IMG/VR virus record: IMGVR_UViG_3300009104_000072
Location: 1 to 32,389 of that record
Strand: one strand, 5' to 3'
DNA length: 32,389 nucleotides
Origin: a virus
The notes beneath the pieces are model-generated. The model was not told the origin of the DNA, made no database searches, and worked only from the letters and a program-made list of their open reading frames with translations. Every line of letters begins with the position of its first letter. Within the stretch, counting starts at the first letter, position 1. Both the position numbers and the translations under genes were made by a program. This document shows positions 1 through 32,389 of this stretch, in pieces.

Positions 1-444
1 AGAATCGCCAAATAGTAGAAATCCTATTTTATCATTTGGAGTAGAAATTTGTATTGCAGTATGGTCATTCTCTTTTACATTTAAAATTGTATGCGAATAT
101 GAAGATACGCTTGGGTCAGGGTCAGATGCTTGTACCGTCAAGCCTGTAAGAGTGCCTACTGAGGTGATATTCGGTTGAGATGCAGTACCGAGTGTACCAG
201 TAATATCTCCACTAAAGGATGCTGTACCAGTAACGGTTAATTTTTCTGAACCACTTACAGCTCCACCAAGCCCAAGTGATCCCATTTGGAATCCAGTTCC
301 GTCATCGTCTATTTTAACTGCTGTAATGGCATCATTAGCTATATCAGCCGTAGCTATAGTAGCGTCTTGAATTTCGGTGGTTGTGATTACATCTGAGCCT
401 ACGACGAGAGCGACGTCAGCAGGTGCGTTGCCGTAATAAGCCAT
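1..444 (-). CDS. Tail-fibre-type structural protein, 3' end off the window
   Basis: The frame opens at the ATG at 444-442, whose first base is shared with the stop codon of the upstream gene (TAATG), and stays open to base 1, so only about 147 N-terminal residues are seen. It begins MAYYGNAPADVALVVGSDV and then has TTTEIQDATIATADIANDAIT, followed by a Gly/Ser/Thr-rich beta-type stretch with TVTGTASFSGDITGTLGT-like wording. Low-complexity, alternating beta-strand sequence of this kind is common in phage tail fibres and in the stalks that precede a receptor-binding or chaperone domain. The C-terminus, which would decide its exact role, is missing. It is the last visible gene of the minus-strand fibre cassette and is translationally coupled to its neighbour. 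A fibre role is likely; the specific type is unknown. Confidence 0.65.
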   Translation of the reverse strand, partial: MAYYGNAPADVALVVGSDVITTTEIQDATIATADIANDAITAVKIDDDGTGFQMGSLGLGGAVSGSEKLTVTGTASFSGDITGTLGTASQPNITSVGTLTGLTVQASDPDPSVSSYSHTILNVKENDHTAIQISTPNDKIGFLLFGDS

Positions 445-785
445 TAGGTCATCTCCATAATAGAGACAATAATGTCTACAGAAGAACCAGCACTAGCCTT
501 AGCCTTGATTGCGTCTGTGGCTTGTAAAACTAATTTGTTCCCCTGCATAATCTCAAGTGTACCTCCTGATGGTATTGGTAGTCCCTTGCCTAAATAAACA
601 TCGGCATTGGTTTCCGTGTCGCTAGTATCTGACACGATCTGTACATCTACTGTCTTGCTACTTGCAGAAGTGTTGGCAAGTGATATGCCCAAAACTACTG
701 TACTGGTAGAAGATGGAGCTGTGTACACAGTTGCAAGTGAAGTGGTTAGGTTTGCTTTGGTTTTTAATTTAAAAGTATTTGGCAT
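444..785 (-). CDS. Small beta-rich virion protein of the fibre cassette
   Basis: This 113-aa protein starts MPNTFKLKTKANLTTS and carries a pattern of beta strands separated by Ser/Thr-rich turns. Segments such as STVVLGISLANTS and KTVDVQIVSDT, and a later LEIMQGNKLVLQATDAIKAKAS, resemble short structural proteins of phage tails with a jelly-roll or Ig-like fold. There is no signal peptide, membrane helix or enzyme motif. It starts in a one-base TAATG overlap with the preceding gene and ends in another with the following one, so the three are translated as a coupled set. The role is inferred from position between two fibre-like genes; the specific function is unknown. Confidence 0.6.
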   Translation of the reverse strand: MPNTFKLKTKANLTTSLATVYTAPSSTSTVVLGISLANTSASSKTVDVQIVSDTSDTETNADVYLGKGLPIPSGGTLEIMQGNKLVLQATDAIKAKASAGSSVDIIVSIMEMT

Positions 786-1009
786 TATCCAAGTCCAATG
801 CTTAGGGCTACCGCCTCGTCAATAGCCGTTTGTTTCGCCTCATCAGATTCCACAAAGTATTTGAGGTTTCCTGAGGAGTCTTTGAAATATAATTTTTTGT
901 CTGCTGTGTTAATCGCGATCTCTCCAGCAACCAATGTAGTCCCCCCGCTTACAGGTGGGGTGTCTCCAGCAGTGCTACTTTTCTTTAGCTGAAGAGTGTT
1001 ACTAGCCAT
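785..1009 (-). CDS. Short fibre N-terminal-domain protein
   Basis: This 74-aa protein begins MASNTLQLKKSS, almost the same start as the 298-aa neighbour transcribed just before it (MASNTLQVKRSS), so the two share a common N-terminal module. The middle contains GEIAINTADKKLYFKDSSG, the G-E-(I/L)-A-x-N-x-x-D-x-x-L-(Y/F) beta-hairpin pattern found at the start of many phage tail-fibre and tropism proteins. Here almost nothing follows that module, so it may be a stand-alone adaptor or a cut-down fibre. Its ATG directly abuts the neighbour's TAA with no spacer. A structural role is likely; which virion position it occupies cannot be told. Confidence 0.6.
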   Translation of the reverse strand: MASNTLQLKKSSTAGDTPPVSGGTTLVAGEIAINTADKKLYFKDSSGNLKYFVESDEAKQTAIDEAVALSIGLG

Positions 1010-1906
1010 TTAAAATGTTCCACACTCAATTGTGGCATCGGTCATTGTACTAGCTTTTACTGATGCAAACTCGGCATTACCAACAGCGCCACTAAATACT
1101 TCAGAGGTGTTAGTAGCGTCAGGTATATATCTGAATACGTTATCGGTATCATCCATACCAAAAAATCCGACCTTGCTCGTTGTACCATTGTGCCATTTAA
1201 ACTCTACACCCCTATCCTTGTCATCGTTTGTACCACTGCCATCACCACCTAACGTAAAAATAGGATCATCAATGGTGACTGTTGTAGAGTTGACTGTAGT
1301 CGTTGTACCGTCAACTTGCAAGTTACCAGTAACAGTAACATTACCAGTTAGAGTTGGGTTAGATACAATTCCATATGTGACTGTTCCCCCGCTTTGAGAT
1401 ACGTCAGTTTCATTCGTAACCCCAGCAAAGGTGAGTGTGCCACCCAAAGCAATATCGCTGGGAGTGCTACCATCAGTAACCACTACCTTAGCATTCGTTA
1501 TCTTCGAATTGGCGATTCCACCAACTAACATAGCATTAGTGATTCCCAATGCTTTAACGCGCAAAGTATCACTATTGGTTTCAATTGAGCTATCATCCAC
1601 GTTCACGCTTAGTACACCTGAGGAGTGCCCCAAGCCATCCCCCGCTACAGATGATGCGATTGCAAGAGTAACACGGTTATCCGCATCCCCACTTTGCACC
1701 GCTTTGGTGATACCATCACCAGCGATAATATCTTTAAGTGTTGATAAATGGAACGGGTTTGTAGTTCCATTGCTATCGGTCTGTTTACCGACAAATAATT
1801 TTTCGTTGTTATTCGACCATGCAACTTCACCATAAGATAGCGATGATGGATCGCTTGATGAATTATATGATGATGATCGTTTGACTTGTAAGGTGTTTGA
1901 TGCCAT
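1010..1906 (-). CDS. Tail fibre / receptor-binding candidate
   Basis: This 298-aa protein has the MASNTLQVKRSS start followed by a GEVAWSNNNEKLFVGK hairpin module (residues about 1-45), typical of fibre N-termini. The centre is Thr/Val/Gly-rich. Residues about 190-240 include VTGNLQVDGTTTTVNST and then VTIDDPIFTLGG and DRGVEFKWHNGT, and the last part reads KVGFFGMDDTDNVFRYIPDA. This wording is familiar from tail fibres of marine phages. The strand-loop repeats suggest a trimeric beta-helix stalk. It lies in the fibre cassette downstream of the giant virion protein, with abutting neighbours. Whether it binds the receptor itself or connects the distal genes is not shown by sequence. Confidence 0.75.
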   Translation of the reverse strand: MASNTLQVKRSSSYNSSSDPSSLSYGEVAWSNNNEKLFVGKQTDSNGTTNPFHLSTLKDIIAGDGITKAVQSGDADNRVTLAIASSVAGDGLGHSSGVLSVNVDDSSIETNSDTLRVKALGITNAMLVGGIANSKITNAKVVVTDGSTPSDIALGGTLTFAGVTNETDVSQSGGTVTYGIVSNPTLTGNVTVTGNLQVDGTTTTVNSTTVTIDDPIFTLGGDGSGTNDDKDRGVEFKWHNGTTSKVGFFGMDDTDNVFRYIPDATNTSEVFSGAVGNAEFASVKASTMTDATIECGTF

Positions 1907-1922
1907 AATTTAGCCTTTAGCT

Positions 1923-2261
1923 TTAGATAAAAGTTCCCCCATCGATTGTTTTGTTGTCGAGGCTCTGTGATGCGCTTAACGTCACTACTGCTGAACTATC
2001 TCCAAATGAGCGACCTGTTAAGTTGTTAATGTCAGTTGCAGTAGCGGTTACTGTTGTGCCAGCGAGTTTCAAACCATTTGTTCCGTTATGTCCATTAACA
2101 TTTACGTCGGTTGTGCTAATCTGCAAAGCACTCTGAACACCCTCACCATCTTCAATTGGTTTAAGTGTGGTCTCTAACCCTTCATTGGTATTTGCCTCGG
2201 TGTGGACGGTCAGTAAGTCTTTGTAAGTTAGTGCTGGAGTTTTACTCGTTAAACCTGCCAT
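1923..2261 (-). CDS. Small tail-fibre-associated protein
   Basis: This 112-aa protein starts MAGLTSKTPALTYKDLLTV and contains the NGTNGLKLAGTTVTATATDINNLTG pattern over residues about 58-85, a motif often seen in phage fibres and baseplate-attached proteins. The C-terminus SASQSLDNKTIDGGTFI resembles the end of the 298-aa neighbour (ATIECGTF), suggesting paired or related C-terminal strands. No enzymatic motif, membrane helix or cysteine is present. It is the first gene of the fibre cassette after the giant protein. It could be the short link between the nozzle and the fibre. Confidence 0.6.
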   Translation of the reverse strand: MAGLTSKTPALTYKDLLTVHTEANTNEGLETTLKPIEDGEGVQSALQISTTDVNVNGHNGTNGLKLAGTTVTATATDINNLTGRSFGDSSAVVTLSASQSLDNKTIDGGTFI

Positions 2262-2296
2262 AATGTTTTTAATCTCTCACTGTTTCAATGTTTAAA

Positions 2297-5200
2297 CTAT
2301 TTATTCCGTTCTCGTTTTTTCCGTTCTTCAAGAACGCGCTTACCGTATCCTGTTGACATAAATGGAGCATACTTATCGATAACCTTTGCAAAGTCCTGTC
2401 CGATCCAATCGGTATCCCCATCCTTCCAATATAAGTGTTTACCAGCTATTGGTATATGTCGTATCCACTTTGCTCCCCGCTTTTGGAAATCTCGCCATGC
2501 GTATTTAGCGGGGGTGCGGGTGTTTTTATACTTGTCTAAACGCCTATGCAAAAATTGTATATCTGAAATAGGATCATCGATATAATCTACAGGTGGGATG
2601 AGCATTTTAATTATTGCCTGAGAAGTTTTGCTGTTGATAAAGTTGTAATAATGATATCTAGATATTCCAGCGAGCTTTAGCAAATTAGAAACCACCAGTT
2701 CATCTAAGTCTGTTTTTCTTCCAGCCATCCAATCCTTTATGGTATCAGCACTTGCCTCTGCCATTGCCAAGACTGTTCCCAACATTACCATGTTCATTAT
2801 AGCGGAGGCGTGTTTACCCTCCTTCTTAAGCATATTAGTTTCATTGACAAACACATCAAATCTTTTGAGCATGAATGTTTTGAGCATATAAAATATTCTG
2901 CCATTAGGATGCCTCAAATAGCCTACAGGAACTTCAGACCTTGCAACTGGCTGTACGTCCAACAGTTCACTGTATGCTAAGAGTGTGGTTAGCTCTGTAC
3001 GCTTACCAGTAGATAGCTCTTGTATTAGTTGTGCATACTCTTTATCATTAAACTTTCTTTTGATGCGTCTTTGTATATCACGAGTTAGTTTGTTGTTTTT
3101 CCCGCGCTGTATTTGCTTTGCGCCCTTTTCAAAATTTTTCATCACGGTGTTGACATACGTTTCTTTACCAGCGCGATCCATAGTTGTTAAACCTGACAGT
3201 CTAAACACCCAAGTCATTGCTCTTTGTAAGGAAGTTTGATTATCACTCAACTCTTGCAGTATGCGATTGTCCACACCAAGCTGTTTAAGTTTATACTTGT
3301 TTAAACGGGTTATACTTTTAAACATCTCGCCCAACACATTAGTGTATGTAGACGGTCTAATTAGACCCAGTCTTTTACCTTTACTTGATCGATAAACAGC
3401 CACACCTAAATCTCCTAACTGTGTAACCGCGCTAAACACACTACCCATTGTTGATATATAGCCAATACTTCTTACCCCTGACCATAATGGGTGCATTGAG
3501 TCGTCTTTAAAATAAGTAGTCAGCAGTTCCCTGACTCTCTCAGTTTGATCGTTATTTAATTTATACTCTGACTGTAAATCTAATATCATTGATCCAACCT
3601 GATCTTCAAGACCCATATAAGGCAATCCAGTTCTACCTTGCTCTTCTATCCTGAGCTGTTCCATTGCTTTTTGGATTGCGGGTGACTTTCTATTTTTATA
3701 GACCAACAATCCGTTTTTCTCGTTCAATATAAAGCGTTTAACCCTATGATCGTATATACCCACCCCTTTGATCTTAGTATTCTTGGGCAACACTCTTACA
3801 CTATAACGGTTAGGTCTTCCCCCTAAAAACTGGGCGACAGCAATTTTCTTAGCCATGCCACTTCCATACCTTGCTAATGTGTTATGAGGCTCATCGTAAA
3901 AACGTAATTGGTCAACAGTTAGCTGATCTATTTTTCTAGATTGCGTCCACTTAGTGCTACTATTTAATAATCCTTTTTGCTGGCGTAATAATATATTGGC
4001 AATAGCCATTTTTTCCTCATCGGTCAGATCGCGTCCGCGCTTAGATCGAGCATCGTTAAAAGCCTCCTGTAGCTTGCTCTGTTTTGCTGATGCGGTAATA
4101 CCACTAACATACTTAAAGAAAGCACGATAATCGACAACTTCACGTGGGAAGTGATTTTCGATATGACCTATATCTACACCTACAGCCATTGCTTGTTCAT
4201 GCAGATTTTTATGAGCTTGTTGGAATGCTCTATACTGACTGATTCGTCGTTTAGATTTTAAAATTAATTCAACAGTAGCCGTATCACCATTATATAAAGC
4301 TAATTTAAGTGCTACATATTCAGCCTTTTTCTTACGACTCTTAGCTTTCTTTTTTAGTTTCTTAAGCGTTTTTCCAAATGGAGTAACTGCCTTTAGGTAA
4401 GCGTCTAAAAGGTCGCTTTCTCTCTTTTGATACCTACGAAGGCGTTCAGCTAATTTTGGGTTTATACGAGAAAGTTGAGATGAGATTGATTTAAATAAGT
4501 CACGTATTTGTCTAGGCTTATTAATACGCTCATCGCGTCTTGCATTTCTTGCCTCTCTGCGAGTAACCTTTTTATTAAAGGCTTTTGCGTATTCTTTTTC
4601 TTGGGCTTTGCCTAAACTAAAGCCCTCTCCTCTCTCTAACTGAGACTGGAGATTACTATATGCTTGTTTCCCTGTTTCAGAGACATAGCCTTCTTTTTCA
4701 AGTCTATTGACTTCTGAGTCCCAGTAGTCTCTAGAGTTTTTTCTGTTTTGCTTTTCTGAGAGGCTTTCGTTTTCCTCGACTCCTTCAAACGTAATACTGC
4801 CTCGTGTAGCTGTTGTTGTGTCATCTATAACTCCTTTGTCTTGCAAATCTAATGCAATTTTATCACCTAGATCAATGATTATTATTTTACCAGTATTGCC
4901 ACGTATCTCAATTGTGTGATCTATGCCTATGTCATTTAAATTATTTGATATTTCTATTACGCCTTGTTGATCTGTGATTGGAAATGAAGTTTCATAAACA
5001 AGATCACTTCCATTATTGTCAGGCTTAAAATGCATTACCTGATATTGATCCCCAAGTAAGCCCGCATAGGCAATATATAAATCAAGCGCATTTTGATCAG
5101 GATTTTCGACAGTAAATACCATACTGTTTTCTTTGCCAAATTTGTTTGTAACAGCACCCGCTTGTGCGTGTCTGCCATTAAGATTGATGTCTTTTGCAAC

Positions 5201-8104
5201 ATCAGCAAGTATGCCAAAATATCTTAATTCACGCTCACTGTTGATTGATTCGAACACCCCCTCAACAGTTGTTTCACCCTTCCTTCTAAATGTTGCCATC
5301 ACTTTGTCAGAATCCATACGAGCATCGAAAACTGACGGCTTTCCTTCTGAAAACGCTCTTAGCTCTTCCACCATCACTGATTCGCTAGGGACTACATATG
5401 CATTAGAACTTGTAGCGCGTAAATCACGATATTTCATAAAGGTTTGTGCATTTTTCGATACGCTAGGATCAATCGTATTGGTCAAAGTCTCTATGTTAAA
5501 TGGTCGCGACAATTCTCTAACATTTTTAAAAACAACTTGTGCTGGATAGGTATCGTGCTTTTTTGTTCTCTCATCACCTCTTAAGATTTTATCAAACTGT
5601 GCTACATATAAAACTTTACCACGATTTAGGTTAACATCAGGTTCGGAGACCATGCGCTCAACATCAATGCGTAACTGTTTTAAGGTTTTTCTATTCTTTT
5701 TTGCTTTGCGTGCATTTTTCTTTTTTTCAAGTTCAAATACTTCCTTGAAACGTGGATTGGATTGACTTGATGATTCTTTAGGGTATTGGTAAATAACAAT
5801 TACATCATTACCAGCTTTCGCTAGATTCTCTAGGGCTGTTGCACCGCGCTCACTTAATTGCCACCCACTATATTTTTCGGGGTATCTGATACCCTCAACA
5901 GATCGTCTACCTTTAGCATCTCTAGCAATAGCATCACCACCCATAACGAATATTCCACCCTCGCCACGTGAGCCAAGTGAAAATAATTCTATCTGACCCG
6001 ACTTGGTTTCTTTTGATACTTCTACTGGCTCGTAGTTGACCGCTTGACTTGCATCAGGAATATTATCAGATATTTCAAATCCATCAATTAAGTTTGTACC
6101 ATCATCTAATATCAATTCAGCTTTGAAAGACTCATTTAAGCTTTCAGGTAAAACCGCATAATCGGGAAGAGCAACATCGTACCCTAATCCTCTGATAAAT
6201 GCTTTGGAGAATAGCTCCTCCCCAGTATACGGCAATGACTCATTATTTAACTGAGCCTCATTTTGAACACCAGCTATCCATCCATCAATATCAGCCTTAA
6301 GCTCTGCGTTAACTTCGCCCATTCGGCTAAAGACAGCTTCTGCTGTATCCTCAAGGAAATCGGCTTGGGTTGCCTCTTTTGATAGCAAAACACGTCTTGT
6401 CCCGTCCCCGAATTCATAGTTTGTTGCTTGGACTGGAATTCGATATCTCTTAACATCGTCATCGACATATCCATCTTCTCCTTCCTTGATTTGTTCGTTT
6501 TCAAATTGACTTGGGTTGTAGTTCGCATCAATTAGTTGTTGTTCTGTAAATACATCTTCTATTGGCAATTCAGAAAATCCGATACCAATCTTATCTTTAT
6601 AATTAGTTAACTGAGATACTCTACCAGCGTATTCCGTTTCTACTTCTGTTGTCGGTTTTTGATACTGCTTAGTCTTTGCTGTAATAATGTCTTGGACTAA
6701 CGGATCGTTTTCAGGGACTTCAATGGAATTTCCGTTGTCAAAAGTTAGCCTGACTGTACCCGCCACTGCGCCTGTGCCAATCTCTACAACACTTTCTGCG
6801 ACGATAGCTGGTATATTAATCTGCTCACCTTCTTCAGGGTCTAAAGCAACTAATTGACCAATAGCCTCTCCCGTTCCACCAAGCCCAGCTTGAGTTAATA
6901 TTTCTTTACCTAAGGCGCTTAAGTTGCGGGTTAAACCCATACCTTTTGCCATTTTTAAATAGCGACCAGCAACACCACCACTAATAGCATCAAAAACAGC
7001 TACAGGAACACCTTTTTCCAAAGCCTCTTGTTGTGCCTTTGAATTAATTTCTTCGTTAGTAAATGCCTCCGCTAATTGATCGGGGTCTTTTACGTTAACT
7101 CCTTGCTGACTAAAACTGCCTAGTATTTCACTTGCCCATTCAATACCTAATGAAGTTATAAAACTTGTAGTTGCAATACTGAGAGCGATTGGTGCACCAA
7201 CCACAGCACCACCAACCATTACTGGTACACCAACAGCAATACCTGCTGGCAAAAATTGAGTAAGACTTTCGGTGGCAAGCTGTGCAGTAACAGCAATGGG
7301 GTCTGCTTTTAATTCTTTTAATGTTTGACCGAAATCGTTTTCAGGATTCATCGCCTTATCAAAGGTCTCCGATGCTGGCAAATCTTCTAATTTAGATTGT
7401 TCTATTGCAATCTGTCTTACACGCTCCTCAGGGTTAATACCCAACTGATACCCCAAAACATTGGTCATCGTTTTTAAATTACCATATCCCCTTAGAAACG
7501 CATTTTTTGCACCTTCTATTTCATCGTCAGAAATATCTAGAGCAGTCAACACATCGTTTTTAAAAGTTTCGTAATCAGACTTCTCTTGGTCGGGATTTAC
7601 TTTTGCAATTTCATTTCTAATGCCATCAGCAGTATGCTGACCAGTCTCTATGAGCTTGTCTATCTTTTTTTCTTGATTAGGAAACTCACTGTACAGTTTT
7701 TCTTTTTGTTTTAATAGCTTGTCACGATTTTTAACTCTGACCACTGCACCCTGATAGTTTTGTTCAGCTTGTGCTTGTTGTATCGTTCTAACATAATTGC
7801 TAACAGTTTCATTGTCGGGTTGGAGTCCAGTATAACGTGTAACAAATTTTAAAGTATCTTGACCTGTCTCGTCCCATATTTTATCAATAATATAGTTAGA
7901 TGCCATACGACCCGTTTCAGGGTCTTCATAGTAAGCAGTATATAAATTAGGTTGATTGGGTAGAGGGTCTCCTTTTCGTGCCCCAAATCGCGCTCCTAAT
8001 TCAGGAGTCCAAACATGAGCTCCAAAATTATTGTGACTTAAGGCTCGATTACCCCCCTCAAATAGGTCTACAACCTTATATAGAAAGCCATTTTTTTCAT
8101 TCAT
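2297..8104 (-). CDS. Giant 1935-aa internal virion / polyvalent ejection protein
   Basis: At 1935 aa this is by far the largest gene. Residues about 90-230 are charged and helical. Residues about 270-320 are a Gly/Ala/Val-rich hydrophobic stretch (AGIAVGVPVMVGGAVVGAP) that could insert into a membrane. Residues about 580-650 contain FLEDTAEAVFSRM, which looks like the helix of a polyvalent-protein metallopeptidase module without its HExxH. Residues about 1170-1300 are strongly basic, with ENHFPREVVDY further on. The C-terminal 500 residues (RSIGYISTMGSVFSAVTQLGD, then MDRAGKETY, MLKTFMLKRFDVF and a second hydrophobic helix near 1765-1790) match the style of large polyvalent protein-associated domains. 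By position, directly after two smaller internal-protein candidates, it probably travels in the capsid and is ejected with DNA, as gp15/gp16 of T7-like phages are. No lytic transglycosylase motif was recognised. The enzyme role is unassigned. Confidence 0.8.
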   Translation of the reverse strand: MNEKNGFLYKVVDLFEGGNRALSHNNFGAHVWTPELGARFGARKGDPLPNQPNLYTAYYEDPETGRMASNYIIDKIWDETGQDTLKFVTRYTGLQPDNETVSNYVRTIQQAQAEQNYQGAVVRVKNRDKLLKQKEKLYSEFPNQEKKIDKLIETGQHTADGIRNEIAKVNPDQEKSDYETFKNDVLTALDISDDEIEGAKNAFLRGYGNLKTMTNVLGYQLGINPEERVRQIAIEQSKLEDLPASETFDKAMNPENDFGQTLKELKADPIAVTAQLATESLTQFLPAGIAVGVPVMVGGAVVGAPIALSIATTSFITSLGIEWASEILGSFSQQGVNVKDPDQLAEAFTNEEINSKAQQEALEKGVPVAVFDAISGGVAGRYLKMAKGMGLTRNLSALGKEILTQAGLGGTGEAIGQLVALDPEEGEQINIPAIVAESVVEIGTGAVAGTVRLTFDNGNSIEVPENDPLVQDIITAKTKQYQKPTTEVETEYAGRVSQLTNYKDKIGIGFSELPIEDVFTEQQLIDANYNPSQFENEQIKEGEDGYVDDDVKRYRIPVQATNYEFGDGTRRVLLSKEATQADFLEDTAEAVFSRMGEVNAELKADIDGWIAGVQNEAQLNNESLPYTGEELFSKAFIRGLGYDVALPDYAVLPESLNESFKAELILDDGTNLIDGFEISDNIPDASQAVNYEPVEVSKETKSGQIELFSLGSRGEGGIFVMGGDAIARDAKGRRSVEGIRYPEKYSGWQLSERGATALENLAKAGNDVIVIYQYPKESSSQSNPRFKEVFELEKKKNARKAKKNRKTLKQLRIDVERMVSEPDVNLNRGKVLYVAQFDKILRGDERTKKHDTYPAQVVFKNVRELSRPFNIETLTNTIDPSVSKNAQTFMKYRDLRATSSNAYVVPSESVMVEELRAFSEGKPSVFDARMDSDKVMATFRRKGETTVEGVFESINSERELRYFGILADVAKDINLNGRHAQAGAVTNKFGKENSMVFTVENPDQNALDLYIAYAGLLGDQYQVMHFKPDNNGSDLVYETSFPITDQQGVIEISNNLNDIGIDHTIEIRGNTGKIIIIDLGDKIALDLQDKGVIDDTTTATRGSITFEGVEENESLSEKQNRKNSRDYWDSEVNRLEKEGYVSETGKQAYSNLQSQLERGEGFSLGKAQEKEYAKAFNKKVTRREARNARRDERINKPRQIRDLFKSISSQLSRINPKLAERLRRYQKRESDLLDAYLKAVTPFGKTLKKLKKKAKSRKKKAEYVALKLALYNGDTATVELILKSKRRISQYRAFQQAHKNLHEQAMAVGVDIGHIENHFPREVVDYRAFFKYVSGITASAKQSKLQEAFNDARSKRGRDLTDEEKMAIANILLRQQKGLLNSSTKWTQSRKIDQLTVDQLRFYDEPHNTLARYGSGMAKKIAVAQFLGGRPNRYSVRVLPKNTKIKGVGIYDHRVKRFILNEKNGLLVYKNRKSPAIQKAMEQLRIEEQGRTGLPYMGLEDQVGSMILDLQSEYKLNNDQTERVRELLTTYFKDDSMHPLWSGVRSIGYISTMGSVFSAVTQLGDLGVAVYRSSKGKRLGLIRPSTYTNVLGEMFKSITRLNKYKLKQLGVDNRILQELSDNQTSLQRAMTWVFRLSGLTTMDRAGKETYVNTVMKNFEKGAKQIQRGKNNKLTRDIQRRIKRKFNDKEYAQLIQELSTGKRTELTTLLAYSELLDVQPVARSEVPVGYLRHPNGRIFYMLKTFMLKRFDVFVNETNMLKKEGKHASAIMNMVMLGTVLAMAEASADTIKDWMAGRKTDLDELVVSNLLKLAGISRYHYYNFINSKTSQAIIKMLIPPVDYIDDPISDIQFLHRRLDKYKNTRTPAKYAWRDFQKRGAKWIRHIPIAGKHLYWKDGDTDWIGQDFAKVIDKYAPFMSTGYGKRVLEERKKRERNK

Positions 8105-8105
8105 T

Positions 8106-9521
8106 TTATTTAAATGAGCCGAATTTTCTTAGCATTTCAGATTCTTTGGATGGCTTTCGATTCGCCATTCTCATATATGCGTCAAACCCAGTTTTTGCAC
8201 CTGATTTAATGTCGTCTAAAAACTTTCCAATGACTTGTCTTTTTGCCTTATCTACTTTGTTTTTTTGGACAATTGATTTTTGGGCGCCACGCTTTCCACC
8301 AGCCATTGCCACTTTCTTTTGTGGGCTTGCGTATATTGATGCCTCTGCCATTGAAGGAATACGAACCCCACCTTGCTCTACTGGTGCATCTTGGGTTCGT
8401 CCTTTATATACTATAGAATCTCTATTAGGACTTGGTGGGCGAAGGCTTTCTTCATATCTCCGTAGCGCATCATTGGCTTTTTTATTATCAGCTTTAGCAC
8501 TCGCTATAAATCTTTTTTCCTTTTCAGCATCAGCAAATTTGGCTAATTGTTCATCCACAGTGCCACCCTTAGGTGTTGGTAGCTGTAGTCTATTTTTCTT
8601 TTGCTCTTCAGTTAATTTTTTACCCATATGTCTAGTATCTCTAAACATTCGTGGATTAGCATCTTTAAACTCTTGTGTCCAATATGAGTTTGGCATCATA
8701 CGCTTTGATATAGGATCGCGCACCATCGCATATTCGCCTTTGTTTTGAGCCTGTTCTTTTTTCACCTCGATGATGTGGTCTAAATGCTTTCTCCGCGCCT
8801 CTCTTTTAGCGGTGTCTCGTCCTAGCTTACCCATATTGGCAATCTCTCTGTCAGACATATTAGGTGGCGGTAGTGATCTACGATAGGCTCTCTCTGTTGA
8901 CGGATCGGGAGTAAATTTCTTTTTTGGTTGTAGGCTTTTTTGATAAGCTATTTCAGTCGGATTATTCATATCAGGCATTGGCGAAGTTTCACCAATTTTA
9001 TTATCAAAAAGACTTTGCTTTACCTGACCACCCGTAGAAGGTTGTTTGGTAATATCTACATTAGCACCACCAAGATTGGGGTTTGCCAGTTGATTATTTT
9101 GATTCCCTAGCGGATTGTCTTTCAAACCTTTAGCTTTAGAAATCAGCGATCTGCCAGCGTCAGAGACTCGTTTGAAAAATCCATCTTTTTTTGGCTCAGG
9201 CTGTGGTGCAGGGGTCGTTTCTACAGGGTTAAGACCAGCCTGTACTCGCGCCTGATTAGATATTTCATTTTCTCTTAAGGCATTATCATATATACCTTTT
9301 GAGATCGTTGCGTCAATTAAGTTACCCTGATTATCAGTTTTCCATTCTTTATAAGTGCCATCATTATCGATATATACGTCTCTAAACTTAAATTGCCTCA
9401 TTGTACGCAGGGCGTCATCTTGCTCACGGGATTTTCTTTCTGCCTGTAAAGTTAATAATTGTCCAAGAGGAGTTTGTTTAGGATCAAGTCGTTGCGTGCC
9501 GTACTGTATTTCTGCCATCAC
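8106..9521 (-). CDS. Hydrophilic internal virion protein candidate
   Basis: This 471-aa protein is very polar, rich in Lys, Arg, Gln, Asn and Pro, with no membrane segment. It contains several Pro-rich linkers (TTPAPQPEPKKDGFF near residue 105; RRSLPPPNMSD near 215) between short charged helices, and a basic C-terminus (GKRGAQKSIVQKNKVDKAKR). Two short similar segments, TEIAYQKSLQPKKKF and STERAYRRSLPPP, look like an internal repeat. It lies between the 152-aa candidate and the giant protein and overlaps the former by 4 nt. A flexible, basic, packaged protein that exits with DNA is the best guess. No family is recognised. Confidence 0.6.
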   Translation of the reverse strand: MMAEIQYGTQRLDPKQTPLGQLLTLQAERKSREQDDALRTMRQFKFRDVYIDNDGTYKEWKTDNQGNLIDATISKGIYDNALRENEISNQARVQAGLNPVETTPAPQPEPKKDGFFKRVSDAGRSLISKAKGLKDNPLGNQNNQLANPNLGGANVDITKQPSTGGQVKQSLFDNKIGETSPMPDMNNPTEIAYQKSLQPKKKFTPDPSTERAYRRSLPPPNMSDREIANMGKLGRDTAKREARRKHLDHIIEVKKEQAQNKGEYAMVRDPISKRMMPNSYWTQEFKDANPRMFRDTRHMGKKLTEEQKKNRLQLPTPKGGTVDEQLAKFADAEKEKRFIASAKADNKKANDALRRYEESLRPPSPNRDSIVYKGRTQDAPVEQGGVRIPSMAEASIYASPQKKVAMAGGKRGAQKSIVQKNKVDKAKRQVIGKFLDDIKSGAKTGFDAYMRMANRKPSKESEMLRKFGSFK

Positions 9522-9976
9522 TTACCTTTCTTGTTTAACCAGTCGAATAACATACCGCCTTGACCAGCTAAGTCTACAAAGCCTTGCCGTTTTGCTTGAT
9601 CTCGACCTAATCTAAATTGTTGTAATAAAGCCTCTCTTTTCATTCGCTCGTCAATGTTGCGGTTTTGTATAGACCTTGCGCTATCTACAATTGACTGATT
9701 TTTCATCATATCAGCTCCAAGTCCAGCTTGTACGCCAATGATACTGTTATCTAAACCCTGAGCCTGTAAATTGCTCATAACATTCTGCTTTGCCATATCT
9801 GCCTTATCGGCAAGCAAACCAGCTTGGTCGCTCAACAGACGATTGGACTCTGCGACGCTGATTCCCCTATTTTGTAAATATTTTTGGTATGACTTTTCTG
9901 CTTTTGAGTCTCCCCTAAAAAAGTCAAATGCTGGAGAAATCATTCCTCCGAGAATACTACCAATTCCAATTGCCAT
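9518..9976 (-). CDS. Small internal virion / ejection protein (gp14- or gp7-like)
   Basis: This 152-aa protein begins with a Gly-rich hydrophobic start, MAIGIGSILGGMISPAFDFF, followed by long amphipathic helices rich in Ala, Gln, Lys and Asp (SKAEKSYQKYLQ; LLADKADMAKQNVMSNLQAQG). The C-terminal half is basic and helical. This size and composition, placed right before larger internal proteins, fits the small ejection proteins of podoviruses (T7 gp14, P22 gp7), which form part of the trans-envelope channel. The identity rests on composition and gene order, not a matched domain. It overlaps the next gene by 4 nt. Confidence 0.6.
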   Translation of the reverse strand: MAIGIGSILGGMISPAFDFFRGDSKAEKSYQKYLQNRGISVAESNRLLSDQAGLLADKADMAKQNVMSNLQAQGLDNSIIGVQAGLGADMMKNQSIVDSARSIQNRNIDERMKREALLQQFRLGRDQAKRQGFVDLAGQGGMLFDWLNKKGK

Positions 9977-9977
9977 T

Positions 9978-10220
9978 TTATCCTACCTTTGTTGCGGTGA
10001 TGTAATATAATACCCCATCACGGTCTTTAATGTATAAACGACCTTCATCTTCAGTGGGGTCTGATGGGGCAATTTGAGATTTAGTCAAACTTGTAAAGGC
10101 AAAATCTCCATTGCCTAAATCTTCTGATGTAATTTCTTTTGTTTCAAAATTAATTGAATTTTGTTTTCTAGATAAATCGGTTCTAGATGTACCATAGGGG
10201 TTTGTTTTTTTCTTAGGCAT
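9978..10220 (-). CDS. Small virion protein with a GxLYIKDxxGxLYY hairpin
   Basis: The 80-aa product starts MPKKKTNPYGTSRTDLS and ends with EGRLYIKDRDGVLYYITATKVG. The end is the same kind of beta-hairpin module (G-x-(I/L)-Y-(V/I)-x-x-x-x-G-x-L-Y) seen in the genes at 17053-17283 and 785-1009. The N-terminus is basic and probably disordered. It overlaps the 118-aa gene by 8 nt and precedes the 152-aa internal protein with a 1-nt gap. Likely a minor tail or head-completion protein; no enzymatic feature is visible. Confidence 0.5.
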   Translation of the reverse strand: MPKKKTNPYGTSRTDLSRKQNSINFETKEITSEDLGNGDFAFTSLTKSQIAPSDPTEDEGRLYIKDRDGVLYYITATKVG

Positions 10221-10569
10221 CTACTTCTACCTCTAGTTTGTTGATTTCAAGTGTTGTATTTGTCGATGTTGACGTTTCGACTTCTACCATAATACTGTTA
10301 GCTCTGCGACCAACAGCTATACTCTTATACTTGTTGCCAGTGTTGTTGGATGCCAATGTGCCACTCCACACTTCACTGGAATTACTGTTGTCACCATTAG
10401 CATATATTTTGGCACTAAGGTTGTCAGAAGGACTGCTATATCGTGCGTTTAAACGACGTATCGTGGTATTTCTACCCATATCAGTTAGCGCAACCCAGCC
10501 AGTACGACGCTTAGTGCTAATTGATTCGCCATCTGATCCACCCAAATGATAAACGGTACTATCAGCCAT
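10213..10569 (-). CDS. Stand-alone copy of the fibre C-terminal domain
   Basis: This 118-aa protein aligns along most of its length with the C-terminal ~110 residues of the 452-aa fibre encoded immediately upstream. Both have RTGW(I/V)A, D(L/M)xRN, RR(I/L)N, Y(T/S)SP, KI(F/Y) and end IExxEVD-like (IEVDD versus LEVEVDA). The pattern is of a beta-sandwich (carbohydrate-binding or discoidin-like in style) that could assemble beside, or replace, the fibre tip. Its ATG overlaps the fibre stop codon by one base, so production of the two is coupled. A tip or cap subunit of the fibre is the most likely role (inference). Confidence 0.6.
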   Translation of the reverse strand: MADSTVYHLGGSDGESISTKRRTGWVALTDMGRNTTIRRLNARYSSPSDNLSAKIYANGDNSNSSEVWSGTLASNNTGNKYKSIAVGRRANSIMVEVETSTSTNTTLEINKLEVEVDA

Positions 10570-11927
10570 TAGTCATCTACCTCTATTTCAATTCGTTCAA
10601 TACGTACATTATCAAGACTAGATAATGGGGTTTCAATCTGTACCTGAAAATACTTAACACGTGTACTTAACCTAATAGATTCGTGTGCAGGTGTAGATGA
10701 AGATGGTATCGTTTTAGTGGATACAGGGTTAACGGTATCTTCATCAGAAAATATCTTTACAGTCAGATCAACGGGACTCGTATAGTCAAGATTAATTCTT
10801 CTCAACATGACATTGCGATCCAAGTCGATAGGGGCTATCCATCCTGTGCGATATAAAGATTGTACCGATTCTGTTCCATTATTGGAGTCTAATTGATATA
10901 CATTAGATTGTTTGGAGATGGCTGTTATCCAGCTATCGGTCAGTGATAGATTATCTAAGGCTAGAACGCCAAGCGCCTCAGTGGAAAAATCTGCCATTGA
11001 CAACGAGTCATCAAAATTAACGAACAATATCCACTTCTTTTGAGATGTGGTATGACTATCTGCGACTGGTATACTATCTACAAACGTCCTGAAGTGTATC
11101 CAGTCACGCTCAAACTTGCTCCAAGTGTCGGTGGGCGTTAAAGTGTCTAGCATACTTCTAAAATGAATCCAGTCTCGCTGGGTGATCGTTGTCGCATCAG
11201 ACATACCTAATGATTCATTAATTGGTACATTATATTTCCATGTGCGCTGGGATGTTGACGCTGTGTCGCTAACACCTAATGAGTCAGTAAGCGTCACATT
11301 GAAAAAGTTCCTCCATATCGATTCAGTCTTACTCCAGCTATCAGATAATGACAAACTATCAGACAGCACTACATCAATATATCTTCGCCATATTGATTCT
11401 GTTTTTGTCCAGCTATCCGCTAGGCTCATACTATCTGTAAGTTGAACGTCAAATATTGAGTTGCGCGTGAATGTATCGCTAAAGGATATGGAATCCGTAA
11501 TTGCTACGTTGTGAAATGTTCTCCATATATTCTCTGTCTTTGTCCAACTATCGGCAAAAGAGAGTGAGTCGCTAAGGGTCACACTTAGTGTAGCTACCGT
11601 TATGCTAATAGAGCTGTTACTTCTATCTTTAAAAGTGCTGTTATTATATACTCTAACCCACAAATAAATGGTTGTGCCCGACAGACTTGTTGGAACGTCC
11701 CACGAGTAAGATGTCCCACTTTGATTAGTCGAAATAGGATTGCTCGTACTAAATGTTGTAGATGTGGTGTAGTATAAATCTACATTTCCAGTGTAGTCTG
11801 TTTTACTCCAAGTAAGATTGATACTAGCATTATGTGCAAATGAACCACTATTTGGGGATGTTAAGACAACAACTGGTTCAGGCTGTATACTAAAGGTGTT
11901 TGAGTCAGCAGTTGCTGTATACGCCAT
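10569..11927 (-). CDS. Repeat-rich tail fibre / spike protein
   Basis: This 452-aa protein has three parts. Residues about 15-115 form an Ig-like beta sandwich (VVVLTSPNSGSFAHNASINLTW), related in style to the 95-aa protein just upstream. Residues about 116-337 contain ten degenerate repeats of 19-25 aa with the core (L/V)(S/T)DSLSxxDSW followed by TxxxWR. Residues about 345-452 form a beta domain also encoded separately at 10213-10569. An N-terminal adhesion-type domain, repeat stalk and C-terminal cap describe an elongated fibre. It overlaps both neighbours by a TAATG junction. Receptor binding is plausible but not demonstrated. Confidence 0.7.
   Translation of the reverse strand: MAYTATADSNTFSIQPEPVVVLTSPNSGSFAHNASINLTWSKTDYTGNVDLYYTTSTTFSTSNPISTNQSGTSYSWDVPTSLSGTTIYLWVRVYNNSTFKDRSNSSISITVATLSVTLSDSLSFADSWTKTENIWRTFHNVAITDSISFSDTFTRNSIFDVQLTDSMSLADSWTKTESIWRRYIDVVLSDSLSLSDSWSKTESIWRNFFNVTLTDSLGVSDTASTSQRTWKYNVPINESLGMSDATTITQRDWIHFRSMLDTLTPTDTWSKFERDWIHFRTFVDSIPVADSHTTSQKKWILFVNFDDSLSMADFSTEALGVLALDNLSLTDSWITAISKQSNVYQLDSNNGTESVQSLYRTGWIAPIDLDRNVMLRRINLDYTSPVDLTVKIFSDEDTVNPVSTKTIPSSSTPAHESIRLSTRVKYFQVQIETPLSSLDNVRIERIEIEVDD
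10917..11582 (-). repeat. Ten degenerate 19-25-aa repeats within the fibre gene
   Basis: Repeat units start at residues 116, 141, 161, 186, 211, 234, 259, 282, 305 and 324 of the 452-aa fibre. The shared core is x(S/T)DSLSxxDSW, and about half the units continue with TKTESIWR-like wording. At DNA level the units have diverged, but the reverse complement of CCAGCTATC and its variants recurs at the SW codons, so the array arose by tandem duplication and has been kept at the protein level. Confidence 0.8.
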
Positions 11928-12214
11928 TAAGCACCACCACTATCATCATAATTACCAGTAATTGTTACAAAATAGTCCGTTCCAGTATCTAATGATGTTG
12001 GGGGTGTGTATGTGTAAGTCTGATTAGAGCTATTATTATGGGCTAGGCTCGTTACAATAGTGTCCTCTAACCCTGATGAGCTATACAAATAAATGTTGAA
12101 ATAATTCCAAGTCACTCCAATTAACGACTTGGAAAAGGTTATGGTTTGTGAATTACCCTTATACCAAGTAGTGCCCGTTGTAGGACTTGTTATTGTGATA
12201 GTGCCATGAGACAT
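11927..12214 (-). CDS. Ig-like / Kre9-KNH-type small virion protein
   Basis: This 95-aa protein reads ITITSPTTGTTWYKGNSQTI near the start, then a WNYFNIYLYSS strand and a TYTPPTSLDTGTDYFVTI stretch. That is the signature layout of the Ser/Thr-rich Ig-like domains grouped with Kre9/KNH proteins (established family style): a P-x-x-G-x-x-W-x-x-G start, a central strand and a D-Y-x-(V/I)-x-(I/V) end. In phages such domains decorate capsids or fibres. The following fibre begins with a similar domain, so the two probably descend from one another. The start codon follows the upstream stop by a few bases; the end overlaps the fibre ATG. Confidence 0.6.
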   Translation of the reverse strand: MSHGTITITSPTTGTTWYKGNSQTITFSKSLIGVTWNYFNIYLYSSSGLEDTIVTSLAHNNSSNQTYTYTPPTSLDTGTDYFVTITGNYDDSGGA

Positions 12215-12217
12215 CCA

Positions 12218-12793
12218 TTATCCCACCGTGATAGTCCATGTAATGTCAATAATATCATTATCTACAGGCTGTATTCTGTTTGATCCTGTCAAGACTGCTG
12301 AGGCAAATTTATCCTGAAATGCACCGACTCCACCACCCTGAGCAACTGAATAATTTATACCAAGATAAAAGTCTGTAACGTAGTTTGAGCCAGTAACGTC
12401 GCCCTCAGCCCCAGCGCCCCAAGTTCTACGAGCACTCCACCTAGACTGGTTGGCGGTAGGTTGATCAGTCGAAACTAAGTTTTGATGAAACAATGCGTCA
12501 GTAGACTGCTCTTGCTCATTAAATTGCGTGTAGCTTGCTGTAGCAGAAGGAGAAGTAGCAAAAATACCATTCCTACCATTCTGCCCAGTACCAGCACTTG
12601 TCCCTCCCACATCACTGTCAGTGAAGTTTTGTGTCAGCAATATACCAGCATTACCGCTACTTGATGTCATGTGATTGACCAATAAATATTTTAAATCTCC
12701 CGACCCCCACTCAATAGTGTTGTTAATCGTAACCTCTTTAACAATACCTACGCTGGGTCTAATGAGTTTTAGCTGAAATAATCCTTTTATCAT
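12218..12793 (-). CDS. Tail structural protein, paralogue of its upstream neighbour
   Basis: The start is placed at the ATG at 12793-12791 because it shares bases with the upstream TGA in an ATGA overlap; an in-frame ATG at 12811 lies inside the previous gene. The product is 191 aa, MIKGLFQLKLIRPSVG onward. The C-terminal half (VTDFYLGIN, GAFQDKFASAVLTGSN, DNDIIDITWTITVG) lines up with that of the 173-aa upstream protein (VTDIYLGAD, GAFNILYATGSN, DGDQLDVVWRVTVT), so these are tandem paralogues. Beta-rich, no enzyme motif. By position it is a tail or nozzle-associated structural protein. Confidence 0.6.
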   Translation of the reverse strand: MIKGLFQLKLIRPSVGIVKEVTINNTIEWGSGDLKYLLVNHMTSSSGNAGILLTQNFTDSDVGGTSAGTGQNGRNGIFATSPSATASYTQFNEQEQSTDALFHQNLVSTDQPTANQSRWSARRTWGAGAEGDVTGSNYVTDFYLGINYSVAQGGGVGAFQDKFASAVLTGSNRIQPVDNDIIDITWTITVG

Positions 12794-13311
12794 GTTACCG
12801 TTACCCTCCATACCACATCCAATTGATCCCCATCTGTTAGTGCAATATCACTCCAGTTTGAGCCCGTTGCGTAAAGTATGTTAAATGCCCCAGTCTGACT
12901 ATTACCATCTGCGCCCAAATAGATATCCGTAACGGTGTAACTCTGCGTTACACGTATTGTGCCTCTCCATTCAACATAATATCCCGTACTACCATCTGAT
13001 GTAATTGTAGTTTCAACGCTTGATGCCATTCCATAATAACCACTTAATCCGCTTAAACTCATACTGATGCCAGCCGTTCCAGCACCAATTCCAGTCAGCG
13101 CACTGCTGTTGCTACCCTGACCACTACCATCGTTACTATGTAAGTTTGAACCAATAGCATAGCGTGTATCTGCTGAGTTTAGAGCATCTGCTATTTTGTC
13201 TTTTATTGATGAATTAATTGCGTTATTTTGTTCGTGTTTTTCTATTGAGCCATCAGCTCTAGTTACTGTCGCTTTCCAATATCCTGAAACACCAATTTGA
13301 TCTATCATCAT
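12790..13311 (-). CDS. Tail structural protein, first of a tandem pair
   Basis: This 173-aa protein opens MIDQIGVSGYWKATVTRADGSIEKHEQNNAI, an N-terminal module familiar from small phage proteins near the nozzle gene. The middle is Gly/Ser-rich. It ends with YTVTDIYLGADGN, GAFNILYATGSN and a final DGDQLDVVWRVTVT. The strand order recurs in the next gene, pointing to duplication. It follows the 686-aa protein by 3 nt. A fibre-attachment or tail-tip role fits the position (inference). An extra Met codon precedes the given start, so the exact N-terminus may differ by one residue. Confidence 0.6.
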   Translation of the reverse strand: MMIDQIGVSGYWKATVTRADGSIEKHEQNNAINSSIKDKIADALNSADTRYAIGSNLHSNDGSGQGSNSSALTGIGAGTAGISMSLSGLSGYYGMASSVETTITSDGSTGYYVEWRGTIRVTQSYTVTDIYLGADGNSQTGAFNILYATGSNWSDIALTDGDQLDVVWRVTVT

Positions 13312-13314
13312 AAT

Positions 13315-15375
13315 CTAGCTTTCATTGTGTGTTGTATAAATTTTTAAATCTGCGTCAATACCCAGTAAATCAACTGACTTCGCAGACGCAAATGTCAATT
13401 TGTTCCACGATTCCACACCATTAGTGATTTTATCATAATCAAGAGCATATAGTGCAGTGCCGTTACTTCCGAACCTAAATAATACTCTATTTTTCAACGG
13501 ATCATACACACCAATAGTTTGGTCTTTATTAGACGTGCCTGTATATATATCTTTTATATTATTGGCTACTGGAACACTAGACATACCTGCGCTTGTCATA
13601 TAAATATTATCATTGCTGGCAAAAAATATGTATTGACCAGCCTCAACTATACTATTAGTCGCTACACACCCAATATTAACGTCGCTTTCTCGCAAATTAT
13701 AATTAGATGGGTTTGCATTAGGCGCATATAACTGATATACCCCCTTCTCCATAAACACCATTAAATTGTCATTTACACTACGCATCGATATAATCTTACC
13801 GCCCTGACTGTCTTTAATCTGTATAAAATTAGACACTGGCAATATATCAGGCTGATTAATGCTACTGAAAATTATGAAGTCATCATGTCTTTCGTCTTCA
13901 CCATCAGGATCAAGACTTACGTCTCCCGCGAAAAACCTACCATTGACAAAAGCTCCGTGCGTATAGTTGACTTTATTTTTTGTTGTTGCAAGTGGGTGCA
14001 CCCTATCATTTGTACTGCTCACATCTTTAATATGTATTTTATATTTATTTCCAGTAAGGCTTTCATAATAATAACCATTCGTAAGTGCACCTATTGTTTG
14101 ATTTGCACCTATCGTGGTTGATTCTGCGTTTAACTGTATGACTCGTCCAATACTGTCTAACACTGCTATATACTGAGAACCGATAGTTTGAATCCAGTTG
14201 GTTTTTTCGCCGACTGCCCAATCCCAATTATTACTGGTTCTTCCGTCATAGACTACATCTCTACCATAATAACCATGCTGGAGTGTGTAGTCTTGCGATT
14301 GTGTTGCGCCCTGATTGTCTCTCCAATATGCTCTTATTGTGACCGTAGTGTCCCAGTTAGAAACTCCTGCACCAAAAGTGCCTGAGCTCATTGTGAATAA
14401 GTTATCCGAATATGTGCCACTAGTTGATCCAGTATCATTAATTAAATAATAATTAGTATTCGCAATGCGTATAGCTACTTGTGCGTCATCACCTTGAGTG
14501 TCAGCATGGCTATATGCAGTTGATGCGATATCATTTAAACCGCCCTCGTGGAAATATACTACGTTACCGATATTGGCATTACTGTGTCCGCTTTCAGTGT
14601 CTGTTGAAGACGACTTAGTTGCGAGGTTAATTTTTTTGATTAAACGATAGACTGGTGCTACATTGTCAGTTTGTGCGTAATGCCTGTAAAGATTGAGACC
14701 CGTGATGCGTGGATTATAATCGTCAGTGTCAACAGTAAGGCTTAAATGTACAGCATCATCATCCCCACTTACTGAGACCTTAAAAAATTGATCCTCTAAC
14801 TGTGCCTCCTGTACGCCATCAAAAACTGGCGTAGCTTTATAGTAATACGTTCCTCCAGCTAATATACCTTTCTCTGTGCCCTCTTTTGTTAGCGTCCAAG
14901 TCGTAGGGTAGGTAGGGCTTGCTGTATCATATTTTAATGCATCATAGCTGTAGGCAGAAAAAAAGAATGTTCTATCGATATATTGTAAAAAACCAGCGTC
15001 CTGATCTTTCCCATTTGCAAAGCGTAAACCGTTTGCTAATGGTATAATCTGTATGTCGCTCGGTTGTGTGCCACTAAATGTTTTCAGAACAGACTTTGAC
15101 GTGAAATCTTTATTAAACTTTACAATTTGTTTGCTTTGTGACTCATAGCCTATCCAGTTTGCACCACCAGTAAGATTGTCGTCAACCCAATAAAATAATT
15201 GCGTTAAGTGAGTTCCGTTTAATGTGCCCTTAGATTCTAAGCCTTTTCTTTTTTTTAATTTCCCCAATACATCTACATCAAAGTTCTCAGTTAAAGTAGA
15301 GGCATTAAGGGGAATATCTTCAGCGTCTACATTAGTTACCAAACCACCGTCAAATATTGGTATTTCGACTATCAT
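13315..15375 (-). CDS. Tail nozzle / DNA-stabilisation protein (P22 gp10- or T7 gp12-like)
   Basis: At 686 aa, the protein starts MIVEIPIFDGGLVTNVDAED, followed by NASTLTENFDVDVLGKLKKRKGLES. This GG-(L/I)-x-T-x-x-x-x-x-D-(I/L) opening with a later N-x-x-x-x-x-x-G-x-L-x-x-R-x-G is typical of nozzle proteins of short-tailed phages, a beta-propeller fold. Later sections NDNLMVFMEKGVYQLYAP and QYIFFASNDNIYMTSAGM are propeller blades. Neighbours are a head-tail adaptor (overlap 4 nt) and tail genes, as expected. It would close the tail below the adaptor ring and hold the packaged genome. The family is assigned from style and order, not from a search. Confidence 0.72.
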   Translation of the reverse strand: MIVEIPIFDGGLVTNVDAEDIPLNASTLTENFDVDVLGKLKKRKGLESKGTLNGTHLTQLFYWVDDNLTGGANWIGYESQSKQIVKFNKDFTSKSVLKTFSGTQPSDIQIIPLANGLRFANGKDQDAGFLQYIDRTFFFSAYSYDALKYDTASPTYPTTWTLTKEGTEKGILAGGTYYYKATPVFDGVQEAQLEDQFFKVSVSGDDDAVHLSLTVDTDDYNPRITGLNLYRHYAQTDNVAPVYRLIKKINLATKSSSTDTESGHSNANIGNVVYFHEGGLNDIASTAYSHADTQGDDAQVAIRIANTNYYLINDTGSTSGTYSDNLFTMSSGTFGAGVSNWDTTVTIRAYWRDNQGATQSQDYTLQHGYYGRDVVYDGRTSNNWDWAVGEKTNWIQTIGSQYIAVLDSIGRVIQLNAESTTIGANQTIGALTNGYYYESLTGNKYKIHIKDVSSTNDRVHPLATTKNKVNYTHGAFVNGRFFAGDVSLDPDGEDERHDDFIIFSSINQPDILPVSNFIQIKDSQGGKIISMRSVNDNLMVFMEKGVYQLYAPNANPSNYNLRESDVNIGCVATNSIVEAGQYIFFASNDNIYMTSAGMSSVPVANNIKDIYTGTSNKDQTIGVYDPLKNRVLFRFGSNGTALYALDYDKITNGVESWNKLTFASAKSVDLLGIDADLKIYTTHNES

Positions 15376-16298
15376 AACAGAACATCTTTTATCTGCCCAG
15401 CTCCATACTCTTGACGGCTCTGAAATTGTCCTTTAACTATATCCCTGTTGCGAGTATATCTAGCCATATGTCTATCAGAAATATCATATCGCCCCTCATC
15501 TTCAAAAAGCATGGCTTTTATATAATCAATTAACATAGGGTGGTAGGCTTGAAGTATAGACGGTTTATCACCAGCAGTTGAATGACTATATGTTAATCCT
15601 GCCGTTGTTGCACGTGCACCCAAGCCAATGGTATCCCAGTTGTCTAATAAATTTTCCCAACTAGACTGCTCCTGAAGATTCATTGCTTGTTCGGCGTCTA
15701 GCTGAACAATTTCTTCACTCGCCTGAAAAGTACCTGACTTGTCAGACAAAATAAGTGTACCAGTTTTATTGTCGTTAATATCTTCAGCTACTGTAGCCGT
15801 GGCATTGGATGTCCTTCCCTGTATTTCCTTACCTACAACCCAGTAGCCTGACTTTAAATTGGTGTAATTAAGTTTCACATATGCAGTGGCGCTATCATCT
15901 AGATTGTTAACAGTAGCTACATAATCAAATAGTAGCCTTCCAACTGTAGAAGGTGATGGGTATAAAAAAAGACTGTTCCCTTTTATTTCATAATATTCGG
16001 GTGTACCTGTGCGGAAAGTCCCATCTGAATTGCGTCGTGAATACAGTTTATGTTCAGGATAGAGTCGCATAACTCTATTACGAAATTCAACGTGACTAGC
16101 TAATTCAATGAAATCATCAGGTAATTCGATTTCTCTGTCATCTTTATCGATATAAACGCCACGGGATCTTTCATACGACTTTGTATGATAGGCAAAATCT
16201 TGTTGAGCCTCTTCCCCATACTTTTTAGCCTTAATCTTTACTTCATCATTAGGCTCAAAAGGGACACAGGCTCGATCTACGATCTGTGACCAAAGCAT
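15372..16298 (-). CDS. Second tail adaptor / tail tubular-like protein
   Basis: This 308-aa protein has an N-terminal and C-terminal helical part around a beta insert. The early part contains IELPDDFIELASHVEFRNR, typical of adaptor proteins of short-tailed phages (an L-P-x-D-F turn before a helix). Residues about 150-200 (VVGKEIQGRTSNATATVAED and GTLILSDKSGTFQASEEIV) form a beta-rich insertion. The end (AYHPMLIDYIKAMLFEDEGRYDIS then ARYTRNRDIVKGQFQSRQEYG) is the usual helical finish. It starts in a one-base overlap with the preceding adaptor (ATG/TAA). The combined order portal, coat, adaptor, adaptor, nozzle supports a connector role. Confidence 0.65.
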   Translation of the reverse strand: MLWSQIVDRACVPFEPNDEVKIKAKKYGEEAQQDFAYHTKSYERSRGVYIDKDDREIELPDDFIELASHVEFRNRVMRLYPEHKLYSRRNSDGTFRTGTPEYYEIKGNSLFLYPSPSTVGRLLFDYVATVNNLDDSATAYVKLNYTNLKSGYWVVGKEIQGRTSNATATVAEDINDNKTGTLILSDKSGTFQASEEIVQLDAEQAMNLQEQSSWENLLDNWDTIGLGARATTAGLTYSHSTAGDKPSILQAYHPMLIDYIKAMLFEDEGRYDISDRHMARYTRNRDIVKGQFQSRQEYGAGQIKDVLL

Positions 16299-16996
16299 TA
16301 TGCTCTACCTTGTGTACCAATACCTTTAGGTTTTTCGACCTGATATCTGTCATTTAGTGCTTTTACTTGATTAACTGCATTTGTGTAAGCTACTCCAGCT
16401 CTATCAGGCTTATTATCCATTTTCCAAAGCTGTGATTCAGCAAAATCTAATACAACTTCATGTAAAGCCACATTTAACTCACATTCAGTTGAATTGTCAG
16501 CTATGTCAGTTGGATTTTTTAGATACCAAACGTCAACAGCTCCATTAGCTTTTACAGGTTTTACATAAATTGCCTCATTAAAGATATAAGCTACAGGATT
16601 TGAATCAGAACCAGCTAGGTAAGAATTTTCTAATCTTTTAGCGTCTTGAGGTTCTATCATATTAGCAAAACCTAAATCAACACTTGCGTTGCTAACCACA
16701 TCATATACATTTAAAGCAATTACACCACCTCTAATTGGGTCTATTGACAAACCACTAAAAGTTACCTTTCCTTCTGCATCTAATCCATTTCCACTATCAT
16801 TTCCAGCGTATGCGTTACTAGCAAATACAGCAGAGTCGATTTCCTGCAATTCTGTTAAGTATGCGTTGTCAATTAAATTAACAACGGTTCGTTGGGCAAT
16901 ATTAATTGCCTTAATTTTTGTTGCACTGGTAAATGATGCTTGATCAGGGTCTTCCAACCTCAGTCCCAGCATATCTATCATTTCAGTTCCAGTCAT
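16298..16996 (-). CDS. Head-tail adaptor (P22 gp4-like position)
   Basis: This 232-aa protein begins MTGTEMIDMLGLRLEDPDQASFTSATKIKAINIAQ, the (L/M)-x-x-R-(L/V)-x-D-P-x-x-x-x-F pattern followed by a helix with N-x-A-(Q/N) that is common in podoviral adaptors. A central beta part (VIALNVYDVVSNASVDL) and an AYIFNEAIYVKPVKANGAVDVWYLK strand pair are followed by a C-terminal helix beginning LNVALHEVVLDFAES. It sits after the coat and small decoration-like gene and directly before the second adaptor. It should form the ring under the portal (inference from family style and gene order). Confidence 0.68.
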   Translation of the reverse strand: MTGTEMIDMLGLRLEDPDQASFTSATKIKAINIAQRTVVNLIDNAYLTELQEIDSAVFASNAYAGNDSGNGLDAEGKVTFSGLSIDPIRGGVIALNVYDVVSNASVDLGFANMIEPQDAKRLENSYLAGSDSNPVAYIFNEAIYVKPVKANGAVDVWYLKNPTDIADNSTECELNVALHEVVLDFAESQLWKMDNKPDRAGVAYTNAVNQVKALNDRYQVEKPKGIGTQGRA

Positions 16997-17017
16997 TTTT
17001 TTCCCTTATTGTGTAAA

Positions 17018-17041
17018 GTGGGGTGCGTTTAAACACCCCAC
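17018..17041 (-). terminator. Hairpin after the coat/decoration genes, weak terminator or attenuator
   Basis: An 8-bp perfect stem GTGGGGTG / CACCCCAC encloses an 8-nt loop that contains GTTTAAAC. On the minus strand it is followed by only three U residues and then ACAC, so termination would be partial. It sits in the 56-nt gap between the 76-aa gene and the adaptor gene, where many phages reduce transcription after the highly expressed coat gene. It could instead be a processing or stability hairpin. Confidence 0.5.
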
Positions 17042-17052
17042 ACTTACGGTTT

Positions 17053-17283
17053 TTATGATTGCGTTCCTACTTTAACCCAAGTGCCAGTAGCGACTGTACA
17101 AATGTACAATTCGCCTGTACTTGTGTTAACGTATATAGAACCCTTCACAGATGCGTGATTAGGTGCACCCTGCCCAGTGTACATACGCACACCACCAATA
17201 GCAGTGTAAATGAACCCACCAGCATCTTTTTCAGTAACCATTCCGACGGTTTTTTTGTCAGAACTTGATTGAGCTGTTGCCAT
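17053..17283 (-). CDS. Small virion protein after coat, possible decoration protein
   Basis: The 76-aa protein starts MATAQSSSDKKTVGMVTEKDA and ends with a beta module GSIYVNTSTGELYICTVATG and TWVKVGTQS. A strong AGGAGG site lies about 6 nt ahead of the ATG, matching high expression alongside the coat gene 12 nt upstream. The GxIYVNTxTGxLY wording is shared with fibre-cassette proteins, where it forms a small beta hairpin. A capsid decoration or stabilising role is suggested by position only. A weak hairpin follows at 17018-17041. Confidence 0.55.
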   Translation of the reverse strand: MATAQSSSDKKTVGMVTEKDAGGFIYTAIGGVRMYTGQGAPNHASVKGSIYVNTSTGELYICTVATGTWVKVGTQS

Positions 17284-17295
17284 TATATCCTCCTA

Positions 17296-18270
17296 TTAGT
17301 ATGAGCTTGGTAACCCTGTTATAACACCCTGATAGCGAGGAGCAGAACAGGTTAATGCTCCAAGCCATAGAATCTTTGCAACCCTAGCGTCTTGGTTAAG
17401 AGGCTTTTGGTAAGGTTCAAATGCAAAGTTTCTCTTTCTGTGATGCCTGAATTGCATAAAGTTCTCATTTAAAAAGAACATCATGCCATCAGGACAATGG
17501 TCGTCAGCAAATACTGGGATATCACGGAACAATAAGTTTCGGAATCCCGCATCGGCAGTAGAACCAGCAGACGCGCCAAAACGCTTTTGAGCCACAAGTG
17601 ACTCTTCATATGCGTCCAGTATTACAGGCGTGGTCACAATCATTGTTGGTCTTTGACCATCAATAGTTAATGAACTCACCGCTTTGCGAAGGTGGTCTTG
17701 AATGTAGTCCGCATCACCATCTGTAGCAAGGTCAGCATAAGTAGGCGAGTTTCCACTAGCCAATATATACCCACCATCCCACCAAGTGTATGTGGTAGAA
17801 TCAATACCGCCCAAAGAGCGATCTGCTTTGATTATGTGCTGTAAACCAACAAAATCGTTACCTGAACCATCTTGTGTGCCATACAGCGTTGTGCCGAAAG
17901 TATCTTTCATAGATTTTTCGGCGTTCTTGACTTTAGCCTCTAACAGATCGATTACTCTCTCCGCACCATCATTTAAAGCCTCTTCTCTACCTGAGATAGA
18001 AATAGTCGCATACATCTGTTTCCAGTCATAAGATGCGTCAGTAAAGACTTCTGTGGGTGCAGTATCAAGTACATCATATCCATTATAGAAACCAACAGAA
18101 CCAGCTTTAGCGTATTCTACTGGTTGTAGAACTTTGTTACCACTAGCACTAGCTTTAGATTTCCGTAATAGGCGATGTGTCAAGACGTTGCTTTCGAAAA
18201 TATTATCTACAAGCAAAGGAATATATTTATCCTTCGTTAGAGCAGATAAATTATCATAGTTTAAAGCCAT
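17296..18270 (-). CDS. Major capsid protein
   Basis: The 324-aa product starts MALNYDNLSALTKDKYIPLLVDNIF, contains NVLTHRLLRKSKASASGNKVLQP early and a TVSIxGREE-like segment (ATISISGREEALN) near residue 95. Later parts include GLQHIIKAD, PTMIVTTPVILDAYEES and RNLLFRDIPVFADDHCPDGMMFFLNE, which together read as a coat protein of the HK97-fold type found in many short-tailed phages. The last part ends SAPRYQGVITGLPSSY. A purine-rich site (AGGGGGAAAG) precedes the ATG by about 6 nt, fitting high expression. The scaffold gene lies 23 nt upstream. Identity by gene order and style is strong. Confidence 0.85.
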   Translation of the reverse strand: MALNYDNLSALTKDKYIPLLVDNIFESNVLTHRLLRKSKASASGNKVLQPVEYAKAGSVGFYNGYDVLDTAPTEVFTDASYDWKQMYATISISGREEALNDGAERVIDLLEAKVKNAEKSMKDTFGTTLYGTQDGSGNDFVGLQHIIKADRSLGGIDSTTYTWWDGGYILASGNSPTYADLATDGDADYIQDHLRKAVSSLTIDGQRPTMIVTTPVILDAYEESLVAQKRFGASAGSTADAGFRNLLFRDIPVFADDHCPDGMMFFLNENFMQFRHHRKRNFAFEPYQKPLNQDARVAKILWLGALTCSAPRYQGVITGLPSSY

Positions 18271-18293
18271 TAGACTTTCCCCCTATATATGAT

Positions 18294-19193
18294 TTATTTA
18301 AATAGCTGATAATCCTTTAAAGCAACTTCCCTAGCGTGGTCATAATCGGGTGATTTCTCCACAGTTGGACTATGGTCACCTTTCTTATTACTATCCACTT
18401 CGGGAATAGCTTTGAGGTCTTCAGCCTCCTTTAACTTTTCCATCGCCTTCAAAACTGCGGACTGGTCAGTCGCTCTAGCTTGAGCTAGAATAAAAGCATC
18501 TTCTAAATCGGAAATATTCCGATCTACGGCAATATCTAACACCTCTGATATTGCATCGCTATCATTCTCAAGCTCAGGGTGTGCCTTAACAAGAGAATTA
18601 ATTTCATTAGCAACTTGCTCTTTAAGTTGCATCTCTTGTACTTGAGCTTCTAGTTGGTCTATTCGATCATCTCGAACAGGCTCCTGCTCCTGAGGTTGTT
18701 CCACATTTTCTGAAAACTTTACAGTGGACTCCTTAAAAAACTCATGGTCTTCGCCCAGTAAGTCTTTCATGGTTTCTACGACTTCTTCGTCCTTCATCAC
18801 ACCATTGATTCGGTCAAATTCAGCTTTAAGCACTTTTTCTTGATTAGCAATGTCTTGAGCTTTTTGAGTGTTGCTCTTTTGCCAATCCGCCTTATTTTGG
18901 GAGTCCTTAATGAACTCCTGTAGCTGTTCAGTCGTATAAGCTTGCCCGTCGATTTCGATTTCACTGAAATCAGTTACTTCAGGCTTACTATCCTCTGTAG
19001 GTACGGGTTCTAAAGAATTTTCGGGTTGCTCAGTTTCCTGAGTCTCTACTGGTTCATCAGTCGTTGCCTCACTGTTTGGCATACTTGCGGTTTCTGTAGC
19101 CTGTTGCTCCCCCTCATCGGGTGTAAACAGGGAGTCAGCTACTTCTGTGTCTACTTCGACTCCGTAAGTGCCACCACTTATGTTCTCACTCAT
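18294..19193 (-). CDS. Capsid scaffolding protein
   Basis: This 299-aa protein is very acidic over its first 100 residues (runs such as ETQETEQPENS), then predicted coiled-coil (TTEQLQEFIKDSQNKADWQK and DRIDQLEAQVQEMQLKEQV) and ends in a short basic-acidic tail (HAREVALKDYQLFK). This is the usual composition of phage scaffolds, which guide procapsid assembly and then leave. The position directly before the coat gene and after the portal supports it. No protease motif is visible, so release is probably not by self-cleavage. Confidence 0.8.
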   Translation of the reverse strand: MSENISGGTYGVEVDTEVADSLFTPDEGEQQATETASMPNSEATTDEPVETQETEQPENSLEPVPTEDSKPEVTDFSEIEIDGQAYTTEQLQEFIKDSQNKADWQKSNTQKAQDIANQEKVLKAEFDRINGVMKDEEVVETMKDLLGEDHEFFKESTVKFSENVEQPQEQEPVRDDRIDQLEAQVQEMQLKEQVANEINSLVKAHPELENDSDAISEVLDIAVDRNISDLEDAFILAQARATDQSAVLKAMEKLKEAEDLKAIPEVDSNKKGDHSPTVEKSPDYDHAREVALKDYQLFK

Positions 19194-19260
19194 TTTGTAT
19201 CCTTAATACGTTTTATGTGAAAACTGTACTGTATAAATCTCTTTCTATCTAGACCTTTAA

Positions 19261-19282
19261 AATAGTAAAAGCGTCTACTATT
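19261..19282 (-). terminator. Small hairpin at the end of the portal gene
   Basis: On the minus strand, AATAGTA pairs with TACTATT (7 bp, mostly A-T) around an 8-nt loop, followed by TTAAAG. The stop codon of the portal gene overlaps its 5' arm. The 87-nt gap (19194-19280) to the scaffold gene holds no gene. The hairpin could reduce read-through or stabilise the portal mRNA; it is weak and may be incidental. Confidence 0.3.
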
Positions 19283-21038
19283 ACACCTGATCCATTAATT
19301 CAGGGTTATTAATTAAATTTTCATATATCTCATCTTCACTGCCACCAAGCTCTTCAGGTCTCATAGGTTGCTCTGCCTGAGCTTTTTCTTCCCTAATTTT
19401 AGTCAGCAACCTTTCTTTGCTAGGCATTTCCATATTTTCCACGATGTATTCAGGATCGGTGACAATACCAAGCTGGGCAAGTTGTAAAATTTTGTTTTCA
19501 ACAAACATTCTATTTTCAGGTAGCATTGAGCCCGCCTTAGCTCTCACCATCAAATCTATATCTTTAAACATAATACCAATCATGTCGCGGGGTTCTGTCA
19601 CCCCATCATTACCAACATAGTTAACACGTATAACTTGGTTACCTAAGTGTTTAAACATTGCAACCCACATTGCACCCAGCACAGATATAGCCTGATCTAA
19701 TGACCGAGATTTAAAGTCAATTTTGGTCGTGCTGGCTTGTCTGTATATCTGAGCCTGTACTCCACTCGTCACATTGCTTGCCTCTTTACCTTGCGTCGCT
19801 TTATTGACTCCACTTACCGTCTCAAACACGTCTCCCAATAGCTGATAGAAGTTGAATATATATGATGGCATACTGGGCGGGGATTGCATCTGTACATTCC
19901 CAGCACCTTTTTTTCTAATAATTTGTCCCGGCTTATTTGTAATTTGGTTTTCTACCCCTGTGGACTCATCGATGATGAACATCGGGTTACTAGTCAGGGC
20001 GATATTATCTGAAACTTGCGATGCTATTCTATCCATCGCGAGGTTTAAGGACTTTAATCTTTTCGGCTCAGGCTTTCCCCAAAACGAGTGAGGAGAACCA
20101 GTATTTTTAATAGTGATAAACGGAAAAGGGTGCGGACAGTGATTTTCCTTGTTGAAGAAGGGGTATTTTGTTTTTCCGTCATATAATAATACTCCATTAC
20201 TGATAATAACCTGACGCATCCCGTTAGGATACTTCATTGTTTTCTCTTGCTTACCGTCTTCTGTATAAGTGTATTCTTTTGAAGGATCACGCATATAGCA
20301 TTCAATCACTAGGGCACGGGGCTCTAAGTCTTCCATTGCTTTACCATAGCCTTCATAATAATTGGTTTCTGTTCCTTTGGTATCGGTCACCTGAATCTTA
20401 TCATCACCAAAATTAGATGTACCAATTTTCGTTGCAGAATATTTATCCAAGTTAGACATCGGCTTAACATACTGACCGTTTTCAAATCGCTCTTTAATCT
20501 CATAGATTGGCATAGCAGATGCGAGGCACACCCATTCAGCATTTTCTAACTTTGTGGCGGATGGGTTAACATAAAAATTAAATGGGTCAATTACATCACA
20601 GTCGGGCATATCATCGACATTATTCCAATGTGTTTTTAAAATACCCGTTCCATATACTAAATAGTCTAATAAAAATTCAGGAATAACATTCTGCATATCC
20701 CTTATCTGCCACAGTTCATCCATGAATGCCTGTATAGTATCTGCAACATTTGCCCCCTGATCGTCACCAGTCACAGACATAATATCAATTTTTGGCGGTC
20801 TTGAGGAAAGAATGGGGATCATTGTGTCTATAGCTGAGGCAATCAAGTCCACTGTGATTTGATTCTGAAACCGAGGCATATTCATGCCTTCCCAGTGATT
20901 TCCCTGATATAGCCCCTCTGCCTCTCTCCATAACTTCGTTATTTCAGATCGGGCAGTTTTAGCCATCTGAAACATATTTTCAGTTCGCTTTACTAATTCG
21001 TTTTGTTGTGGGGTTGGTTTATAATTTTCGTTCAACAT
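19281..21038 (-). CDS. Portal protein (P22-like type)
   Basis: The 585-aa length and content fit portal proteins of the P22 group. The first 60 residues contain NELVKRTENMFQMAKTARSE and LWREAEGLYQGNHW, then FQNQITVDLIASAIDTMIPIL and PPKIDIMSVTGDDQ, the usual wing start. Further on are LDYLVYGTGILKTHWN and DVIDPFNFYVNPSATKLENAE, a signature of this portal type, and ASQVSDNIALTSNPMFIIDE. The C-terminal part is helical and acidic (MRPEELGGSEDEIYENLIN). It follows terminase and precedes scaffold as expected. It forms the dodecameric DNA channel at one vertex. Confidence 0.87.
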   Translation of the reverse strand: MLNENYKPTPQQNELVKRTENMFQMAKTARSEITKLWREAEGLYQGNHWEGMNMPRFQNQITVDLIASAIDTMIPILSSRPPKIDIMSVTGDDQGANVADTIQAFMDELWQIRDMQNVIPEFLLDYLVYGTGILKTHWNNVDDMPDCDVIDPFNFYVNPSATKLENAEWVCLASAMPIYEIKERFENGQYVKPMSNLDKYSATKIGTSNFGDDKIQVTDTKGTETNYYEGYGKAMEDLEPRALVIECYMRDPSKEYTYTEDGKQEKTMKYPNGMRQVIISNGVLLYDGKTKYPFFNKENHCPHPFPFITIKNTGSPHSFWGKPEPKRLKSLNLAMDRIASQVSDNIALTSNPMFIIDESTGVENQITNKPGQIIRKKGAGNVQMQSPPSMPSYIFNFYQLLGDVFETVSGVNKATQGKEASNVTSGVQAQIYRQASTTKIDFKSRSLDQAISVLGAMWVAMFKHLGNQVIRVNYVGNDGVTEPRDMIGIMFKDIDLMVRAKAGSMLPENRMFVENKILQLAQLGIVTDPEYIVENMEMPSKERLLTKIREEKAQAEQPMRPEELGGSEDEIYENLINNPELMDQV

Positions 21039-21214
21039 TGTCTACCTATTGGATGAATGGCTGGATTGGATTCAATATCAATATATCTTGTGGCAATATT
21101 GGCTATCGCCTGATCATATTCACATTGTTCGTATGCACCTAGATCAATATCCGATGCATCGTTGGCTGGTAATTGAATTTCTATAATACTGCCGAAATCG
21201 TCAAATAATATCAC
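21032..21214 (-). CDS. Small acidic protein between terminase and portal
   Basis: This 60-aa product (MILFDDFGSIIEIQLPANDA start, ending NPAIHPIGRQC) is acidic in its first two thirds, with a probable helix YDQAIANIATRYIDIE. It starts 5 nt after terL and its end overlaps the portal start by 7 nt, the packing of a genuine gene. No domain is recognised. Small acidic genes in this place are common in phages and may act in packaging or portal assembly; that is inference. Confidence 0.6.
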   Translation of the reverse strand: MILFDDFGSIIEIQLPANDASDIDLGAYEQCEYDQAIANIATRYIDIESNPAIHPIGRQC

Positions 21215-21219
21215 CGTGA

Positions 21220-22599
21220 CTAATTCCTGATTCCGTCTAGATTTGATTCCATCGCTAATAATTTTTCTAGCTCCATTTGTAAATATGGTTTAACTGATTC
21301 TTTACTTGGACTGCCTAAGTACATAAGACCGTATCTAAGCGCATCAGGTGCGTGGTCTTCCTGAGTCGTATCAAGGTCTTCAGGGCGCTTTTCACTATGC
21401 ACAAGCATCGGCAAAGTCCTAATGAGATTTTTGCAGTTTGAGAAAAATTTAATGCGAGGCTCAGGTTTATCCGAATCATTCCATTCTAAATACTCACGTA
21501 CTACGTTCCACCCGTTGATTCTGTCGTTATTTGCACGATTTACTGACACCCCATCAAACAACATAATATCAGCAATAGACATATGTGTAGGCATCGCGTT
21601 AGACCAGTTTTGAGTGTTTTGTGGGTTGCGTATCCACATGGATGGATCACCAAGCGTGTTCTCATATTTTTCATCCCCACTCCACTCTTTTATTTTTTGG
21701 GTATGGTAGCTGAGGGGCTTTTGTTTTTCATAATGTTCCCGATAAACGTATGCGTTACCATCATAATCCACTGCAATCCATAAACAACAGAAATAATTAG
21801 CAAAACCATAGTCAATAGCGCGGTAACGATGCCAGTCATCAGGAATTGGAAAAGGTTCACAAACGTGTTTTTCATGGCGCCACCTTTGGAAGTATTGTCC
21901 ACTAAATACATCCCAACTACCATTTAGCCAAGCCTCACGCAACTCATCAGGTAAACCTTTTAATGTGTTTACATATTCAGGGTCGTTTTTCATCAGGGTT
22001 GGGTTGTCATATACAGTAGATGGTATAAATACTCGTGTACGGTTAGTGATTGGGTCTACATATTCCTCTTCACGCGCTACATCAACAAATCTTTGTTTAA
22101 CCCACATATGACCAGCACCACCCGGATTTGTCGTACAAAAAACCTGAGGCTCTAAGCCTTTTACAGTAGAACGGCAAGTAGATATAAGTCGTAAATAGTT
22201 TTCTTCGTTTGGTATAATAGTAAGCTCTTCAATCAATATCTTATGATATTCGTGACCAAGATACTTATATGTAGCATCACTGTCAGCTAAGTGACCCGTT
22301 CTAATCTTAGCTCCGCTTGGAAAACTAAATTCTGCTGGGTTTCCAGTTACTTTAACCCCCAAGCTCCTATAAAACATTCTTGCTCGGTCAATCCAGTCAC
22401 GCAAGTCATCATAATTTCTACGAATGACGAGACCTCTATACTTTTCATTTTGCAAATACTTGGGTTCTATCATCCAAGCTAAACCAGCCTCGGTCTTACC
22501 CCCTCCTCTCGCACCTCCGTAGCAACATTCAAATGCAGTTTGTTGAAGGGCTTTAGTCTGCTGTCCCTCGTGAGGTCGCCATATTATTTTTTCAGGCAT
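21220..22599 (-). CDS. terL: Terminase large subunit
   Basis: At 459 aa it has the full motor and nuclease set. Walker A is GGARGGGKT at residues 28-36. Walker B with the catalytic acid is ILIEEL at 121-126. Motif III is CTTNPGG at 155-161. The RNase H-like nuclease begins with AIDYGF (Asp about 263) and ends with DHAPDALRYG (Asp 415 and 419). It packages DNA into the procapsid through the portal using ATP, and cuts concatemers. It lies 2 nt after the small subunit and just before the portal genes. No intein or frameshift is seen. Confidence 0.95.
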   Translation of the reverse strand: MPEKIIWRPHEGQQTKALQQTAFECCYGGARGGGKTEAGLAWMIEPKYLQNEKYRGLVIRRNYDDLRDWIDRARMFYRSLGVKVTGNPAEFSFPSGAKIRTGHLADSDATYKYLGHEYHKILIEELTIIPNEENYLRLISTCRSTVKGLEPQVFCTTNPGGAGHMWVKQRFVDVAREEEYVDPITNRTRVFIPSTVYDNPTLMKNDPEYVNTLKGLPDELREAWLNGSWDVFSGQYFQRWRHEKHVCEPFPIPDDWHRYRAIDYGFANYFCCLWIAVDYDGNAYVYREHYEKQKPLSYHTQKIKEWSGDEKYENTLGDPSMWIRNPQNTQNWSNAMPTHMSIADIMLFDGVSVNRANNDRINGWNVVREYLEWNDSDKPEPRIKFFSNCKNLIRTLPMLVHSEKRPEDLDTTQEDHAPDALRYGLMYLGSPSKESVKPYLQMELEKLLAMESNLDGIRN

Positions 22600-22601
22600 A
22601 T

Positions 22602-22922
22602 TTAGGCTTCAGCGGATATATCTTTTATTACCTCCTCCGCTACACTATCAACTTCGGATGGCATATGGGGGCGGGGGGGCTTGTTGATTTTTTTCTCAGG
22701 GAGAACAATAACACCTTGAGATATTTCACCTTTAACATCCATCTCAACACTTTTAAGATGGGGGGCAATGCGGTCAATCAGCACGTTAATAGCTCTCCAT
22801 TGATTATCATCTCCATCCAACATAGCGGTGTCAAATATTTTTTGCAGTAAAGACGGGGTTTGGGGGTGGTTGCGAATCCATTCTCCCCAAGACTTTGCTA
22901 GATTTTTCTTTTTGTTTTTCAT
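22602..22922 (-). CDS. terS: Terminase small subunit candidate
   Basis: This 106-aa protein directly precedes terL by 2 nt. It begins basic (MKNKKKNLAKSWGEWIRNHP) followed by helices SLLQKIFDTAMLDGDDNQWRA and INVLIDRIAPHLKSVE, then a short beta segment (GVIVLPEKKINKPPRP) and an acidic tail. This N-terminal DNA-binding, central oligomerisation and C-terminal TerL-docking layout matches small terminases. Its Shine-Dalgarno (ACAGGAAA) lies about 9 nt ahead of the ATG, inside the region of the amber-interrupted frame. The family is assigned from position and architecture, as TerS proteins vary widely. Confidence 0.75.
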   Translation of the reverse strand: MKNKKKNLAKSWGEWIRNHPQTPSLLQKIFDTAMLDGDDNQWRAINVLIDRIAPHLKSVEMDVKGEISQGVIVLPEKKINKPPRPHMPSEVDSVAEEVIKDISAEA

Positions 22923-22946
22923 TTACAATATTTCCTGTGTGAATAA

Positions 22947-23189
22947 CTAACTAAGACTGGCACGGTGCAGAAGTACCCATCGACGGATACGGGGGTCAAT
23001 ATCACAATAACGCTCATAACGACCATTCCACACTGAACAATTCCACTGACAATCCCACTGATCACGACATCCTTCTCGACGACAAACTGAGGGTCTAGAA
23101 CCCTACCCAATTAATTTAAGCATTATATATGGTGTCATTGCCTGATCCTGAATTTCAAAATCGATAAAACGTGCCTGAATCGGGTGCAT
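22947..23189 (-). pseudogene. Cysteine-rich small frame interrupted by one amber codon
   Basis: From the ATG at 23189 the frame reads MHPIQARFIDFEIQDQAMTP then YIMLKLIG, then TAG at 23105-23103, and continues without another stop to 22947. The second part begins GSRPSVCRREGCRDQWDC and ends IDPRIRRWVLLHRASLS. It has five Cys in a C-x4-C-x5-C-x3-C-x12-C pattern, several Trp and many Arg, like a small zinc-binding protein. Both halves look protein-like and lie in the same frame, whereas the alternative 63-aa frame covering the region does not. After the TAG there is no early start codon except a GTG inside the Cys-rich part. It may be a recent amber mutation (CAG or TGG to TAG), a read-through gene, or a sequencing variant. 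It lies directly upstream of terS. Confidence 0.5.
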
Positions 23190-23271
23190 AATAAACCCAT
23201 TAATACCTCATTCCTAACACATTCATACAAACTATTTCTCGTCGATAAACACAATTATTATCATTATTTAC

Positions 23272-23301
23272 TTGACACGAGTGTGACAGATGTGATACCT
23301 T
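23272..23301 (+). promoter_or_regulatory. Sigma-70-like promoter for the plus-strand operon
   Basis: A perfect TTGACA (23272-23277) is followed by an 18-nt spacer and TACCTT (23296-23301), a fair -10 box. A second TTGACA sits at 23326-23331 with a poor -10. The spacer carries repeated GTGTGACA / TGTGATA wording that may be a regulator site. The first plus-strand gene begins 230 nt further on, so the mRNA leader is long. No start site is measured; this is motif reading only. Confidence 0.45.
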
Positions 23302-23441
23302 TGTGGTGACGTTTATATGAGTTTATTGACAATTTGATGATTCGCTGGTGAACACACGACACACTGCCTGAGAGCTGTCGAGCGAATAAGAGGAGCTAAG
23401 TCTCTAGAATGCACTCCTCGAACCTATGTTTAATTCTCCTT
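23302..23441 (+). other. Long untranslated leader and divergent intergenic region
   Basis: About 250 bases between the amber-interrupted frame (23189) and the first tRNA-like element hold no gene. The leader can form GAGGAG (23390-23395) with CTCCTC (23414-23419), and competing pairings with TCGAG/CTCGA and the later CTCCTT, so alternative folds are possible. No confident minus-strand promoter for the packaging operon was found in 23190-23271, though the region is AT-rich and is the obvious place for it. Confidence 0.35.
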
Positions 23442-23486
23442 GAGCTGGAACGTGAAGGCGTTATTCAGTTCGTTACTGACCAGCTC
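23442..23486 (+). ncRNA. tRNA-like element A, no anticodon arm
   Basis: GAGCTGG (23442-23448) pairs with CCAGCTC (23480-23486) as a 7-bp acceptor-like stem. Inside, AACG/CGTT closes a D-arm-like hairpin with loop TGAAGG. TCAG/CTGA closes a T-arm-like hairpin with the 7-nt loop TTCGTTA (23469-23475), stacked directly on the acceptor. There is no room for an anticodon arm. It is the first of five elements with the same plan, and the only one with no coding gene in front. It is followed by a hairpin, an ACACAACAGGAG leader and the ATG at 23528. Confidence 0.65.
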
Positions 23487-23489
23487 ACA

Positions 23490-23505
23490 ACGACAACATT
23501 GTCGT
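23490..23505 (+). promoter_or_regulatory. Leader hairpin after element A
   Basis: ACGACA and TGTCGT form a 6-bp stem with an ACAT loop, 3 nt after the acceptor-like stem. The following bases to the Shine-Dalgarno (CAACACACAACAGGAG) are unpaired and C/A-rich. The layout repeats at each later element. Confidence 0.6.
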
Positions 23506-23527
23506 CAACACACAACAGGAGATAAAA

Positions 23528-23854
23528 ATGCTTTTAAAACAACAACCCGAAAAAATAGGGAATGAAAATGCTGAATATATTGAAGTATTCCTATCCAATG
23601 GAGATCGTCTTTGGATTTATGATGATAACGATGGATATGGCTGGGTTAAGCTTATAAGACACGACGATGTAGAAAAGTCGCTCGTGACTTCCTATACAAA
23701 AAGAGACAGAGTCGTTAGTAGAGAAAAGCGATTCAATAACACGATGGTCAAAGGTCGGACGATTGAATTGCGTTCTGAACGGAATGACGTGGAAGATAAC
23801 GACAAACGTACATTAGTAGAGGTGACACAGTTTTATCCACGAAAAAGAAGATAA
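23528..23854 (+). CDS. Unknown charged protein, first gene of the plus-strand operon
   Basis: This 108-aa protein is not recognised. It has an acidic beta-like first half (NAEYIEVFLSNGDRLWIYDD then DGYGWVKLI) and a basic second half (RVVSREKRFNN, ending FYPRKRR), without Cys clusters or membrane helices. The AGGAG Shine-Dalgarno is 7 nt from the ATG in the same ACAGGAG context used by most genes of this operon. Being first behind the promoter, it is likely made early after infection. Small unknown proteins in such positions often alter host functions or counter host defence, but nothing here shows that directly. Confidence 0.7.
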   Translation: MLLKQQPEKIGNENAEYIEVFLSNGDRLWIYDDNDGYGWVKLIRHDDVEKSLVTSYTKRDRVVSREKRFNNTMVKGRTIELRSERNDVEDNDKRTLVEVTQFYPRKRR

Positions 23855-23866
23855 CCAATAGTCGAA

Positions 23867-23888
23867 ATTCCCTGAGCAATCAGGGAAT
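23867..23888 (+). promoter_or_regulatory. 9-bp hairpin with GCAA tetraloop
   Basis: ATTCCCTGA (23867-23875) pairs perfectly with TCAGGGAAT (23880-23888) around a GCAA (GNRA) loop, 12 nt after the first gene stops. No U-tract follows, so it is not an ordinary terminator; it may protect an mRNA 3' end or bind a protein. Confidence 0.65.
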
Positions 23889-23889
23889 C

Positions 23890-23927
23890 ATCAGGAGTTA
23901 GCCTACCTGATCTGAAGAGACAGGCTA
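23890..23927 (+). promoter_or_regulatory. Possible H-type pseudoknot in the leader of the SprT-like gene
   Basis: ATCAGG (23890-23895) can pair with CCTGAT (23906-23911). TAGCCT in the resulting loop (23899-23904) can pair with AGGCTA (23922-23927). The two 6-bp stems are compatible as an H-type pseudoknot with loops of 3, 1 and 10 nt, or are alternatives in a switch. The ACAGGAG ribosome site and ATG follow after a C/A-rich spacer. This gap replaces the tRNA-like element found before other units. Confidence 0.45.
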
Positions 23928-23952
23928 CACAAAACAAACAACAGGAGATGTT

Positions 23953-24594
23953 ATGAAAATCGAAACGAGAGAACAGTGGTTAAACGAGATTGCTAAGTTC
24001 GTTAATCGTAGACTGTTTAAACGCCGTAAGATTCGTGGCTTTCAGGTCAAACCACTTGACCTAAAAACAGTTCAGTTCAACATGGCGTACAGCCCCAACC
24101 AGCGCATCAAAGCTCATGCACATAAAGGTGGTGTTGACGTTAAGCTCGGTCATATTGGATTGTGCCACTATGACTATAAGGTTGGCAATGAGCAGTTTGG
24201 TACAGAGATATTTATCACGCCAAACCTGACTGACCCAATCAAAATTGTAGGCGTATTAATCCATGAGATGATTCACGCTATCACTAAAGGACACGGTCAT
24301 AAAGGAGCATTTAGAGATATTGCTCTAGATGTAGGTCTAGAAGGTCGGATGACAGCCACCACGGTTGGACAGGAGCTTGCTGATGAGATTAAAAGCTGGA
24401 TTGCAAAAGTGGGCAAGTTACCTCATAATAAATGGATACCACGTAACGGTCGCAAGCAGTCTACACGTATGGTCAAGGCAGTATGTGATTGGGATCATTC
24501 TCCATATATCGCAAGACTGTCAAGGAAAGCGATAAGGGATCATGGCGCACCTATATGTCCAACGTGCTATGAACAAATGGATTTAGATTACTAA
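23953..24594 (+). CDS. SprT-like zinc metalloprotease-family protein
   Basis: This 213-aa protein carries HEMIH at residues 104-108 (the HExxH zincin motif) followed by TKGHGHKGAF, which supplies the third zinc ligand in the G-H-G-x-x-(F/W) form used by SprT/Spartan proteins. The C-terminal part has a zinc-ribbon-like arrangement, VCDWD near 175 and CPTC near 203, also normal for the family. Family members cleave proteins bound to DNA or act on DNA-protein crosslinks (known for Spartan). In a phage it might process a DNA-bound host or phage protein (inference). The start at 23953 is preferred over the ATG at 23948 for spacing to AGGAG. It overlaps the tiny gene behind it by one base. Confidence 0.75.
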   Translation: MKIETREQWLNEIAKFVNRRLFKRRKIRGFQVKPLDLKTVQFNMAYSPNQRIKAHAHKGGVDVKLGHIGLCHYDYKVGNEQFGTEIFITPNLTDPIKIVGVLIHEMIHAITKGHGHKGAFRDIALDVGLEGRMTATTVGQELADEIKSWIAKVGKLPHNKWIPRNGRKQSTRMVKAVCDWDHSPYIARLSRKAIRDHGAPICPTCYEQMDLDY

Positions 24595-24689
24595 TGGACG
24601 ACCAATTACTAGACAGGATCGGATACTACTTGTGCCTGATCACTGCGCTGTACTTGATCGGTCATATGATCGCTTGGGCAGTTAGATAA
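24594..24689 (+). CDS. 31-aa single-helix membrane peptide
   Basis: The ATG shares its A with the SprT-gene TAA (TAATG), so it is translated by coupling. The sequence is MDDQLLDRIGYYLCLITALY followed by LIGHMIAWAVR: a short polar start, one hydrophobic helix of about 20 residues and a C-terminal Arg. It is too short for ordinary ORF calling. The stop codon (24687-24689) overlaps the first base of tRNA-like element B. Function unknown; candidates are a membrane anchor or modulator for the upstream protease, or an envelope-active peptide. It is too short to call a holin. Confidence 0.6.
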   Translation: MDDQLLDRIGYYLCLITALYLIGHMIAWAVR

Positions 24690-24735
24690 ACTCAGAGCTG
24701 GTGCTCTAGGGTAGGTTCGATTCCTACCCTGAGTT
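24689..24735 (+). ncRNA. tRNA-like element B, no anticodon arm
   Basis: AACTCA (24689-24694) pairs with TGAGTT (24730-24735). GAGC/GCTC (24695-24706) closes a D-arm-like hairpin around TGGT. GGGTAGG/CCTACCC closes a T arm with the canonical loop TTCGATT (24716-24722). The acceptor-like plus T stems add up to 13 continuous pairs, against 12 in an ordinary tRNA and 13 in bacterial tRNA-Sec. No anticodon arm or variable loop is present. It is the most tRNA-like copy. The stop codon of the upstream gene overlaps its first base. Confidence 0.75.
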
Positions 24736-24737
24736 CT

Positions 24738-24752
24738 GTGACATGGTGTCAC
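24738..24752 (+). promoter_or_regulatory. Leader hairpin after element B
   Basis: GTGACA and TGTCAC form a 6-bp stem with a TGG loop two bases after the element. An open TACACAGAGAACATAACACA stretch and AGGAG then lead to the ATG at 24782. An upstream in-frame ATG at 24743 lies in this hairpin and has no ribosome site, so it is not used as the start. Confidence 0.6.
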
Positions 24753-24781
24753 TACACAGAGAACATAACACAGGAGATAAC

Positions 24782-25024
24782 ATGGCAAACAAAAGCAACA
24801 CTATCACCTTAAGAGACTGGAAGAGCAGAATGAATAAAGCCAGTCTTACAGAATGTGATGAAGTTCTAGATAAGATTGCTAAGGCTAAGTCAAATAGTAA
24901 CTCAGACTACCTTTCAATTCAAGCCAACCTTAAATGGACAGACTTAGAAGGTTGGGTAAGTGATAGAAAACGACACATTCACTTTTTGTCCGATTTGCTC
25001 GGATGGGAAGGAGGTATTGAGTGA
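24782..25024 (+). CDS. Unknown 80-aa helical protein
   Basis: The start at 24782 follows CACAGGAG by 7 nt, so the longer 93-aa reading is rejected. The protein begins MANKSNTITLRDWKSRMNKA and continues with charged helices (ECDEVLDKIAKAKS; DRKRHIHFLSDLLG) and no recognised domain. Its final bases are shared with the next gene in a GTGA overlap, so the two proteins are coupled in translation and may form a complex. The small size and early-operon position fit an accessory or host-takeover gene, which is inference. Confidence 0.65.
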   Translation: MANKSNTITLRDWKSRMNKASLTECDEVLDKIAKAKSNSNSDYLSIQANLKWTDLEGWVSDRKRHIHFLSDLLGWEGGIE

Positions 25025-25317
25025 TTCAAAAAAGTAAAGTCAAAAAGCTGATTAATTCTAATGGATTATCGGTGAGCTCACAGTCTTATGACTCTATCGA
25101 GCGTGTCGTAGCTGAGGTTATAGATCAGCTATGCGATAACGTCCGAGAAGACAATATGAAGACGCTCATGCCACATCACTGTGTTCTTAGGCACAAAACG
25201 GTGACTGAGAAAGCTCCAAAAGATGGAGTCAATCTTAAGCCACAGTTTTACAAGTGGGCTAGGACAGTGCAAGACTTCTGCCACGAACAGGCTACAATCC
25301 TGTCGAAAGAAGTCTAA
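25021..25317 (+). CDS. Possible histone-fold protein
   Basis: Starting at GTG in a GTGA overlap, the 98-aa protein has an N-terminal half that resembles a single histone fold. It has a short helix (KVKKLINSNGL), a loop with SVSS, a long central helix (SYDSIERVVAEVIDQLCDNV) and then R-E-D-N-M-K-T-L-M-P-H-H, close to the (R/K)-(K/R)-T-(V/L)-x-P-x-x-(V/C) ending of archaeal-histone-like domains. The C-terminal 40 residues are an extra helical part. A DNA-binding or coupling-factor role with its neighbour is possible. The fold is judged by eye. The stop codon (25315-25317) contributes the first base of element C. Confidence 0.5.
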   Translation: MIQKSKVKKLINSNGLSVSSQSYDSIERVVAEVIDQLCDNVREDNMKTLMPHHCVLRHKTVTEKAPKDGVNLKPQFYKWARTVQDFCHEQATILSKEV

Positions 25318-25360
25318 GGATAGTTTGGAATTTGGGGAGGTTCGATTCCTCCCCTATCCT
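25317..25360 (+). ncRNA. tRNA-like element C, no anticodon arm
   Basis: AGGATA (25317-25322) pairs with TATCCT (25355-25360). GGGGAGG/CCTCCCC closes a T arm with the exact loop TTCGATT (25341-25347). These make 13 continuous pairs. The segment between acceptor and T arm (GTTTGGAATTT) keeps TGG, as in a D loop, but has only a weak hairpin. Stem sequences differ completely from element B yet pair perfectly. The element begins at the last base of the upstream stop codon. Confidence 0.75.
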
Positions 25361-25361
25361 C

Positions 25362-25379
25362 AAGGACAATTAAGTCCTT
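25362..25379 (+). promoter_or_regulatory. Leader hairpin after element C
   Basis: AAGGAC and GTCCTT pair around the loop AATTAA. Elements D and E have the same loop with AAAGGC/GCCTTT, so the stem shows compensatory change. TACACAAAAAACAGAAAGGAG follows as open leader up to the ATG at 25406. Confidence 0.7.
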
Positions 25380-25405
25380 ACACAAAAAACAGAAAGGAGT
25401 TGCTG

Positions 25406-25645
25406 ATGCAATTCACTCAAGTTGATAAGCTGTCTTTTACCCCAAGAGGAATAAAGAAGGGCACACTGAGAAAACGTACATGGATGAATAGGCTAAAAGT
25501 CGGCGAGGCTAAGGTCTATAAATCGACATCACCTATCATCCTGAATAGGTTGAGGAATCAGGTGTCAAGATTCAACAAGCTTAACGGCAAGAAACTTTCG
25601 GTAAGATCACTTGCTGAAGGAGGATTTGCTGTAATCAGAGTATAG
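25406..25645 (+). CDS. Unknown basic 79-aa protein
   Basis: The start at 25406 has AAGGAG 7 nt upstream; the longer 140-aa reading runs through the preceding gene and element and is rejected. The protein (MQFTQVDKLSFTPRGIKKGT start) is basic throughout, with KRTWMNRLKVGEAKVYKST and LNRLRNQVSRFNKLNGKKL, and ends SLAEGGFAVIRV. It could bind nucleic acid, in style like a small beta-alpha regulatory or AP2-like fragment, but no family is recognised. It has its own tRNA-like leader, so it is translated independently of its neighbours. Confidence 0.65.
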   Translation: MQFTQVDKLSFTPRGIKKGTLRKRTWMNRLKVGEAKVYKSTSPIILNRLRNQVSRFNKLNGKKLSVRSLAEGGFAVIRV

Positions 25646-25657
25646 CAAGTTGGATGT

Positions 25658-25701
25658 AGGGTATCTTGGAGTTTAGGTGGGTTCGATTCCCGCCATACCC
25701 T
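25658..25701 (+). ncRNA. tRNA-like element D, no anticodon arm
   Basis: AGGGTAT (25658-25664) pairs with ATACCCT (25695-25701). GGTGGG/CCCGCC (with one G-U pair) closes a T arm with the loop TTCGATT (25682-25688), again 13 continuous pairs. The connector CTTGGAGTTTA keeps TTGG. The upstream stop codon is 12 nt ahead, so a terminating ribosome would cover the 5' strand. Confidence 0.75.
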
Positions 25702-25702
25702 C

Positions 25703-25720
25703 AAAGGCAATTAAGCCTTT
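25703..25720 (+). promoter_or_regulatory. Leader hairpin after element D
   Basis: AAAGGC and GCCTTT pair around AATTAA, one base after the element. ACACAAACAGGAG follows, giving the ribosome site of the gene starting at 25739. Confidence 0.7.
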
Positions 25721-25738
25721 ACACAAACAGGAGCTATT

Positions 25739-25939
25739 ATGAAAGAGACACTATCACGACAAGAATGCTGGGATTATTTATTATCCCAACACAATAATGA
25801 TGTGAGTAAAACAGCCCTAGCGATGTTAGAGGTACTTACAGGTGGAGCGAGTGATTTGTGGGATGATGAGAAACATGAAAGTTTCACATCAGCCCTCATA
25901 AAAAGGTATAATAAAGTAAAAGATAAGGGTCAAGGGTAG
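25739..25939 (+). CDS. Unknown acidic 66-aa helical protein
   Basis: The product MKETLSRQECWDYLLSQHNN continues VSKTALAMLEVLTGGASDLW and ends with a basic tail KRYNKVKDKGQG. It is mostly helical and has no recognised domain. The ribosome site is ACAGGAG, 6-7 nt from the ATG. The end is notable: its codons AAG-GGT-CAA-GGG-TAG form the 5' strand of element E, so the C-terminal residues and stop are fixed partly by RNA pairing. Small acidic proteins in phage early operons are frequent inhibitors of host factors; nothing shows this here. Confidence 0.65.
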   Translation: MKETLSRQECWDYLLSQHNNDVSKTALAMLEVLTGGASDLWDDEKHESFTSALIKRYNKVKDKGQG

Positions 25940-25977
25940 CTTGGTAGCTTGGGAAGGTTCAATTCTTTCCCTACCCT
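25933..25977 (+). ncRNA. tRNA-like element E, no anticodon arm, overlapping a coding end
   Basis: AGGGTA (25933-25938) pairs with TACCCT (25972-25977). GGGAAGG/CTTTCCC (one G-U) closes a T arm with loop TTCAATT (25958-25964). AGCT-TGGT-AGCT can form the D-arm-like hairpin, competing for one acceptor base. The stop codon of the upstream gene (TAG, 25937-25939) lies wholly at the acceptor/D junction, so translation to the end of that gene and folding of the element exclude each other. Confidence 0.72.
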
Positions 25978-25978
25978 C

Positions 25979-25996
25979 AAAGGCAATTAAGCCTTT
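25979..25996 (+). promoter_or_regulatory. Leader hairpin after element E
   Basis: AAAGGC and GCCTTT pair around AATTAA, identical to the hairpin after element D. ACACAAAACAGGAG follows and leads to the ATG at 26017. Confidence 0.7.
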
Positions 25997-26016
25997 ACAC
26001 AAAACAGGAGATTAAC

Positions 26017-26232
26017 ATGAAAAAAAAGAATAAACATATCGATTTGTCACTTAATTGGCAAACTGGTATGAGGTATTTGTTGGTAGTAATCCAAAGTCAC
26101 GCTAATAAATCATTTCTTGAGCAAGACTCAGATGGTGTTTCACCTAGAGATACTGTTAGAGAATTGCTACAGAATTGTGCTCAGGTGGCGGATTTGTATG
26201 TAGATCATATCAAGAAAAGTGAGGTGAAGTGA
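26017..26232 (+). CDS. Unknown 71-aa protein
   Basis: The product begins MKKKNKHIDLSLNWQTGMRY, then LLVVIQSHANKSFLEQDS, and continues with a helical part (RDTVRELLQNCAQVADLYVD) ending HIKKSEVK. No family is recognised. It starts 6-7 nt after ACAGGAG behind element E and ends in a TGATG overlap with the 44-aa zinc-ribbon gene, which in turn overlaps the last gene. The three are one translational unit, perhaps acting together. Confidence 0.65.
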   Translation: MKKKNKHIDLSLNWQTGMRYLLVVIQSHANKSFLEQDSDGVSPRDTVRELLQNCAQVADLYVDHIKKSEVK

Positions 26233-26366
26233 TGGAAGGATATGATATATGCTATGACTGTGAGGAATCTCAAGAATATGGCACAATGAAAGATGTTGAT
26301 ATATTTGAGTTTGATATTTATTGTGATGATTGTTTACCTAAACATCAAGAAAGTGAGGTGGAATAA
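26232..26366 (+). CDS. 44-aa zinc-ribbon-like protein
   Basis: This gene is too short for usual ORF calling. The ATG shares a base with the upstream TGA (TGATG), and its TAA shares a base with the next ATG (TAATG). The protein has two CxxC pairs, CYDC at residues 7-10 and CDDC at 31-34, separated by 20 residues, a zinc ribbon or small treble-clef layout, in a very acidic background (YDIC, DVDIFEFD). Acidic zinc ribbons often make protein contacts rather than bind DNA. No close family is recognised. Confidence 0.65.
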   Translation: MEGYDICYDCEESQEYGTMKDVDIFEFDIYCDDCLPKHQESEVE

Positions 26367-26560
26367 TGCCAATGATCAAGCCTGTGAGCAAGACGATCAG
26401 GGCTTATATTAATAAGCCTACAGAAGATATGCTCAAAGTTAGGGCTGTGCAGATGGGCGTTAGTAAGGAACAGTTGGTAGGATTTATCCTCAAAAGCTGG
26501 TGTGCTCATGCACACACTACTAGCGAACCGTTTAAACAGGCTCAAGCTGAATTAAGCTAG
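26366..26560 (+). CDS. Possible ribbon-helix-helix regulator, last gene of the operon
   Basis: The 64-aa product reads MPMIKPVSKTIRAYINKPTE, then DMLKVRAVQMGVSKEQLVGF, then ILKSWCAHAHT. A short strand (SKTIRAYI) followed by a helix (TEDMLKVRAVQMG), a (V/I)-S-x-x-x turn and a second helix (EQLVGFILKSW) is the order of CopG/Arc-type ribbon-helix-helix proteins. If so it may repress the operon's own promoter. It is coupled to the zinc-ribbon gene and followed by a strong terminator. Confidence 0.5.
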   Translation: MPMIKPVSKTIRAYINKPTEDMLKVRAVQMGVSKEQLVGFILKSWCAHAHTTSEPFKQAQAELS

Positions 26561-26567
26561 GTAAACT

Positions 26568-26604
26568 AAAAGCCCCCTTAGGATTATTCCTTTGGGGGCT
26601 TTTT
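26568..26604 (+). terminator. Rho-independent terminator between convergent operons
   Basis: AAAAGCCCCC pairs with GGGGGCTTTT (10 bp, GC core of six) around a 16-nt loop that has its own AGGA/TCCT stem. A run of seven or more T follows on the plus strand. On the minus strand the same stem is followed by TTTTAG, so it can also stop the convergent replication operon. It marks the end of the plus-strand operon. Confidence 0.85.
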
Positions 26605-26661
26605 TTATTTACATTAGTCAAACCTAGTGCCAACCAAGTCGACTCCACATACTGTTTTTCG

Positions 26662-26973
26662 TCACTTCTTCTGTTGTAAATAAATCTTTCTCATGCGACG
26701 TAGTGCCTCTTCAAGTTCAGATGGACTAATAAAGACATAGCCTTGCTGACGCCGTTCAATATTCCGGACAACGCTCTCCACACAAGCCATTGCACTTTTG
26801 ACTCCAATTTTAGACTGAGCAATAGCGACCCTAGATATGCAATCTTGCCAAGATTTATCCCCACTATAATCAATTCTAAAATCAAAGGGGTCTGCTGGCT
26901 TGAGTTTCTCAAAAGCTTTCGATTTTTTATACGGTATTCGCTTGGATCGTAGACCACTACTTCTTCCACTCAT
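26662..26973 (-). CDS. Unknown 103-aa protein, last gene of the replication operon
   Basis: The protein starts very basic (MSGRSSGLRSKRIPYKKSKA), then has FDFRIDYSGDKSW and helical segments SRVAIAQSKIGVKSAMACVE and SPSELEEALRRMRKIYLQQK. It overlaps the upstream gene by 17 nt, and the bidirectional terminator follows. Its place at the end of the early operon resembles that of late-gene regulators such as lambda Q or phage DNA-binding antiterminators, but no motif confirms that. A DNA-binding role for the basic N-terminus is plausible. Function unassigned. Confidence 0.55.
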   Translation of the reverse strand: MSGRSSGLRSKRIPYKKSKAFEKLKPADPFDFRIDYSGDKSWQDCISRVAIAQSKIGVKSAMACVESVVRNIERRQQGYVFISPSELEEALRRMRKIYLQQKK

Positions 26974-27298
26974 CCTTTAATACCGCCTGAAATATTGCCC
27001 CATAGTTGGTAATGTCCTGAGCCGTATCTTCTAGGCTCTCATTGTTGGGGCTCTGATCTGAGTCTAATATATTTAACAATCTTTGCACTTTATCGTTGAG
27101 TCGTATGGCAACACCTAATAGTGCCAGCCTTTTATTTCCATTCATTGCGATATTACCCATACCATAATCCATTTGCTTTCTAGCCATTAAACGGAAACAT
27201 TCATTAAAATGATCCTTAATGCTGTTCATAAGGGTGGGGTATTCTGTAAGCATATGATCAGTTACGTCTTGTGAATTGTCTTTGACATTTTTCATCAT
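26957..27298 (-). CDS. Nucleotide-modification-associated domain 1 (DUF1599) protein
   Basis: The start at 27298 is chosen because GGAGAG sits 5 nt ahead; the longer 153-aa reading starts inside the neighbour. The 113-aa product has ARKQMDYGMGN, RLALLGVAIRLNDKVQRLLN and NESLEDTAQDITNYGAIFQA. This matches the (K)-x-x-D-Y-G, (R)-(I/L)-x-D-K-x-x-R and E-S-x-x-D-x-x-x-D-(I/L)-x-N-Y series of the family, alpha-helical proteins related in style to MazG-type nucleotide hydrolases. Members occur in phages that alter or clean nucleotide pools. No modified-base synthesis gene is visible beside it. It overlaps its upstream neighbour by 41 nt. Confidence 0.8.
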   Translation of the reverse strand: MMKNVKDNSQDVTDHMLTEYPTLMNSIKDHFNECFRLMARKQMDYGMGNIAMNGNKRLALLGVAIRLNDKVQRLLNILDSDQSPNNESLEDTAQDITNYGAIFQAVLKDEWKK

Positions 27299-27536
27299 GG
27301 TCTCTCCTTTCCTTTCCGTACTTAGGGAAATCGGGATATATGCCCCCATAGATGTAGTCATATACGTTTCCGCACTTGCTACACCACACGAGATGCTTGT
27401 CTCCCAAGTTTTTGTCATAGTTTATATTTGAATAGCCGTCAGGTTTGACTTCCTGAACGACTGATTTTGCTAGTTGGTCTATCACCCATTGGATGCTGTT
27501 TTTTGTAGACCACTTACCCTTTCTTTCACTTGCCAA
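27258..27536 (-). CDS. Unknown small zinc-binding protein
   Basis: The likely start is a TTG at 27536, since GGAG lies 8 nt upstream; a GTG further in is an alternative. The 92-aa protein has a basic helical start and a C-terminal WCSKCGNVYDYIYGG followed by RRDHDEKCQRQF. The CxxC plus later His and Cys form a CCHC-type zinc site. Such short proteins with one finger are frequent in phage replication operons. The start overlaps the 79-aa gene by 55 nt, so start position and translation are less certain than for neighbours. Confidence 0.5.
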   Translation of the reverse strand: MASERKGKWSTKNSIQWVIDQLAKSVVQEVKPDGYSNINYDKNLGDKHLVWCSKCGNVYDYIYGGIYPDFPKYGKERRDHDEKCQRQFTRRN

Positions 27537-27721
27537 AGTTGAATCTCCGTACTTTTTAATCGCTCCACCAATCTATCGACAGGCAAACCTTTTTTTGCCT
27601 TGTCAACGATCAACCTTGTATAAGTGCTCTTTATATGGGTCAAATTGCTCTCAAGCGTTTTTAGTTGTGTAAGCTGTTTGTTCGTGTTCTCTTCCGTTCC
27701 CACTTTCATTCCCACTTTCAT
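27482..27721 (-). CDS. Unknown coiled-coil-like 79-aa protein
   Basis: The product begins MKVGMKVGTEENTNKQLTQL and continues KTLESNLTHIKSTYTRLIVD, then KAKKGLPVDRLVERLKSTEI, forming long amphipathic helices with regular Leu, Ile and Val. No domain is recognised. The start region consists of a perfect 12-nt tandem duplication carrying two ATGs, so either Met could be used. The first 71 nt overlap the end of the upstream gene in another frame. The gene lies in the replication operon; a role as a small partner protein is possible. Confidence 0.55.
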   Translation of the reverse strand: MKVGMKVGTEENTNKQLTQLKTLESNLTHIKSTYTRLIVDKAKKGLPVDRLVERLKSTEIQLWQVKERVSGLQKTASNG

Positions 27722-27887
27722 TCTGACTCTCTACTCCAATTAACAGTAAGTCTCGTTGAATGCGACTTGCCAGTGCATAGTGCTCATCCCTTACGATACT
27801 TGGGTACTTGTAGCCGTATTTTTCAAACACTTGCAGTGCTAACAGTAATACCTCAATCCCCCCATCAGGTAAATCGTATCTATCCAT
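27651..27887 (-). CDS. Unknown 78-aa protein
   Basis: The ATG at 27887 overlaps the HNH gene's TGA (TGATG); a GTG one codon earlier is possible. The product starts MDRYDLPDGGIEVLLLALQV followed by FEKYGYKYPSIVRDEHYALA, and ends in a hydrophilic NESGNESGNG tail encoded by the tandem repeat. The first 55 residues look like a compact helical domain. The sequence is not recognised. It is co-translated with the HNH nuclease gene and may cooperate with it. Confidence 0.55.
   Translation of the reverse strand: MDRYDLPDGGIEVLLLALQVFEKYGYKYPSIVRDEHYALASRIQRDLLLIGVESQNESGNESGNGREHEQTAYTTKNA
27697..27720. repeat. 12-nt tandem duplication at overlapping gene ends
   Basis: TTCCCACTTTCA occurs twice in direct tandem (27697-27708 and 27709-27720). 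Read on the minus strand it codes NESG-NESG-like residues in the upstream gene and MKVG-MKVG in the downstream gene, doubling its start codon. Confidence 0.9.
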
Positions 27888-28309
27888 CACTTACTTCCTT
27901 TTTGTTTTTTTTGTAAATCATTAATCAGGACTTTGATCCTCTCACGTTCCTGAATTTCAAATTCTTTTTTCTTGTATTTTTTCCTATACTGATCTTTGAC
28001 AAATAGTATCTGCTCAATAGTGAAGTGCTGGTGAATGATCCATAATGCCCTGTAAGGGTGCTGATCAATCCATAAATGACAGCCACTACACAGTGCCAAG
28101 CAGTTGTATTCATTCCAGCGCGTCGGTATATGACCTCTACCATAGCCTAAGTGACAGCAGTGTAGCTTTCGGCTTTCTTTACTATTATCTTTGTCAAATT
28201 TCTTTCCACATTTAGGGTTTTGGCACGTCCAGTCTGCCCTATCTCTGATATACTGACTGAATATTCTATCAGTATAGGATCGTTTAATCTTTTTTGTTCT
28301 GTGAAACAT
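27887..28309 (-). CDS. HNH endonuclease
   Basis: The 140-aa protein contains TCQNPKCGKKFD (first zinc Cys pair), then KLHCCHLGYGRGHIPTRW (the first HNH His region), NEYNCLALCSGCHLWIDQHP (the N and final CxxCH). These are the beta-beta-alpha metal finger and the outer Cys4 zinc site of HNH nucleases. A Lys/Arg-rich tail follows. In phage replication operons such nucleases act in recombination, in resolving branched DNA or in packaging; near terS they assist the terminase. Here it is in the replication operon, so recombination is more likely (inference). The start overlaps the 57-aa gene by 26 nt. Confidence 0.8.
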   Translation of the reverse strand: MFHRTKKIKRSYTDRIFSQYIRDRADWTCQNPKCGKKFDKDNSKESRKLHCCHLGYGRGHIPTRWNEYNCLALCSGCHLWIDQHPYRALWIIHQHFTIEQILFVKDQYRKKYKKKEFEIQERERIKVLINDLQKKQKGSK

Positions 28310-28457
28310 CCAGCCTATTCTTTCTTAACTGTGCTCGATATTTCCTACGGACTTTCCTCATTTTTTTGTTGTCGGTTTCTAAATGCGTATAAATCTCGTC
28401 TTCTTCCTCAGGGATGACTTCTACATTGATGAAATGTATAAATTGCGATGCTCTCAT
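28284..28457 (-). CDS. Unknown 57-aa protein with acidic and basic halves
   Basis: This short gene lies between the coiled-coil gene (ATGA overlap at 28457) and the HNH gene (26-nt overlap). The product starts MRASQFIHFINVEVIPEEED, continues EIYTHLETDN and ends with a strongly basic KKMRKVRRKYRAQLRKNRLD. The second half could bind DNA or RNA. The tight overlaps on both sides argue that it is a real gene. Function unknown. Confidence 0.55.
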   Translation of the reverse strand: MRASQFIHFINVEVIPEEEDEIYTHLETDNKKMRKVRRKYRAQLRKNRLDVSQNKKD

Positions 28458-28636
28458 TTGTCCTGATCCATCTCTTCTTTGATCTGATCCACTTCCTGTT
28501 GCAGTTGCTGGATTATTGCTGGGCTACCGTCACCCATTTTCAGCCTTAAAATTTCTCGATGCAATCTGTGATAATTCGTCTCTAAGTTTTGTTGACGTAT
28601 TCTCTCTTTGGCTTGTTCTACGTTTGGTTTTTGCAT
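28454..28636 (-). CDS. Coiled-coil 60-aa protein overlapping the loader gene
   Basis: The ATG at 28636 has AAAGG about 8 nt upstream; a longer reading from 28678 is possible. The product begins MQKPNVEQAKERIRQQNLET and ends IIQQLQQEVDQIKEEMDQDK, typical coiled coil at both ends around a short GDGS turn. The first 107 nt lie inside the end of the helicase-loader-like gene in another frame. Both frames appear coded, but this one is the more protein-like there. It joins the next small gene by an ATGA overlap. Confidence 0.5.
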   Translation of the reverse strand: MQKPNVEQAKERIRQQNLETNYHRLHREILRLKMGDGSPAIIQQLQQEVDQIKEEMDQDK

Positions 28637-29141
28637 TGTCCTTACCTTTCTCATTAAGATATATCTCAGCAAACTCACGCTGTTTTTTGGTTACCAGTTG
28701 TGGGTAGTTGTGATCATTTTCCCTTTCAAACTGTAACTCATTATGCACATTAAAATATCTTGGTATATTGGTAGGCACATCCATACCCGCACTACACTTA
28801 CAGGCGTAAACAATAGTGGTATAATTATTAATTCTCTTGTCACGCTTGGGGCTGATCAGGTACGGCACGTATCCCACTCCCCCACAGTAATAGCAGTCAT
28901 CATAGGCTTGTATCTGTTTCTGCGATCTTTTAATGAGACCTAAACTGTTGATAATTCCCCATAGCTGTTTAATCGTTGGGAACTTGTCCTCATTGTCTCT
29001 AACGTGTTTAAACAACTTCACACTTTTGTCCTGACCTAGCTTATCGAATATCTTTAGGTACTCGTTAAACTGTGCGTCCATCGGTCTCTTGCCGTGCACC
29101 GCGAACATCGTGGTCAGTAAATCTTCATTAGACATACTCAA
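28530..29141 (-). CDS. Helicase-loader-like replication protein
   Basis: The 203-aa protein has an N-terminal helical domain (EDLLTTMFAVHGKRPMDAQF; FNEYLKIFDKLGQDKSVKLF; EDKFPTIKQLWGIIN) resembling the N-terminus of phage helicase loaders such as that of SPP1 (G40P-loader type), with the F-P-T-I-x-x-(L/I) end. A zinc site follows (CYYCGGVGY and later ACKC). It directly follows the initiator gene (14-nt overlap), as lambda P follows O. It would bring host DnaB to the origin. The basic, Ser/Thr-rich last 40 residues overlap another coding frame and may be poorly constrained. Confidence 0.6.
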   Translation of the reverse strand: MSMSNEDLLTTMFAVHGKRPMDAQFNEYLKIFDKLGQDKSVKLFKHVRDNEDKFPTIKQLWGIINSLGLIKRSQKQIQAYDDCYYCGGVGYVPYLISPKRDKRINNYTTIVYACKCSAGMDVPTNIPRYFNVHNELQFERENDHNYPQLVTKKQREFAEIYLNEKGKDNAKTKRRTSQRENTSTKLRDELSQIASRNFKAENG

Positions 29142-29802
29142 ACCCCTTCCTTACTTTTTCCTGTTTGGGTGGAATACTTCTCCAGTATTCTTGTTTCAGC
29201 CAGTTGTAGCTGGTCTTTATATATTGCGGATCAATGCGCTCGACGAAAAGCTCCATCGCTTGCTGTATCTTCCCCACGCTTTCCTTATGTACTGCCACCC
29301 GCCAATGTTTTTTAGTTAGCGGTTTATTAATTCTTCTGATGGATGGAATTGTTTTCCAAAACTTTTCAAAGTTATCACTTTCCTTATCCTTGATTACCGT
29401 TTCAGAAGATTCACGTATATGTTTATTATCTTCTTTATTATAACTCTTTATTATTCCTTTATCGGTTTCGACTATAGGGTAGTTATCGGTTTCGACTATA
29501 CCCTCTAACCGTTTACGTAAAGCAGGGGTAGGGGCAATTAATCGTTTCGTGATTTGTTTTAAGTCGTTACGAACAAGTTTTATATCTAAATAATCCATCT
29601 TTTTAAGATTGTTTAGATGGACGCTTACACGATTTGGAGATATGCTAAGAATCTCACCTATATAATTATTTGTGGCAATACATGGCTTATCGCTACTGAG
29701 GTTTAATACCATACTAAGAATAATCTTTTGATGCAGAGTTAAATCATCAATGAGGAATACAGCTTTAGGTATCCATACACCTTTAAAGACTTCAGGTATC
29801 AT
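29128..29802 (-). CDS. Replication initiator (lambda O / DnaD-like)
   Basis: The 224-aa product has an N-terminal winged-helix region (IDDLTLHQKIILSMVLNLSS; NNYIGEILSISPNRVSVHLN; NLKKMDYLDIKLV), the layout of phage initiators that bind iterons. A low-complexity linker (residues about 105-140) carries repeated IVETD wording, then a C-terminal part with FEKFWKTIPSIRRINKPLTK and KTSYNWLKQEYWRSIPPK, similar to initiator C-termini. Inside the gene, two perfect 18-nt repeats and an AT-rich stretch form a probable origin, as in lambda. The loader-like gene follows directly. Confidence 0.7.
   Translation of the reverse strand: MIPEVFKGVWIPKAVFLIDDLTLHQKIILSMVLNLSSDKPCIATNNYIGEILSISPNRVSVHLNNLKKMDYLDIKLVRNDLKQITKRLIAPTPALRKRLEGIVETDNYPIVETDKGIIKSYNKEDNKHIRESSETVIKDKESDNFEKFWKTIPSIRRINKPLTKKHWRVAVHKESVGKIQQAMELFVERIDPQYIKTSYNWLKQEYWRSIPPKQEKVRKGFEYV
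29400..29500. other. Candidate replication origin with two iterons
   Basis: TTATCGGTTTCGACTATA occurs at 29459-29476 and 29483-29500, spaced 24 bp start to start. The adjoining 29405-29460 is nearly all A and T (TTTATTATCTTCTTTATTAT type). Iterons beside an AT-rich unwinding region within the initiator gene repeat the arrangement of lambda ori in O. Weaker relatives (CCGTTTACG at 29509; ATCGTTTCGTG at 29541) may be degenerate iterons. Confidence 0.55.
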
Positions 29803-30293
29803 GGCAAAGGCTCTTCGGTATAAGTATCAGGCAACTTCTTGATCAAACGATCATTTGGTACGAAATATGCTGGCTTACCATGTCCACCAAAATCTTTTTC
29901 CCATTCAGGGCGTTTCGCATCCTCACTATAGATACATCCCTTATATTCATATGTAGGTAACTCACCCCCAAGAGATACAATCCATATATTATTATCATCA
30001 GGTCTAACCTTAGTGTCGTTGCGGTTAGAATAGCGCACCTCGATGCCCCTTAAATCGTCTTCGTGAAATCGGTTAACGTGTTGTGACCAGTATCGATCAC
30101 TTAGTTTGGCGAAGGCTAACTCAGCTATTGCGCCTTGCTGGTGATGTAGTAACCCCTGCTCAGGGTAACTTCTAGGAAATCTTGTAGTCCTACCTTTAAA
30201 TAATGACTCTAAATATCTTAGAGTACCAATTTGTGATCCGTTTAAACACTCTGTAAATGATAATCGTATTTTAATGGGGTGTGGCTTGTCCAT
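29799..30293 (-). CDS. Possible restriction-endonuclease-like phage protein
   Basis: The 164-aa protein contains HHQQGAIAELAFAKLSDRY and then RFHEDDLRGIEVRYSNRN, an E, D, E-V-R series that resembles PD-(D/E)XK-type folds with Arg in place of the Lys, followed by DDNNIWIVSLGG (a core strand). The end has DFGGHGKPAYFVPNDRL, seen in a group of small uncharacterised phage proteins. The fold is inferred by pattern and catalysis is not assured. It overlaps both neighbours by 4 and 23 nt and lies beside the initiator gene. A role in recombination or DNA processing fits. Confidence 0.5.
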   Translation of the reverse strand: MDKPHPIKIRLSFTECLNGSQIGTLRYLESLFKGRTTRFPRSYPEQGLLHHQQGAIAELAFAKLSDRYWSQHVNRFHEDDLRGIEVRYSNRNDTKVRPDDNNIWIVSLGGELPTYEYKGCIYSEDAKRPEWEKDFGGHGKPAYFVPNDRLIKKLPDTYTEEPLP

Positions 30294-30396
30294 TTTTTTT
30301 GGCTTGTTTTTGTTCGCGTTTCCAGCGCTTTATGGCATTGTGTTTTTTTCGTCTGAGCTGTTTACGTGCTTTTGCTTTGCGATTAACTAGTCTCAT
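30271..30396 (-). CDS. 41-aa highly basic peptide
   Basis: This gene is too short for routine ORF calling. ATG at 30396 lies 14 nt inside the upstream gene's end and the stop is 23 nt into the next gene. The protein (MRLVNRKAKARKQLRRKKHN, then AIKRWKREQKQAKKNGQATP, H) has about 19 Lys/Arg of 41 and one probable amphipathic helix. It could bind DNA or RNA. The length and tight overlaps support reality, but the charge may come from the A-rich DNA. Confidence 0.5.
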   Translation of the reverse strand: MRLVNRKAKARKQLRRKKHNAIKRWKREQKQAKKNGQATPH

Positions 30397-30562
30397 ATTC
30401 AACCTTTAAGCACCAGCATGGCTCAACATATTTAGTTTCGAAATCATACGAGTGACCGTCACTACAGGCAGTACAGTCCTCATCACGATATTTTTTAAAC
30501 AAAGCTATTTGTTCTCCAATATCCATAGATTCAGCCAGCTCGCATAATTTCTCGAAGGTCAT
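30383..30562 (-). CDS. Small Cys-rich protein after the SSB-like gene
   Basis: The start at 30562 leaves one base between it and the upstream TAA; the longer reading from 30610 lies inside that gene. The 59-aa product is MTFEKLCELAESMDIGEQIA and continues LFKKYRDEDCTACSDGHSYD, then KYVEPCWCLKVEYETS. DCTACSDGH and PCWC give a CxxC...CxC site, probably zinc-binding. The function is unknown. No clear Shine-Dalgarno is seen, so coupling with the upstream gene is likely. Confidence 0.6.
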   Translation of the reverse strand: MTFEKLCELAESMDIGEQIALFKKYRDEDCTACSDGHSYDFETKYVEPCWCLKVEYETS

Positions 30563-30563
30563 G

Positions 30564-30782
30564 TTAGAAAGGCAATCCGTCGTCTTCCTGTCCACCACTT
30601 TGTGGTACACTTGCTTTCATGCTCATGTATGGCTTGCCCTGTTTACTCTTGGTCTTCCACCCAGCAAGATTCCACTTCCGTCCTTCTATGGTGATTGAAC
30701 CAGTCATATCAGGTGCTTTATCATTACCCTTTTTGTCATTAGGGAATAATGAGCCTGACCCATCTTTCTGTTCGTAAGCCAT
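30564..30782 (-). CDS. Small protein with an SSB-type acidic C-terminal tip
   Basis: The 72-aa product has a central strand-rich part (APDMTGSITIEGRKWNLAGW and KTKSKQGKPYMSMKASVP), typical of small phage proteins of the DUF736 style with a half OB-like sheet. It ends GGQEDDGLPF. The terminal acidic-acidic-x-(L/I)-P-F is the docking tip by which single-strand-binding proteins recruit partners. It sits 2 nt from the nuclease gene. A minimal ssDNA-binding protein, or a decoy or adaptor for SSB partners, is suggested (inference). Confidence 0.6.
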   Translation of the reverse strand: MAYEQKDGSGSLFPNDKKGNDKAPDMTGSITIEGRKWNLAGWKTKSKQGKPYMSMKASVPQSGGQEDDGLPF

Positions 30783-30784
30783 TA

Positions 30785-31609
30785 TTAGCTCCTTTTTAGT
30801 TTAAACTTTTTGCGTGGCTCATATCGTTTTGCCATCACCCACGCACCTTTCTTTCCGTATATACTCAATCCTAATCTCAGAATGCGTCTCCAGTCGTCAG
30901 CCAAATCCCAGCTCACCTCACTCATCTTGTAGGTTGGCTTGATCCTGTATCCGCACTTGATATATAAAGTATATAGTTTTTCAATTTTGTTTTTGGGGAA
31001 CATATAATTGTGGAGCAATCCGTACGCTATAAGCTGGTACTCGTGGCTGTCCACTTCCGTCCCAGTCTTAATATCTAATATACTTGGCACGCCATCAATT
31101 AATCCGATGAAGTCTACAGTTCCAGCATAGGGTACATTGGTGTCGAATAATTTTAGCTCCGTATCCCATGTCTCAACCTCATTATCATCATACCACTTGC
31201 AAAAGCTCTCAAGGTACAACCGAACATTGCGTTCAATCGCTGAATAGCCACCACCTTCTTGAATATCTGCGTCGGTTAAATGACGCTGTATACAATCAGC
31301 GATGTCCTCCAGCGCGATCTGTTTATCATTGAGGAGATGTTCACATAGAATATGAACGGCTGTACCGAGGTGAGCTTTATAATCCCTTATAACATCCGCA
31401 CGATGACCATTATTCTTGAGCCAGTTGTCAAAGCCCTGTCCTTTATTGAGCACATGACCGAGGATAGTCGTTACGGATAGGGCTAAGAATGGATGTTCAG
31501 ATTCGTCAGTAGGGTCTTTATAAGCTCGACCCAATGGGGTTTGCTGACGAACCGTTCTAGGGAAATAATTTGTTAAATAATGGTTGGTTGGCTTTTTACT
31601 TTTTGCCAT
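30785..31609 (-). CDS. RecB-family PD-(D/E)XK exonuclease
   Basis: The 274-aa protein shows the ordered family motifs: G-T-A-V-H at 82-86, E151 (TELKLF), D166 (AGTVDFIG), D179-I-K181 (ILDIKTG) and Q192-x-x-x-Y196 (QLIAYG). These are the motifs of RecB/Cas4/lambda-exonuclease-like nucleases, including the Q-x-x-x-Y typical of RecB-type enzymes. No Cys cluster for an iron-sulphur site is evident. It probably works with the SSB-like protein in recombination or in processing replication ends. It overlaps the HTH gene by 14 nt and is the first enzyme of the operon. Confidence 0.8.
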   Translation of the reverse strand: MAKSKKPTNHYLTNYFPRTVRQQTPLGRAYKDPTDESEHPFLALSVTTILGHVLNKGQGFDNWLKNNGHRADVIRDYKAHLGTAVHILCEHLLNDKQIALEDIADCIQRHLTDADIQEGGGYSAIERNVRLYLESFCKWYDDNEVETWDTELKLFDTNVPYAGTVDFIGLIDGVPSILDIKTGTEVDSHEYQLIAYGLLHNYMFPKNKIEKLYTLYIKCGYRIKPTYKMSEVSWDLADDWRRILRLGLSIYGKKGAWVMAKRYEPRKKFKLKRS

Positions 31610-31799
31610 TTAAGGTGCGCTGGTTTAAAAAATCTTCCAAATAGTTAAGTGGTATGCGATAGCTACCGTTGTTTGGAAGTTTTATGGCTTGGAGTTGTCG
31701 ATCAGTAATATACTGCCTTATAGTACGCGAATTGAGTTTCAATAATTCAGCAACCTCATCAACAGTTAAGAATTTCTGTTGCATTGCATTAGGGTTCAT
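31596..31799 (-). CDS. Excisionase-family helix-turn-helix protein
   Basis: This 67-aa protein has KFLTVDEVAELLKLNSRTIR followed by QYITDRQLQAIKL and then GSYRIPLNYLEDFL. This is the T-V-x-E-(V/A)-A-x-(L/Y)-L-x-(L/V)-x-x-x-T-(I/V)-(R/Y) helix-turn-helix and R-(I/F) wing typical of excisionase/MerR-like DNA-binding domains. Being the first gene of the leftward operon and divergent from a repressor gene, it may act as the Cro- or Xis-like partner. A GGAAAG site lies about 9 nt before the ATG. Confidence 0.75.
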   Translation of the reverse strand: MNPNAMQQKFLTVDEVAELLKLNSRTIRQYITDRQLQAIKLPNNGSYRIPLNYLEDFLNQRTLNGKK

Positions 31800-31908
31800 A
31801 AGTATTATCTTTCCGTGGAATCATATCAAATACGCTGTGAATCTACAAAAGTACACAAATATAGTGCAAGCATATTTATGCAAATTTTCATCAAGAGGAG
31901 ATGAATCA
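31800..31908. promoter_or_regulatory. Divergent control region between repressor and early operon
   Basis: The 109 bp contain the inverted repeat GCATATTTATGC (31870-31881), a probable operator. On the minus strand TTGCAC and TAGATT, 18 nt apart, could be a promoter for the replication operon. The repressor's strong site AGAGGAG (31894-31900) lies 8 nt from its ATG. The layout is that of a lambda-like switch; which strand each repeat controls is not resolved. Confidence 0.45.
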
Positions 31909-32389
31909 ATGTCAACAGCAATCGCTAAAAAAATAAGTAGAATTAGAGCACAAAATAAACTTACACAAAAGGAGTTCGCCCAACTGTGTAATATCAGTAA
32001 ATCGGTGTTATCGCAGTATGAACAAGGGACTCGAAATCCAAGTAATAAGGCTCTATACCGAATTTGTAATGGACTACAATTAAGCCCAAAAGTGTTTGGG
32101 CTACCAATTAGCCATATTTTATATACCACCCAACCACATCGAAATAAAATCAAACAAAAAGAGAAAGGAGACGCGCCTATGGACAATCGCCTCCAAAACC
32201 ACTTGCTTGATGAGATTGAATCGCTCAAGGTATTGAACGCAGAACTCGTTAATCAAATGAAGATATTAGAATCTAAACCCCCACCACAATTTGCTTGGTC
32301 AGAATCATCTGCCGAAAAATTCGCTGTTGAACTCAATGCCGATTCCACATTTCAAGAGATTGCGTCCGAATTGAATATCAAAAGCGAAC
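31909..32389 (+). CDS. Cro/CI-type repressor, 3' end off the window
   Basis: The frame runs from the ATG at 31909 (AGAGGAG 8 nt before it) to the edge, 160 codons seen. Residues about 5-58 form an HTH_3 domain: IAKKISRIRAQNKLTQKEFA, then QLCNISKSVLSQYEQGTRNP, typical of phage repressors. After it, a polar linker (TQPHRNKIKQKEKGDAP) leads to a coiled-coil-like part (LLDEIESLKVLNAELVNQMK) and a Pro stretch (KPPPQFAW). An in-frame ATG at 32179 has its own AAAGGAG site, so a shorter product lacking the HTH could be made. The C-terminal part is missing, so cleavage-type or other repressor class is undecided. Confidence 0.8.
   Translation, partial: MSTAIAKKISRIRAQNKLTQKEFAQLCNISKSVLSQYEQGTRNPSNKALYRICNGLQLSPKVFGLPISHILYTTQPHRNKIKQKEKGDAPMDNRLQNHLLDEIESLKVLNAELVNQMKILESKPPPQFAWSESSAEKFAVELNADSTFQEIASELNIKSE

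Follow-up and report, generated by a model that had tools for sequence, protein, structure and literature searches.

Several described systems place tRNA-like or cleavable structures within longer transcripts. Polycistronic mitochondrial transcripts carry tRNAs between their coding genes that are thought to be excised by RNase P and RNase Z; mascRNA and menRNA, at the 3′ ends of MALAT1 and NEAT1, are animal tRNA-like processing signals; and RNase III cuts the polycistronic mRNA of phage T7 at long intergenic hairpins. Phage substrates of RNase P include the M3 RNA of phi80 and the C4 antisense RNA of P1/P7 (PMC11143913). Cluster K mycobacteriophages carry repeats just upstream of small non-structural gene starts, comprising SAS, a 13-bp GGGATAGGAGCCC repeat that overlaps the RBS and may be accompanied by 17-bp inverted repeats, and ESAS, imperfect 17-bp inverted repeats conserved in sequence and separated by a variable 4–13-bp spacer (PMC3203893).

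We analysed a 32,389-nt stretch of viral DNA (the window) in which a preliminary description had noted five tRNA-like elements punctuating a phage operon. These elements resemble mitochondrial punctuation in being sense-strand tRNA folds between coding genes; however, the mitochondrial folds are working tRNAs, whereas the phage elements lack the anticodon arm and CCA, and many stop codons would be lost if they were cut out at the 5′ side. With mascRNA and menRNA they share the character of a (here putative) tRNA-like processing signal inside a longer transcript, but those occur once per transcript as a cloverleaf with a reduced anticodon arm, while the phage element is multiple and has no such arm. 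The T7 sites parallel the proposal made below, in which a host endonuclease would act at phage intergenic structures, but are long hairpins without tRNA features. M3 and C4, as they are described, likewise mimic the tRNA acceptor stem (PMC11143913), but are single small or antisense RNAs and not intercistronic repeats. SAS and ESAS also lie upstream of gene starts, yet no T loop or D-like hairpin is described for ESAS, and in the present elements it is the sequence that varies and the pairing that is kept (PMC3203893). Identity with SAS/ESAS was rejected, the RBS regions here being CAGGAG or GAGAGGATGG. The tRNA-like structures of plant RNA viruses (see PMC5723415) also imitate the acceptor/T domain but are 3′-terminal, often aminoacylatable and pseudoknotted, in contrast to the internal, multicopy elements of DNA phages. 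No family or paper describing the element was found in Rfam and the open-access literature, and the earlier statement that no phage system of this form has been described stands after these searches.

Five tRNA-like elements in the window

All five acceptor-like/T-arm structures were found on the plus strand where they had been reported (e1 to e5), and a structure scan detected 5 in the window but none in any of 100 dinucleotide shuffles. Copies 2–5 have 13 uninterrupted coaxial pairs, TGG in the connector and T loops of TTCGATT (three copies) or TTCAATT, and copy 1 has 7+4 pairs and the loop TTCGTTA. ARAGORN made 0 tRNA calls in the window, and Rfam gave no family at gathering score there, the best sub-threshold tRNA-like match being tRNA-Sec at 25.4 bits (cut-off 47).

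The leader copy, e1 (23442..23486), combines the acceptor-like 7-bp stem GAGCTGG/CCAGCTC, a D-like hairpin AACG/CGTT and a 4-bp T-like hairpin, with a fold energy of −20.5 kcal/mol (z −3.88). On its 3′ side, the hairpin ACGACA-ACAT-TGTCGT (23490..23505, +) precedes the SD and gene 1 (ATG 23528); a counterpart of this hairpin folds in the locus L005. The junction between genes 1 and 2 (23855-23952, +) carries no element and contains two plain hairpins upstream of the SD (23867..23943), namely ATTCCCTGA/TCAGGGAAT and a TAGCCT/AGGCTA repeat, while comparable early junctions in L005, L004 and L016 do contain the element.

Element e2 (24689..24736, +) takes as its base 1 the last base of the stop TAA (24687..24689) of a 31-aa ORF (24594-24689), and shows the 13-bp helix, a TTCGATT loop, C at the discriminator position and a 4-bp D-like hairpin, GAGC/GCTC, with a TGGT loop (−23 kcal/mol, z −3.67). 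The hairpin GTGAC/GTCAC (24738..24752, +) lies 1 nt 3′ of the discriminator-like C and is followed by the SD CAGGAG and ATG 24782. Base 1 of e3 (25317..25361, +) is again the last base of a stop codon (25315-25317), and the hairpin AAGGAC-AATTAA-GTCCTT (25362..25379, +) abuts the e3 C ahead of ACACAAAAAACAGAAAGGAG and ATG 25406. In both e4 (25658..25702, +) and e5 (25933..25978, +) the terminal C is abutted by AAAGGC-AATTAA-GCCTTT (25703..25720 and 25979..25996, +), and then come an SD and ATG 25739 or 26017, respectively. The upstream gene's stop TAG (25937-25939; ORF 25739-25939) is contained in the acceptor strand of e5.

The proposal of one family of five held for four of its members. The covariance model R1, for which two window copies and seven from relatives, all nine gapless, were used, recovered the copies at 24689, 25317, 25658 and 25933 at 48–71 bits (48.5 for e2; 71.2 with E 4e-19 for e3; 63.8 for e4; 53.4 for e5), and the same fold was found in related and unrelated phages. 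The copy at 23442 went unrecognised: it scored only 2.1 bits and hence is not a proven member. It is a divergent cousin of the family, and its own three-stem fold is found again, with compensatory changes, in the corresponding position of L005:9105-9185 and L013:9000-9080.

Covariation and range of the family

Elements e2 to e5 belong to one RNA family, in which an acceptor/T-arm coaxial helix (13 bp) carries a 7-nt T loop, TTCRANT, and a tiny GG-bearing D-like hairpin. In a set of 88 distinct elements, most of them with a 13-bp helix, pairing extended to 99.0% of cells, covariation reached 0.931 versus 0.197 in shuffled controls, and double-sided compensatory changes were present at 13 of 15 pairs. 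An independent set of 30 distinct actinophage elements gave 99.7% pairing and covariation of 0.806 versus 0.158; every helix covaried in both sets. The closing G-C pair of the T arm was invariant (88/88) above TTCRANT loops, and the G53-C61 and T-loop determinants of T-arm enzymes were kept. Outside the window clade and the actinophages, conservation of base-1 A, the 3′ TC, TGG and the T loop is partly selected because the cross-phage DNA pattern fixed those letters; pairing is not.

The helix measured 13 bp in 36/36 window-clade copies and 11–12 bp in 50/50 actinophage copies, with the scan extending up to 14 bp; this length distribution was used in place of a −1/73 pairing count, which the scan partly fixes. 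Between acceptor and T stem the connector spans 9–16 nt in nearly all copies and is therefore too short for the D and anticodon arms of a tRNA cloverleaf. Taken together, both the absence of an anticodon arm and selection on structure, as originally claimed, are strongly supported across several unrelated phage lineages, the latter by compensatory pair changes. Decayed tRNA genes or chance hairpins, which the tRNA-like letters of the T arm and D loop might suggest, are refuted by this covariation, since 99% of pairs are kept with compensatory change, neither the 100 shuffles nor the reversed genomes contained an element, and placement at junctions is strict.

The fold is much wider than the preliminary description saw, occurring in unrelated metagenomic phages as well as in cultured ones. 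Mycobacterium phages Send513, Cuke and Damien and Streptomyces phage Endor1 have 8–13 copies in each stretch or genome examined, the L059/L064 class and L119 have a single copy 3′ of the major capsid gene, and the relative L020 has none. ARAGORN made 0 calls in the Send513, Cuke and Endor1 stretches, and in nine carrier loci no Rfam family reached its gathering score, tRNA (RF00005) included. In cellular genomes the element is rare: with a T loop one base stricter in the DNA pattern, at least 12 of 13 pairs were formed by 4/110 distinct cellular 45-mers and 42/92 viral-contig 45-mers, in each case among the matches listed. Cellular matches checked by ARAGORN were often tRNA genes, most commonly tRNA-Gly. 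The whole operon DNA had no match in cultured phages, and the SprT-like gene used as bait found just 2 contigs.

Several candidates were discarded. A tRNA-Phe call by ARAGORN at L005:8416-8487 was false, reusing the T arm of an element; the cultured leads P-GSP1, Kvothe, Javan68, phiR1-RT, vB_PseuGesM_254, Glenn, SPO1 and phi-Grn1 proved on checking not to be elements; and the intergenic repeats of HF2 are promoters unrelated to the element (PMC8707807).

Gene junctions and the 3′ side of the element

Across the same-strand junctions of Send513, Cuke, Damien and Endor1, the element occupied 34/56 of those of at least 55 nt versus 0/57 of those no longer than 20 nt (p 2.5e-14). In Gordonia phage Aleemily its strand follows transcription in both directions. 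The intercistronic placement reported earlier is thus strongly supported, and in the window no overlapping stop/start carries a copy. As for translational units, copies do head them, nearly always marking a new gene unit, but some units, such as that after 23855-23952, have none; with 22/56 wide junctions lacking it and no copy in L020, the element is dispensable. The gene layout places a sense-strand tRNA-like element between cistrons, and the anticodon expected of a released functional tRNA is absent.

Copies also precede first genes (e1; Endor1 locus L301:797), and in many phages the start codon lies 20–50 nt 3′ of the element. Together with the retained T-loop and G53-C61 determinants, this could reflect an uncut 5′-leader module that helps ribosomes to load or stabilises the mRNA, for instance through a tRNA-like elbow binding the ribosome or a T-arm modification enzyme. 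We consider such a role rather unlikely, as it accounts neither for the constant end of the helix nor for the discriminator-like base or the near-fixed hairpin start, and several phages have only about 20 nt between the element and the start codon. The lone copies after the major capsid gene could instead cap or stabilise the upstream mRNA 3′ end, or act in termination or antitermination, without tRNA enzymes; this appears highly improbable, because no U-tract follows the element, leader copies have no upstream gene and tRNA identity in the T and D loops would serve no purpose.

The base at the discriminator-like position is C in most lineages and A in actinophages, and CCA at 74–76 was found in 0/133 distinct copies. 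A hairpin begins 0–5 nt after this base in 30/36 window-clade copies (shuffles 0.3) and 33/50 actinophage copies (shuffles 1.9); it does so in only 8/47 copies of other phages, and protection by a hairpin would accordingly not be a general feature. Base 1 is straddled by the stop codon of the upstream gene in 26/36, 12/50 and 31/47 copies of these three groups, and therefore a 3′ cut would spare the stop, whereas a 5′ cut before base 1 would remove or split it in 69/133 distinct copies.

RNase P acts on acceptor/T-arm minihelices and, alone or with RNase Z, might excise the element as in mitochondrial punctuation. The helix ends are precise, and the A at base −1 of 43/50 actinophage copies may mean that the 5′ flank is read in this group; the enzyme also cuts M3, C4 and some polycistronic mRNAs (PMC11143913). 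Excision by RNase P is nonetheless unlikely: many copies have base 1 straddled by the stop codon, none has CCA, window-clade copies have A or T at −1 with no clear U preference, RCCA is absent, and A73-C74 is limited to actinophages. A 3′ cut would fit these sequences better.

Putative processing by a tRNA 3′ endonuclease

Cutting or control of the polycistronic mRNA via a tRNA-binding host factor, as suggested at the outset, is the best reading. The elements would serve as cis-acting mRNA punctuation by mimicking the part of tRNA that is read in 3′-end processing, namely the acceptor/T-arm helix and the D/T-loop elbow, without the anticodon arm. A host RNase Z-type tRNA 3′ endonuclease would cut just after the discriminator-like base. 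The mRNA of the downstream cistron would then begin with a short 5′ leader, in many cases bearing a stabilising hairpin at or near its end and upstream of the SD, and that of the upstream cistron would finish in a compact tRNA-like 3′ end resistant to 3′ exonucleases. Overlapping stop/start junctions would stay uncut because translational coupling is needed there. We assign this RNase Z-type cut, with its hairpin 5′ end and tRNA-like 3′ cap, a probability of roughly 0.45. The elements have the acceptor/T-arm helix of RNase Z substrates and no CCA after the discriminator; such substrates would be expected to lack CCA, which lends the model support.

Several points count against an RNase Z-type cut, among them the copies without a hairpin and the wide junctions without an element noted above. 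In addition, most tRNAs have a 12-bp acceptor/T helix, unlike the 13 or 11–12 bp seen here; no cistron lies upstream of the leader copy; and an uncut role in translation or stability explains the placement almost as well.

The elements constitute an abundant structured RNA class that was apparently overlooked in long-studied cultured phages, namely Streptomyces phages Lika, phiCAM and Joe and Mycobacterium phages of clusters H and R, since it is rejected by tRNA finders and absent from Rfam. It is possible, if somewhat doubtful, that these anticodon-less tRNA mimics are a widespread, unrecognised RNA family and a general punctuation code in phages of different bacterial groups, with the host tRNA 3′-processing enzyme yielding gene-sized messages with tRNA-like 3′ ends. 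If so, phages would own a tRNA-style punctuation like that of mitochondria, which M. smegmatis and S. coelicolor would make directly accessible to experiment, and the element would provide both a new annotation mark for the borders of phage gene units and a compact mRNA-processing part.

The window genome and its five structures

The window, a complete IMG/VR virus record, is a short genome of tailed-phage type (32,389 bases). Its minus strand encodes terminase, portal, capsid and internal virion proteins, and its plus strand an operon of small genes at 23.5-26.6 kb. The five anticodon-less tRNA-like structures of the preliminary description were all confirmed in the sequence, on the plus strand at 23442-23486, 24689-24735, 25317-25360, 25658-25701 and 25933-25977. 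An architecture scan found five matches in the window vs none in 100 dinucleotide shuffles, and no tRNA finder and no Rfam model claimed any of them. At the junction of genes 1 and 2 (23855-23952), two plain hairpins (ATTCCCTGAGCAATCAGGGAAT; TAGCCT...AGGCTA) replace the element while the ACACAAAACAAACAACAGGAG leader is kept. The operon ends, between converging transcription units, at a strong bidirectional terminator-like hairpin, AAAAGCCCCCTTAGGA/TCCTTTGGGGGCTTTT (26568-26603). The minus strand also encodes a 1935-aa protein without a PHROG match (2297-8104).

Three stems give the leader copy (23442) a shape resembling the other copies, and this copy recurs with compensatory changes in the relatives L005 and L013. 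Its T loop lacks the canonical A58 and its covariance-model score is 2.1 bits, and it was kept apart as a cousin, not a proven member of the family of five proposed earlier. The leader stretch upstream of it (23340-23440, GAGCGAATAAGAGGAG...CTCCTCGAACCTATG) shows high conservation in L005 and is a possible site of the promoter or of another structured RNA.

Covariation and anatomy in the window clade

Relatives gathered with the terminase as bait amounted to 30 loci, ~20 of them with a 79-89% identical terminase. Most window-clade loci in which the neighbouring operon was covered carry the same elements, and in every case elements and terminase are on opposite strands; in L020 the operon position is kept, the genes overlap and the elements are absent. 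A covariance-model search of the kind advised in the preliminary description, with a model built from nine equal-length copies and run over 391 kb, returned 42 matches at E < 3e-6 and none further up to E 1. Among 31 distinct window-clade sequences, pairing held in 99.3% of cells, 13 of 15 pairs showed both-sided changes, and the covariation score was 0.805 vs 0.206 for shuffled and at most 0.212 for slid alignments; the 2-bp D-like helix covaried likewise.

Read 5' to 3', the upstream stop codon, its last 1-2 bases often within the element, is followed by an acceptor strand beginning with A, a D-like hairpin with a TGG loop, a T arm with the loop TTCRANT, an acceptor 3' strand ending in U, and an invariant C at the discriminator position, without CCA. 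In most copies a second hairpin (AAAGGC-AATTAA-GCCTTT and similar) starts 0 or 1 nt later, followed by an unpaired ACACAAACA-like linker, CAGGAG and ATG. This hairpin varies independently of the element and is present in 30 of 36 window-clade copies vs 0.3 in shuffles. At L013:6540-6600, on the minus strand, an intergenic region without an element holds a structured segment of another kind (GGGGTGGTC...CCACCC).

Unrelated carriers and cultured phages

Beyond the clade, viral contigs were searched with a degenerate DNA pattern that did not require pairing. At least 12 of 13 pairs formed in 42 of 92 distinct matches among those listed, and in 4 of 110 distinct cellular-genome matches among those listed. 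The carriers' marker genes are unrelated (several terminase families, HK97-type capsids, portals, RecE), and nearly all carriers have a same-strand gene downstream of the element. Pooling of these wider carriers gave 88 distinct sequences with 99.0% pairing and covariation of 0.931 vs 0.197 shuffled. In L059 (5338-6623), L064 and L119, one element lies closely 3' of an HK97-type major capsid gene, which suggests a role in capsid mRNA ends. In L066, L079 and L095, the element is followed on its 3' side by a long, conserved sequence resembling a hairpin, CTCCTGCATAGCAGGGCTCG...TAATGCAACGA...GGGAGG.

Mycobacterium phage Send513, reached through BLAST with one element, carries 13 in its genome, all on the coding strand (0 in the reversed control). 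Ten were found in a 12-kb stretch of Cuke, nine in the whole Endor1 genome, and 8, 7, 7 and 4 in stretches of Damien, Lika, Aleemily and LittleE, respectively. A 57-nt query matched 164 phage records (111 Streptomyces, 26 Mycobacterium), with no annotation at the matched site in nearly all of the best-covered records listed. In the actinophage form, a 5-6 bp acceptor is combined with a 6-bp T stem and with ACTGGCAGACA or AACGGTTTTCG as connector; position -1 is A, and the discriminator is A followed by C. This form covaries in its own separate set (99.7% paired, 0.806 vs 0.158). The placement rule first noticed in the window recurs here: at same-strand junctions of four cultured phages, an element occupied 34 of 56 of at least 55 nt vs 0 of 57 of at most 20 nt (p 2.5e-14). 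In Aleemily, elements on either strand are oriented with transcription. Four minus-strand elements of LittleE (L307:4485-6125) flank the two-gene minus-strand cassette gp33-gp34; two of them are antisense within annotated gp35 (5923-6312), an annotation that may be wrong. An isolated tRNA T-arm sequence in SPO1 (L302:2970-3050), in an unannotated gap upstream of its tRNA genes, was rejected as not the element.

Relation to known systems and proposed processing

Of the intergenic repeats already described, the SAS/ESAS of cluster K mycobacteriophages come closest, and both their sequence and their structure differ from those of the element (PMC3203893). Searches of the window and of nine carrier loci turned up no Rfam family for the element. 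It is undescribed in the open-access literature searched; for Endor1 and other Camvirus phages, the passages searched in the papers contain no mention of anything comparable, and priority of description is not certain. In working principle, mitochondrial tRNA punctuation and mascRNA are closest.

Selection acts on the tRNA elbow and on the acceptor/T helix with its precise end, not on an anticodon; elbow and helix are the parts recognised by tRNA end-processing enzymes. Excision of the element by RNase P and a purely structural role in the leader are both live rivals. None of the 133 copies has CCA, in each of two separate groups the second hairpin begins 0-5 nt from the discriminator, and in 69 of the 133 copies a stop codon straddles the first base, so that a 5' cut would remove it; for these reasons a cut on the 3' side is favoured. 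One such RNase Z-type cut would give the preceding cistron a tRNA-like 3' end and the one after it a 5' end led by a hairpin, and we infer that the elements serve in cutting and protection of the mRNA.
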